DNA from: Polytrichum commune
Lineage: Eukaryota; Streptophyta; Polytrichopsida; Polytrichales; Polytrichaceae
Length of the DNA: 64,000 nt
Reading direction: 5' to 3'
NCBI GenBank assembly: GCA_950295325.1
Contig: OX485809.1
Location: 32,738,001-32,802,000 of the forward strand
Of the stretch, positions 1 to 64,000 are shown piece after piece. How positions within the stretch are numbered: position 1 is the first letter of the stretch; each line of letters begins with the position of its first letter. The notes below the pieces were generated by a model that ran no database searches, was not told where the DNA came from, and was given only the letters and a program-made list of their open reading frames with translations. Made by a program: the position numbers and the translations under genes.

Positions 1-69
1 TCATCTCTTAGATCAGTTGAGAGAGTGCCGGAGAAAACACCACCACTTCCGACATCCTCTTTGTTCAGG
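1..69 (+). CDS. Possible 3' part of an exon of a gene lying left of the window
   Basis: Frame 1 is open from the window edge for 23 codons (…RVPEKTPPLPTSSLFR) and then meets a good plant splice donor, CAGG followed by GTAAGAG, at about 69-76. The short peptide is proline- and serine-rich and I do not recognise it. No continuation exon could be identified to the right. It could equally be chance; only the open frame plus the donor supports it. Confidence 0.25.
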
Positions 70-2955
70 GTAAGAGATGCTTTCGACATGCCACCATGTT
101 CAATGTCTGAGTATATCTCCCATGGGCTTAAATCAGCTTGGGCAGCAAACCTGTAACCAAATTTACAAAACAATCAAAAGAAAGGCGGCAAGAAAACACC
201 AGTGTTGGTCTGGTATTGGGAATTTTTATACTATTCAGGTATCTATAGTGAGGGTTTCACAATTTTTGATACCAGTAGGGTATGGATATTTAAAAGGCAG
301 TTTTGTTTTCAATACCATTTTGGTCTATAAACCATGCAAGAATTTTCATACCAAGGCAAAACGGCCCTAGTATCAATTTGGTTTAGGATGGTATTTGACC
401 CAAATAATGACCCGGGTAAACAAAGATTCACTCCACTTGACATACCCCCCAAATATCGAATATCGACTGGTATTACAATTTTGAGTTGATGTGAGTTGAT
501 CAAGCTCATTTTGCACAAAGAACATTTGATTGGCTTCTGAAGATGTTAACGATAGTTTTTAAGTATTACTTATGATTGGATGTCACATAATGTGAAAACT
601 GTCAATTAAATTTGTGCTTCTTTCCACAATTTGTTTCTATATAGAGCCTAGCTTTTCAAGAAGCGAAGACACACACATTTATCGAGTGCTGTCCAGAATC
701 GACCACAGATCAGCTGGGACAAAAAATGCGCATTTCTGGAGACAATTGAGAGGGAGTTTGGCTGTCGCCGTCAAAAGTCGAGTACAGAAGCCTGGGAATC
801 GAGAGATAATAGAGCATCAATGAGAGAGTTTTCCATTAGGGCGTGTCCAACAAATTACTGTAAAAACAAGCTTTCAATACTCGAGGCTTTCTAGGGTTTT
901 GGGGAGCAAAGTTGCAACTCTTCCCACCCACAAAGCATGTTATCCAAATCTTTACTGCCCCACCGATGATTGAGAGAGAGCGGCAACCCTCTAAACCCCT
1001 ACCCACCTTCAAAAATCGAGTGACCAAGGATTTTAGGAGGAGGTTGTTTCTCTCTCGATAATCAGAAGGACTTTAGAGGGTTGTCTATCTCTCTTAACCA
1101 ATAATCCGTAACCGATGCCGATGAAGATATATGCTATATATGGACTTTATGAGGGGGATGAGCATACCACATTGGCCCCAAAAACTTTGAAAACTAATTA
1201 CTGAGAGAATCGTCTTACAGTAACCATGGGAATTGTCATTTGTTCACACAGAGATAATGAGCAAGAGCAATTAAAGAAAGCAATTCGTTCTCCGTCCAAA
1301 CCTGAAAAGAACTTGCTCGGCAGGAGGTGTGATGTCTTTCAAGTTCCACGCTACGGCCCGCCGAGAAGCGGCAACAGACGCTTGCAACAGCGACCGAAAC
1401 ATGGAGATCCACCTCCAAAACCCTAAACACCAAAACCCTAACTTAAACCCTCCTCCGTCCAATATCGATCGTCGTCCAATATCGATCAAAAGATCACTCC
1501 CTCTGATTCTAAGCGCATCCTACCATCGCACATTTTGCTGCATCATTCCGAAACAAAACAAAACAAAAAAAATTGAGGACACCATCCAAGCTTCCGGACA
1601 CCCTCAGATTCCAGACCTAATTTCCTCTCTGATTGCCTTGAGCCCAGACTGTCTGACAATTACGTATAATTTCCGCGGAACGAGAGGAGTCAGTCCCGAT
1701 CTCGGATGATTGCATTTTGGCAAATTAATGTATAAGAGTGTAAGATTATAAGGGCTTGATTACACTAAAGGCATTAGGCCATCATGGCTCTTAAATGACC
1801 ATGGTACCCGCTTTTTGGATGAGAGCATAAAGAAGTCCATGGACTATAGTCCAAGAGTCTTTTGGAGGTCACAAGCCCAAACTTTTGCTGCACATTCCAC
1901 CACGCCTATTTTTCGAGAGCACAATGTGTCTTTTCTACAATCATTGTTGACCATTGGAGGCATTCGTTTTTCTTCACCCTAAAAATGTTATGGCAAATGT
2001 ACATATGTACGAATTGAACAAATGTACATATCTTTTTCAATTGCAAATGTACATATGTTCAATTCGTACTCTTTGAATTGATGTAAAACTAATAATAATA
2101 ATACTCTTATTTTATTGTCCAGAACCTCATCATTTTTGGTTTTGGGTTGTGATGATGTACCTAGAGGCTATCTCCCATTTTGAGGTTCAATGTTGGTTGA
2201 AGTAACATACTTGATTAATGTTCAAATGCACCCATGATTAAATACATGAAGTTGGTCTCTGGGAGTTGCCCATGGGACAACCTCAGGTAATCGTTTAGGA
2301 AGGTTAAACCCTTATCTTACATATGTAGGTATCTTCCATGCAATCTTGCATTGTAATATGTCCACTATGTATTTCTTGTAATTTGTGCGAACCTTGACTC
2401 CACTTTGCAATACTTTCGGGATATAGCAACATGTTTATGGTTACTTAGCTTAAGAAGTGGTTCGGAATTTTGTTGCAGTGGATACAAATATGTTTGACAA
2501 GAGTTGATAAAGTTTGATCAATCAATGTTTATACAACTTCAAAATATTTTCCAAAATCTCCCTTTACTTCACTATGCAATCCTTTAGAGATATGGTTTCT
2601 TATGTTAAGAAGTGGTTCGGGATTCGGCTTCGGAAATTTTGAGTTTGAGATACACTTTAGTTGATGCACATTTAGTTTCAGATTTGATATACACTTACAT
2701 TTGATGCGCTTTCAAGTGATTTAACATAAACTTGGAGGAAAATAAATCGTTGCATTAGAGATTCATGTTAAGATAAATTCATCCAATGGGCAAAGCCTTA
2801 CATGCGTAGCACCTTGTTTCCAAAAACTACTCAAATTTTTATTACAATTTTCAACCTTATTCTACACTTAGCCCAAATCTTGACCAACTTTAAGGTAGAT
2901 TGATGTTAAATGATTACTTTTACCAACAAGGCCACTTCTCCCAGGATATGGAACA
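70..2955. other. Intergenic region with no recognisable gene
   Basis: Frames are short and interrupted on both strands. An A-rich, CCCTAA-like stretch at about 1,420-1,460 (several AAACCCTAA words) resembles the telo-box content of plant promoters or 5' UTRs, but no gene follows it. I see no clear repeat boundaries here. Confidence 0.5.
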
Positions 2956-2964
2956 TGTGATTAT

Positions 2965-3270
2965 TACGAGATGGTTAGCAAACCCAAATTGAGGTCGCAA
3001 CCACCTTCCTGATAATGCTTGGAAATTACATGAATATCTTATTCATTGTCAAAATGGAGATTCTTGTGCTTGATAAGTGGCCATATAAGTCCTCCCCAAT
3101 TATGTTGAGCACAGATCCCCTACTGAGCATAGAATGACTATCAAATTTTGAACATGTAAACCAATCTCTCAAAAATACATGTCTTTTTGGTGTCCATTCT
3201 TGAAGCCACACCTAACCACATGCCACTCAAATACATGTATCCGATTAAGATAAGTAACCTAATCGGGCAT
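2965..3270 (+). repeat. R1 dispersed repeat, copy
   Basis: R1 is a high-copy family of roughly 250-300 bp in this window. Diagnostic words in order are 'cgagatggttag', 'aaattgaggtc', 'catgaatatcttattcattgtc', 'agcctagaatggtta', 'ccaatctct', 'tttttggtgtccatt', 'acacctaaccacac' and 'aggtgtccgattaagataag'. This copy has all of them in order. It has no coding capacity that I can see and no obvious terminal repeats. Confidence 0.75.
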
Positions 3271-3559
3271 GTGTTGCTCACCATCACATCTACACCACCA
3301 ACATAAATATGCATTAGCGTGGTGGATCACTTTGACTTGGGGGGTCAAAGGCCTCATCATGGCCTGGAGTAACTTAGTTGTTACATGGAAGGATAGGCCA
3401 CATATGAGCATTATTTCTTGATTTCCACTCGGGTTGTGTTGGTTCGCCCGGGTTGGTTATATTTTGGGTTCTCTTTGTAATTGAATTTTCAATTTGTGCC
3501 AAAGACCATGGCACATCCAGCAATACCCAACTTCAAGCTCCCAATTGTTGTCCACAGTG

Positions 3560-3800
3560 CCGGGGAACATTTTTAGACATAATTGGTCAAGATCCAAGTG
3601 TTTCCAAGTCCAACTGGTTACATGTTGTGATCTGTTGATTTTTTTATAATTTTTTCTTCTCTCTATTGATTTGAGGTATGTTTCTATAGATTCCTCTAAA
3701 ACGATCGGTAATTTTCCTCAAGTCTTGAACTTTAACCGGTTATTTCTCAAACTCGACCGGCTCATCTGTAACTCACGGTCAGTTCTCCTCGTTCATTAGT
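3560..3800 (+). mobile_element. R2 MITE (Mutator-like, about 230 bp), copy 1
   Basis: This is one of four copies of a small element bounded by CGGGGAGA-type inverted ends. Shared internal words are 'cataattggtcaagatcc', 'tgtttccaagtccaac', 'aaaacgatcggtaattttc' and 'gtcttgaacttta'. The best-bounded copy is at 22,521-22,748. Here the left end reads GCCGGGGAAC and the right end GTTCTCCTCG, so the ends are slightly degraded. Confidence 0.7.
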
Positions 3801-5487
3801 TATCCAATTTTTACAAGGTCAGATGATACCAAATTGAGTTGCCGCATTCGTCAATTATACATTGAATAGAAAGGCAAAAAGCAAAGGGGACCGTAGGATG
3901 GTTAGTACTTGAGCTTGGTATGCAGTACCAAGGTTCATAATGCAACACACTTTCAAGGTGCATTTACACCAGTGTTGGTCTGATGTAGACTACGTAAATG
4001 CATGGTATCAATAACCTGCATTAATACGTATCAAAAGGACCTACCCGTGGGTATCAAGATTGTGCCACTAGTCATTGTATAGAGTCTTTGTATACCCGAG
4101 TTATTGTCTGGGTGAATATCATTTTGAACCATAATGATACTAGAATGATTTTACCTAGTTATGAAGATTTCTTTCATGATATACAAATCTAAATCATAGA
4201 GAGACGACGCCAACATCTGGTGTTGTCATGAATGAGGGACGCTTCACCTTGATCATAGCTGCTAGCTCATATGTGAACCTAGAGTGGGTTTATTGAGCAC
4301 AAGGCTATGGGACAAGTGCTATTGCCTCATGCCAGAGGTGGTCCCTATAGTGGTGAATGACACGGGCCACTAAACGTCCAGTTGGGGGAATTATAAGTTG
4401 TGTTTGCCAACATTACGTATCTCAAGGGTGGATGTTGCAAGGGCATGTAGTCCTGACTCATTATCACATGTGTTGGGTTTGATTCCCAGTGGGTTCAACT
4501 ACCCCTCTATCTAAGCTACTTGTGTGGGTTTGTACAACATGTTGTGGGGTGCATTCTTGGGATTTTGTTGTTAGTATTTGTTTACGTGGGAAGTAATAAT
4601 GGCTAGTGGTTTTCCAATTCTCGTTTGTTGAGGATCTGAATTACATACCCCTCAAATACAGGTGTCCAAATTATTGTTGTGTGTGATTTGAGCACACCTA
4701 CTTTACACCTTGCGTAGTAGTTGGACAAGTGAAAGTATGTAGTTATGATTGTGGTTGTCATTAATGCACTTTTTCCTTCCTTAGTTTTGGAAAATCAGAA
4801 CCAATAATAGTAAACCACAACTATCGACCACCGTTTTTGGTGGTTGTGTGTAAATGCAACTTGGGGCTGGTAGCCACACTTATCGTACATTGCCATCCAA
4901 TACTATCCGTAGCACGATCGACATCACAACCTCACTCCACCCACTTCTTTACCACCAGTTTGTCCTCGTACTATGCCAGCTAGTAAAGTCCTCCCTTGCG
5001 TTAAGTTACACTACATCCTCTGCGTTGTAGAAATCATTAAGCTATGCGGGTGTCACTTGCTTCATTTTTCATGTTCTCTAACATCTACCGATTAGATTTA
5101 CACAACAAAACTCGTGTTGCATTAGCAAATCTACAACGAAACCTCTCCAAAAACCATACTCAAAATCAGATCTCTCCTAATTTAGTCATGAATATGAGAA
5201 GTGTATGTTTGTGGATCTCTCAACTAGATACATAGATCCACAAGTTATTAATATTACAAAGCCGTAGTCCAATCTTTTTTAAACACGTATCTTTATGATA
5301 CCTTCTCTTTAATCCTCACCAAGCCACATAGCAATCAAATATAGGGCTCCGATAAAGAAAACAAGCTACTGGAGACCATCTACCTTAAGTTAAGATAGAT
5401 ACTGCAAACCCACCATAACAGCATGCCATCAGAAAGGTAAAAGTACACATTAAACAAGTTCCGACCTCTGGACATCAAGTTGGCCTA
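3801..5487. other. Intergenic region with no recognisable gene
   Basis: The region has only short frames on both strands. A degraded R1 tail ('cctcaaatacaggtgtcc') lies at about 4,650-4,700 and another at about 5,270-5,345. Nothing else is recognisable. Confidence 0.45.
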
Positions 5488-5559
5488 GGGCACTTGGTCT
5501 AGTGGTATGATTCCCGCTTCGGGTGCGGGAGGTCGTGAGTTCGATTCTCGCAGTGCCCC
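5488..5559 (+). tRNA. tRNA-Pro (anticodon CGG)
   Basis: A complete 72-nt cloverleaf. The acceptor arms GGGCACT (5488-5494) and AGTGCCC (5552-5558) pair perfectly, with discriminator C at 5559. The anticodon stem is CCCGC/GCGGG (5513-5517 with 5525-5529) around a seven-base loop TTCGGGT, giving anticodon CGG at 5520-5522. The T arm is GTGAG/CTCGC with loop TTCGATT. The internal box A (TGGTCTAGTGGTA) and box B (GTTCGATTC) promoter words of Pol III are intact. There is no intron and no encoded CCA. It stands alone, with no neighbouring tRNA genes. One G-U pair in the T stem is the only weakness, so it is probably functional. Confidence 0.95.
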
Positions 5560-5596
5560 AGTTCCCTAACATCCTGGGCCGTGACCGTGGTGTCAC

Positions 5597-5607
5597 TTTT
5601 TTTTTTT
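5597..5607 (+). terminator. Pol III T-run terminator of tRNA-Pro
   Basis: A run of 11 T residues begins 37 bases after the tRNA 3' end. It is the first T run long enough to stop RNA polymerase III, so the primary transcript would carry a trailer of about 40 nt. Confidence 0.6.
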
Positions 5608-5682
5608 GCGACGTTTGAATATTGGGAAATGATACGCTATTTGAATTGGATGGGGAGTTCTTTATTAAGTAATACCCTAGGA

Positions 5683-5880
5683 CTTTCATCGGTCAAACAA
5701 GACAGGCTTGGGCCCCGGGTTGCAGTATTTTCAGTATACTAATTTTGGGAATCTAGTCCATGACATCGTTCTCAGTTCCCAAAACCCTTGATCTTTCATC
5801 GGTCAAGGCAAGCTTGGGCCCCGCATTTTGGTTTTCATTCTACTAATTTTGGGATCTAGCACATGTCGTTCTTTGTGAAT
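5683..5880. repeat. Tandem duplication, two units of about 110 bp
   Basis: The unit starts 'ctttcatcggtcaa' at about 5,683 and again at about 5,792. It continues in both copies with 'cttgggccccg', 'tctactaattttgggat' and 'catgtcgttct'-like text. It begins about 120 bp downstream of the tRNA gene. No gene is seen between here and 6,545. Confidence 0.65.
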
Positions 5881-6547
5881 GGAACATTGACATGGAATCG
5901 TACGCGAGAGCTATGGCTTAAGGTGGTAGAGAATGTATGAGGAAGATTTGAGGTTCACTGGGCCCTTGACCTTATGAAGAAAAATGGCAAACCATGGGAC
6001 CGATTCTCGATTGTGGATACATTGATCAAATGTCGATAGTCATCCGATGTTGCCAAATACATCTCTCCAAGGGTTGTGATCGTAGGTAAGTAAGCTTGGG
6101 CCTACTGGAGAGGTTGTGAGACCATAGGAGGCACCCCATGACCAACCCAACCCAACCCAACCCAACCTTTATTATAAAAATTTAAGAAAAAAACAACAAG
6201 CACAACAACAACCACCTAGCACCCATACTTTATTATTCCAATGAGTGTTTTGCACATTCTTGTTCACCAAGCAGGGCAATGAGGTAGAGGGTGCTTAAAC
6301 CAACATTTTAAGATATTACACATACATATATGTCTATGTGGTTGATATTTGAAAAAATCATAATTATTAGATTTTGGCTAAACATAGGTATAAGAAAGAA
6401 AGAAACAATGTTAGCTCGAATTTAATATTTGATGAGTATTCAAAGTCAAACCCACTAGCTTCCTTAAACCAATCCCTAGGTCATGTGTATGACAACCTTG
6501 CATATGATGAGGACCCCACCTTCATTGTCTAGAACCAACAATAAATA

Positions 6548-6605
6548 AAAGTAACGTCAGGGTTTTGTTTATACCCCGACGTGAATGGGAGCCCGTTCTT
6601 CTATA
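6548..6605 (-). mobile_element. Short LINE 3'-end fragment
   Basis: On the minus strand this reads GAACGGGCTCCCATTCACGT followed by CGGGGTA and a CCTGACGTT end. The same text ends the larger LINE at 33,445-33,505. It probably marks a severely 5'-truncated insertion of the same family, because the sequence upstream does not match the LINE. Confidence 0.5.
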
Positions 6606-6923
6606 CCATTAGTCTAGAACCAGCACAACTTAGTTGGGTACTAGACCCAAGCTATATCAAAGCCCAACTAGTATCAATGCACAAAGCCATATGGCCACCT
6701 TCATTAGCCCACCTGGTTCGGTTGCAAAACCATCACTTTGCATCATGGGTACCAACCCCCTTTGTGCTTTGTGGCCTACCTCCTTGGCTTTGTGAATAGA
6801 ATGGCTAGAACCATTCCTCCCCATGACTAGAATGGCTAGAATAGGCACTGACAAGCCACCCTAAAGTCACCTTGACAAAACCCAAGATAGAGTGGAGCAT
6901 GTTACCTATCCTATATGCAGGTA

Positions 6924-7610
6924 CAATCTAACCTCGTTAATACGACACCCTTGATATTACGACACATTTTTGCAAGATATAACTTCTAGTTCAAAACCCC
7001 CTCTTTTATACGACTACGACACTCGATAATGTGACATTTAGAATCTCCGTTTTGTCATATTAAAGAGGTACTTCATGCTAAAATTCCTTTCATCTATGTT
7101 ATGTACATCTAAAATACGTTCATTTTCACTTGGGAACTTCATGGTAATTAGGGTTAGAGTGGCCTCTTACCTAGTATGTTGCCTTGTACATGGGTGATAT
7201 ATTATCACCAATATCTTGATGCTAAATGTCATGCATCTTGTTGTCTAGTTTCTTATTAGAGAACTCTTTATATTTTGGTGTTAATGAATTATTAGTTTTC
7301 AAAATTTAATAGGGAATTTAGATAAGACGATAGTTGCTAACTTGGGTAGGCAACACTAGAGATCTTTGGACTCCTATTTCAAAGAGTTCTTGAGAATATT
7401 TGTATTTGTTTGGAGTTATGTTATTATTTCATACCATCTATATTGCTTAAACTCATTGTATGTATTGTTAAGCTCATATTACTTATGTTTTCATATTCCC
7501 TCAATAATACAACAACTTTACACCATTTGTCATATCAATGAGAAGATGACACCTCAATAATATGACTTATTTGTGTTTTCCAAACGTGTCGTACTAAAGA
7601 GGGAGAATAT
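6924..7610 (+). mobile_element. Non-autonomous pogo/mariner-like TIR element, copy A (687 bp)
   Basis: Left end text CCTCGTTAATACGACAC (6932-6948) is mirrored by GTGTCGTACTAAAGAGG (7586-7602), with 15 of 17 positions matching as inverted repeats. Counting outward by the same distance on both sides reaches a TA dinucleotide (6922-6923 and 7611-7612), the target duplication expected for Tc1/mariner/pogo elements. The 'ACCTC' start resembles plant pogo-type MITE ends. There is no intact ORF. A second copy in opposite orientation lies at 42,763-43,477. Confidence 0.75.
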
Positions 7611-7611
7611 T

Positions 7612-9050
7612 AGTGGAGGCCAGTATGTGATGGCACCTAAAACCATCACTATGTGGCAATTGGGAGGCATTTATAGGTGTTGGTTTTGGGTTGGGGGGGG
7701 GGGGGGGGAGTGTCGGTTTTAGCACCCTCTACCTTACTACCACTAGATTTGAAGAGTTGTGGCCATTTTGTCTCCCTAGTGTAAAATGACCTCAAAATAA
7801 CATGTGCACAATATCTTTTGAATCAACTAGAATTTTAGTTGGGAATTGGTTGTTTTGCATATGTACACTACTTTCCATGTTCAATCAATATTTGGTGCAT
7901 GCTTGGAATTGGTGTGAAGGTTTAATGAAGAATTTCATGTATCAATTCATCAGAGTCAAACTCATTTTGACATGCCAAGAGGTGCTAAAACGAGTTTGAC
8001 CCTTAGTGGTCCCTTAATGAACTGACATAGAAATTATAAACCTCCATATTGATTCCACGCATGCACCAAAAACTTACCAACACAAGGAAAGTTTTGTACG
8101 CAAAATAACCAAGTCTTAATCTCGAGTTTAATGAATATGGGATTCTAGCACCAAAAAGGGTGATGCGCATCTTCCTTCATAGTACTATGGAGAGAGGTGT
8201 GCTTCAAGGATGCAACACATTCATGTGGTAGATTGAACATTCCAATCCCCGAGGTCCAAAGTGCAACATAATGCGTTTCATTGCATGCCGAATGTGGGGT
8301 GTGAATGGACCCATCACTGACTGTGTTAGTTGTTTGGTGTGAAGAAGGTGTGCTACAAAAATTACGAGTACCCAAATCAAATACAAAAGTAGATTTGGAT
8401 ACCTAAAATCTACCTTAAGAGCTTCAACATTGTGTGTTTCGACAACGTTGCGTCTACCTGGCAAAACCAACTTTTGGGAGAAATCATACAACAACAAAAA
8501 AATACTTGCAATACCCACTTGATTGTAACGTCCCCCCCAATAAAATCCACATTTGGAACCTAACAGAATGCAAATATTGAGAGTGTAATAAAATTTCTTT
8601 GAGAATCATATCTTTTTACTGTTTGTTTTTAAACAAACACCTAACCACACTCAAATATAGGTGTCTACGATAAGTGACCAAATTAGGTCCACTTGTCATA
8701 CTGGGTATTGATAGTATATGTTAATAGGTATACAACTTACTGAGTGTTTTCTACACAATGTGAGTATGGACTAGATTACCAGCAAGCTAGCGGAGTGGAT
8801 GAGTCATCCACCTCCTCGAGCTGCTTTTCATTCATAAGTGATAGGATCATGGACAGAATCCGAGTATTATGGATGATGTTGCACCTCCATGGATACAAAA
8901 CGGTGACGAGGTATAATAACTCTTCTGCTCTTGGACGAGCGAGCGAGCGATCCGCGATGCGAAGAAAGCGAAGGGAGCTGGTTCGAGAGATACCGGTCCC
9001 GTGCCGGAGATGCGGCGCCGAGAAGCTTTGAGGAATCAAAGCGTTCAATC
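7612..9050. other. Intergenic region, no firm gene
   Basis: Contains a G homopolymer at about 7,693-7,709 and an R1 tail at 8,635-8,690. The last 270 bases (8,780-9,040) are GC-richer than the rest and hold a 95-codon plus-strand frame (8744-9031) ending RRKRRELVREIPVPCRRC. This could be part of the KCS 3' UTR read in reverse or a small gene; I do not recognise it and give it low weight. Confidence 0.4.
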
Positions 9051-9056
9051 TTTATT
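9051..9056 (-). promoter_or_regulatory. Candidate polyadenylation signal of the KCS gene
   Basis: On the minus strand the hexamer is AATAAA, about 190 bases downstream of the KCS stop codon, in an AT-rich context. It is the nearest canonical hexamer after the stop. Confidence 0.45.
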
Positions 9057-9242
9057 ACAAATATTAAACAATGCTGATAACTTTCCTATCAGATATAATG
9101 TTAGTGAGACCAAAGCAGATTCAAGAGGAATCACCTGCTGCAAGAATTTGCTCCACCTCTTCAAAGCGCAAGTGGGAATTATTCGGAATAGATCATAATG
9201 CTGCAGAATCAGTCGAAGCTGAAAAAATGGTCGGATGAATCA

Positions 9243-10796
9243 TCAAAGTTGACGGTCTTTGGGAGCGGCGGATGTCACACTAGTGTACGCCGGCACCGGT
9301 ACCGGCAATTGGTCGATACAGTCCGTCCAGGGACCGCGGGAAGGCGGAGGAAGCGTCCGGAGAGCTCTCCAAACGGAGCTGTTGCACTTGAATCCGGAGC
9401 CAAAGGCGATCTGCCAAACACGGTCGCCTCGTTTAACTCTTCCCTTAGCTTCCGTGTACGCCAATTCATACCACGGGGAGGAACTGGATGTGTTGCCAAA
9501 CCGGTACAAGGTCATCCGGGAAGGCTCCATGTGCCATTCCGTGAGGTTAAGATTCTTTTCGATCTCGTCCAACACGGCTCGACCTCCAGCGTGGACGCAG
9601 AAATGCTCAAATGCGAGAGTGAAGTCAGGGATGTATGGCTTGATCTTCTTCTTGAAGAGCTTGCGCCCGATGAGAGTTGCGAAGAAGAGAAGCTGCTCCG
9701 AGATTGGCAGCACGAGTGGGCCTAATGTGGTGATGTTTGCTTTGAGAGCATCTCCAGCAACGGACATTAGATCACGGGAGAGAGAGACGCCTACTGTTCC
9801 TGTTGAGTCTTCTTCCTGGTAAACACATCGGAAGCATTTGTCATCGGCTCCCTTGTTTGTGCGCATGGTGTGCACCAGCTGGTATTTGGATCTTCGTCGA
9901 GCGCTCTTCTTGTTCGTGAGAAGTATAGCTGCGCCTCCCATCCGGAATACACAATTTGACACGAGCTTTGAGCGGTCGTTACCGAAGTACCAATTCAGGG
10001 TGATATTCTCGAAGGAGAGAACTATTGCGTAGGACTTTCGATGCACCTGAAGGAGATCTTTAGCCAAGTCGATAGAAATAACGCCTGCGCTGCATCCCAT
10101 GCCTGCGAGATTTATACTGCGAATGTTGCCACGCATCTTGTAATGGTTGATTACCATAGCTGAGAGGGATGGTGTAGGATTGAAGAGACTGCAATTGACT
10201 ACTAGAATCTCGATGTCCTTCGGCTTCACGCCTGTCTTTTCAAAAAGCTCGTCCAAGGCACCAAACATAACCTGCTCGGCCTCTAATCTCGCCTCCTTCA
10301 TGCAAGGATTAGGAGGGACTGTTAACACTGCACGAGGTAAATATGTTTCTTGTCCCAACCCCGACCGCTCGATAATCCTTCGCTGAAACTCGATGTTCTC
10401 TGGAGTGAACACACCTGTCTGTACTGACCGATCTATGAACATCTCTTTGGAGCATTTTCTCTCCTCGTCTGGCTTGTAGCATGCGAAGTCCACGAGGTAC
10501 ACAGGACTGGCCCGCGTCATAAAATACAACGTGGCGCTAAATACGAGAGCGCCTGAGGTTACCAGCACGCTGACCAAGTTGAATTGCAGCTGCGCCCACA
10601 GATCACCTACATCATGATGGCTGAGCCGTCCAACCTCCGTGCATATAGTCAAGAAGACGGGAATCATGAGGAGATACATAGCGTGAGTAATGAGATAGTG
10701 GTACCCGAGTTTAACATATTTGAGGTTTACGGACTGGAGGAAGTCCGGCAGCTGTGGTCGAACTTTAATGGCTATTATTGGTACCCGAGGCTCCAT
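9243..10796 (-). CDS. 3-ketoacyl-CoA synthase (very-long-chain fatty acid elongase condensing enzyme)
   Basis: KCS enzymes condense malonyl-CoA with a long-chain acyl-CoA in the ER membrane. This is the first step of each elongation cycle, feeding cuticular wax, suberin and sphingolipid synthesis. The single uninterrupted frame gives 517 residues from the first ATG (MEPRVP…); the frame stays open a few codons upstream but without an ATG. Two hydrophobic segments at about 38-56 and 70-92 match the N-terminal membrane anchors of the family. The catalytic triad is present with family spacing: Cys235 in GMGCSAG, His402 in [10 protein letters not shown] and Asn435 in [13 protein letters not shown]. 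Other landmarks are [35 protein letters not shown] and RMGGAAILL. Length and motifs are normal and no lesion is visible. The subfamily, and therefore the preferred chain length, cannot be told from sequence alone. Confidence 0.97.
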
Positions 10797-13600
10797 GATG
10801 CCTACACTGATCAATGCAACCTTGCTTTGCTGGCAACCTAATTGAGAAGCTCACCAACAAATCGCATGGCAAAACCTGTCAAGAACCTGTGCCAGACAGT
10901 GGATAATTCAATCAGAAAAGCACTATTAACACAACCAAGAAAACCACGTCATGCACTACTTGCTTCGGGATCATCTGCGAGGAATGGAAGTATGGTGTGC
11001 CGAGAAATCCAAACGAGACGAAAATTACAACCGTATCTCAGGAAAGCTAACTTGGTTCGGTGAAAGTCGGGAGGGTAGAAGTAATTGCGGTGAATTCCTG
11101 TACAGTGACATAAACAGACAGACGCACAACAGGTCCCGTCAATGCTATAGATCAATTTAGCCCTCGCACCGACCGACTAAAACACTGTCTTGTGTCTCAG
11201 ATGAATTAACTTCAAAAAATTAACATGTCCACGACGTCATAGCAGTTTTCTCGAGAAATTCCCAACTGACATATAATTTCCAAAAACTACAAGCCCACGG
11301 CAATTATAAATAGAAAACCAAAGAACAGTCTAGCTTCACATGAAGATCTGCTGGTTGATTACCTTCTCATGTGAAACGAACGTGCATCTCCGCTGCTCCG
11401 AAAGGAAAGATAAATTTGGTAGTATATGTCACTCTCCCCCTCTCGTGAGAAAATTCGAGTTCCTAACCACGTTATCCTTACTCTGTACGTAAACCTACTA
11501 ACCACTTCTCACTGGCCACAAGTGGCTACTGAAAATCAGGTACTCGCTCAGTCATTCGCGGTTAGTAGTGGACGCCAAATATAATTTGGATACTTTCATG
11601 AAGCTCGGAAGGAAACAAAGACTAATCTACTGCCAGCTTCCTTCTAAATGTTCGCCACAAGCTACACACGGAGATTGATGCAACAGTAGCTCATGCTGCC
11701 CAAAATACTCAGGAAGAAATATGACTTTCGTAAACTCGACAGCCCCATCCTTATTGAAAGATTTGCGAGAAGGTAACCTTGCATAAACGTAACACAGGAG
11801 CAGAACAACAAAAGTTGATCATCCTATGCCGGTAGCCTGGCACTCAGAGAGGTCCTAGGAATATGGAGCACCTTTCCAAGATACCAACGGACGTCGCACA
11901 CATGATTCATGGAACCCCCTAGCTAGCGACGACGGTGCTTTCCAGGACGAAGGTGAAATTTATAACGACTGGGAACTGTGTCTCTAAAAGAAAACTGTTG
12001 AGTAGGAACACACTCACCAGAACCTGCGAAAGTGCTATTTTAGCCTTTGGAGCAGCTGTTCCCATTCAGCACACCTGCCTCATGATGACCTCCTGCAGCT
12101 TCGCACCAACCGGAAAACCCGCGGCAGGTTTACACCGACTCAAGTTGGGCCGCAACGTGTAAACGGGGTAGAAATATCTGTTCCGCGCTGTTTCATTGAA
12201 TGTATACCTATCCCCGGAGATTGTACATGTTTCGTGTCTGTTTTCTACATCGCCCGGTCACCTGGGATCCTTGCAATCATAGTACCATCCATCGTCATGA
12301 TCCACTGTACTCGCTCTCTCACGCTTGAGATACGTTAGCTCACGTCGCAGCCCCGAGGATCGCCACCTCGTGAGCTCAACACCCGCCACCCCTACAGCAG
12401 CATGGAGTCCACGCTTCTCGAAGCACAAATCATCACAACAACCAAGACAACCTCGTTGCGCCACCTCCCTCTCCCACCGTCAAACTGCAGCATGCCATCG
12501 ACAACATGAGCCGCTCGCTCGTATTTATTTACATCAAGCTCGGAAACAGTAATCTATTCATCCGTCGCTGCTTCTAGTGCAAATTCCAAACAAACATACA
12601 TACGAGCTGCCACCACAATCAACAGTGGTCCCAGCTCCACATTCACCACAAGCCTCGCAAAGAGTTAAAAATTTTTAAAAAAAAGAAAAAAAAGAAGGAA
12701 GAATCAGTAGTCTGATCCTGCCGCCGTAATCAGAACTGAACTCCTCACACAAAAAACAGTAGCATCCTGACGCCTGAACGAGAACTCCTTCCAGAGCAAT
12801 GAAAACTCGGTCAAACAGACACAGGACAGGAGCTGCGGCCACCACCACAACAGCAGCAGTCTCACCTCAACCTTCACCACAAGCCTCGCAAAGAAGACAA
12901 CTGCAGTCTCATATCACATCCCTGGCACCGCCTTCGTAATCAGTCTAACGGAACTAAACTTCCTCGGACCTTCGGACTGATGATCATCTTACGCTTGAAA
13001 GAGCAGTTCTACACACGGACACCGGAGGGCTCGGGACCACCGGCCACTCGAGGAGCATCTTCTTCAAAAAGATTAACAGTTAAGCCTGAGGAAGTAGTTG
13101 GCGGCAGCAGCAGCAGCATGTGAAGTGTGTCACGTCACTCAACAACAACACCAACAGTTCTGTCGAATGCAAATAACTCACTGACCTTAATTTTTTGCAT
13201 GCCGGCAGCTTACGACGTTGTCGTGGGAGGCGTGGCAGGGCAGGGCAGTGAAAGAAGTTTGAAGAAGCTAATAAGCTAGCGAGCGGGATGGATGCTCATC
13301 GAGATCATTGCGCCGCGCAGCAGCCTGGTCACGTACCAACCCCGAGTTCTTTAACATTTAATGCTGTGGAGGCAGAGTGTCGCGAGCCGGGAAGCATTCA
13401 AGCGCCACCTGTGTAAACTTATTACTGCACCATTGAATATATATAGGTGGTGCCATCATCATCATGCAGCGGCCCACTTACCAGCATTTTCTTCCCTTTT
13501 CCTAGCTCCCGTCCCCACGGTAGGTGGGGGGGGGGGTCCTAAATGGTTACTTCTTTTCCACGACTAAGGCAGGCATGCCCTAATTGAGTCCAACATAGCA
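10797..13600 (-). promoter_or_regulatory. Probable KCS upstream region (5' UTR and promoter)
   Basis: About 2.8 kb upstream of the KCS start is free of the dispersed repeats that fill the rest of the window and is richer in GC. It holds short CAG/CAC-type runs (for example around 13,110). A CTATATATATTC word on the minus strand near 13,437-13,449 is a possible TATA element, which would imply a long or spliced 5' UTR. No conserved protein frame is seen. The promoter assignment rests on position and composition only. Confidence 0.35.
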
Positions 13601-13621
13601 ATCATCTATGTTGGAGGGGGA

Positions 13622-13870
13622 GTAATGTGGTTAGGTGTGGATCTAAAAACGGACACCAAAAAGACACATGCCGTCAAGAAACATAGGACTACGTGCTCAA
13701 ACCGATATGCTAACCATTCTAGGTTCAATAGTCGACATGATGGGAGGGATATATATGTTTGACCACTTAGTGAGCACGAGAGTTTTCACTTTTGATGATG
13801 AAGGAGATGTTATTCATGTGAACCACAAATTTATGAAGCACCTAGCTACGAGCACAATTTCGATTCTCTG
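13622..13870 (-). repeat. R1 dispersed repeat, minus-strand copy
   Basis: Reverse complement matches R1 over its full order of words ('attgaacctagaatggttagc', 'tttttggtgtccg', 'cacacctaaccac'). It faces the plus copy at 13,985-14,265, so the two form a head-to-head inverted pair. Confidence 0.7.
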
Positions 13871-13984
13871 ATTACCTATCTTGCACAGTTAGTAGTGTGT
13901 TTCATATCCTACGAGAAGTGGTTAGGTCGATTCTTCTATGATATGAAATACTCGATGAGGGCCAGGTGGTGAGCAATTCCAAAT

Positions 13985-14265
13985 TGAGGCCACACATTTA
14001 CCACTTTTCATACAATTATTATTTTTAGGAGTTCATATGAATATAGGCTTGTTCATTGTCAGAGTAAAGGTTCTCATGCTCATTAAATGGTCACATAGGT
14101 CCCCTCCAACCATGTTCACTATTGAGCCTAGAATGGTTATCTGTTCTATTTTGAGCACGTAGTTCAACCTCTTTAAAGTGAATGTCTTTTGGTATTTGTT
14201 CTTGGAACCACTTCAAACCACATACCATTGAAATTTAGGTGCCCTGATAACAAAAAGCAACCAAA
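13985..14265 (+). repeat. R1 dispersed repeat, plus-strand copy
   Basis: Contains 'aaattgaggccacac', 'ttcatatgaatata', 'ctcattaaatggtcacat', 'attgagcctagaatggtta' and 'gtgccctgataac'. It forms an inverted pair with the copy at 13,622-13,870. Confidence 0.7.
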
Positions 14266-15059
14266 TAAGGGTTGTCTCTCAGGCACGCAACTCCCATATT
14301 ATATGCAGGGGGCATAGGCATTAAAACAACTTAGATGACGGCTTTTGTAAAAATTATATAAACTCATACATAATTAAAAGGGCCAAAAATTTGGGTGAAG
14401 ACCAAATTAAATGGAATGAGATGTAAAAAAAGTTGGGTTGCATATTTATTGAACAAAAAAACTCCACAACGTATGTAAAGAATTGAAACACCGATTTTTT
14501 AAACCTTTCGAAGTGTTTGATTTTAAAAGATCCACAAGAGTGCTTTCCTCCAATTATAATTAAAAGTCATTGGAAATGCTCAATTATAATTAAAAATAAT
14601 AAATTTTGATTAAAAAGCCCAAGAAGTTGGGTAACTTGGCCTATGGTACTTGTATTTTAGAAAATACTCGTACAATTAGGTTTTTAATGCAATTATATGC
14701 TTCAAGGAATATTTTTTTCCTATATATAATTACATTTTGGATTCCTTGTTAGAAGGGCTAAAAGAGTTTCCTACATTTAAAAATTATATCTCTTCATATT
14801 GGACTAAAATGCATTATAAGTGATTATAATCAGGGCCATATAATACAAGAGTTGCCACTCGAGGGTTGTCTACCTCATCAGGTTCATCTTTTTTCCCCTT
14901 TGTTTTTCATCTTTCAAGGATTGAATTTGCGTTTTCAAATTTTTGTCGCATTAGCAAATTTATCATGATGTAAAGATCTTCAAAGTCCAAATTGAATATT
15001 GAACCTTCCTTGATATATTTATAGTTATCGAAGGAGTTGCAAAGTTTGTTGGGTTTATT

Positions 15060-15265
15060 TCATTAGTTGATTAAGCTTAGTACATAGGTCCTCCCAGTTG
15101 TGTACATTGCCAAGTGTGGTGTAGTTAATGAAAGTCAATGTACTAAGTCCAATCTTGTTTAAACATGTCATTGCCCTTACACTATTTATTCTTTGATGCT
15201 TGGCACCTAACCACACACCAATCAATTGTAGGTGCCCGTTTCAAGAGAGTTACTAAATAACAGGT
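15060..15265 (+). repeat. R1 dispersed repeat, degraded copy
   Basis: Shows 'cataggtcctcccagttgtg', 'gtccaatcttgtttaaac', 'cacctaaccacacaccaatc' and 'aggtgcccg'. The AT-rich flanking sequence from 14,290 to 15,050 shows nothing recognisable. Confidence 0.6.
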
Positions 15266-15394
15266 TCACCGCACACCATTTTTCCATGGTTCCCTTCCAT
15301 ACTTTGATATATAGGATAGATGTGCATAATGGACAAGTGTATGTTAAAAAATATTTTAATTTTAATTTATTTCTAAAAAACGCTTATATTTGAG

Positions 15395-15560
15395 TGGTCC
15401 ACGTGGTGAGATGTCGATTTAAGCACAAACACCAAAAGAGCACCATGTGTTTAAAAGAGAATAAACTGCATGCTCAAAATTGTTAACCATTCTAAGCTCT
15501 GAAATAGTCAACAAAGCGGGTGCATAGAGAGAAAAGTGTATGTTTAAGGCATGTTTATTG
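15395..15560 (-). repeat. R1 dispersed repeat, minus-strand partial copy
   Basis: The reverse complement gives 'ttaaacacatggtgctcttt', 'ggtgtttgtgc' and the 'agaatggttaac' word. It faces the plus copy at 15,655-15,960, a second head-to-head pair. Confidence 0.6.
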
Positions 15561-15654
15561 TACAATCATTGCAATCCAAGGTAAGCAGTCTTGGAATGGG
15601 CACTTAATACAACTGTGCGCCCACTTTGCCTCATATGTAAACATGCAATTAGTG

Positions 15655-15960
15655 TGAGATGATTACCAATCTCAATTGGGTCCCCAACCATCTACCTTAG
15701 AAATTTTAGAGCTCATATAAATATCTTATTCATCATCCAAGTGAATCACATTCCCAAGCTCATTAAATGGCCATATCCCCCCCCCCCCCTCTTCACAATT
15801 TAGTACAATGACCATTGAACTTTTAAAGATGGTTAACAATTCAATATGAACACATAGTCCAATCTCTTTTGAACACATGATGCATTTTTAGTGTTGTTCT
15901 TGAATCCACACCTAACCATACACCACTCAAACACAAGCGTTCCATGATATCAAGAAAGTG
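15655..15960 (+). repeat. R1 dispersed repeat, plus-strand copy
   Basis: Full-length by the diagnostic words: 'gtgagatgattacc', 'catataaatatcttattcat', 'ctcattaaatggccatat', 'tagtccaatctcttttgaac' and 'cacacctaaccatacaccac'. A C-homopolymer at 15,778-15,789 sits inside. Confidence 0.7.
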
Positions 15961-16438
15961 ATCATGAAAAGCCCGCATAAAATACTTTTTTAAGGTAGAC
16001 GTGCCTAATTTGGTTATCTTCGCTTTGAAAATGAATAAGACATTCATATGAGCTCCAAAAACCACAAAGGTAGTGGCTACGGCCTCAATTTGGATATTAT
16101 GCTAAGCAAGTTATCTTGTATGAATCCCATGTTTCATATTCGACAAAAAGTGGGCTAGTTGGAAAAAGCAACCATTTAAGATCCATCCGCCTTACGATCC
16201 TTTTGCAGACAAATTCAGAATCCTCGTTCCTCTGCCCTCTATCCTTCCCCTCGTACTGAGTCCATGACACTTTAACATTGGCATCATGATCCTTGCATTC
16301 CATCATCATGATGGAATACCTCTTCCGTTTCTCTTCCATTCCTCTCCTTACATGTTTTAGATGTTATGATACCTTGGCCTTACAAGGTGTGTGGGCCTTA
16401 TAAGGCCACTCTTCTTAATTTTGACGCTAGTTACATTA

Positions 16439-16951
16439 GGGGCGGTTTACACTATGGACCAAGAGCCATGACCAAGAAAATTAAATCATTTTCATGGTCA
16501 CAGCTCTTGGCCAAGAGCCGTGACCATGAAAAATAAAAAATGGATTTTTGAGTGGCTTGGTCACTCTTGTAGTGTAAAGTGGATTTGGACCGGGACAACT
16601 TTGGGCTGATTTTTTAAATTTCTATCCCAATGATCTACAGTAATGTCAAAAAAATTCGGGAAAAAAAAATATTAAAAAAAATATTCGGCCAATGGCTGAT
16701 TTCCAGCCTTACGGCCCCCTTGATTTCCGTTGAGTCGAGCATTTTGCCTCGCCTCAACGGAAAACCCGTTGGACCATGGCACATTATCCAAATGGCTGAT
16801 TTTAGTAGTTTTTGGGGACCTCAAAGTTAGTGGTCATTCTCCTTTTTTCAAGGTAGTGTAAAGCCAAATGGGACCAAGAGCACTTTACTCTCCAATCACA
16901 GATTTTAGAATTTCATGGTCATGGCTCTTGGTCCATAGTGTAAACCGCCCC
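16439..16951. mobile_element. Tourist/PIF-Harbinger-like MITE (513 bp)
   Basis: The first 36 bases (starting GGGGCGGTTTACACTATGG) are repeated perfectly in inverted orientation at the right end. The element is flanked on both sides by TTA (16436-16438 and 16952-16954). TTA is the three-base target duplication of PIF/Harbinger elements, and a GGGGC-type start fits the same superfamily. Part of the end is repeated again inside (about 16,495-16,530). There is no transposase frame, so it is non-autonomous. Perfect ends suggest fairly recent movement. Confidence 0.9.
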
Positions 16952-16959
16952 TTAGAGTG

Positions 16960-17300
16960 GTGGAAGGTAGAAATATGGAAAACGGTGAAGACAAGTTGAT
17001 TTGGCTCAAAAGAGTGGCTTGAAATTTGTGCAATATTTTTCAAAGATGGAGCAAAGGAAGATGATGAGGAATGCAAGTTGTTTTATGATTTTATTCGATG
17101 TAAGATAATAAGCTACAAATTCTCAAAGAGACAAGTAAGTCAAAACCCCCTACTTGTACAATAGAGTCTCCCTAATTTGAGCATCAAAATATCCTACCAT
17201 GCATACGAATGCACACACAAGACAATTAACTCAATGGCGCCCAAAGTGATCCTTTTTGGGCCACCCCTTTTAGTATTAGCCAATTTGGGTCCACAAAAGA
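16960..17300. repeat. Segment duplicated at 24,945-25,330
   Basis: About 340 bp, including 'ctacttgtacaatagagtct', 'tttgagcatcaaaatatcct' and 'acaattaactcaatggc', is repeated in the same order and orientation near 25 kb with moderate divergence. No protein frame is conserved between the copies, so it looks like a non-coding dispersed repeat. Confidence 0.65.
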
Positions 17301-17394
17301 ATCATTCTACTCCTATTCTAGTGCACCTTTTAGTAGTCGTTCGCCATTGTCCGTTTTTCTACCTTATGGCGCGGCTTGTAGTTATAAATGGAGG

Positions 17395-17515
17395 CCAAAC
17401 ATGGGTCCAAAGACATGAGTTTTAATGCCAAGACTTTGTGCTCACAATCTAGACACCATTCTAGGCTCAATAGTAAACACAAATAGGGGACCTATGTGAA
17501 TCTTCATTTTTTATT
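17395..17515 (-). repeat. R1 dispersed repeat, short minus-strand copy
   Basis: The reverse complement contains 'cacataggtcccctatttg', 'actattgagcctagaatggt' and 'gtgagcacaaagtctt'. Only the central part of R1 is present. Confidence 0.5.
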
Positions 17516-17519
17516 TCCT

Positions 17520-19275
17520 GTAACCTTTCTTCTGTCACAATCTCCATGATTTGAAATTGTTAAGTAGATGAGACGGTTTCCTAATCCAATCCCCTAGGGT
17601 GAACGCTTCATACCACACACAACTAACATGAGTTGGAAAAGGAGTATTATTTGAGGCATTAGCATAGTACATGGCATACATAAGGGGGAGGTATTGTTTT
17701 ACTCTAGTTTATACAATTAATAGGGTATTGAGAATTCTCAAGAAAAGGTATATGATGAATAAAAGGGGCCCTTAAGGTAAAGAGAGAGAGCTCATAATAG
17801 TTGTGCTAGTTTCATCCAATAAACATATTCATCAATTGTTGTCATGTGCTTATTGAGAAGGTCAAGAAAAGTCGATGATGATGTACATCTATAAAGCCTT
17901 GACTACCAAGGCTTGGTGTATTGAAAGGGTTTACAAAGAGCACCAATTGTTTTGTATTAGGTGGATAGAATATGGAGAACCTACCGACATGTTGGCATGC
18001 CCTATGCATATGGAGATCTAGGGTTATGTGGATGTCAAATGAGAAATGGGATGAAGTGGATTTATGATTATATGGATCATATGATGCTAAATGTAGATGC
18101 TATTATTTCCCTAGCTTCAATGATGTATATTTTGAGTTGGGGTTATTATGAGTTACATCTTATGGATGAAAAAATCTTCAATGAGTTTCTCATTGCAGAG
18201 TGCAAGTTGATTGTAGATGTAATGTAGGCCTATTTATCACATTGAATTGAATTATCTTCACATAATTACACATTGAGTATATATCTTGCATACCATTAGT
18301 ATGTATACATTTTTTTCTCTAGATTTATTGTATAAATGAGGTTTTATTTCATGCTTGCCTCATGCATCACATTTAAAATGCACGTCATGAAGAGTCCACC
18401 CACCGGGATCCAATCCAATGGCCAAAGATGTTTGTAGAGTTCATAGACTTGCAAGTTGCCTAAAATAGAACCACATGCCTTACCTCTAGATAGCTTGATG
18501 ATTAACCCAATATTCTTTCCATTTTGAAAATGAGGTTGAGACCACTACTAGAGAGTTATGCAATAGGGCGGGTGAGTAAAGGAGGGTTTAAAGTCCCAGG
18601 GACCACCTAGTGAGCACCAAGAGCCGCCCCATCATCTACAATGAAAACTCAGTGAAACCAAAGGTTGGGATTTTGGAATTCATCAAAATCCTATTGCCAT
18701 TTTGTTCATCTAGGCAGTAATTTGTTGGCAACAAGCGGCGAGTGGGAATCTAGCATGTGAGCGATGAGTTGTGACATGTGAACAATGAGCAACAAATTGA
18801 TCAATATAAGGATTATTTTTAAAATTATTCCAGTAAATATGGGTATGAATATGTTTGGGGTAATGATTTAAATATGTTTAATTGGGTTACATTTAATTTG
18901 ATATGGTTATTTATACTATGATTCTTTGGTATATTTGTTCATCAATAAACATGATTTAGTTTTCTTTGTCCCACCCTTGCCAAGATTTGCAATGTGTTGG
19001 GATTTCTTTAACGACTGTGGAATTGGACATGGCTTTATATGGGTGGACACTAAATCTCCCACTACGAACTTTCAAGGGAGGTGGATAGGGGAAAGGGCCC
19101 ACGATCTAGCACCTCGGGGCAACCCCCACAAAACAAATTTGAAGTTTTCAGATCCCAACCAAAAATTGTTGCCCGATCCGCCTGACTTCGAAAAAAAACC
19201 ATTGCCCTTCCATTATTAAAGGCCACTTGTCCATATAACCCATATCGAGTGCACTTCATCTCAAAGGTCCAAAAT

Positions 19276-19320
<45 letters not shown>

Positions 19321-21015
19321 AAGGAATTGATTTGAATTTCATTTTCGAAGTAAAACCGTCAATAATGCATGTAATTAACTCGGAAGTCAAAAAATTATTA
19401 CAAAACCCTCATTAGCATCAAGGTTATAATTTTTGTGACTAACCATTGAAAGGGTCTTTGTAATTCTCCAATGGAACTAAAACTAGTGTTTCATTTTCAG
19501 TATGTTTATATTTTAGTTGATGCTTTCTACTTTCAAAAAGTATTCATACACATTCAAACTAATTAATTGTGATTGAATGCAATTAAGTGTAAATTATAAC
19601 CGTACTAGAAGGAAATTGAGTACGATGTTGTTGCATTGTGTAACTCCAATTAGTGACACACACTAATTAGGATAATCAGTGTGCCATTCCAATGGAAGGT
19701 GGTGGTCATGCACATATGTTTATTTCGTTTTTGTTGGAAGTTGGGTTTAGGGTTTAGAAATTGTTGGGCCTATCTATTGGAAGCTGGTGATTGGTGTGGG
19801 AAGACATGCGCTTGATAATGTGCAATTAGGTTGCCCCACACTAACTCAATATCAAAAAAAAAATTGATTGTTTTGTTTAATTGTTTTAAAAAAATAAAAT
19901 TAATACCATGGTTGCTATATGGATGAATAAAAAGAAAAGGTACTTGTGATCTGGTTTTGACCCAAAGTAATTTGCATGATTAAAGAGGCGGTCTATTCAC
20001 GAAGGCAACCTAATTGCATAATAGATTTTACAATGTTGCAATAACTGTGACTTAAAAATGTTTTTTCATTCAAATTTCAATCATTCATGACAAGATTCCA
20101 TTACATAATTGTTAGGATACAAAATATATTAAAAGTGGATGAAGTAGAAGTGTCACTTGAGAAGTTATCCCAATGACATGAAATACTATAGTCTATATGA
20201 CACTACAACTATTTGCAAATCTCTCAAAGAGGGACGAGACCAATGACCATGGGTATGATCCTTCAAGTTTGAGAAAAGTGTGAGAAATTTTTTTATTGAT
20301 AGCTTGTCGTGTATCAAAGCTTATTTTGGAAGTTGGGTGAAATTTTTGGGGCCTCCTCTTGTCCACCTCTCAAACTTTGAGAGAATACACTCTAAACTCC
20401 ATAATATCAACCTCCTTCTCTTATATCCTAAAACCTTAGGGAATGGATGTTTTTAGTTGAAATCTCACTTCTTATTGTCACGTTTCCCTCGCATATATCA
20501 CATGTTTTGACATTGAAATAAACCGCCAAAGAACTCACACCACACGCTTGCATGCATCACATTATCACCATTTTAAGTATTGTCATCATTGCAATGATGA
20601 CTTCGTGTTATTCCATAATGTCATGCTCTACACTAATTCTCTTTTATCACGCATCCATGTCAACACTACATAATTCCTTAATATCACATGCATCACGGTT
20701 GCCACAAGCATGATATCATGGAGTTTAGTGTGCATTAGGGTCTAAAATAGGATATGCGAACATAATCCATTGTCCTAAATCTTGGATCGGCCTATGCAAG
20801 GTTGGCTTGGTCCACCCATCCTAGTAGCACATGCTACAAAGCCGGTTTTTAGTACCCCAACGCCACTCTTTGTGTATGAAAATTTAAGATTTAAGAAAAA
20901 ATTGGGCGACTTTGTGTTAATTCTCATGAACTCAAGGTTTGGGACTAAACCCATGGTGTCATCTCTTTTACTCACAAATAACTTTACTAAATACAATTTT
21001 CAATGTATGTGTACT
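17520..21015. other. Gene-free AT-rich region
   Basis: No frame here looks like a conserved protein. The longest open frame, an 88-codon plus-strand one at 17,961-18,227, is methionine- and tyrosine-rich and unsupported by any motif. The only feature I can define is the dinucleotide microsatellite at 19,275-19,317. Confidence 0.45.
19275..19317. repeat. Compound (TA)n(TG)n microsatellite
   Basis: About eight TA units run directly into about fourteen TG units. Confidence 0.95.
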
Positions 21016-22192
21016 TAGGGGTTGTTTACACCATGGACCATAAAGTCATCCCAAGGCCTTGTAAAATTTGTGATTGGATGTTCAACTTGTCCCAAGATCA
21101 CTTCGGTTTACACCAAGGAAAAAATGTTAGAGTGACTATGGAGTTCAAGGTCCCCAAAAGACATATTTTAAGGCCTATATTATCCACTGACATGGTCCAA
21201 TGGATTTTGCGGTGGGAGAGGGAAAAGAAGTGCTCTAATAAGAAAAAGGCAAGGGCCCATGGTGGACAAATGCTTTTATAATTTATTTGTAATTATTATT
21301 TTGGGAAAAAAAGATGAAGACAAAAGAATGGTCATACCTTCTTTTTCTTTTTTTCCCTTCTCAAAATTGCCCTTTTTGGACATAATTTCTTTAAAAATCA
21401 ACACATTCATTTGTTGAGTGCATGGTCATTCCTCTTTATCCACATTTGGTTTACACCTAGTGAGGGGCCCAAAGGCTTTGTAGATTGATTTATTTTAAGA
21501 ACTCGGACCATGGAAGTTGGACGGTGAAGTTTGACCATGGGAAAAGGCCATCTTCCATGGTCTAACTTCATGGTCCATGGTGTAAACTATGAACCAAGAA
21601 GTCGTCCCAAGGCACTGTAAGAGCGTTGATTGGTTGTTGAACACGTCCTAAGACCACTTCGGTTTACACCAAGGAAAAAATGGCAAAGTGACCATGGAGG
21701 TCAAGGTCCCCAAAAGACATATTCCAAGGCCTAGTTGATACACTGACATGGTCCAACGGGTTTTATGGTGAGAGAGGCAAGAGAGGTGGTCTGGTAGGAA
21801 AAGGCAAGGGCCCATGACAGAGAAATGCCGTTATAATACTTCTTAAGGAATTTTTTTTTTTTTGGGGGGGGGGGGGCTTTATACAACTCTTCCCACTAGG
21901 TAAGGCTCACCAATGCACACTTTTCAACATCTATATGATGCAATGAATCTTGAGAAGCAAGTCCGCCCTCTATGTACCTAGATCATATCATAGCCCATGG
22001 GACATACCATTTCTCCCATGCCCTACCCCTTAAACTTGCTCCCACATGTTTCATCAAACAATGTGGGACATCTAGAACTCAAGAATTTGAGTACACATGG
22101 TGAAGAAGGTTGCAAAAATTATGATGCTCAATGTACAACACAAGGTACATGTCACATGTAAATTACATTGAACATGTACAAATTAAATCACT

Positions 22193-22219
22193 TTATTTTA
22201 TTTTATTTTATTTTATTTT
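22193..22219. repeat. (TTTTA)n microsatellite
   Basis: Five tandem pentamers, inside the second Harbinger-like copy. Confidence 0.9.
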
Positions 22220-22520
22220 GTAAAAAATTGTTGTGAGAAGATTTGTAAGCCACATCTTTGACACATTTAACAAGAAGTGAAGACAAGTAAAGCCGAAGAG
22301 AAGACAAGAGAATGGTCAAACTTGATTTTTTTTCTTCCCCAAATGTCCTTGTTGGGCATTTATTAAAAAGAAAACATCCAACACATTCACTGCTTGCACT
22401 GGTGCATGGTCATTCTTCTTGGTCCACATCCGGTTTACACCTAGTGAGGACGGCCCAAGACTTTCAAAACAGATGTCTTAAAAAGTCGGACCATGGAAGT
22501 TGGACCATGAACTCGGACCA

Positions 22521-22748
22521 ATAATCAGGGAGATTTTTGGACATAATCGGTTGAGATCCTCCTAGTGTTTGCAAGTCCAAACGGTTACATGTTGACATCC
22601 TTCGGTTTTTCCTTTATTAAATCGGGGTGTATTCTATAAATCCCTCCAAAATGATCGGTAATTTTCCTACAGTCTTGAACTTCAACTGGATGTTTCTCAA
22701 ACTCAACCGGTTCATCTGTAACTAATTGCCAGTTCTCCCCGATCATAG
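22521..22748 (+). mobile_element. R2 MITE (Mutator-like, 228 bp), copy 2, nested
   Basis: Bounded by the 10-base direct repeat ACTCGGACCA at 22,511-22,520 and 22,749-22,758. The sister Harbinger-like copy shows the uninterrupted site near 21,520-21,545, with one such stretch only, which confirms that the ten bases were duplicated on insertion. A 9-11-base duplication is typical of Mutator-like elements. Inverted ends are about 14 bases (…ATCAGGGAGA and its mirror TCTCCCCGATCAT). It is non-coding. Confidence 0.85.
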
Positions 22749-23218
22749 ACTCGGACCATTGAAAAAGGCCCTCTTCCATGGTCCATGGTGTAAACCACCG
22801 GCCCTTTCTTAGCTAGGTGTGTAGAATTGGGAGCCTCGGCGTTAAATGGCCCTCCGTGCCTCCTTCAATGCATGGATCCTAAGATAAGCTTGTTGTTGCT
22901 GGGAGGCCGGTTGTCCCCATGTGGGAGTTCAGTGTGAGGCAGCACCTCCTCCTCCTAACTTAACTTCTTACATGTGAGCTGCCCACTTGGAGCGTGGCGA
23001 GTTGTTTGTTGTCATTTAATTACGTTCGACTCTTACGAAACTGCCATAATAAAGATGCCAACGCTTTCTTCCTCCCCCTCCCCTCCCCTTTAGTGTTCAA
23101 GATTGAAGCCTTCAATGCCCTTCAAACGCGATTTGGCCTCTTTCAATATTATATACCTCTTTCAAAACAACCCTTCAAAACGCAACCCTGAATTGAAAAT
23201 GAAGATGTCACTTGGAAG

Positions 23219-24274
23219 CAGGGCTGATTTTTCACAAAGTTTTTGCCCGTCCACTTCCAAAAACCTTGAATTGAAAGGCAAAAATAATTTGCAACCCGTC
23301 ATAAAACCGGTCATTTCTAAACCAACCCGTCCCAAAACCGGTTTGAAAATGAAAATACCCGTCCCGCAAGAGGTATAAATAAGTCTCTTACAATGTTGGT
23401 AAAAAAAAAATTTAAAAAAAACCCCCCGAAGGGTGTTGACATGTGATTGGTTGCACTTGGAAATTTCAATGCCCATCATTTATCTGTCTTTTTGTTGTCG
23501 ATTCTCACCTTTCCAGTACACTGCATTCTAATTTCCTCTGCCACCATCATTTCTTTTTATTTCTTGTCCTTCAATCTCTCATTTCTTTCCTCACACTCTA
23601 TCCTCAAGGTGTTTCCATCACCCGTCATTGCCCGTCCGTCACCACCCGCATTCCCTCCACAAGAGGGGTTTTTCTAAACAAAACCTAATCAAAAGTCATC
23701 TACGTACTAGTTTGAAGTTAGAGACTTTAGATGCTTTGATGCACATTTCATGTGCAAATATTCCAGTTGAAAACATCAATTGGAATGCAGTGATGCTTGT
23801 TTGGAGAAACATGAAGGATAGGAGAATTCATCCACTTCTTTGAAGGGTAAGTAGCTCTTTATTTTAAAAAAATTAAACATGTTTATATATACTAATTCTT
23901 ATTCAATTGCTAAGTTTACCTTCAATTATATTCTTTGACATTATTTTTAAAAGGTTCTAAATTTTGTGGTTGATGATTTAATGTATGCAGGTGAATCAAG
24001 CACTTCAAGATTGATATTTTGATTGGGTATTAGTGGTTTGATTGCATAATGCTTATATTCACATGACATATATGACATAATGTAACTGATATTTGTACCA
24101 TTTATTTCTTCAGAAAAAATGATCCAAAAAAATGTTATTTTTAGAACCCGTCCAAAGTGAATATGACACATCCAAAAACCGGTTCATTTTTTAAGAACCC
24201 GTCCACTGGAAATGTTTTTTTTTTAATGAACATGTCCCTGGACATGTTAGGGACCTTGTGAAAAATCACCATTG
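23219..24274. mobile_element. Non-autonomous hAT element (1,056 bp)
   Basis: The left end CAGGGCTGATTTTTCACAAA and the right end, reading CAATGGTGATTTTTCACAAG on the minus strand, are imperfect inverted repeats of about 22 bases. The element is flanked by a perfect 8-base duplication CTTGGAAG (23,211-23,218 and 24,275-24,282), as expected for hAT. CCCGTC words recur near both ends (for example 23,247, 23,296, 23,325, 23,619, 24,150, 24,198), resembling the subterminal transposase-binding repeats of Ac-like elements. No transposase frame remains. Confidence 0.9.
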
Positions 24275-24944
24275 CTTGGAAGTCCTCGATATAATATGCC
24301 TGCCACAAAAGCCAACAAACTTAGGGTATTGTCACTACAAGAAGTGGAGTCAGATGGTTGATCCTTAATTCTTCACATCGTACTTGAAACATGTATCTTA
24401 TGATTCATGCACAAGTTTAATATGAGTTTTGTATTTCATTTCTATATTCTTGGATTGACGTCTTGGATTTGAACCAACCCTTCAATTGAAGGGCTGAATT
24501 TGAGAGCCCTTCAAAATGAAACTCATATGAGGGCATCAATCTTGAACATTGTTCCCCTCCCTCTCCTCCCCTCCCCCACTCTTTGTTGCACATTTAACAT
24601 AAATGTGCATAACACGCACAATTTTGTATTACTCCAAGGACAATGCCCACCACGCAAGGTAGGTGGGTCTTCAATTTTTATTTTTTTCTGACTAGGACGT
24701 CGTTTTATTTAAGTAGTGTGGGTTACCACTTGGAGTTAGGCATTGCTATAACATTTTACTGAGAGTATCATTTTTTGACTCAAACAAACAACACAAGTAG
24801 TTGGTACGCATGCCGAAGAATATGACATAACTTAGTTGGTAGGAAACGCTCATGTTGGTAAAAAGTTATAGCAACACATAACTCCGAATGGTATCCTACA
24901 CTAATTGGACAAAGAGGTGTAGCTCGCTTCTTTCATGATACAAA

Positions 24945-25330
24945 ACATGTGATTAAAGGTAGAACAACGGAAAACGGAGAGAATTAGTTGGTTCGGCTAA
25001 AAGGAGTGGCTTCATATTTATACAATGTTTTTAAGAGATGCAGTAGAGGAAGTGATGAGGCATGCAAATTGTTTTGTAATGGTTAGTTACATTTTCCCAA
25101 AGCGGCAAGTAAGTCAAACCCCCCTACTTGTACACTAGAGTCTCCCTAATTTGAGCATCAAAATATCCTACTTTTTACATACGAATGCACACAAAACAAT
25201 TAACTCAATGGCACCAAAAAATGATACCAAGTGGTGTGAAATAGGACCCGTCCGGCCTATCACTGCATCCTATTCGGGCCACCACTCTTACAATCAACCA
25301 TTTTGGGTCCACACAAAAATCATTCTACTC
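24945..25330. repeat. Second copy of the 16,960-17,300 segment
   Basis: Same order of conserved words as the copy near 17 kb, for example 'gtggcttcatatttatacaa' beside 'gtggcttgaaatttgtgcaa'. It is followed directly by an R1 copy. Confidence 0.65.
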
Positions 25331-25375
25331 CTCATCGAGTGCACCAGTAGTGGTCATTCACCATTTTTACCTTAG

Positions 25376-25645
25376 TACGAGATGGTTAGAAAAGCCCAAA
25401 ACGAGGCCGTAGCCACGTTTCTCATAATTCCGGAGCTCATCATATGAATTCTCTTATTCATTACAAAAATGAAGGCTCTTTACTCATTAAATGATCATAC
25501 AAGTCTCCCCCCCCCCTCCCACAATTATCTTGACTACCAAGCCTAGAGTGGTTATCATCATCATTTAAGCACATAATCCAATCTCTTTTGAACACATCAC
25601 ACCTTTTGGATATCCGTTATTGCAGCCCCACCAAACAAGTGTCCG
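25376..25645 (+). repeat. R1 dispersed repeat, plus-strand copy
   Basis: Carries the 5' words 'acgagatggttag' and 'cgaggccgtagcc', then the 'ctcattaaatgatcatac' and 'ccaatctcttttgaacacat' words. It is interrupted at its 3' end by the R2 copy starting near 25,647, and its tail ('cactcaaatatattgtatag', 'aattaagataagtaacc') resumes at 25,868. Confidence 0.75.
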
Positions 25646-25646
25646 G

Positions 25647-25850
25647 GGAGATTTTTGGGCATAATCGGTCAAAATCCGAGTGTTTCCAAGTCCAACCGGT
25701 CACATGTTGTGAACTTTCGTTATATTTCTGTATTAATTCAAAGTATATTCCATAGGATTTTCTCAATCAAGCAGTAATTCTGCTGAAGTGTTGAACTTCT
25801 CTCAAACTTAGCCAGTTCACCTTTAACTGGTGGTTGGTTCTCCCCAACCA
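25647..25850 (+). mobile_element. R2 MITE, copy 3, inserted in an R1 copy
   Basis: Starts CCGGGGAGATTTTTGGGCAT and ends GTTCTCCCCAACCATAG, with the family's internal words between. R1 text is present on both sides, so R2 inserted into an existing R1. Confidence 0.75.
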
Positions 25851-26190
25851 TAGCCATCAAACCAAATACCACTCAAATATATTGTATAGGTGTTTAATTA
25901 AGATAAGTAACCGATTTATATCCCCTTCCCGCCTGACTTTACCAAATAACCAAAGTATTTCTTTAGAACCGGGTAAAGCTCTCTTGGTTATAGTGGAGGA
26001 GGCATCCAACTATGCCAATGCACCTACAAGAACTTGCTCCAGAGATTGTCGAGTAATTTTCACACATGCTCGTTGTCTTATCTACCAACCAATGAGTGTT
26101 GGATAGTTTTTGTCCCATTGCCAAATGCCTTACTACTCATCTATCTTACCATCGGTTTTTGTTGGTGGAGCACCTCGTGCCCTCATAAGT

Positions 26191-26600
26191 CACGGGGGGA
26201 TCACACCCCCTTACATTTCATAACCACGTGCGATAAAAGTTTGCTACCCTATATTACATGCCATAGATAATTTTTAAAATTATGATATTTTTTCTACATA
26301 CACATAACCATTGATAATATCTTTTGTATATTTTTTTGAAATTTTTAGTCATCTTCATTTTTTGTAGTAATTTTTTTAGTTCAATGTTGCGTCATTCTAG
26401 TTAGAAACGGAATGTTTTATAAAAAAAAACAAATCATCAAATTTGGTTACCAATTTTTACTATGTAATAGATACTATGTATATCTACTCATGAAAAAAAA
26501 TCATAAACTTTTGAACCATTTTGGTGATGCTTTTATGTAAAAGTAGATTTTGTTTTATCGCACGTGGTGTTCAACTTGACAATGAAGTGCACCCCCCGTG
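26191..26600. mobile_element. hAT-like MITE (410 bp)
   Basis: Ends are CACGGGGGG and its mirror CCCCCCGTG, with longer inner homology: CCACGTGCGATAAAA near 26,224 is mirrored by TTTTATCGCACGTGG near 26,553. A perfect 8-base direct repeat TCATAAGT flanks it (26,183-26,190 and 26,601-26,608). An 8-base duplication points to hAT. It is AT-rich inside and non-coding. Confidence 0.85.
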
Positions 26601-26852
26601 TCATAAGTAAGAATGCAAGCAACCAATCACAAGGGCGGGAGGCAACACTTTTGAAGGTCCTACGTTCTTGCCTCATGTCTAGGTACCGATGGATGGGGGG
26701 GTTAGTGCTTGAGGCTTAAAACCTTCACTTTTGAACCATGCCACATCATTTGCCAATTAGGCTCGGGATTAGATAGTGTCGATGGTGTGAAGGCCGTGTT
26801 TTTCATAACCAACTTCTAGGCTTAGCTGAAGTCAAGTGGGAAGGGGGCATTA

Positions 26853-27353
26853 GGGCCACTTCACACACGAGCCAAGAGCCGTGACCATGAGATTGTGAGA
26901 GCCCAAAAGAAAGTGTCCACATGCCATCCCAAGACACCCCCCAAAATCATGTAGTGTGATCACAAACTCCATAATTGTATTGTGAAGTCATATTTGACCG
27001 GGCCCTCAACCAAATGCTATTTCGATGAATTTCTATTCACGCGGGTCCTAACGCATGATTAAATAAAACAAAGCAACGACTGTGAGCATTCAGAATGCCA
27101 TGGTCTCCCGGTTTTATGTTAGGCCTACCTCCAAGAGGCGGTTTTTGAAGATAATCCAAGTGACCATGAAATATGATCCATTCAATGCCATACAAGAATC
27201 CATGTAGACTGTACATCCATCTTGCATCCACATACTCCGTTGGTCCCTCAAGCGTAGTGTGAATTGAACTTGGACGGGCTCCGCCTTTTCCACCAATGAG
27301 AGTGCTTGAAGTGCAATGATCATGGGCTCTCAGTCTTGTGTGTGAAGTGGCCC
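26853..27353. mobile_element. Harbinger-like MITE (501 bp)
   Basis: The left end GGGCCACTTCACACACGAG is mirrored by a right end whose minus strand reads GGGCCACTTCACACACAAG. The flanks are TTA on the left and TTC on the right, so the three-base duplication has probably decayed by one base. The 'GGG…TTCACAC' end differs from the 16,439 family. Confidence 0.75.
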
Positions 27354-28762
27354 TTCGGCACATCTACCTTAACCTGCTTGTTTATAAATTGCAAGCCCCT
27401 CCTCCCATCCCCACGTGGGACCCCATTGTGAGCTTTTATTAGGGTTGGTCTTCTAACTTATATGCAAGCCACTTGGAGTTATTGGGTTGTATTTCTTGAA
27501 GGTTATACCTGAGCCTCTCCCATCATGCCAATTTTTTAAACGAGAAGGAACTAAATACAAAAAAGAACAAAACAATAAAACAGCAAATCCACGTCGTGTC
27601 AAAAGTTATGTGTTTCCTGGCCACATGGTTCCAATGCAAACTTCCAAACAATTGGGATGCCACATAAACATACATATCAATATCCCCCCAACACTCTATA
27701 AGTACCAAACAAAACTTACAAACACAAAAAGCTTGCAAGCTACATGATTCTTGTCACTAGAACCACAAGATCGTCGGTCTCTACACAACACCGTCCTTAA
27801 CCTACCACACCTCACTCTCAAAACCCAAGAAATAGCATCATGATAAAGGCATCCAAACTTCCAAAGCCACCATTCAAATCCACCCACCATTCATGACACA
27901 TGACCATCATGGCTCCTTTCAACTAGCCATATTGTTACAAAGACTCCTTTAGCTTCGGGAATGATTCTCCTCGCAATCTTGTAGCACACCCCCCCACCTA
28001 GCAATTGAAAAGTGAAAGTGGATTTTCTATGTAATAAAGTCTTACATGGATAATTCACTATGTTCAGTTTGTATATGTAGTGGAGGCATTATTACATTAT
28101 TACATTCATTATATATATATATATATATATATAGTTGAAGTTGTCCATGAAAATGAATGTGTTGGTGGTGAGTGACTTGATGTCTTCTATTGCAAGTAGC
28201 AGTGCGTATAACTTTCCTCTTAATATATTCATATTTCTAGGTAATTGTGAGCCCAAAAGGGTGCCCACATTTAGTCTTAGACCCTTGAAACGTTAGTTGA
28301 TGCACTTTGAAGTAGCATGTTACTTCACAAAAATATAAAAAGAGTGAAATGTTAGTCTTAGAAGTACCATGTTGTAAGAGGCTAGGATGTGAGTTGTTAT
28401 TGTGTTTTTACCTTCGGAAGGATTTGAGTGAATGAGGATAGGTAAGGAGAACTTGGATTGAGTAGTTAGTGAGTAGGCTAGTACAAATGGATGGAGACAA
28501 CCAAAGTGACTCAAGAGGCAAGTGCATTCGAATTGGGATGAATGGAGGATCACATGGAGCGCACAAGTGGACCACCTCATCATGGCCACTTAATGGGGGA
28601 GGCCCAAGGAAGAATGCAAGGTGGAGGATAAGCAAATTCTCAAAGCACCAATCAAATCACGAGTTAAGCATCGTGGTTTGAATTAAGTGGTGAGCGACGA
28701 TTTGGGAAAGTAAGGGGAGAAAGTTATGGCGGCGGAAAGCGAAGGAGGCTAAGTTTGGGTTG
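27354..28762. other. Gene-free region
   Basis: Only short frames without motifs. A (TA)n microsatellite lies at 28,110-28,133. Nothing else is recognised. Confidence 0.4.
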
Positions 28763-28862
28763 AAGCATCCCAAGTTTGGTAAAGTGTGGTAGGTAGAAAG
28801 CCAAGGCTAGTTAAGCATCCCAAGTTTGGTAAAGTGTGGTAGGTAGAAAGCCAAGGCTAGTT
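28763..28862. repeat. Perfect 50-bp tandem duplication
   Basis: The 50-base unit beginning 'aagcatcccaagtttggtaa' occurs twice in a row without a mismatch, which marks it as recent. Confidence 0.9.
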
Positions 28863-29515
28863 AAATGTTCGAATTAGGATCCTTGTTGATCATTTGAGGG
28901 AGGAAGACTTAGAAGATAGGATTGGCGCCTACTAAGTAGGAGGAAATCTCAAGGGCTTATCGTGAGCCTTGAGGGTGCTCACCCCCTCAAGCTTACTATA
29001 TAATCCCTCATTCTTCCCTCACTCATCCTCTCTTTCCTTTGTGCTCCAAGGCACCCCACGAGTTATAAGTGTGGGTGTGGGAAGCCATATTGGAGCACAT
29101 GTGTGTGCTTAGTTTTTAGTTTGAGAGCCAAGGCTTGTTAGCCTTGAAGAGGGCTTGACCTCTTGGTAGAATTAGTGTTGACGTGAAGGATTTTAAAGTT
29201 AATTCATGATTCCAATTTGTGGTACTTAAAGTTCATGTTTTGAATACACGTGGTTGCAAGTTCCATGTTTAAGAGTTGAGCACTTGATGTTGTGATGAGT
29301 GCAAAAATATACTTGTGTGGATTAGTTAGTCTTAGTGAAGTTAGGAAATTCTCTCTCCCCCTCTCCTCTCTAGGATTTTAGGATTTTAGGATTAGAGAAG
29401 AATTGTGTGATTAGAAAGGGGTTGTTAGTAGAATTAGGGAAATTAGGTAGGAAGATTAGTTAAGGGCTTGAATAATTAGTGAGGTAGTTGGGGATTACAA
29501 CTACAAAGTTGTGGG
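28863..29515 (+). other. Promoter-like or LTR-like region
   Basis: A TATA word (ACTATATAAT near 28,996) lies in a pyrimidine-rich context, followed by 'gtgctccaaggcacccc' and an AG-rich leader. This could be a solo LTR fragment or a plant promoter. I could not find paired LTRs, a primer-binding site or a polypurine tract. Confidence 0.2.
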
Positions 29516-29517
29516 TT

Positions 29518-29740
29518 CATGAAGGAGCTGGGTTTATGAAGGAGCTGGGTTTGTTTAGTTAGAAAGTAAAGAGCTGGGTTTATGAAGGACCTGGGTTTGT
29601 TTAGTTAGAAGCTAAGGAGCTGGGTTTATGAAGGAGCTGGGTTTGTTTAGTTAGAAGCTAAGAAGCTGGGTTTATGAAGGAGCTAGGTTTATGAAGGAGC
29701 TAGGTTTATGTAATTAGAAAGTAAAGAGATGGGTTCATGA
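29518..29740. repeat. Minisatellite of 'gagctgggtttatgaag' units
   Basis: About four imperfect units of roughly 50 bp, each built from 'ggagctgggtttatgaagga' and 'tttgtttagttagaa' blocks. Confidence 0.8.
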
Positions 29741-30027
29741 AGGAGCTTAGTAGATAGCCTACCTAATTAGCTCATAGACAAGTAGTTAGTTACATTATGC
29801 TAGTTAGTGTTATGTGTGGCTTTCACAAGTAAATGTATTTGAGATTGACTATAGAGAATAGTGTTTTTTTAAACACTTGCACCCTCTCTTTAAAAATAAA
29901 CCACGTGCACAACTTAATGGAGAATGTGGAGCACTCTCGCGATGGCAAGACAAAGGAAGCAAAGACCAAAGGTGCGAGGGAGAGATTGACATAAGTCACA
30001 TAAGTATTTCTTAATACTTAAAGGCTT

Positions 30028-30240
30028 ATGTACGGTATGGAGACACCAAGTGAGACCTCTTATAGTAGCGATACGGAATACACAAGTGATAGTTCAAGTG
30101 GTAGTATAGAGTCAACGGCACGGACTCCATTTAGGAGAGGGATATCCTTAAGGGCTTGTGTAGCTAAAACAGCCGGATGGACGTTAGAAGCAAACAAAGA
30201 CAAAATAGCACCCGAGCATAAGGAGGTTAAAATAACATAG
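30028..30240 (+). CDS. Unrecognised 70-codon serine-rich frame
   Basis: ATG-initiated frame rich in Ser, Thr and Glu in its first half (SETSYSSDTEYTSDSSSGS), then basic. The codon composition is better than that of its surroundings, but no homologue or motif is recognised and no RNA evidence is available. It may be a gag-like scrap of a retroelement or chance. Confidence 0.2.
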   Translation: MYGMETPSETSYSSDTEYTSDSSSGSIESTARTPFRRGISLRACVAKTAGWTLEANKDKIAPEHKEVKIT

Positions 30241-31620
30241 TTAACTTGTGCATTCTCCACATACGTATTGAAATCGTACATTGAGTTGTTAAAAGTGAAA
30301 TTCCAGTTAAATCCAAGACCACTTGAAGGGTGAACCTTGCACTATGGACTCATCCAAGTCCAAATCCAATACCGCGGAGGAATGTGAGCCCAAACCCACT
30401 ACTCGGACTACGGACGCTTAAGGGTGGGGGGTTTGGCCTCACAGTAATTACATGGACAAACTCCTCATAGCAGCCGTTATAAATGCCAATAAATCCTCAC
30501 ACAACGTTACCATCAAAGAAGTCAAAGCCTTGACATTGCGGGCAATGATGCAACAAACAAGCTAGACAAGATATGGGCATGAGCTCCTTGAATTGTTGAG
30601 ACCCTCTTCCATCATACAACAACAAACGCACACCAAAGGCCATTCTAGCCCTCCACGTCAACCCAACATGATGGCTTGGTCATAAATCTAAATAGCTACA
30701 TACAAAGTCCTCGTGAGTATGGTAAATTATGCACATGAAGTCCTCCATGCATAAGCACTCAAACTCCTGGTATAGCCAACTCAAAGGGTTTGATGCTAAG
30801 ACTTTACAAACAACTCTAAATGGTGCAATCATGGTAAAGTATACAACTCTTGATCCTTGCAAAGGTTTAATTGAAAGTGATTCAAAACTAGTTACCGATT
30901 TAAAATTTTGTGAATTTTTTTTTGCAAACATTCAGAAGACAAATTGATTCACAAAGCCAAGCAATTTAAGTTGACAAATCGTTTCAATAAAAATTTCTAC
31001 AAAATTTAGAAGACGATGCAAGTGGTGTGCAAGTAGGTGATATTGAGCAAGTAATTATCTAAAATATTCTTAAAATTTCAATAAATTGATGATTTTTCTA
31101 TACATGTTTTTATGATGCCCTCAAGTTTTTTTTAATGAGATTGAGGAATATTTTAAATTTCCAAGTTCAAATTTATTTAAGGTCATGAAATCTACATCCA
31201 GAACCAAGTTTAGCCATTAGCTTTTGAGCATTATATTCTATGATAAGTTTTGAAGGTCTCATTGTGATATTCTATAAATTTTAAGTACTTAACACAATGA
31301 TAGAGGGCACAATAAACAACATTTTGCAACTACTTTCAAGTGTTTGACCCCCCAAAAATGGTTTAAGTACATTGGAACATATTTTTGGTCTATTTATACC
31401 ATGCTTGCACCCTAATGCTTTGTGTAATATTATAATTTATTATGTCACTGTTCAACTCCAAATGATAATCCACACTAATCATACATTTTAGTGTAGACAT
31501 CATGCACAATTTGGACTATTTTTGACATTGAGAATAGATACAAATCTTAGTTTATACTAATTCCACCCAAAGAGACTAGTTAGACTTTGGCCCAAAGCTA
31601 GTTAAGTACCATGCTACTTA
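30241..31620. other. Gene-free region
   Basis: AT-rich with short frames only; no motif or repeat boundary recognised. Confidence 0.4.
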
Positions 31621-32404
31621 GGGTTGGTTCACATGGGGTCCCAAATCCTAAGTCCCAAGTTCCAAGTTTCACTCATGTTAACAAGTCCCAACATGGAGGC
31701 AAAGTCCCAACTTTTGAGCCTCATGAAAGCAATAAAATATGGTTATTTATCATTAAAGTCGGCTCTTGATTGTTATATGAAAAAAATTTCGCAGGACTTC
31801 TGATGAGAATTGAGTCTAGCTTTTTGTCTGACCCAACTCTCAATACAAGTCCCAAGACCCCCTCCAAAAAGTGTTACCATGTAGGCATCCATGTCATACT
31901 TGGGGCTCATGACTTGGGACCCATGTGAAGTGGTAAGTCCCAACTTCCATAATCTCAACGGCTAAGATTGCATAGATTGACCTCAAATGACTTGGGACTT
32001 GGGACTTGGGACCCGTGTGAAGTGGTAAGTCACAACTTTCATGCTCTCAACGGTTGAGATTGCACAAATTGACCTCAAATGACTTGGGACTTAGGACTTG
32101 GAACCTGTGTGAAGTGGTAAGTCCCAACTTCCATGCTCTCAACGGATGAGATTGCACATATTGACCTTAAATGACTTGGGATTCAGGACTTGGGACCTGT
32201 GTGAAGTGGTAAGTCCCAACTTCCATACTCTCAACGGCTGAGATTGCACAAATTGACCTCAAATGACTTGGGACTTGGGACTTGGGACTTGAAACCCGTG
32301 TGAAGTGGTAAGTCCCAACTTCCACCCTCTCAATAGTTGAGATTGCACGGATTGACCTCAAGTGACTTGGGACTTGGGATTTGGAACCATGTGTGAACTG
32401 ACCC
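31621..32404. mobile_element. Harbinger-like MITE with internal tandem expansion (784 bp)
   Basis: The left end GGGTTGGTTCACATGGGGT follows a TTA. The right end reads GGGTCAGTTCACACATGGT on the minus strand and is followed by TTG. Part of the subterminal text has been amplified into a minisatellite (31,900-32,395). It is non-coding; frames across the array are artefacts of the repeat. Confidence 0.7.
31900..32395. repeat. 92-bp minisatellite inside a MITE
   Basis: Units start GACTTGGGACTTGGGAC at 31,989, 32,081, 32,173, 32,265 and 32,364, giving spacings of 92, 92, 92 and 99. A shorter first unit lies near 31,911. The 7-base 'cttggga' motif itself varies in number. Confidence 0.85.
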
Positions 32405-33444
32405 TTGAACATTGTACCAGTGTGAACACAAGCATTGTTGGGTTCTCCTTGTCCCTACACGAAATTGGAAAGGTTGGTGACGCAATGCGTGTGTATGGGC
32501 TATTGTCGCGCACCTCTCCATGAGGATTGCCCGAAACACCATGGGCACAAGGGGGACCCCGGAGTGACACCCGGGACTTGTGGCGCCGTTGGTGAGAGGG
32601 CCCAAGTGATCCTAGTGTGGGTAAGGGCCCCGGGCGTTGGGAATGCCTCCCACCCATGGAGAATCGGAGGTGTGAGCTAGGAGATATGGCAATTTGAGTG
32701 GGGCGCTGTCCCGGGACAACGCCCTGGTACAACAATGGCCTGGGAGTGGCTGCCGAGACTGCCAAGGTTTGAACATGCATAACTTCATCAAAACTTGTCC
32801 GAATGGGGCAAGTGAGGAATCCATTGGCATTTGTGTGAAGCGTAGATGACGATGGAGTGGTCACTTGTTAGCATCAGACATCACGCAAGGAAGTTATGAT
32901 GTTCTGAAGCTGCTGGGGGCTTCTAGGCCCAGCGGCTAAAGGAAAATGTCTACTTGGCCCCAACTCTTGGTAGAGAGATAAATGGTTTCTTGACGGTGGG
33001 GTAGGACCCTGCCAAAAGTTCTAGAGGCTTATATGGGTGAGGTGGTGTGGCCTCACCCACCCGAGGCCGAACGGCACAGCCTCCATGGGCATTGGCCCAA
33101 TGTGAGGGCATAGTTGCCTAGTATGGTTCGGGTTGTTGTAGTGTTGCTCCGGCAACACGATGATCAACATAAGATTGGACGTTCATGAATGCAAGTCCAC
33201 ATCTAAGAATTGGATACCGATTAAGGGGTGAGTCCGGAAAACAAAGTAGGAGGGTTGGTTCCCCTCCTATAAACTATAAGGTCCGGGGTAGGAGGAGCTA
33301 ACCATTAGCATGGCAGAATGCGAAGGGTTAGCACTCGTGACCCTTGCTAGAAAATTAATGAAAAATAACTAAGATTGTTAAGGGGGCTAGCAAGGGTTGT
33401 GACAACTATGCTTATTTGATGATAAATTAATTAATTAAAAAAAA
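32405..33444. other. GC-richer unclassified region
   Basis: Composition differs from the flanks (many GGGCC and CCCGGG words). It contains 'cctcctataaactataaggt' near 33,265. No conserved protein is seen on either strand. It is possibly a degraded retroelement or LTR, but I could not find pairing ends. Confidence 0.25.
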
Positions 33445-34399
33445 CATCAGAGTTTTACTGTACTGTACTCCGACGTGAATGGGAGCCCGTTCCTCTCTAC
33501 CACGTTCATGTTTGATCAAGCTTCACCATAGGAGTATTTCCTCCTTCTCGGGAGGTGGGCTCCTGTATTTTCGAAAGGATGTAGTTCCTACCGCCTATTG
33601 GGGTAGATGGGCGTATGGGGGGGGGGGCAACTGGATCTAGGAGAGGGGGTCTAGGGGAGGTCTACTGGGTGTTGTTTGTTATCTAACTTTCTTTTGTTTA
33701 GTATTAAGTATATGAGGTATTTGATGGCAATTTGGTGTAGGTGTTTTCATAAGTGTTTTTACCTCGGTTTTGGGATTTTTTAATATTTTTTTAGTTCTTT
33801 AATTGGTTGTTCATGGATAGCCCCTCTAATGCCTGTTGTAATGGTGATGAGCGGATTGACTTGCCAACCGGTTCTTTTGAGTGTGTTTATGAGTGGGTTA
33901 TATTTAACGGCTTTTTCATTGCATGCCTTGTGTGGGAATCTATCATGACAGTAGGTGAATTCAATGAATTGTATGGTATGTGATGGGGTATGTCTTAGGG
34001 GGGGGGGGGTTGGTTATTTGTGGGAGCACCTAATACGCATAGTATGTCTGTCTTAGCCTAGCTAGGCATGTGCATGGCGTGGTGGGGCATGTGCATTGGA
34101 GGAGCCATTGTGGGATTGTGTTATCTTGTGGTCTAGAATTTTGGTGGCATGCATTTATGAGTGTATAGTATCTTGTGTGCTTATTTGATTGAAGTGCGTG
34201 TACTATTTGGTGTATTTCTTTATTATGGTGTGCTATTTGTAATCCCTTTATGTGCGGGTTTGAACATGTAGATAGTAGGTGCGGCCATGTGTCTGTGGTG
34301 TTGTTGGAGCATAATGTACATCTCAGGTTTGGATAAAAGTTAGGCCATAATATATGTTTATGGTGGTTACCCATGTATTGGGCGTATCGGAATTTTAGA
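33445..34399 (-). mobile_element. 3' part of a LINE (non-LTR retrotransposon)
   Basis: On the minus strand this contains the C-terminal part of a LINE reverse-transcriptase protein (34,030-34,399), a 3' UTR and an end reading CTCTGATG next to a T-rich tract. The protein has FRYAQYMGNHHKHILWPN, then a zinc-knuckle-like CTLC…HLLSTC cluster, as seen downstream of the RT domain in many LINEs. The upstream part of the same LINE resumes at 48,224; the 13.8-kb element sits between. A fragment with the same 3' end is at 6,548-6,605. Confidence 0.7.
34030..34399 (-). pseudogene. LINE RT C-terminal domain (zinc-knuckle-like region)
   Basis: Minus-strand frame with Cys-x2-Cys (CTLC) followed 15 residues later by HLLSTC, plus …KGLQIAHHNKEIHQIVHAL, a layout common in plant and algal LINE C-termini. 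It is open up to the junction with the inserted element and lacks its own start because it is the tail of a longer protein. Non-functional as it stands. Confidence 0.65.
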
Positions 34400-34403
34400 G
34401 TTT

Positions 34404-34431
34404 AACACTATATTCGTTAATTGGAGACTTT
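34404..34431 (+). repeat. Left terminal inverted repeat of the 13.8-kb element
   Basis: 28 bases beginning AACACTATATTCGTTAATTG. It differs from the right end at one base (T versus G at position 14). An alternative boundary at CACTA (34,406) would remove two bases from each end. Confidence 0.85.
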
Positions 34432-34444
34432 GGAAAGTCTCCAA
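34421..34444. repeat. Small hairpin at the left end
   Basis: TTGGAGACTT and AAGTCTCCAA are perfect 10-base arms around a 4-base loop. The right end does not form this hairpin. Confidence 0.8.
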
Positions 34445-34854
34445 ATAAATTGGACCCATAGTTTCGGATGCGAATATTGTGAACATAGGGAACATGGGGA
34501 ATATGGGGAACAATGGCAACACAATGTTTAGGAGATCCATATGTGACTACTATATATAGATATCTAAATATAGTAATTATTTAGTTGATAATCAAAACTA
34601 CGCCAACACAATATTCCAATGACAAAAATTCACAATTATTTTGTATTTTCGATTTTGTAGTGAGAAAAATAACGAATCTATAAATAGCCATATGATTTTA
34701 TATCTATAGACTCTTGGATGTGTATCCCAAACATAAAGGTCTTAGCCAATTGTGGGTGAATTGAACGGCACATCCCAAACGCAACAATATTAAAATAATT
34801 TGACAGTGGGTACAAGAAATTGCAAATTAGCATCTACAATATAATTATATAGTT

Positions 34855-35165
34855 TGGACTCCACATCCGTAAAAACAAACATATAAAAAATATTTGATAG
34901 CACATGGGAAGTTGGATTCCACATCCGTAAATCAATACAATCATGCAATATAATTGTAATCTATAACAACTGTAAAAACAAACATATAAAAAACATTTGA
35001 TAGCCATGGGAAGTTGGATTCCACATCCGTAAATCAATACAATCATGCAATATAATTGTAATCTATAACAACCATAAAAACAAACATATAAAAAACATTT
35101 GATAGCGCATGGAAAGTTGGATTCCACATCCATAAATCAATACAATCATGCAATATAATTGTAAT
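34855..35165. repeat. Subterminal tandem repeats, three units of about 102 bp
   Basis: The word 'acaaacatataaaaaa' starts at 34,875, 34,978 and 35,080. Each unit also holds 'gttggattccacatccgtaa' or a close variant, and 'caatcatgcaatataattg'. The array lies between the left end and the 3' end of the transposase gene. The 'ccgta' words recall half of the palindrome found upstream of the gene. Confidence 0.85.
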
Positions 35166-35276
35166 CCATAACATTGCTATAAAATGTGTCTAATATAGTA
35201 TTCGACCCCCATGTCATATATTTCATGAAAAACCAAGACACATTTCAAATAACTTTGGTCCAAACCTACGTCAATA

Positions 35277-38200
35277 TCACTCTCCATCTTCATCCTCAGC
35301 TTCATTTCCATTATCGACATCGTTTTCTGCAGCAGCAATACGTGCCAAGTTGTCTTTGGCAAAATCTATATGTTTTTGGGGGATGGTCATTGTCTCTGAT
35401 TTGGAACCTTTGCGTGGTTTCCAAGCACAAAGTATGGTATTTGTATTTATGCAAATTGGTTCGTATGCTGAGTCCATTGTCCATTTGAAACTTTTTTTTG
35501 TGTCCCACCCTAAATATGTGCGGAGCACATTTTGATCTTTGGTGCTTGGACGGCAATATTCCACCTCAATTTGACGAAAATTTGGGCTAGTTGGAACAAA
35601 ATTTGGTGATGACAATGCTTTTACCAACCAAATCGGTTTAGGGTGCTCCTCATCTCCCGGACGTACGAGGATCATATAACCTTCGTAGCAATCAACAGCC
35701 ACACGAAATGATGGAGCCGGGCAATTACGAGCTGGGCCAACATAATGGTCGTCCGCAGCGAACTCTTCACGGATGTCCCCATTGTCGAAGAACATGGCCT
35801 CAGATTCCACGATTGTCACTCGGCTTTGTGGCCAAAAACCTTGTGTCAAACATGAATGTGTATCGACATCGGGTGCTAGCAATGCTGAGCGAATGCGATC
35901 CCAATACGCAATCAATGGTTCGTGGGTATTCCGAACACGCCTTGTGATGTCTTCCTCGCACAATTCTTTCCAATACTCGATGAATCCGGATATACCTTTG
36001 ATAATTTCAAGTCCATTCCTCATGGGGTTGGGTGTGCAAGGCTTTGGCTCCCCATCAGGTAGCATACATTTGCCCTCTTCGTTTTGGCGCTATACGAGTA
36101 TCCCTTCCTCTAGACCCCAATTCGGGGAAGTGCACAAAACTTTGAATTGCATGGCCGGCAGACCATCATCACGCATATAGAATCGGAATTGTTGAGCCTT
36201 GGTATGGCCCACTAAGCGGTCACCTCCTTTAAGAATGAATGGTTTGATAAACGATTTGAAATCGGATACTTCTTCAATCAAATGCGGGATGACTGGCACA
36301 TTATCCAAATCCATGTATGATTTCATGAGAAGAGGAATTGTCAGAAAATCCTCCTCGTGCAACTTCATACTCCAACGTCCAAATGAAGCGTCAATGTCAT
36401 CATGCGTGTGGCCAACCATAAAAAAAAACACAAACACTTCTTTGAAAATGCCCTTGGCTACGAGCAATGACCAAAAACAAAACACGTATCGACATTTGTT
36501 GTCTTTGGCACAATTGTCCAGTTGCACGTGTAGAATTGGAGGCAAAGGTTTAGCAAGAACGGGTTGTTCAAGTGGTTCTTGCAGTGAAGATAGACAAACT
36601 TCCTTCCCCTCTAGCACAACCTCATAAATCGGTGTTGTTCCACATCCAACAAAAAGAGCGCGGGAGGATGATGTTGGCGGACTTTCAAGATCTCGTAGAA
36701 GTTTTGCAAAAGACCCTACGGTATGATTGGCGTCGTCTGGATAGAAATCCAAGCCATAATGTGCATATTTGACGTCCATATGGCCATGTGCGATCATACC
36801 TGAATTAACACATACAAATGAGAGGTACATTCCAAAATCACCTATGAGAATGAGATTCAATTTTTCCGCAAGCACGCCAAGAAAATGAACAAACACTTAC
36901 GGACGTGCATCCGTAACTCTTAACGATTAGTATGTGGGTGCGCCAAAAAATGTGAAACCCAACGAACCTGTGACAGATATTGGAAGCTTGAAATATCCAT
37001 CTGTAGCCTTTATTTTCCGCGCATAACACGGGCACGCAGTCTTTGCATGGTCCATTTTGTCATGAATGATTGTCAAAACCTCATTCGGCCTCATTATCGA
37101 TAATGCGCGATTCTTGTAGTAGTCTTGACGGTGTGCCTCCTGGTTGTTGACATGCTCAATGTATTTCCGTTGATGTCTATTGTGCGACTCAGTCCCTATT
37201 GGATGTGCATCTCGAAGGCCTTTATATTTCTCACAAGCAGAACACCTAGCAAACTTATCCCCAGTCCTCTTTGTAATGTACTTTGCAAATTGTTGACTCT
37301 TGATCACATTCAATTTTGACAACGAAATCGGCCCACATCCAGCCTTTTCGCCAACTTCATTAACATCCATAAGTATATTCTTCCATTTTGTCCCAGTAGG
37401 CAAAATCATCTAAACAACCTTTTCCCCCGACGGCAAAGTCCGCGTCTTGTGTGACATTGCATCCGCTAATGGCATAATGATGGTTGATAGTGTTGCAGCC
37501 GCTTGGAGTGTTGCCTCCCTGGGCTTTTTTGTGCCAGAGTTGCCATGGAACCGAGAACGCCGTCATTGCATCGAGTAGTTCCGGAACCTATAAAAATCTG
37601 CCTTTGAAACTGCATGTATAATGTACCATGCCTTGCAACATACCTCTACATTTTCCAAGGTCACAACCTTACGACCTTCGGCATCAAAGTGCACGTTGCG
37701 ATGAACTTCAAGTTTCTTTGCAGATCGCATACGAAAGTCCGCAAGCCACATCTCTTGTCTCAAAGATTTGATTTTGTCACGGGAAAATAGTTGGCAACAC
37801 CTCTTTGCACAACAATATTTTGTTGCTACGGACCTAATAGATGTGTCTCCCAATGTTTGATCTCGATGACGTTGCGTGGGTTCACGAGACACGCGAACGG
37901 AATCATACTTACGCCGACCTTTTCTAGGACGCATCGTGGCGAACAAAGTTTTTTGTATTTCCTCAAAACGACGGGCACGATTCCACAAGCTGACACCATC
38001 ATGAAGAACACTTCGCAACGGCCATCGACGAAGAGAAAATCTCCAACCAGGAGGCACTTCCAATGGATGTTTGGAATTCAAAATGCACACCCCAACATCT
38101 TCCTCCCCAAGGGGATTTGCATCAATACAGTTTGTAGGATTTGAGTTCCTACAAACACCATCGGCCACGGGGACGCCACATCCATTGACTAGGACAACAT

Positions 38201-38372
38201 CAAGATCAATCCATTGTTCCCGCGAATAACCCTCACATGGTGGAAGGAATTCATCCTCTGCATTGGCAACACCAATTGTAGTTTCCTGTTCCACGACATC
38301 TTCAAATTTGCTAGCATAGCTTGACGCTTCCGAAGAGAACTCAAATGCACTATCATTGATGTTGGAATCCAT
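35277..38372 (-). pseudogene. DUF7869-type transposase-like gene with three in-frame stops
   Basis: Two exons, 38,372-36,968 and 36,799-35,277, joined by a 168-bp GT-AG intron, give a 975-residue frame. The N-terminal part has a CC-x3-CC cluster (about 187-193) and CSAC (377-380), likely metal-binding. The core carries LDNC…NK (Asp563) and VGHTHDDID (599-605), the conserved acidic motifs of the DUF7869 group of RNase-H-fold, transposase-like proteins. A C-terminal region (…PIWLVKALSSPNF…EVEYCRPS) looks like a BAH/Tudor-type module, and the tail is acidic. Codons 270 (TGA), 321 (TAG) and 705 (TAG) are stops, yet the family-like text HGNSGTKKPREATLQAAATL continues in frame between them. There are no frameshifts. 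I infer a transposase killed by point mutations. The family assignment is from memory of the motifs. Confidence 0.75.
36897..36916. promoter_or_regulatory. Isolated degenerate palindrome in the transposase intron
   Basis: TTACGGACGTGCATCCGTAA differs at two central positions from the palindrome core of the upstream arrays, and lies inside the 168-bp intron. Confidence 0.7.
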
Positions 38373-38511
38373 GGCCACTACAAGTGATCCAAACGAAGAG
38401 TATGTTAAAATATCCCATTCAATAAATGATATGGATAGGCCTAACGCTTATTGTCAATGAAACACAATGTGAACAATAATGGATTTCATGGCCTGAAAAC
38501 AAAGGGTTTAG

Positions 38512-39538
38512 GGTATACGAACGCGCGTTCGTATACCTCCATGTAACAACATTATCAGTGCAAGCACACGCGCATACAAATACATTTATTTGTTCATAGT
38601 CTACGGAAAGGTCCAGACAACGCGCATCTGTAAATCTCTTCGTGATCAAAGAGGTCATTATCATGCGCAAATATTTCCGCAAACTATACAACATAGGAAT
38701 ACGGACGCGCGTCCGAAAACATCCAAATGTCAAAAGCCAGTGTTGTCCAAGACACACAGAGGTTTAGGGACCCAAGAGGTCCAGGTGCCACGGACATGTT
38801 TATCCAAGCATGACGACTATGAGTTTGAAGAGGTTAACATACGCGCTTCCTAGTGTGTTTTATGAATGTCAAAATATTATACTATGAGACATAGGGTGAT
38901 GTAAGTTTAGGGTTTAGGGATCTTATGCCTCCATTGACCGTACAGTCTCAATGTAATATTCTACATGGCACAAAACTATGGCACCAGAGGTTTGCAGGTT
39001 ACGGACGCGCGTCCGTAAACCTATCTGGACCTCAGTACGAGCACAAAGACAATGCTCAAGGCAACAAAGGAACAATGCGCCCGGAGGTTTAAGGTTTATG
39101 GACGCGCGTCCGTAAATTTACAGTCTCGATTGCATACTCTAAATGGAAAGTGGTAATGATCCCAGTTCAGGTGCAATACCGAACTATGTCACCACAAGGT
39201 ACGCAGGTTTGCGGACGCGTGTCCGTAAACCTCAACGTACATGAGTACTAGCTCAAGTACAGTTCTCAGAGCAATAGATAATCAATTAACCAAAAGGTTG
39301 AAGGTTTACGGACGCGCGTCCGTAAATTTACAGTCTCGATTGCATACTCTAAAAGGCAAGTGGTAATGATCCCAGTTCAGGTGCAACACCGAACTATGGC
39401 ACCACAAGGTACGAAGGTTTACGGACGCGCGTCCGTAAACCTCAATGTACATGAGTACTAGATCAAGTACAGTTCTCAGAGCAATAGATAATCAATTAAC
39501 CAAGAGGTTTAAGGTTTACGGACGCGCGTCCGTAAACC
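38512..39538. repeat. Palindrome array 1, upstream of the transposase-like gene
   Basis: Perfect or near-perfect copies of a 26-base palindrome (core TTACGGACGCGCGTCCGTAA) lie at about 38,701, 38,996, 39,093, 39,205, 39,303, 39,416 and 39,513. A variant with GAACGCGCGTTC at 38,512-38,537 is itself a perfect palindrome, and a decayed one is near 38,606. From 39,093 on, the array is a roughly 208-bp tandem repeat with two palindromes per unit, spaced alternately about 98 and 112 bp. The first site is 140 bp upstream of the transposase ATG. It is probably a binding site for an element-encoded protein that acts as repressor and/or in transposition. Confidence 0.85.
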
Positions 39539-42009
39539 TCCGTGATTTGCGGCGCCATAATAGGAACCTTACACCATGAACAATACCTGCCATAAATAAT
39601 AATCAATCACACTACAAGGATCCAGATAGTGCAACCCACATAAAAATTGCCTCCACTAATGGGTTTAGGGCTTGGAATTTAGTGTTTAGGGTATAAAAGG
39701 TCCATTGCAATAGGATCTGTACCTGCACGAAATAAACATCCAGCACACTACAAGGGTCCAAGCAGCGCAACCCACATCTGAGATGCAAAAAGAGTCCCGA
39801 AGTGGGGGGGTGTCCCCTTAAGTATTCATCGTTTTCCCTTGGATCCGTTTTCCAACATAGGATACTCGCCACCAACTACGTCCTATAAATAAAAACCTAA
39901 CATTACTACATTCCGAGTGCCAGCCTTACAATGGAATGTGTATTCATAGTGGACAACATGCATAGACCATGAGTCCACATAATGACAAAGCAAAAGACAT
40001 CTATGTATTTATGGTGGACAACAAAGCAAATTGGCTAATAATATATGAACATTGAACATTGTTGAGGTGTGGTTTATAATATTGAAGTACCTAATATTGA
40101 GAGGTCATTGTAGAATTAGTAGACAGAACATTATAGTATCGTGTAAAAAATAAACCACAACAACAACAATAGTGCATGGAGTATAAAAATACATGTCATT
40201 CAAAATTAAACTAGCATCCATTTTATTGTTTTGCATATAATGTAATGATATTCACTCCAATATCCTGTTATCTCCTCTCATCTTACATTTAATATCGTAA
40301 TTACATTGGCCACCACCCTAACATTTAACCCGTTTAATTTACCCACCTTTACACACCTATACATAATTGTATTAATACATACACAAACTTTGAGGACATC
40401 TAAAGTAGCACATGAAAGTAGCACATCTATTGTCATAGGTACTATGGGTTGCATTAAAATCAATATTGTCAATTTCCTCTCTTAACCTTAGGGCCCCCTT
40501 CAATACATCAACATTTATTTCAAAAAAACTAATACTAGCCTTCTTCATGTACTATACGTGAGAAAAAAACATTTTTTAGTACCCCATGTACATTATCTAT
40601 AGTAATGACTCAAACAATAGCAATTGTTGTTCAAAGTAACATTATAGAGAGAAGGGGAGGGTAGGGTATCCAAATATTATTAAGGCAAGCAATATTAAGT
40701 TGGTGACAGAAGGGGGATACTCTCATTAGTTCATACGTGATACCCTAAACCCTAAACCCTATAACCGCCCAACCATAAACAAACACGAGGACATAGTGCA
40801 AGCACGGTTAACTGAATAACTTCCAATACATGTCAAGGCTTAAGTGGAAGTAATTCAAAACTATATGACTACCTCTAAATTTTGTAAAATAAAACCATAA
40901 ACATTTCAAAAGTGAAGCAAATTTATGGGTAACCTTGCCTTTCATTATTTTAAATCTTTCTTTGGCTGGGTAAAATCTACCCCTTAGAGGCAAGTACAAG
41001 ATTTAGAGGGGACTTGTTATCCTTTCATGTGAGCTAAACATAGCATTATTCAAATCCATAACAATGTTTTGTGGGATTGATAGTATTTTATAAAATATTC
41101 CTTGATATTCCCATATTAAGAGTGAATGTGGGAATATCAAGGAATGTTTTGTGGGATACTATCAATCCCACAAAACAATGTTATGGATATGAATAATGTT
41201 ATGAATGGCAAAATCCACCCTACATTGTTACGATGTCGTTGTTAAATTGTCCAAACATTACATCACATGTATCCATTAATTTTATGTTCTAAACCATATT
41301 TTACCATTGGCAATAGGCCCCTGTACTTTTGATGAAAGGTTTTGAAGATCATATATTGGTATTCTATAATCGAGTACTTAACACAACTCACCACCGAAAC
41401 AAAACTCCAGTATAAACAAGTTGGCTACTACTTATAAGCGATAATACAAGCTCAAGCCTAGGCGTGGATGAATCCCGAATGTTGTGTAATGTACAAGAGG
41501 GATCTAAATTCAACAGATACCCATGCGCTTTGTTTTAATACAAGCTTAGACCTATGTGTGGAGGGATTGAATTAATCTGTAAATGTTGCTTAAGATATTA
41601 TAAGCATATGAATTCAACCCATATCTCGATGTTTGGGTTTTGTTAATTGCGTTTGAACTATGCTTAAATTTAAATATCATGCATAATGATACTCGCATCA
41701 AAGCATCCAAAGTGTCCAACTTCAATGAAGTTTGCAAGTGGATGATAGTATAATGTTTCTCAAAATGCCTTATCTTTTTTATTATTGAGGATATTTAAAT
41801 GTTGACAATGACATAATATACAATGAACAGTTATAACATTCCATAATTCTAAATATTAAGCGATACTACTTACAATATTTAGTGTACTAATAATTTAAAG
41901 CCCGCTTACCTTTATATTACAACAACTCCACAAAGAAAATCTTACAATAATTGAGTTACTCAACCTCACATCCTATAATTTCAATACTTCTACGTTTCCT
42001 AGAATAATG
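39539..42009. other. Spacer inside the 13.8-kb element
   Basis: No conserved protein. A partial direct duplication ('cactacaagg…ccaagcagcgcaacccacat') lies near 39,605 and 39,745. A short telomere-like tract (CCCTAAACCCTAAACCCT) is at 40,743-40,760, and a long foldback at 41,038-41,206. Confidence 0.5.
41038..41206. repeat. Long foldback (hairpin), about 169 bp
   Basis: Arms of roughly 70 bases pair almost throughout: ATCCATAACAATGTTTTGTG on the left is mirrored on the right, as are GGGATTGATAGTAT and ATTCCTTGATATTCCCA. One internal block differs ('tttataaaat' versus 'gttttgtggg'). The loop is about 13 bases. It could be a foldback MITE or a small-RNA precursor. Confidence 0.8.
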
Positions 42010-42145
42010 AATTCTTTCAGAGCTCGTATGAATATTTCACTCATTAATATCAAAAGTGAAGATTCTCATGTTCATGAAATGTTCATATAGGTCCCCGCAA
42101 TTATGTTGACTATTGAACCGTGATGGTTACCATACTTTTAAAAGA
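42010..42145 (+). repeat. R1 dispersed repeat, partial copy inside the 13.8-kb element
   Basis: Contains 'agctcgtatgaatatttcac', 'gttcatgaaatgttcatata' and 'gttgactattgaaccg'. Its presence inside the element shows R1 spread after, or was carried by, the larger unit. Confidence 0.55.
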
Positions 42146-42762
42146 CTATTTTGGTATCATTTAGGTGTCACAATTAAGTTTTATTGAAACAAACACATGA
42201 TTATTTCACTTTATGTAGTGGTAACATTGACAATTAGATTATCAATTAGGGATATAAACTTAAAAAATCTCTATGTATCAATACATGCAATGTTGACAAC
42301 CACTCGCCTCACTCTAATTACCCAAACAACAATCCGGCAGTGAGTAGGCCATTTACTTACCAAAACCGGGGGCACTTGGGTATAGTCCATACCCTTGCAT
42401 TTAATTTTATAAAATTAGTGTAACTTGAAATTTACAATGTAGTCAACATTAATCAAAATTGTTGACATTCTTAGATTAATTATGATTTTGAATTAAGTTG
42501 TCCTGCTATAGCCTTTTACCCAATCTTGGCCAAAGTAATCAGAAAATTCATGAATTGCGTCAATAAGCTAAACCACATATTGACAATTATCACATGAGAA
42601 ATCCCTCCTTTGTAACAATTCAATTCTTCTATGAGGCAAACCCTAAACCATGTAAACGCATGTTATTTTTGCAAATCTATTAACGCAAAAATAATGAACT
42701 ATGTGCTTTTACTTAACTTCATTCTAGACTATTGTTATCTTAATTCTAGTCAATATGTACTA

Positions 42763-43477
42763 ATGATGGCCCATGACACGTTTGGGAACACAAAAAAGTC
42801 GTATTATTGAGGTGTCGTCTTCTCATTAATATTACAAATGGTGTAAAGTTGTCATATTATCGAGGGACAACAAAAACATAAGTAATATGAGCTTTAAATA
42901 CATATACAATGAGTTTAAGTAATATAGATGGTATGAAATAATAACTTATAACTCCAAACAAATATAAATGTTTCAAGACCTCTTGAAATAAGAGTATAAA
43001 GACCTCTAGTGTTGCCTACCCAAGTTAGCAATTGTCATCTTATCTAAATTCCCTACTAACTTTTGAATATTAATAAATTCATTAACACCAAAATAGAAAG
43101 AGTTCTCTAATAAGAAACTAGACAACAATGATGCATGACGTTTAACAACATACTAAGCAGGAGGCCACTCTAATCCTAACCATGCCCATTTTGCACTAGT
43201 AACCCTAATTCTCATTAAGTTCCCAATGGTAAGTGAAGCTCCCAAGTAGTTCCCAAGTGAAAATGAAAGTATTTTAGATGTACATAACGTGGATGAAAGG
43301 AATTTTAACATTAACTACCTCTTTAATATAATGAAACGGAGATTCTTAATGTCACAGTATCAAGTGTCGTAGTCGTATAGAAGAGGGAGTTTGAACTAAA
43401 AAGTTTGGTCGTGCAAAATTGTGTCGTAATATCGAGGGTGTTGTATAAACGAGTGTCGTATCAACGAGGTTGGGCTG
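42763..43477 (-). mobile_element. Non-autonomous pogo/mariner-like TIR element, copy B
   Basis: The reverse complement aligns with 6,924-7,610 along its whole length (shared text includes 'cctcaataatacgac', 'cttatgtttttgttgtccct', 'tagagaactctttc', 'gttatgtacatctaaaat'). The ends are AACCTCGTTGATACGAC-like, with TA on both sides (42,761-42,762; 43,478-43,479). A roughly 18-base stretch near one end is duplicated. Nested inside the 13.8-kb element. Confidence 0.75.
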
Positions 43478-43479
43478 TA

Positions 43480-44834
43480 ATGTCAAATATTTTGTAGCTA
43501 ATAATATGTCTTGGATTGGGCACATGGCCGAGCTTTGTTGTCCCACACTGACATCTAATTTTAGTCTATGGGGAGGCCGGGGAGCCAGGCGAGCAGCTGT
43601 ACAACCCAACCTCGGGGAGTTCACTAGACATGTATATATGTATACACGTGCGTGACAAGGGTATTTATTCAAGGGGTATTTAATTATCCATCCTTAATTT
43701 TTTGTACCGTATTATTATATAATTTGCTGATTTCTTGTTTTTTAAATGACCCTATAATTATTTTTAAATTTGACGAAGCTCTAATTTTAAGCTAGGTATG
43801 TTCATTATAATTATTTGATTTTGCTCCAAAGGGTTTAAGAGCATTCAAAGTACTAAGTCACCAAAATCCAAAGCACAGCAAGGTTTTACATTAAGTGTGT
43901 TCATAAACAGTTTCAAACAACAAAATCAGCCCATGTTCCTCAATCAAGTTACACGCACAATTAAACACAACGGTACTGAGTGTAAAAAAAACAATTAAAA
44001 CACCAACAACAAAGCAAGCAAAAATAGGGTCCATGCAATAATGTAAAAGGGTATAGAGTTAATACTACAACATCTTGCTTGAAGCAGACAGACACAAGAC
44101 CAACCAAAACTCCTCTAATTTATCTTGAGAAATTGTTTCTAGCATTTAAAAATACTAGCAAAATTGTTCATAGCAAATGAAAGATGTCATGTTCATCTTG
44201 CAAACAATACCTAGCTTTTAAGAACACTAGTATATAATCAACAAATAATGCATGCCTTTAATCCTAAACCCAGGAATCCGTCATCCGCCCTCATCAATCT
44301 TTCATCCCATTTTTTCAACTGAATCGACGTAGTTTTCATCCAAAATCTTCCCGCCTCTGAACACAAAGGACACCCTATTTCAAAAAAAACCTAGGATCCT
44401 TAAATCCTACGGTATATTTTTACAAATATGAGTTATTTGTATCAAGCCTATATTATTTATAATACAAATTTTATCATACATACTCACCTATATTACTTCT
44501 AAGAAAATTCTAAGTTTTTCCTCTTGTGAATATAAATTACCCTATATTTTCCTGCACGTTGTTTTCTAATATTATCGCAGTGAACTCCCCGAGAACCCAA
44601 CAGAAAAGTGGTTGTCGCCAAGGCAAGTCATTGTGCAAGCTACAAAATACAGTGTAAACACATTTTACATTTACCCAATGACAAGGTTGGCCTCAAGGAA
44701 CCATTAGTTGAGAGCAACACTCATAAAAAACTTGCATTGTTTGGTGGTAAGGTAAGAGGGTTTTTAAAAAACACTTTTCTATTTGCACCCACTTCTTGTA
44801 GGATATGAAAAAAGTGGAAAACGTCATTAGTGCG
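43480..44834. other. Gene-free spacer inside the 13.8-kb element
   Basis: AT-rich, short frames only, nothing recognised. Confidence 0.4.
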
Positions 44835-45050
44835 ATATGATTAGCAAATCCATTTCGTGCCTATAACAACTTTCTTCATGAAATTCAAAGTTTGTTTAAA
44901 TATCTCATCCATTGTCGAAATAAATATTCTCTCATCAGTTATCAAAAGATGATACAGGTCTACGCAATTATGTTTGACTATTGCGTCTAGATGGTTAACA
45001 ATTTTTGAGCATGTACTCCAATCTCTTCTCAACACACACAAACCACAGTG
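44835..45050 (+). repeat. R1 dispersed repeat, degraded copy
   Basis: 'gcgatatgattagcaaatcc', 'tttaaatatctcatccattg', 'gactattgcgtctagatggt' and 'tgtactccaatctcttctc' follow the R1 order. Confidence 0.6.
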
Positions 45051-45119
45051 GCTAGGCGAATAGGGTTATGCCACGTGTGGTGAACGTGTGGCGTTTGGGC
45101 GCGGGGTGATGCGACGTTT

Positions 45120-46498
45120 GGGGTCGGGGCGATTGGAGGCCCTCGTTCCTCATTAGGGTTTTAGGGTTTTTAGGAGCTCATTTTCGCCCTCCTCGTTTTC
45201 GTTTCTCTTCGCTCTTGTTGTTCTCTTTGTGGTGTTGCTCTTGCTGCTCTATTTGTGTTGTTGCTCTTGCTGGTGTTCATGCTCTCTTCGTTCCTGCTAC
45301 TTTGTGCTCTTGCTGGGATTCACGTGTGGAGAAAACCTCAACCCATTTACATTCTAGAGAGCATACCACACCTTCCAGTGATAGATAGCGATGAGTGTTT
45401 ATCTTCTTTTCTTTCTTGCTTGATCTAAATATTTTAGGTTGGTTTCAAGTTGCTCCTTGTTGAAGCTGGATTACATTAACAGTTGGACTGATTTATTGCA
45501 GGGAATATATTTACTTGTGTATGGTTTCTTTAGGCTACCCCATGATTTGCCAAAAGTTATTTGGCGCTATCCTTTGATGTACATAGGTTTCCACATATTT
45601 GCTCTTCAGGTAAGCTTGTGTTCGCATACTTTTTGTTGCTCTTGCTGCTCTTGCTGATGTTCATGCTGTGATGAACATGCTGGTCTTTTTGTTGCTTTTG
45701 CTGGTCTTGCTGGTGTAGAATGACATTGCAATTGCATTCTCCTTTGTCATTCTCATTCTCCTTTGTCATTCTCACTTTGTCATTCTCATTGTTCAATTTC
45801 ATTGTTTTGGGGATCTTGAAGGCCTTGTTCATTTCTCTTCCTATTGAAATCTTTGCCTCTTCCAAGATCTAAGAAATCACATGTTTTGTTTTGAAAGGAC
45901 ACTTCAATGTGATGTCCATGTTCAATCCAGTTTAATGTTTGTAGTAGGGTTTTTTTTCTGGTTTTGATGCAATTTAGGAATACCATTGCATTACTCGAGG
46001 TTTCTAACCTCAATTATATTGTTGATTTGCAGTCGGTTTTACCTGCAGCACGAGCAGGAGTTGTAGTTTAGGAGCAGGAGCAAACATTCTACAAAGGTAA
46101 CATTTCTATAACATTGCAATTGCATTTTGTATGATTGCACTCTTTGGTTGTTGTGGTTTAGGGCTTAAGGTTAGCTTCAAAGCATGTGAGCTCCAACAAC
46201 CTTGAGAGCAAGTGAGATTCCACATTCAAGCAATTCTGAATTTGTTTGGTACTTTGCATATCGCCAGACTCTAAGAATCATTTAGTTTTGGACATGTCAG
46301 TGTTCTGAAAGGGTATAATTTTCTCAATTTTGCAGTGCAGAGGTTGCTATTGCAGTGCTGTGCCATATTGCATTCTTTGGAGAGCAATACCATATTAGAA
46401 GACAAGGTAAAATCCCGAAAAATGCGGGTCATTAATGAAAATAACCTATTCCGCAAATGCTCCAGAATGTTTAATTTACAGTAACCAATAAACCCCTT
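45120..46498 (+). promoter_or_regulatory. Promoter and leader-like region of the accessory gene
   Basis: Around 45,150-45,300 a telo-box-like TTAGGGTTTTAGGGTTTTTA is followed by a pyrimidine-rich leader with CTCTTGCTG repeats, typical of plant 5' UTRs. Good donors (CAGGTAAGCTTG near 45,608; AAAGGTAACATT near 46,095) suggest non-coding leader exons. The acceptor would be TTTGCAG directly before the ATG at 47,327. All of this is splice-site reading without transcripts. Confidence 0.35.
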
Positions 46499-47271
46499 AA
46501 AGTTTACGGACGCGCGTCCGTAAACTTTATGGACCATGTGTGGGTGAGAAAGAAGACCATCACACAATATATATATGCGGAGTTTACAGACGCGCGTTCG
46601 TAAACTTTACGGACCTTGTGTGGGTGAGAAAGAAAAACCTCACACAATATATATGCGGAGTTTACGGACGCGCGTCCGTAACTTCTACAGAATTGTAAAT
46701 AGAATAAATTTTTCCTGAATAAAATATTTGCAAAGTTTACGGACACGCGTCCGTAAACTTACAAAAATAAGTAATAATCCACTGAATAATATATGTGAGT
46801 AGTTTACGGACGCACGTCCGTAACATCAAAAGAATTGTAAGTAGCATAAACTTTTCCTGAATAAAATATTTGAAAAGTTTACGGACGCGCGTCCGTAAAC
46901 TAGGCAAAATAAGTAATAATCCACTGAATAATATATGTCGAGGTTACGGACGCGCGTCCGTAACATGTAGAGAATAGTCAATAGTATAAAATGATTGCAA
47001 ACTTTACAGATTCACGTTCCTAAACTAGGCATATATGACAGAACTAATTCTGTATAATATATGTGCAGAGTTTACGGACGCACGTCCGTAAACTAGACAT
47101 ATATAAGTAAGCACATCATTTTCTATCATATATGTACAAAGGTCACGGACGCGCATATAATGTACGCGATTGAGCATATAATGTACGCGATTTGCGTATT
47201 CACTATAACATTCTTTAAAAGATATAATTGATAGAATATGCAAAACTTTACGAACGCGCGTTCGTAAAGTT
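46499..47271. repeat. Palindrome array 2, upstream of the accessory ORF
   Basis: The same core palindrome as array 1 (TTACGGACGCGCGTCCGTAA) recurs about every 60-80 bp: at about 46,499 (30-base perfect palindrome), 46,581, 46,659, 46,735, 46,801, 46,876, 46,943 and 47,069, with decayed copies near 47,000 and 47,141. A GAACGCGCGTTC variant at 47,244-47,271 is a 28-base perfect palindrome. The sequence between palindromes differs from array 1, so the shared element is the palindrome itself. The last site is 55 bp before the ATG. Confidence 0.85.
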
Positions 47272-47326
47272 AGATCTACATCCATTGACCATAATTCGAA
47301 CATGTTGTGTATGTGACCATTTGCAG

Positions 47327-48157
47327 ATGGCATCTAAAAATAGACACGCAATTGAGATGTTCGCAGAGGCTCTCATTCCTCCGCTGCCAGAAGATATCAA
47401 AGACATCAGCCCCAACGACCACTACAAGCCACAAGATGAAATTGTAGATAATTGGACAGTACTGGTAGAGAAGGACGAGAAAGAAATATTTGTGCTTAGA
47501 TTTGCATATCAAATTAAGTCGGACATAGATGAAACCGAGAAGTGGATAAAGCTTAAATCCTGGACAGTAGAGTGTGCAGTGGCCCAAGGGGATTATGTAG
47601 TTATTGACCTTGAGAAGAAAGAAAATCGGGTCACATTCATTTTGCATGAATCCTACCATCCCTTCAACAAAAATGAGTGTGAAAATGCTAGTACAGATGC
47701 GGCTTGCTTCAATCTCCAGACGAAGTTCCAAGGCTATGCATGCAATGCACCTTGGACGGGTAAGCGGCTTGGACGACTCTTGAACAATGTTACAAGAGTG
47801 AATGGGGCGTTGCTAGAGGCCAGAAAGGGGAAGGAGAAGAAGAAACAAGTCGTTTCTGAACGACCCAAACGTGTGCCCAAACCTGTGCCAGAAACCTCAA
47901 GGCCCTCGCAGAGTGGTGCATCAAGAGGGAGCAGACAGACGAGTAAACGCTCTTACTCGCAGATGGAGTCATCTGGGCTAACAGAGGGTCCGGATGTCAG
48001 CTTCACACTAACTGTCGCTCCTCTCCTAAAAAAGGGTCAACGCCCTGACGCCGAACTCTCCACAAAGATCTTCCAAGAATTTGATGAGAAGACAAAGGGT
48101 TGTTTCCAAAATTGGGAACATAGCATATTTTTAGTGTTTTCCTTCCTACAAATGTGA
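47327..48157 (+). CDS. Accessory protein of the 13.8-kb element, unknown function
   Basis: 276 residues from the ATG that directly follows a splice-acceptor-like TTTGCAG. The frame is open further upstream but without an ATG. Residues 1-150 are mixed and acidic (…NWTVLVEKDEKEIFVLRFAYQ…), and could be a small folded domain. From about 165 on the protein is basic and serine-rich (RKGKEKKKQVVSERPKRVPKPV), looking disordered and nuclear. No enzyme motif is seen. It ends 60 bp from the right terminal repeat. Its place, and the palindrome array it shares with the transposase gene, make a DNA-binding or regulatory role like that of TnpA or MURB plausible, but this is inference. Unlike the transposase it has no lesion. 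Confidence 0.6.
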   Translation: MASKNRHAIEMFAEALIPPLPEDIKDISPNDHYKPQDEIVDNWTVLVEKDEKEIFVLRFAYQIKSDIDETEKWIKLKSWTVECAVAQGDYVVIDLEKKENRVTFILHESYHPFNKNECENASTDAACFNLQTKFQGYACNAPWTGKRLGRLLNNVTRVNGALLEARKGKEKKKQVVSERPKRVPKPVPETSRPSQSGASRGSRQTSKRSYSQMESSGLTEGPDVSFTLTVAPLLKKGQRPDAELSTKIFQEFDEKTKGCFQNWEHSIFLVFSFLQM

Positions 48158-48191
48158 AAGCCACATCCTTAAATAGTCTCAAAATCAACAA

Positions 48192-48219
48192 AAAGTCTCC
48201 AATTACCGAATATAGTGTT
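48192..48219 (-). repeat. Right terminal inverted repeat of the 13.8-kb element
   Basis: Read on the minus strand it starts AACACTATATTCGGTAATTG and matches the left end at 27 of 28 positions. Confidence 0.85.
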
Positions 48220-48223
48220 GTTT

Positions 48224-49064
48224 GTGTGATTTGGGCACATGTGGTCCCGGAGTTTTTCTAAAATTGGTTTATGATGGTTGTTGTTTGGGTTTTGTTTTTT
48301 TGGCTTTTTTTGGGGGAGGATTGTGACATATCTTTGGGTTAGCCATAAAACTTCGGTGGGGTCGTGTATGGGTATTGTTGAGTGGGTTTGTGGTGTTTGT
48401 TTGATGAGTGTCTGTAGGAGGTGGGGGGGGGGTCCCTTTGTGTTGTTGTGGTTCATTGTTTTGAAGTCTTTGTAATATGGTGAGGCATCTTGGGTCAAGA
48501 TGTTTGGAGAGTTGTTCATTGCGTTATTGGGGTATCGGGTTGATAGCTATTATGAAGGCATATATTTGGTAGTGTGGGGGTATCTGGATAGAAGGAGACT
48601 ATGTTTGTGAAGGTGTGGTAGGGTTGGATGCTGGTTGGTTGGGGTGGGTTGAGCCAAATATGGGGCAAAAAGTTCTTCTAGGTGTTGGTATTGGGGCTTT
48701 AGGTTTAAGGTGTTTGCTATGAAGTATTGTTTTTGTCGCTTTGAGTAGCTTTTGGGAGGTTGTTGAGGGTTTGTGTGGTTGGGCCAAGGTTGGGTTGTAT
48801 GTCACCGCCAAGTAGTATGAGAGTTTGGAGGTCCGTGGTGTATGAGGTGGCTTTGTTCGTGTGCTTGGGATGTGGGCGTTTTATCGTGTAAAAAGTGATT
48901 GAGGCGGTGCTTGTGTGATGTATGTGGCCTTTGCCTATATGATATATTTGTGGCGGAAGTGGGGGGTAAAGTAATAGGGGTGTTTGTGGGGGTAGGAGGG
49001 GGGAGGGAAGTTTATCCGTGTTGTGGGGGTTCAGTGTTGCATTTTGTGTGAGGGTTGGTTCCAC
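48224..49064 (-). pseudogene. LINE ORF2 remnant, continuation of the LINE at 33,445
   Basis: The minus strand holds an ORF2 N-terminus with LILLGGDIQPNLGP (48,800-48,845), the GD(I/V)xxNPGP-type text that precedes the endonuclease in many LINEs. After a loss of the endonuclease and RT core comes …ILEKLRDHMCPNHTN at the junction with the 13.8-kb element. The protein text resumes on the other side as TLKFRYAQYMGN. G-rich plus-strand frames here are shadows. Confidence 0.6.
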
Positions 49065-49110
49065 GCATTTTTGGTTTTTACTTAAGGGGTAATTTAGTGT
49101 GAGACGTTTG

Positions 49111-49112
<2 letters not shown>

Positions 49113-49158
<46 letters not shown>

Positions 49159-49165
49159 TTTTTTT
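49113..49165. repeat. (GT)n microsatellite followed by a 24-base T run
   Basis: About 14 GT units then a pure T tract; on the minus strand this is poly(A) followed by (AC)n. It lies between two copies of the same ORF2 N-terminal sequence, so the A run may be the 3' tail of a separate LINE insertion. Confidence 0.85.
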
Positions 49166-49600
49166 GTATTCTTTTGGGAGGTTATGAGAGATTTGTGTGA
49201 GTGGTCCGGGGTTGGGTTGTATATCACTGCTTAGGAGTATGAGTGCTTGGGGGTTGGTGATGTATGTGGTTATTTTATGTATGTTCAGGTGTCTATGGTG
49301 GGGGTGCTTTATTATGTAGAAGGTGATGAGGGTTATAGTGGTTTGATGTGCATGTATGGGTATTTGGTGTTGTCTTTGTGGTTGGTGTGGATGGTGGGGT
49401 AGTATGGGTATGTATGGTGTTAGAATATGTGTGGGGGATGCAATGGTGATCTTAATATGTTTGTATGTTGTGGGATGGATGTTGGGTGTGTTGTTTGTGG
49501 GGTTTTGGTGTAAGTTTGGTTATGGGGGGTGTGGGGGGAGTGATGGAGGGGGTGTGTTTGGTTGATGGGGGGGGGGGGGGGGGAGGTAGTTTAGCCACAT
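49166..49600 (-). mobile_element. Second copy of the LINE ORF2 N-terminal region
   Basis: The text 'ttttgggaggtt…tttgtgtg…ggttgggttgtat' (49,170-49,235) repeats that at 48,745-48,800 with divergence, and the similarity continues to about 49,330. A G homopolymer lies at 49,567-49,583. It is heavily decayed. Confidence 0.5.
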
Positions 49601-49774
49601 TATGAGTGTGAGGCCTAGTGTTGTTAGTTTGCTTAGGTGGTATTGCGGTTTTGGACGGTGCTTTGATGGTGTGTTTTAGTGTTGGATTTTTGTGGGGTTG
49701 TGTGGGTATAATTGGTGGTAGTTAGTGTGAGTGTGTTTGAAGGACAAATAAAATAGCCAAAGCGTGAGTTTGTA

Positions 49775-52068
49775 CTATTTATTATAAGAACAGTAGAGAA
49801 AACAACATACAATATATGTGGACCATTGAAGGAAAACTAGTTGGTGACTATCCATTAAATGTGGTAGGTCCTTGATGGTGCATTGGTGGGTTGCCATGGA
49901 AGCCTGGGGGTGCTTGAAGTGGGAGCGGTGGGGCAGTTGTGTTGGGTCCTTGTGGCATTGGGGGTGGGATGGACCTTTGGAGGATTTCCGGTGCGGCAAC
50001 GGAGATGCCATTAACTATCTTTGCATGCGAAAATTAGATCGTTGGAATTCATGGGCAATCATCTTGAATATGGTTTGGAGGTGGGTGGTGTGGTGGACGA
50101 TTGTGGCCGTGGTTGTTTCGAGTCTTCGGTCGGTGTGAGTGTTGATTGTTGTAGTGAGGGTGCCGATTTTTTCATTGAATTTGTCTTCGAGGTCTTTCAT
50201 GAATTTGGAAAGGTGTTTTTCGGTGACGAGCGGGTTGGAGTTGGTGGCGTTATTCATTCTTGGACCTTGTCCGCTATTGTGTCTCTTACGGGTGCGTGTA
50301 CGAGGCGGATTGCCGTGTTGTTGGGGTCTGTGCCATCTATGCTCCTTCAGTGTGGTATAAAGTCTATGCGTCTCCCGAGTATGTATGTTGACTTGTGTAG
50401 CCATTCAGTGTATACTGCAGCATTGAGGCATTGGATGTGGCTCCATCCCGCTTGTTTGTCGGTGTGGGGATGGTTGTTGGCACCGAAGCGTACTCCTACT
50501 ATGTTGTCCGAGCCAAAAACTTGTTTAATGACAAGTATGATGGAAGTTTGAGTTCCGCATTGTGGGAGGTTGTTGGCGACGAGGGTTGTACTAATATGGA
50601 GTTTTGATGGGTTGCTGGTGCTATGGTCCCGGGTGATGCTTACTTGGAGTTTTTCGTGGTTAAAGGTAAAGCCGTTCTTGAGTACTAGGTCACGTGCTTA
50701 TTCCGTGATGAGGGTTATAAATGCGAAGTTCTTGTATAGTTCCGGTTTGGTGAGGCCCATAACTCATATTGTTTCTTGGTGTAGTAGTTCTCTCATACAA
50801 GGGCCTCGAAGATGTTTTGTGCATGTTCGTGACGGAGGGATTCACCCTTAAGGTGTAGCCGGAGGTTGCGGATTTTGGTGATAAACTCACATCCTTTCTC
50901 GATCTTGTCGATGACCAACTATTCATCTTCCATCTCCATGACGAATGTTTGGCTACTAGGGAGGAGTGCGAGTCTGTCGCGTTGTGGGTGTTGGATGTGT
51001 ACCTTGATGAATCCCGCGCAATTTTTGATGACGGCATTGAGGCCAATGCCAAGTGGGTTTAAATATATCGTACCGAGGGGGATGTCCATTTGCCGAAGTC
51101 TCTCTAGGCAAGCTCCCTTTGCCTCTTGTCTACTAATGCTTTGGAAGCCTTGTTCGAAACAGATGGTGATGTGGAACCTTCAGATAGTCCGGTTGTGGGA
51201 TCAACCTTTTCTTGACTCGGGACTTGGGTGAAGTGTAGGTGGTTGCCAGGGACCGCATCCGGCCTTTCACTTGGATAGAACATTTGTGGAACTTGCAGGA
51301 ATGCTTTCCGGAGAGTCTTGAAGTCAATAATTTCTCTTGAGGGGGTCTCGATCCTTGCGAAGTCCTCATTGGAGCGGTGTTCTTGTATGATATCCTTGCA
51401 TTTTTTGTGACGCTACAACTTCATGGATTGGGAAGCCTAACCACATTTGTGAGATTATATCTATCATTAGGATTGCTTCTTTGGTCTTCATGTTTGGAAA
51501 TTTGTGCGAGTTGGAGTTGGCCATGAGTTTTCATGCTTCACTTGTCCTTCTCTTAGCACTATGGTTGTCGGTGGTGATCGCATTCTTTGGACTTTTGTGC
51601 AATATTGTTGTGGGTGTCAATTCGGCCAAATTGATGGCGTCTAGTCGGGATGTGATGGCTTGGTTAGGGGCGGCGGTGAAGTCCTCATTTGATATTGAAA
51701 GTTGGAGGGAACTTCCTCCCATGCTTGGGGGAAACATCCTCCAAATGCATATTAATGTCAAAGTCATGGGAGATGGGGCCTTTCCCTTCATAAGTGATGG
51801 TTGTCGTCCCTCCTCCTTCTCCCGCTCCTTGTCTTGGTCTCCGCCCCTCGCTTATCCCCGGCCCCAACAGTGTCGCCTTGCTCACAACCGTTCCTGGTCC
51901 TGTCCCCGATCCCTCCCTCGCCGCCTCCTCGCCTGTGCTCGCTGCCGCCTCTTCGCCTGTCTGTTTATGTTGCATGTATGTGCTCGACTCTGTCTCATTT
52001 TTGAGCGGCCAAGGCTGCTCCTCTTCATGCCTGGTGTTTGTGACCGCTCCTAATTTTGACACCTGCAT
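49775..52068 (-). pseudogene. LINE ORF1 (nucleocapsid-like) remnant
   Basis: Reading the minus strand from 52,068, several overlapping frames succeed each other with shifts and stops. First comes a low-complexity Gly/Glu-rich N-terminus and DINMHLEDVSPKHGRKFPPT. Then EDFARIETPSREIIDFKTLR, then DIPLGTIYLNPLGIGLNAVI and GFIKVHIQHPQRDRLALLP, then FGANNHPHTDKQAGWSHIQ and GRRIDFIPH, and last a coiled-coil-like HLSKFMKDLEDKFNEKIGTL. This succession upstream of the ORF2 text fits a LINE ORF1. I could not name the LINE clade. Confidence 0.5.
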
Positions 52069-53745
52069 TCTTGGCTCCTCTAGTCCTATCTTTGAGATCT
52101 ATTTAAAGTCTAGGGACTCCTACTACTGGTGACTTGTGAGCTTGCTTTGTGGGGATCTTCATTATCGGAAGCCATGGTGGTTCTAGTTGAGATGTTGGAG
52201 AGTTGAATGAGGATCTGGGTGGGGTGTTGGAGTATTTGAAGGTGAGGTTGTGGATTTTTATTTATTTTTTGGTTTATTTGGTGGTGTTTTGGAGTGGTTG
52301 AGTGTGTGTGTGGAGGGTGCTGATCTTAGGGTTTGAGGGCTCGGGGGTTTAGGCTTTGTCGTGATTTGTGGGTTTCGACAGTTGGTTGTGTGTCTTATGC
52401 ATAGATCTACATGAGTTTCGGGGTTTTGGCGTTGTGCACCTTGGATTGGTTAAGATTTGTGGTAGATTGGGGTGAGTGGAGTGGTGGTTTTCTTGTTTTA
52501 GGGAGTGTAGGTGTCAAAGTTGGTGGTTTGGATCCGACGTGATTCGGCATGTTTTGAGGTTTTTTCTAGCATTTTGTGTGGTTTTTAATGTGGGTGCGGC
52601 GTGGAGCTTGGTTGCACTTTGCCATGTGGAGGGGTGTGGATCGGCGGCCACATGTTTTTGGATGTAAGTTTATAGATAGTTTGTGTTTGATTTTTTTTTT
52701 TTTTTTTTTTTTAATAAAATTTATGGGAGTGTTTGCTAGTTGGTGGGTGCAAGTGGTTTTGCTTACCTTTGTGTGTGTGGTGTTGTGGTGTGTGGGTGGC
52801 AATGGCGGTTTTATTGGGCGTAGGGCACATTTCGATCTTGAAGGTGGCTTTTGGTGGAGATATGTTGTGATTAGAGAGTGGTAGTTTGTTGGTTGGGTTG
52901 TCTTTGATGAGTGGTAGCTTGGTGGATATCTTATTGGGGTTGGTGTTGGGTGGCAACATCTTAGTGGGGAGATTGTGGGTGTTGGAGGGGGAGAGCTTGG
53001 GTAGATTGTGGAGGTTAGTATTGATGGATGAGCATTGTGGTGTGTGTGATCACACAAGGCAATGGTGCTTATGAGCACCCATATTATGAATAAGGGTGAA
53101 ACCCTATTGTTAGTGGTATGTATTGGTGTTGGTGTTGGTGTTCTTTTTCCTCTTTCTTCTCCTAGATCTGACTCCGAGCTTCTACTTCTCGCATCGGTGC
53201 TCATTTGTTGTGGCTGGCCTGTGCGATGTCGTTGCTTGGGTGCCTTGTTTTGTTTGGTGTTGGCTACTGTCGTTGCTTCAATGTTCTGCTTCTATTGTGC
53301 CAATTCGGGATCTCTATTGGGTATTGGTGGTCTGCTGCCCTCGGCCCTGCCGATACTGGTGGTTAGATCTGTCTGAGTGCTTGCCATATCTGTTGTCTTC
53401 CTCGTAGTGCCTTAGTAAGTACTGCTTCCTAGATCTTGAATTCAGATTTGCTAGCCAACTTGAACTAGTTGTGTGTTCCATATCATTGCCCTTCATTGGC
53501 GCTTCAGCGACTCCTGTGTCCTAGTGTGCCATGTAGAAACCACATGCCATTGTACCCTTACACAACACTTGATATTGTCAAGGAAAAATCAAAATTTGTA
53601 CTCAACATTGTTAGTGAAGCGGAACTCCTTTAATTCCTTGTACGTGGGTAGCAATCGTGCAATGTGCCAATGGGAAGATTTTGATGATGAAAATATAGTA
53701 CCAATGTAGTTTATGGTTGTTTGATTTTGTTGCTAAAAAACTATG
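52069..53745. other. G/T-rich degenerate region
   Basis: The strand bias resembles the LINE remnant to the left, and minus-strand frames are Thr/Pro/His-rich low complexity. A T run of about 25 bases lies at 52,688-52,712. No conserved protein recognised; it may be further LINE debris. Confidence 0.35.
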
Positions 53746-53981
53746 TAGCATTGAACGGGGAGAACTAACCGCTAAATAAAGATGAATTGGTTGAGTTTGA
53801 GAAATAACTGGTTGAAGTTCAAGACTTAAGAATAGTTACCCATCATTTTAGAGGAGTCTATAAAATATACCTCAAATTGATACAAGAAAACTGAAAGATC
53901 GCGACATTTAGAAACCGGTTGGACTTGGAAACACTAGGATCTTTGACCGATTATGTCAAAAAATCTCCCCGGACGCTGCTA
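53746..53981 (-). mobile_element. R2 MITE, copy 4 (236 bp)
   Basis: Inverted ends TAGCA…CGGGGAGA on both sides (TAGCATTGAACGGGGAGA at left; TAGCAGCGTCCGGGGAGA read from the right). Internal words match the other R2 copies in reverse. No clear target duplication survives. Confidence 0.75.
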
Positions 53982-54762
53982 TATAACTGGTCTAAGTTTG
54001 TTTTACACTATGAAGCGTGACCAAGGTTTATAAAGTGTAAGCCATATTTTTCTTGGAATTCCGACCATCATCATGATAAAGATGATGAATTATTATTTTT
54101 GGCGGTCAACCGGTCACATGTGCAAAACTACCCTAAGATATGCGGGCATGTGTATGGTCACTCTTCTTAATGGGACATTTGTAATTAATGAGTGGTATTT
54201 CAAGGTTTGTAAGGTAAAAACCTGTCATTCGATTGCTTTGTTAATAAGACACATGGGGTTTGATTCCATAGTGACCCATGCACGTCATATAGGTTTTGCA
54301 ATGATAATTCCACCCCCTTGGCTTCACACCCAACCCCATCCTCGAAGTACAAGTCATAGAGTTCACATACTGCAATGATAAATTCCCCCAAGAAGCCACC
54401 ACACAAAACTCCAAAAACATAACACCCTCCTACCGCTACTAACCCAACAAGACTGGACGGTTCTACCCCCCTCCCCCCCCCAATCATCACAACATGAATA
54501 CATGGTACCATCCATACCAATACCATAAAGAACCTCCTTAATCTCGAACATTCTCACAAAATCTCCATCAAATACCTAACACATGTCATTTTAAACAAAA
54601 GGAAACGAGAAAAGAACAAACCCCGATCCCTTTGAACTAACTGCATTTTCTCAAAATACCCATATGACTCTAAAGAAACATATAATTAAACAAACATAAT
54701 AACTAATAAAAGTACAAAAATAGAGGTCCGCCTATTGAATATAGGCACCAAACCACCCTTGC

Positions 54763-55152
54763 CGGGGGGGGGGGGGCATTGGCGGTATTTTAGGAACGAC
54801 GTGTGATAAAATACATGGTATTTAATATTCATTCGAGGTAAAATTTTGAAATTTTCTATTTAAAATATAGGGATTAGTTAATGTTGGAAACCTCTTATTA
54901 AAAAAATACCATGCAATATAACATTTGATATATAAATAAATAAATAAATATTATAACCTTGAATAAGGGTATCCTAAGTTGAATACTATGTAGGCTCAAA
55001 TGGGATGAATGAAAATATCTTTTATCTAGTCTAATTCTGTAGATGAATTATGGTTTTAGGGTTTTGGGTGAGCCAAGGGGGTCGGTTGTCTCAACAGTGG
55101 TCCAACAATCCCATTGTGAGAATGCCAATTCACAATGCACCCCCCCCCCCGG
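54763..55152. mobile_element. Possible relative of the 26,191 hAT-like MITE (about 390 bp)
   Basis: The left end, CCGGGG-type followed by GCATTG and then 'cgacgtgtgataaaa', resembles the other element's inner text 'cacgtgcgataaaa'. The right end reads CCGG(G)n TGCATTG on the minus strand. The flanking bases do not form a convincing duplication, and G-run lengths vary. Confidence 0.45.
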
Positions 55153-55570
55153 CTAGAATTGAAGGCTATCAAAAATTTCTAAGAAAAATGAGGTATTCAA
55201 TATTGAATGCATTTTAAATTTCTAATTACCAATAGTGTATTAAAATTTTAAGCTTAGTATATTTTTCTACTTTAAGGACTCCTAATATTCTAATTCCCAA
55301 AGATAATAACCCCCTTTAAAATAAGTGGTTATCGCAGGTGTCTCCAAACATTTACTATGAGTGCCCCCCCCACCTCATGGCCATGTACAAGGGATGGCGA
55401 ATGAACATTGTGTGTCAATGCAAGCACATTGATTTTCTTTTTTCTTTTTAATAATATGAGGTTTTTTTGATACATGTAGGATACAAGTATAATTTGAGGA
55501 TGCTTCTGTTAATGTAAAACTATTCGGGTTTATGTCCTATTCAAGAATCTCCAGAGTGCATAACATTATC

Positions 55571-55717
55571 AAGTTGTGTGTGTTTATTCATGTGAGCCCT
55601 GAGAATATAACCATGGGATGCCCTAACCTAGTGCAAGGAGACTCAAATAAAGCTTAGATAGGTTGGGCATCCCATGGTTATATTCTCAGGGTCCACATGA
55701 ATGAACACACACTACTT
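55571..55717. repeat. Long foldback (hairpin), about 147 bp
   Basis: Arms 55,571-55,629 and 55,660-55,717 pair over about 58 bases with four or five mismatches and one single-base bulge; CTGAGAATATAACCATGGGA lies in the perfect part. The loop is about 30 bases. Stem length and loop size resemble a plant microRNA precursor or a foldback MITE. Confidence 0.85.
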
Positions 55718-56089
55718 AAAAATATTATGTAAGGTGATATTACCCTAATTTGAATATGGTATTGATGGGAAACTCAAGTATGTGAGCGTAGAGCGGAGAG
55801 TGGAGAATGGAGAGCGGAAATTTTAAAATTTGTTGGGTTATTTTAGGAGAAACAATGCCTAATTCCGTGGATTTTATAGATAGTATGTCTTCAATTTGGG
55901 GGAAAGGCACCCCATTCCCGTGGAGATAATAATCGAACATTGTGAGAGGAACAAACGAAACCTATAGGCGTGGAAGATTGTAGATGTTATCAAACATCTT
56001 ATAGTCTAGGTTTCAAATATTTTCATATCAAATTAGGGTTGACGTCATCAATTGAAAACAAATCAACATATGATGAACATATGAGGTAA

Positions 56090-56225
56090 ACCTTAACACA
56101 AACATTCAAACAATTCAAACCTTAACACAAAGCATTCAAACCTTAACACAAAGCATTCAAACCTTAATACAAAGCATTCAAACCTCAACACAAAGAATTC
56201 AACCTTAACACAAACCATTCAAAAA
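56090..56225. repeat. 21-bp minisatellite
   Basis: About six units of 'cattcaaaccttaacacaaag' with small changes, about 230 bp beyond the 3' end of the ParB/methyltransferase-like gene. Confidence 0.9.
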
Positions 56226-56458
56226 CACTCACAACCTTAGGTTATCTCAAGAACAACTAAACTAGGCAACCTTCAAAGAATATTCAACCTGCACACCCGA
56301 ACATATCAAGAGAATTGAAACCAAATACAAATCTAAACTGAATAAGGGATTACACAAGGTTTGGAAAAGGAACATGAAAATCCAACAAACAAACTTATAA
56401 ATATTTATAGCAAAAAACAAAACATATGGTAGGGAGGTCCGATACACACGAGGAGTAG

Positions 56459-59400
56459 TCAACAACTAGGACTACCATGTCTATCACTATCCTCGCCCTC
56501 CTCGGCCTCTATGTCTAGATAATCTAATACTAGGTTATTGAAAGGGCGGATGCGAAGAGGAGGTGGGGACGGTGCTTCCGCCAAGAGATTGGCAAGCCCA
56601 GCCGCATAGGAAGGGAGCTCGAACGTCGTCGAAGGCAAGGAAAACATGTCGGCGGTAAGGACACGAATCGGGCTAGGAAATGGAGCTTTGTACAAACATG
56701 ACAAGAAAAAAATTACATTAGACAATGACAACAACTTCAAAACGAGAAGGAAAAAAATGAAAAGAAGAAGTTCGAAGCCAACAACGAACTTACACACACA
56801 ACAAATCAAAGTTGCGCTTCGCCATTTTGCGGGGGGGAGGAGCAAAAACCGATCCCCGTTGTGGGGCCACGTGTTGTGAGGTGTGTTCTTGCTCTGCCTC
56901 ACGCATGGGGAGGAGGAGTGACTTGAAGATGTCGATGTCCGACTCTAAAGCCACAATATGGCGTTGAATGGAGCGGCATGCAAGGACGGAACCTCCTAAT
57001 ACAACCAATTGCGGAAATGTAAGGAGACGGGAATGAAAGGAAAATGAAACAAGTAGAAAAAAATTAAAAAATTAAAAAAATTAAAAATGAAAAACAAGGA
57101 GATTAAGGATATACCAACGCCATATTGCCAATCTAATATAATGTCGTCCTTGTCCGTGAGTGCGGAGAAAAAAATAGAAAAAAAGTCGGCTCGTTTTTCA
57201 CGAGCACCTCTCCATGGCACTCCGTCTTTCCTCATAGATTGGTTATTAGTATCAACGAAGCTGTTGAGCCATCCATCTCTCTTAAGATTGTACCCCTTGT
57301 CATCAACCTCCGAAGTGCGGACTCTCAAAACTGACTCATTACGAACGAGGACTTTAATGAAAAACTTGCGAGTCTGGAAGAAATCCGAACTTTAGAATTA
57401 GGAATTCTGAAAAACAAAAAAAAAACAAAAAAAAAACCCAAATATGAGGAAAGAAAGGAATTACCAATTCGGATGGAGAAGTGGACGACTGAAGGTCGAG
57501 GTCATTCATTCCAAACCAGTCTTCGGCGACGTAGAACTCCTCCGTATGTGCCCAGTTATGAATCAACCTAGATACTTCAGGATCTGCGGCGTGTGCGAAG
57601 ACTAGGACGCCGTCGTCATGCAGGTTAGCACTAGCAAAGGCAAACAAAACCTCGAAGTAAGAAGGAGATCGAGTGTTCCACTTAGGAACCTCTAAAGGGG
57701 AGGCATATATGTTAGGGACACGGAGGTTCTCGGGGACATCTGCAAAGAGAAGATCAATCCCTGTGTGAACCTTAGGCTTCGTATTAGGACGAATACGGCC
57801 CCCTCCAACCTGCGAGGCAAAAATTGAAAGAAATTAAAAAAAAACATAGATCAAGAAGGTGGATTAAACGAAAAAAACATTGAATGTTACACTGACCTTT
57901 GTAATGAATTCCTGGATGCGACGGTAGGCCGGAGGTTGAACCTTAGTTCGCATGAGGTCCTCTATCAGCTCCCCCATGTTGACATTCTCAATCAAAACGA
58001 GAGAAGACGACTTCTCTGAAGAAGTTGCGGAGGTATCAGGCGTGACGGCCTTCCTCTTGCGAGGAACGGAGGGGAGGGTCACACCACTATGGGAAGGCGC
58101 AGGAACAAGGTCTGGAGCTATGGCAGAAGGAGTTGCAGATGGACTACCGACAACAGTTGTGGTTGGAGCAGCCGTACGCTGAACGGAGGCCTTAGTGTAA
58201 GAACGAGTGGACACCTGACTGGAGGCCACCCTCTTAACTTTCCCCTTACCCTTTGCAGACCCAACCTCTTTCACAATGGGGGGAGGAGGAGGAATGGGGT
58301 CTTCTTCCGGCTCCTCCTCCAGTTCAATTACCTCCGGGGCAGAGGACACCAAGCTGCTGTAAAGGGATTCCTCTGGTTCGGGAACGAAACCACGTGAACA
58401 ATCCAAGTACCAGCCACTTGCGACCAAGTGCGGGTGGGGGAATTTGGTAATCTGCATGAGAGTGTATACACACTGACTATACCTCGTATCGAGCCATTCT
58501 TGGAGGAATGACGGCAAAGAAGAAGAAGGAAAAGCATTCTTGACGACAAGCTCACGATGAATGTACCTGCATAGTATAGGGTATGAGAATACGAAAAATG
58601 AAGCAAAAAAAAGAATGAAATGAAATAAGGTAAAACAAATCAATATAAAAAAATGGATTACCGATAAGCAACGCGCTTGATAGCAATGGGGCCTTCTTCA
58701 AATTCCAAGAGATCAAGGCCTTTGACAAATTTTAAATCTCCCTTGTCGTCAAAATAAACCAAAAATGCCTTGTCCCACAAAATCAGCCTCCAATGCTCAA
58801 CATAATTGGCAAGTTGGAGAATATCCTCCGAGGAACCCCAGTCAATGTCAACATCCGCCTCATTATCAAATGAAGCAATCTCAGCCTCAACCCCCTTCTC
58901 CAACTATGAAAAGAATGAAAAATAGTTTAGAAACCAGATTCCAAAAGTCATTAAAGAAATCTAAAACTAGGCATTGAAAATACACATATACCAAGCACAT
59001 TGAGGTTACTGATTTCCACATATCAGTTCTAGTAAGCTTGAAAACAGATTCTAGGATTGACTTCATAATTCATTAACCAGCCCCCTGAGGTTCCTGATTT
59101 GCACATAGTAATTCTAGGAAGCCCGAACCTAGACTCTAGGATTGACTTCATAATTAATGAAACAACCATTGAGGTTCCCGATTTCCACATATTAGTTGTA
59201 GTAAGCCTGAAACTAGACTCTAGGATTGACTACATAATCAAATATCAAGCCCCTTGAGGTCCCTTATTTCCACATATTAGTTCTAGTAAGCCTGAAAACA
59301 GACTATAGGATTGACTTCATAATTCATTAACCAGCCCCTTGAGGTTCCTGATTTCCACATATTTGTTGTAGTAAGCCCGAAACTAGAGTCTAGGATTGAC

Positions 59401-62400
59401 TTAATTATTCATTAACCAACCACTTGAGTAGCATGATTTCCACATATTAGTTCTAATAATCATGAAACATGACACAAGGCATGACTTCAAAATTCATTAA
59501 CCAACCACTTGAGTAGCATGATTTCCACATATTAGTTCTAATAAGCATGAAACATGACACAAGGCATGACTTCAAAATTCATTAATCAGCCCCTAGGGGT
59601 TCCTGATTTCCCCACCATAGTCCAATATTGGGCCTAGACACCACACATTCTAACACCCTCTCGGAACCGAGAGGGTGGCCAACTATGTATAAACCAGAAT
59701 CCACATTCTAAAACTCATTCTAAAAATCTAAGACTAGTCCTTCAAAGTCCACATTAACAAGCACATGGAGGTTCCTGATTTACACATATTAGTTCTAGTA
59801 AGCATGAAACTAGACTCTAGGAGTGACTTTATAATCAAATATCAAGCCCCTTCAGGTCCCTGATTTCCACATTATTAGCTCTTATAGGCCAGAAACTTTA
59901 CTCAAGGCTTGAATTCAAAACTCCTAGATCAACCCCTTGGGGTTCCTGATTTCCACATATTAGTTCTAATTGGCCAGAAACTTGACTCAATGCTTGACTT
60001 CATAATCAAATATCAAGCCCCTTAAGGTCCCTGATTTCCATATATTAGCTCTTATAGGCAAGAATCTTTACTCAAGGCTTGAATTCAAAACTCCTTGACC
60101 AGCCCCTTGGGTTCCTGATTTCCCCACCATTTTCCTATATTGGGCCTAGGCACTTCACTTTTTGGCACCCTCTCGGAACCGAGAGGGTGCCGAGCTATGT
60201 CTAAACCTGATACCATATACTAAAGCTCAATCCAGAAATTCAAGACTAGTCCTAAAAAGTCCACATTAGGAAGCACACGGAAGTTACTGATTTCCACATA
60301 TTAGTTCTAGGAAGCCTGAAACTAGACTCTAGGATTGACTTCATAATCAAATATGAAGCACCTTGAGGTCCCAGATTTCCACATATTAGTTCTAAAAGGC
60401 CAGAAACTTGACTCAATACTTGACTTCATAATCAAATATGAAGCTCCTTGAGGCCCCTGATTTCAACAAATTAGTTCTAATTCACCAGAAACTTGACTCA
60501 ATGCTTGACTTCATAATCAAATATCAAGCCCCTTGAGTTCCAAGATTTCCACATATTAGTTATAGTAAGCCTGAAACTAGACTCTAGGAATGACTTAATC
60601 ATTCATTAACCAGACACTTGAGTTGCTTGATTCCCACGTATTAGTTCTAATGTCAATCCAGAAATTGAAGACTAGTCCTACAAAGTCCACATTAGGAAGC
60701 ACACGCAAATTACTGATTTCCACATATTAGGTCTAGTAAGCCTGAAACTAGACTCTATTATGGACTTCATAATCAAATATCAAGACCCTTGAGGTCCTTG
60801 ATTTCCACACATTAGTTCTTATAGGCCAGAAACTTTACTCAAGGCTTGACTTCTAAACTCATAGACCAGCCCCTTGGGTTCCTGATTTCCCCACCATTTT
60901 CCTATATTGGGCCTAGGCACTCCACTTTCTGTCACCCTCTAGGAACCGAGAGGGTGCCGAGCTATGTCTAAACCTGATACCATATTCTAATTATCATTCC
61001 AACATTCTTATACTAGTCCTACAAAGTCCACATTTTGACACCCTCTCGGAACCGAGAGGGTGCCCAACTATAGGTAATCCTTATACCATATTCTAAATTT
61101 CAATCCAGAAATTCAAGACTAGTCTTTCAAAGTCCACATAAGCAAGCACATGGAGGTTCCTGATTTCCACATATTAGTTCTAGTAAGCCACTAACTAGAC
61201 TCTAGAATTTACTTAATAATCAAATATAAAGCCCCTTGACATCCATGTTTTCCACATATTATGTCTAGTAAGCATGAAACTAGACTTTAGGAGTGACTTT
61301 ATAATCAAGTATCAAGCCCCTTGAGGTCCCTGATTTCCACATTATTAGCTCTTATAGGCCATAAACTTTACTCAAGGCTTGAATTCAAAACTCCTAGACC
61401 AGCCCCTCGGGGTTCCTCATTTCCAAATACTAGTTCTAATTGGCCAGAAACTTGACTCAATGCTTGACTTCATAATCAAATATCAAGCCCCTTAAGGTCC
61501 CTGATTTCCATATATTAGCTCTTATAGGCCAGAGACTTTACTCAAGGCTTAAATTAAAAACTCCTAGACCAGCCCCTTGGGTTCCTGATTTCCCCACCAT
61601 TTTCCTATATTGGGCCTAGGCACTCCACTTTCTGACACCCTCTCGGAACTGAGAGGGTGCCGAGCTATGTATAAACCTGATACACTTTTCTAAATCTCAT
61701 TCCAACATTCTTATACTAGTCCTACAAAGTCCACATTTTGACACCCTCTCGAAACCGAGAGGGTGCCCAACTATGGATAATCCTTATACCATATTCTAAA
61801 TTTCAATCCACAAATTCAATACTAGTCTTTCAAAGTCCACATTTTGACAAGCTCTCGGAACCGAGAGGGTGCCCAACTATGTGTAAACCTGAAACCATAT
61901 TCTAAAACTCCTTACAGAAATCTAAAATTTGAAATAAAAAACGAAGAACAAACATCATTTCGGAAACCTCAAAAAGAGAAAGGATCAAAGAGAGGAAAAA
62001 AAATTGTAGATGCACCTGAGCCCAGAATGAAGCTTTGTTGAGCCAGTTTTCGAGGACTTTCTCCCTAAAAGGGAGAGACGATGGAAATCTATTCTTATCT
62101 TTGACATCGGCAGGGGAGTTCCACCAACGAAGCCACTTGGCCTTGAAGTGGGCATCGACATGTGCAGTGGCCACCTTTTGAAGTTTTTCGATTGTCATAT
62201 CAGTGACGAGGAAGGTGGAGAAATGACGGTCAATCTGCCACATACAACAGTGAAAAGGAAGAAAGAGATATGAAGCACGACAAGATTAATAGGAGAATGA
62301 AAGACTAAATGAAAAAACAAAGATAGGAGAGGCACCTCGTTGAAGAAATCATCACCGTTGTCCTTGTGGGCAACGGAAATGAACTTCTCAAAGTTCCGAG

Positions 62401-63694
62401 AACGAATGCTTTTGATCAACCTATCCTGGGCTTTTGTCATAGCCTCCCAAATATCAGTCGAAGATCTCTGAGCCTCGGGAGTGGCCTCACGGTATAACCT
62501 TGCGGCCGTATTAGCCGCGTTTGATATCTCCCTCTGAAACAAAAAGAAAAGCATAAGGAACGCACATAAACATGGGAGAAGCAAACTCAAGGAAAAATCA
62601 CCCAACATTTACCTTGTATAAAAATATGACGAAGACGTCTAATGTCAAGGGATACCAAGTAGGATTCTTCTCCATCTTGGACTCACACATCTTGTAGTCC
62701 GCAACGGAAAGGAGGTCTTTAAACTCCTCTAGCCTCATCTTCCCAAACGTCCGAATACGAAGTAACTTGGCGGGTAGGTTGTCCTTAACATGGTCATGTT
62801 CCGTGGACCTAAACAGATAAAATGTTAGAAGATAAAATGCGAAAAAAAAAGATAAGCTTAAGAACATCAAATATCGAACTCACCAGTTGATGTCATTCAT
62901 AGCATTAATGAAGATGGCTGTGCAATTTCTTGGATCCACCAGAATACAATCAGCAGAGATATGCCAATCTTTGTCCAACGGGTGATGATTGTTGATGTGC
63001 CTCCACCAAGCTGTCAACCGATGGTTCCCCTCCCACACGTAGAACATTTTGCCAACAAAGCCAACAAGGTCGGAGTCTCCTTGGAGAATGGCATCAAACT
63101 CTGCATTGGCCTCTTGCCATAATGGACTCCAAGAGGCCTTGATGTCATCGGATACATCAAGGCCCTCGTCGAGGTTGTTGTATGGAGAGACGTACATAGC
63201 TCGGTCACCATCACGATAACCCATCACGAACTCATTCTCCAAACGAGCAACATCAACGCCGTTGATAGGACGAACAAGAGGAAGACAACGCAAGCGACAC
63301 GATGGAATAGGGAAACGAGATTTCCCAAGAGGTTTGAATCGAACCCGTTGAATCACGGTGTTGGAATCTTGTTTCTGCGATCTCCGTACCAAAAGCTCTG
63401 TCTCATCCGGGTTCGACTCATCTAGAGGTTTTAGGCAGTCGGATACAACCGGAACATCAATCTAAAAGGAAAGAGAAGCACAACATAAGAAGACAACAGA
63501 AAAACCAAACATACAAGAAGCCGAATAAAACATTGACACACAAAAGAAAACCTCCAAAAGTTCAACGAATCAAACACCTCTCCCTGTGAGACGTCATCAA
63601 GAGCCGCAACGAGAGCCTCAGGAGGCGAAAAATGAACATTGACATCCTCCATTAAATGCACCCGTGATACAGTAAGAGCCAAAGCCTGCGATGC
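56459..63694 (-). CDS. Multi-exon gene with a ParB-like motif and a beta-class methyltransferase-like domain
   Basis: Eleven exons with GT-AG borders join in frame: 63694-63578, 63461-62884, 62808-62613, 62533-62336, 62234-62016, 58903-58662, 58566-57897, 57809-57465, 57373-57115, 56995-about 56798, and 56685-56459. The product is about 1,080 residues; the 5' end may lie further right, off the window. Exon 2 has VWEGNHRLTAWW (EGNHR at about 183-187), like the GxHR loop of ParB/sulfiredoxin folds. Exons 3-6 are charged and unrecognised. Exon 7 is Pro/Ser-rich and looks disordered. Exons 8-10 show the permuted order of N4/N6-type amino-methyltransferases: IDLLFADVPEN (about 759-768, motif IV place), AEDWFGMNDLDL, WRGAREK, then DIILDWQYGVGGS (motif I, about 936-944) and RHIVALESD. 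The DPPY-type catalytic motif is DVPE, so activity is doubtful. The last splice junction is ambiguous. No stop or frameshift is seen. Confidence 0.7.
58904..62015 (-). repeat. 3.1-kb intron filled with an 80-90-bp repeat and palindromes
   Basis: Nearly the whole intron consists of variants of one sentence: 'gatttccacatattagttct', 'agtaagcctgaaactagact', 'ctaggattgacttcataatc', 'aaatatcaagccccttgagg'. Every few units a CCCTCTCGGAACCGAGAGGG palindrome interrupts, usually followed by 'gcccaactatgtataaacc'. Smaller pieces of the same text lie between 63,750 and 64,000, upstream of exon 1. This is over ten times longer than the other introns of the gene, apart from whatever lies off the edge. Confidence 0.85.
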
Positions 63695-63893
63695 CTGCAT
63701 GCACAATATACATACCATGAAAATGTGACTAGATCCTAACCTGGAGTACATATATTAATCAACAGCCCATTGGAAGTTGTGATTATCCCACATTAACTCC
63801 AAAAACGAGAGGGTGCCAATGTCCCATGGAACTGAATCTAGGACTAGTACTTGAAAGTCCACATTCTGTCACCCTCTCGGTTCCGAGAGGGTG
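59654..63893. promoter_or_regulatory. Dispersed palindrome CCCTCTCGGAACCGAGAGGG in the introns
   Basis: 24-base inverted repeats (11-12-base arms, two-base centre AA or TT) at 59,654, 60,165, 60,933, 61,039, 61,636, 61,742, 61,849 and 63,870. Three of these have one changed base and one has two, and half sites lie near 63,806 and 63,964. The arms are better conserved than the repeat text around them. They may be binding sites, transcribed hairpins or both; function unknown. Confidence 0.8.
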
Positions 63894-64000
63894 CCCAACT
63901 ATGTATAAACCAGAATCCATATAATAGAACTCAATCCAGAAATTCAAGACTAGTCCTCCATAGTGGGTGCCCAACTATGTATAAACCTGATACCAGATTA
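63695..64000 (-). other. Upstream intron or promoter of the ParB/methyltransferase-like gene
   Basis: Begins, on the minus strand, with the splice acceptor CATGCAG before exon 1 and contains the same palindrome and 'gcccaactatgtataaacc' text as the 3.1-kb intron. This suggests another repeat-filled intron running off the window, with further 5' exons beyond it. Confidence 0.5.

Follow-up and report, generated by a model that had tools for sequence, protein, structure and literature searches.

The described system closest to the element analysed here is Sola1-1_Ec32 of the alga Ectocarpus, which according to the available parts of its description is 21.5 kb long and carries a ParB and methyltransferase gene opposite to the transposase (PMC12477816). 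The Sola superfamily in general is characterised, as far as the accessible accounts go, by a 4-bp target site duplication (TSD), a DDD-type transposase, variable ends and some members above 15 kb, with Physcomitrella among the hosts (PMC10741241, PMC9033089). In VANDAL21, the sites of the accessory protein VANC are placed in introns and upstream regions by the part of the report at hand (PMC5735166).

Our element lies in a stretch of 64,000 nucleotides of the moss Polytrichum commune, which was analysed as a whole (the window). On balance we consider it likely that the window copy is dead and derives, by deletion, from a giant multi-gene transposon lineage, probably of Sola1 type, in which the accessory protein ORF-A would read the element's own palindromes. 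The giant size is as in Sola1-1_Ec32, and so, putatively, is the opposite-strand gene for a ParB-like and DNA methyltransferase protein; the land-plant host, the lack of the canonical methyltransferase catalytic motif, the NIF-type phosphatase and the private palindromes differ from that element as partly described. The original prediction named no described plant family with this layout; a described group, giant Sola1, shares part of it in the text available (PMC12477816). With the Sola superfamily the element has in common the 4-bp TSD, DDD-like motifs, variable ends, size and a moss host, but most Sola elements are 2-9 kb and the available parts of the accounts do not mention such a gene set (PMC10741241, PMC9033089). 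As in VANDAL21 with VANC, a short family-specific motif sits upstream and in introns, changes between families and is paired with an accessory protein; unlike ours, the VANC motif YAGTATTAY, as given in the accessible text, is not a palindrome (PMC5735166), and the reader role of ORF-A is proposed here. As far as we searched, the new features are a land-plant host for a ParB and methyltransferase type of accessory protein, the absence of its canonical catalytic motif, the phosphatase, and palindromes with sequence turnover.

Ends and insertion of the window copy

The ends of the copy are the following.

34400..34403, no strand: left TSD copy GTTT (sequence and empty site)
34404..34431, plus strand: left terminal inverted repeat (TIR; inverted-repeat pair, recurs genome-wide)
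48192..48219, minus strand: right TIR (inverted-repeat pair)
48220..48223, no strand: right TSD copy GTTT (sequence and empty site)

In an inverted-repeat scan of the window the two TIRs were identical at 27 of 28 positions; the 28-base repeats with one mismatch and the GTTT duplication had both been noted correctly. The sequence to the left of the element belongs to a dispersed repeat, of which 40 copies were scored among 479 candidates, the window's own included. The five best other copies fetched were all continuous across the junction with a single GTTT (5/5), which shows that both flanks are one repeat and that the ends of the element are exact, as the proposed empty-site check demanded. 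That the flanks belong to one repeat thus stands, while its earlier naming as a LINE found no support: a Pfam scan of 11 flanking frames gave no match and the motif [YF][AVMG]DD was absent from 8.4 kb of left and 9.8 kb of right flank, both being weak tests because the frames are broken. Rfam gave no match within 34000-48600.

Genes of the window copy

The following features lie between the ends.

35277..38372, minus strand: two-exon DUF7869 transposase gene, directed towards the left end (model from comparison with open copies)
36090..36896, minus strand: stretch between stops with the DUF7869 domain and the QLDNC and GHTHDDID motifs (E 2.4e-40)
36800..36967, minus strand: putative transposase intron, limits by eye (family F692 reads through without an intron)
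38513..39537, no strand: left array of palindromes, in the upstream region of the transposase gene (repeat families D1, D2)
46502..47269, no strand: right array of palindromes, in the upstream region of the accessory gene (repeat families D1, D2)
47327..48098, plus strand: first exon of the accessory gene (ORF-A), truncated ahead of the DGQH motif (comparison with relatives)
48098..48099, no strand: deletion junction, about 5.9 kb of family sequence missing (comparison with full relatives)

The DUF7869-type transposase gene that had been predicted is present, the domain falling in 36090-36896 (minus strand) at E 2.4e-40; the part of this stretch from 36800 up is presumed to be intron, and a degenerate palindrome lies near 36898-36915, inside the putative intron. 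The gene is interrupted by in-frame stops at 36090-36092, 37410-37412 and 37563-37565. At about 48098 a deletion, with 2-3 nt of microhomology at the junction (by eye), has removed the remainder of ORF-A as well as the NIF phosphatase gene, which lies downstream of ORF-A in full relatives. Since these 5.9 kb are missing, the second ORF of the window is a truncated first exon: the outward gene is real, but as the start of a longer multi-exon gene and not as a whole protein. With three in-frame stops and this deletion, the copy is dead, as had been thought, and it is a deletion derivative, not the complete element that was claimed.

Copies and families in the genome

The proposed search of the host genome showed that the terminal repeat recurs. 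Across 408 Mb, the TIR pattern with up to three mismatches had 1392 forward and 1380 reverse matches, and the pattern read backwards had none on either strand. A 4-bp TSD was found in 15/17 elements tested (11/13 TIR pairs and 4/4 further whole elements) and was absent from two of the 17; controls for the 13 TIR pairs gave 0/156 when unpaired and 0 when offset. Full relatives of the window copy are 15.6-25.0 kb long. Besides the DUF7869 transposase they encode, outward in the opposite direction, multi-exon ORF-A and a NIF/FCP1-type phosphatase. The predicted group layout of a TIR element with a DUF7869 gene, an outward second gene and private palindromes therefore holds, with a gene set that was incomplete as listed. 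Judged by sequence the group is not dead and has apparently amplified recently: in many copies the matched stretches are open, and some copies are nearly identical. In the same genome WRKY matched 34 exons, as fits a land plant that has few WRKY genes.

Four families (alpha, F540, F502 and F692) have a common gene layout, with transposase identity down to 48%. Compared with alpha, F540, F502 and F692 were 86, 66 and 48% identical in the transposase part, 61, 41 and 34% in the NIF phosphatase, 40, 37 and 23% in ORF-A exon 1 and 54, 36 and 28% in exon 2 (blastp without composition correction, weakest match E 4e-6); exon 3 of F692 had no clear homology with alpha or F540 in blastp. The ends read AACACTA...TAGTGTT in three families, and F692 begins ATGGGGATATT. 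With its exact ends, 4-bp TSD, empty site, four-family layout and private palindromes, the lineage is most probably a cut-and-paste DNA transposon of 15.6-25.0 kb and of Sola1 type, Sola1 being likened by description.

Transposase and phosphatase

Pfam found no domain other than DUF7869 in the transposase pieces scanned. The Asp residues of D[KG]MD and GHTH[ED]D[IV]D are conserved in the alignment rows covering them, and that of Q.DN in all copies but one. In the structure model, the order of strands and helices fits RNase H, the model being poor (mean pLDDT 50.8); no Foldseek match stood out (best E 0.1), VIA-align gave nothing above noise (third in its list was an Argonaute, residues 403-661, Z 5.0), and the profile found nothing in PDB under E 0.3. 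We suggest that the DUF7869 protein would be a DDD transposase whose cuts at the TIRs are staggered by 4 bp.

DUF7869 could instead define a separate transposase superfamily that has only the 4-bp TSD and an accessory gene in common with Sola1. The name DUF7869 does not occur in the literature searched, and a TET/JBP accessory gene has, in the accessible part of one report, moved between transposon superfamilies (PMC12730594). However, the available descriptions of Sola agree with the element in TSD, putative triad type, size, accessory layout and occurrence in moss, and we regard a separate superfamily as unlikely.

The NIF phosphatase was recognised by Pfam (PF03031) at E 4e-12 in alpha and 2e-14 in F502, and its alignment profile matched 2hhl, a CTD small phosphatase-like protein, in PDB (9.7e-4), where a single sequence had no match. 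NIF/FCP1-type phosphatases need the motif DxDx(T/V). This motif is not present here: four rows read DLNGVL and F692 reads DVNEIL, the second Asp being Asn. In the literature searched, nothing joined NIF phosphatases with TIR transposons, the papers listed being unrelated by title.

Palindromes

The palindrome arrays are private to the element, as predicted. In the window element they form in-register repeat families with 15 and 17 members and the exact core GGACGCGCGTCC occurs nine times, and no copy with up to three substitutions was found in the remaining 50.2 kb of the window; 20 Markov sequences held on average 1.3 palindromes of any kind of at least 14 bases. The suggested search of the genome gave 1026 exact palindromes (control 0), and 49 among the 50 sites listed were inside, or no more than about 12 kb from, a TIR, DUF7869 or NIF match (by eye). 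Eight elements had 17-39 palindromes each and none of the other groups' motif, and none occurred in 10 Markov sequences for E27 and 10 for F502. Most palindromes lie in introns or in the upstream regions of the two genes; in five elements coding sequence, which makes up 32-50% of the element, holds 10/138 of them, and F692 has a few near the element ends. Their sequence is replaced between families, alpha and F502 being completely different.

Alternatively, the transposase itself might bind the palindromes, or they might be promoter elements for host factors, the accessory protein having another role. The arrays do sit at the two outward promoters, and repeated sites are found close to the ends of CACTA and Mutator elements. 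Most palindromes here are internal, introns included, and those near the ends are few and in F692. Moreover, the transposases of alpha and F502 are 66% identical while their palindromes share nothing and ORF-A diverges far more, and host factors leave the family-by-family replacement of sites unexplained. This reading is doubtful.

The accessory protein

ORF-A carries the DGQH motif, a putative methyltransferase-like domain and an acidic tail, encoded in several exons. The motif [DN]GQH[ST] was found in 5/5 elements checked and resembles, by its sequence, that of ParB/DndB proteins; an accessory gene for a ParB and methyltransferase protein is reported, in the text available, for Sola1-1_Ec32 (PMC12477816). 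Searches of Pfam, NCBIfam and PHROG with exons 1 and 2 gave no match over the cut-off (best YEATS, E 0.017, below it), and the ORF-A profile found nothing in PDB under E 0.3. A methyltransferase guess for exon 2 was recorded ahead of the structure comparison. With the low-confidence model of exon 2 (mean pLDDT 43.9), Foldseek ranks 1-14 were all N6-adenine methyltransferases, none reaching 0.001, and 47 among the 50 VIA-align rows listed were methyltransferases (best Z 5.8, rmsd 4.9, 151 aligned; no listed row at Z 8). Against a profile of 50 methyltransferase sequences ORF-A peaked on motif I with scores of 19.5 and 21.6, which are not significant against the reversed control (15.1 and 19.4) and three unrelated alignments (18.1-19.0); shuffles scored 9-12.5. 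Among viral contigs, no relatives of the alpha transposase exon or of ORF-A exon 2 were found, and none of 77 pattern matches was confirmed.

It is quite improbable that ORF-A is an active DNA methyltransferase, one that binds the palindromes and methylates the element's own copies at N6-adenine or N4-cytosine. The same proposal is in print for Sola1-1_Ec32, in the part of the report available (PMC12477816), and it agrees with the methyltransferase-like fold of exon 2 in a poor model, with the Asp retained in DFRxIPG and with the stretch F-x-G-[ST] at the place of motif I in most alignment rows. However, the catalytic motif [DNS]PP[YFWH] is absent from every exon frame of five elements checked, DFR[GAN]IPG standing at its place in four, and motif I has Lys instead of its last glycine. 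ORF-A looks like a repurposed bacterial methyltransferase without the canonical catalytic motif.

Proposed function and relation to known elements

Between families the accessory protein and the sites change together, while the transposase stays, as do the terminal 13 bases in three of the four. It is conceivable, and we hold it tentatively, that the lineage has made a prokaryotic-type ParB-methyltransferase into a non-catalytic reader of its own DNA. The palindromes that it recognises would hold constant positions, at the two promoters and in the accessory-gene introns, and reader and sites would have been replaced together at least twice with transposase and layout kept, so that families coexist without cross-reading. 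In the reading favoured above, ORF-A would bind the palindromes of the upstream arrays and introns, and binding would mark the element's own DNA, by analogy with VANC as an own-copy tag in VANDAL elements, which are Mutator-like. The mark may keep the element expressed or clear of host silencing. As the weakest part of the proposal, the NIF/FCP1-like phosphatase might work alongside ORF-A at the element promoters.

If this self-reading is true, a land-plant transposon, apparently active recently, has its own sequence-specific self-recognition system, and its natural swaps of site and reader could be compared as with VANC in Arabidopsis, built from other parts. It would also offer a likely role for DUF7869 proteins and name a possible source, in such genomes, of NIF-phosphatase genes and of "hypothetical" ones.

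Membership in CACTA/EnSpm or the CMC group is rejected as highly improbable, since in spite of the AACACTA...TAGTGTT ends of three families and the giant EnSpm of 16-20 kb with 4-5 ORFs reported, in the part of the source available, from the red alga Chondrus (PMC6431247, citing Kojima 2013), the TSD has 4 bp and AA precedes CACTA, against CACTA ends and a 3-bp TSD in the accessible description of that group (PMC10741241), F692 with homologous genes begins ATGGGGATATT (ends ATGGGG), and in the transposase pieces scanned Pfam found nothing besides DUF7869. The original comparison with CACTA and Mutator fits as analogy but not as kinship, given the 4-bp TSD and F692 ends without CAC.

The base changes of the window copy are suggestive only, given the few sites, of methylation-type decay: in the transposase region C-to-T and G-to-A changes reached 5.7% at CG, 7.7% at CHG and 3.5% at CHH sites, compared with 3.2, 1.8 and 0.6%, respectively, for changes private to E27.

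The window copy and its place in a larger family

The transposon at 34404-48219 had been predicted to carry terminal inverted repeats (TIRs) and a flanking GTTT duplication and to lie within a single LINE. Its ends are:

34404-34431, left TIR, 27/28 positions matching the right TIR
48192-48219, right TIR, 27/28 positions matching the left TIR

GTTT adjoins the TIRs on both sides, and to the left lies a repeat that is dispersed in the genome (40 copies scored among 479 candidates). In the five best other copies of this repeat, which are 85-89% identical to the left and 58-67% to the right window flank, the insertion point is uninterrupted: the junction is ungapped and GTTT is present once. Because all five run through in this way, the ends and the target site duplication (TSD) hold, and both flanks indeed belong to one repeat. 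Its naming as a LINE found no support, as 11 frames in the flanks gave no Pfam match and no reverse-transcriptase-like motif ([YF][AVMG]DD) was found in the flanks. Frames of the repeat at 48717-49519 on the reverse strand contain GDIQPNLGP and SDIQPNPGP, which resemble 2A self-cleaving peptides. Such 2A-like peptides occur in some LINEs.

The original prediction of a transposon with a transposase-like gene was real, but the element is not complete. Compared with three full relatives of its family, here called alpha (17.3, 17.6 and about 20.1 kb, the third without its right end), about 5.9 kb are missing, joined at about 48098, where 2-3 nt of microhomology were seen by eye. The window copy is thus a deletion derivative of a larger element; the second outward ORF is just the beginning of exon 1 in a longer gene. 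In-frame stops interrupt the transposase frame at 36090-36092, 37410-37412 and 37563-37565. What had been described is one broken copy of a large, multi-gene family that has apparently been moving recently. Just inside the left end (34903-35209) a 102-base unit occurs three times in tandem (98% and 75% to the first copy). Further inside the element, at 41039-41203, is a hairpin whose 79-base arms are 89% complementary and separated by 7 bases; it resembles a small foldback or MITE nested in the element.

A genome search with the termini, proposed with the original prediction, covered 407.8 Mb and gave, with up to 3 mismatches allowed, 1392 forward and 1380 reverse TIR matches, against none in either direction for the backwards pattern. 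TSDs were tested in 13 elements: ten inward TIR pairs among the first 100 listed places, together with the window copy and two elements read whole. Of these, 11 had a 4-bp TSD, compared to 0/156 unpaired combinations and none after shifts by 1-3 bases. Four further whole elements (TAGT, CAAA, TCAT, TTAC) bring this to 15/17; the two pairs lacking a TSD may be old, or may combine ends from separate insertions. Among the 143 scored DUF7869 matches (1409 candidates), all but 15 had no stop in the matched stretch by manual count, and groups of copies had the same bit score. For the phosphatase, 147 of 1235 candidates received a score, and by manual count 23 of these have the same one. In another family, F692, three copies were 99.7% identical over 1.5-2.0 kb, with the same end point and different flanks, and its end had 50 forward and 47 reverse genome matches, many paired about 25 kb apart. 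The open matched stretches and near-identical copies are indirect pointers to recent movement.

Genes and their conservation among families

In the full element, one gene runs outward to one end and encodes a protein of about 1,000 residues with DUF7869 (Pfam E 2.6e-41), in Pfam a domain of unknown function; F1060, a near relative of F540 in the family of that name, has an open frame of 1,060 residues, a presumed in-frame intron included. D[KG]MD, Q.DN...[ED]NK and GHTH[ED]D[IV]D are conserved in the alignment, the middle Asp being absent in one copy, and the order of strands and helices in a poor model (mean pLDDT 50.8) is as expected of an RNase H fold. Foldseek with this low-confidence model gave no match. 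We infer that the protein is a DDD transposase.

In the opposite direction lie ORF-A, an accessory gene of at least three exons (exon limits inferred from sequence), and a NIF/FCP1-type phosphatase gene (Pfam E 4e-12 in alpha, 2e-14 in the F502 family), the profile of which matches a CTD small phosphatase-like protein (E 9.7e-4). Phosphatase activity is uncertain because the second Asp of the first motif is Asn. Some relatives have further open frames beyond this gene.

ORF-A exon 1 contains [DN]GQH[ST] in 5/5 elements checked, a methyltransferase-like domain occupies exon 2 and the first part of exon 3, and exon 3 has, by eye, an acidic tail of coiled-coil appearance; a profile search of exon 3 gave nothing over the cut-off. 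The likeness of exons 2 and 3 to beta-class methyltransferase motifs was recorded prior to any fold search. With a poor exon 2 model (mean pLDDT 43.9), every one of Foldseek ranks 1-14 was an N6-adenine methyltransferase (best E 3.9e-3, probability 0.99; nothing at or under E 0.001). In VIA-align, methyltransferases filled 47 of the 50 rows listed by manual count, the best match having Z 5.8 (under 8, which may mean only a common arrangement), rmsd 4.9 and 151 aligned over residues 246-466. When the ORF-A profile was compared with 50 YhdJ-type sequences, the peak fell exactly on motif I, with scores of 19.5 and 21.6, which did not clearly beat the controls (reversed 15.1 and 19.4, three unrelated alignments 18.1-19.0). 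The canonical catalytic motif was found in none of the exon frames of five elements, and in four of them DFR[GAN]IPG occupies the expected position. On these results a methyltransferase fold is likely for the domain, and methyltransferase activity unlikely.

Elements of four families were read whole or nearly whole: alpha (E27, E69, E55), F540 (15.9 kb) with F1060 (15.6 kb), F502 (16.6 kb) and F692 (25.0 kb). Transposase, ORF-A exons and phosphatase have identical order and orientation in all four.

Table. Identity of alpha (reference) to the other families, blastp without composition correction
Transposase part: F540 86%, F502 66%, F692 48%
Phosphatase: F540 61%, F502 41%, F692 34%
ORF-A exon 1: F540 40%, F502 37%, F692 23%
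ORF-A exon 2: F540 54%, F502 36%, F692 28%
ORF-A exon 3: F540 31%, F502 22%, F692 no match

The end AACACTATATTCG is common to alpha, F540 and F502, and the transposase-side end of F692, ATGGGGATATTAACTAAAATGAGAC, matches the F502 end at 16/25 positions, ungapped. The F502 element (L044+L036+L037) lies within a Ty3/gypsy-like retroelement, named by eye, the frames of which continue on both sides. Three loci (L041, L042, L043) belong to another DUF7869 lineage at a greater distance (22-37% to F692 in the alignment); the TIR common to the other families did not turn up within the 4.5-5 kb read there.

Palindromes

Six elements have 13-21 exact palindromes of at least 14 bases each; in Markov sequences the means are 0.7-1.4 and the maximum is 5. 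The commonest 12-base core is GGACGCGCGTCC in alpha (9-13 copies), GAACGCGCGTTC in F1060 and F540 (11 and 4 copies; six of the 13 exact palindromes in F540 are AT repeats) and GGTCGATCGACC in F502 (11 copies), and the F692 palindrome, CACGGGTGATCACCCGTG, is mostly imperfect. When up to 3 substitutions are allowed, every one of eight elements contains its own family's motif 17-39 times. The alpha and F540 motifs differ by one base per half-site, hence their mutual detection, and neither occurs in F502 or F692; the F502 and F692 motifs are absent from all other elements among the eight. None of the motifs was found in Markov sequences of E27 and F502 (10 for either element) or in the remaining 50.2 kb of the window.

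Table. Palindromes in coding sequence (exon limits approximate)
E69: 0/24, coding 43% of length
F1060: 2/24, coding 50% of length
F540: 2/28, coding 50% of length
F502: 4/39, coding 48% of length
F692: 2/23, coding 32% of length

The palindromes of these five elements avoid coding sequence. They form two arrays upstream of both outward genes, lie between ORF-A and the phosphatase, and occur singly or a few together in the ORF-A introns, with a few additionally near the element ends in F692. Since the differing motifs of the families occupy the same places, positions are conserved while the letters are replaced. In the genome the exact alpha 20-mer occurs 1026 times (control 0). Of the 50 sites listed, the first on contig 1, 49 have, by eye, a TIR, DUF7869 or NIF match at the site or no more than about 12 kb away; the fiftieth may have one too, as these match lists are incomplete.

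Relation to known systems

Sola elements, according to a review (PMC10741241), have DDD transposases, 4-bp TSDs and variable ends, some exceed 15 kb, and they are found in Physcomitrella, for which Sola1 is tabulated in PMC9033089; CACTA elements are described in the former source with CACTA ends and 3-bp TSDs. Judged by these described features, the family probably belongs to Sola1. The closest known system is Sola1-1_Ec32 (PMC12477816), a giant Sola1 transposon of Ectocarpus, 21.5 kb long, in which a gene for a ParB-like plus DNA methyltransferase protein runs opposite to the transposase. A literature search, with most subscription literature outside its reach, found neither a paper on DUF7869 nor one describing TIR transposons with a NIF phosphatase. 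New as far as searched are a land-plant host for such an accessory gene, a methyltransferase-like accessory with its catalytic motif missing, the phosphatase gene and site turnover at fixed places. The best functional analogy for the palindromes and accessory protein is VANC21 of VANDAL elements, which (PMC5735166) binds a short motif in non-coding parts (introns, upstream regions) of its own VANDAL family, motif and protein changing together.
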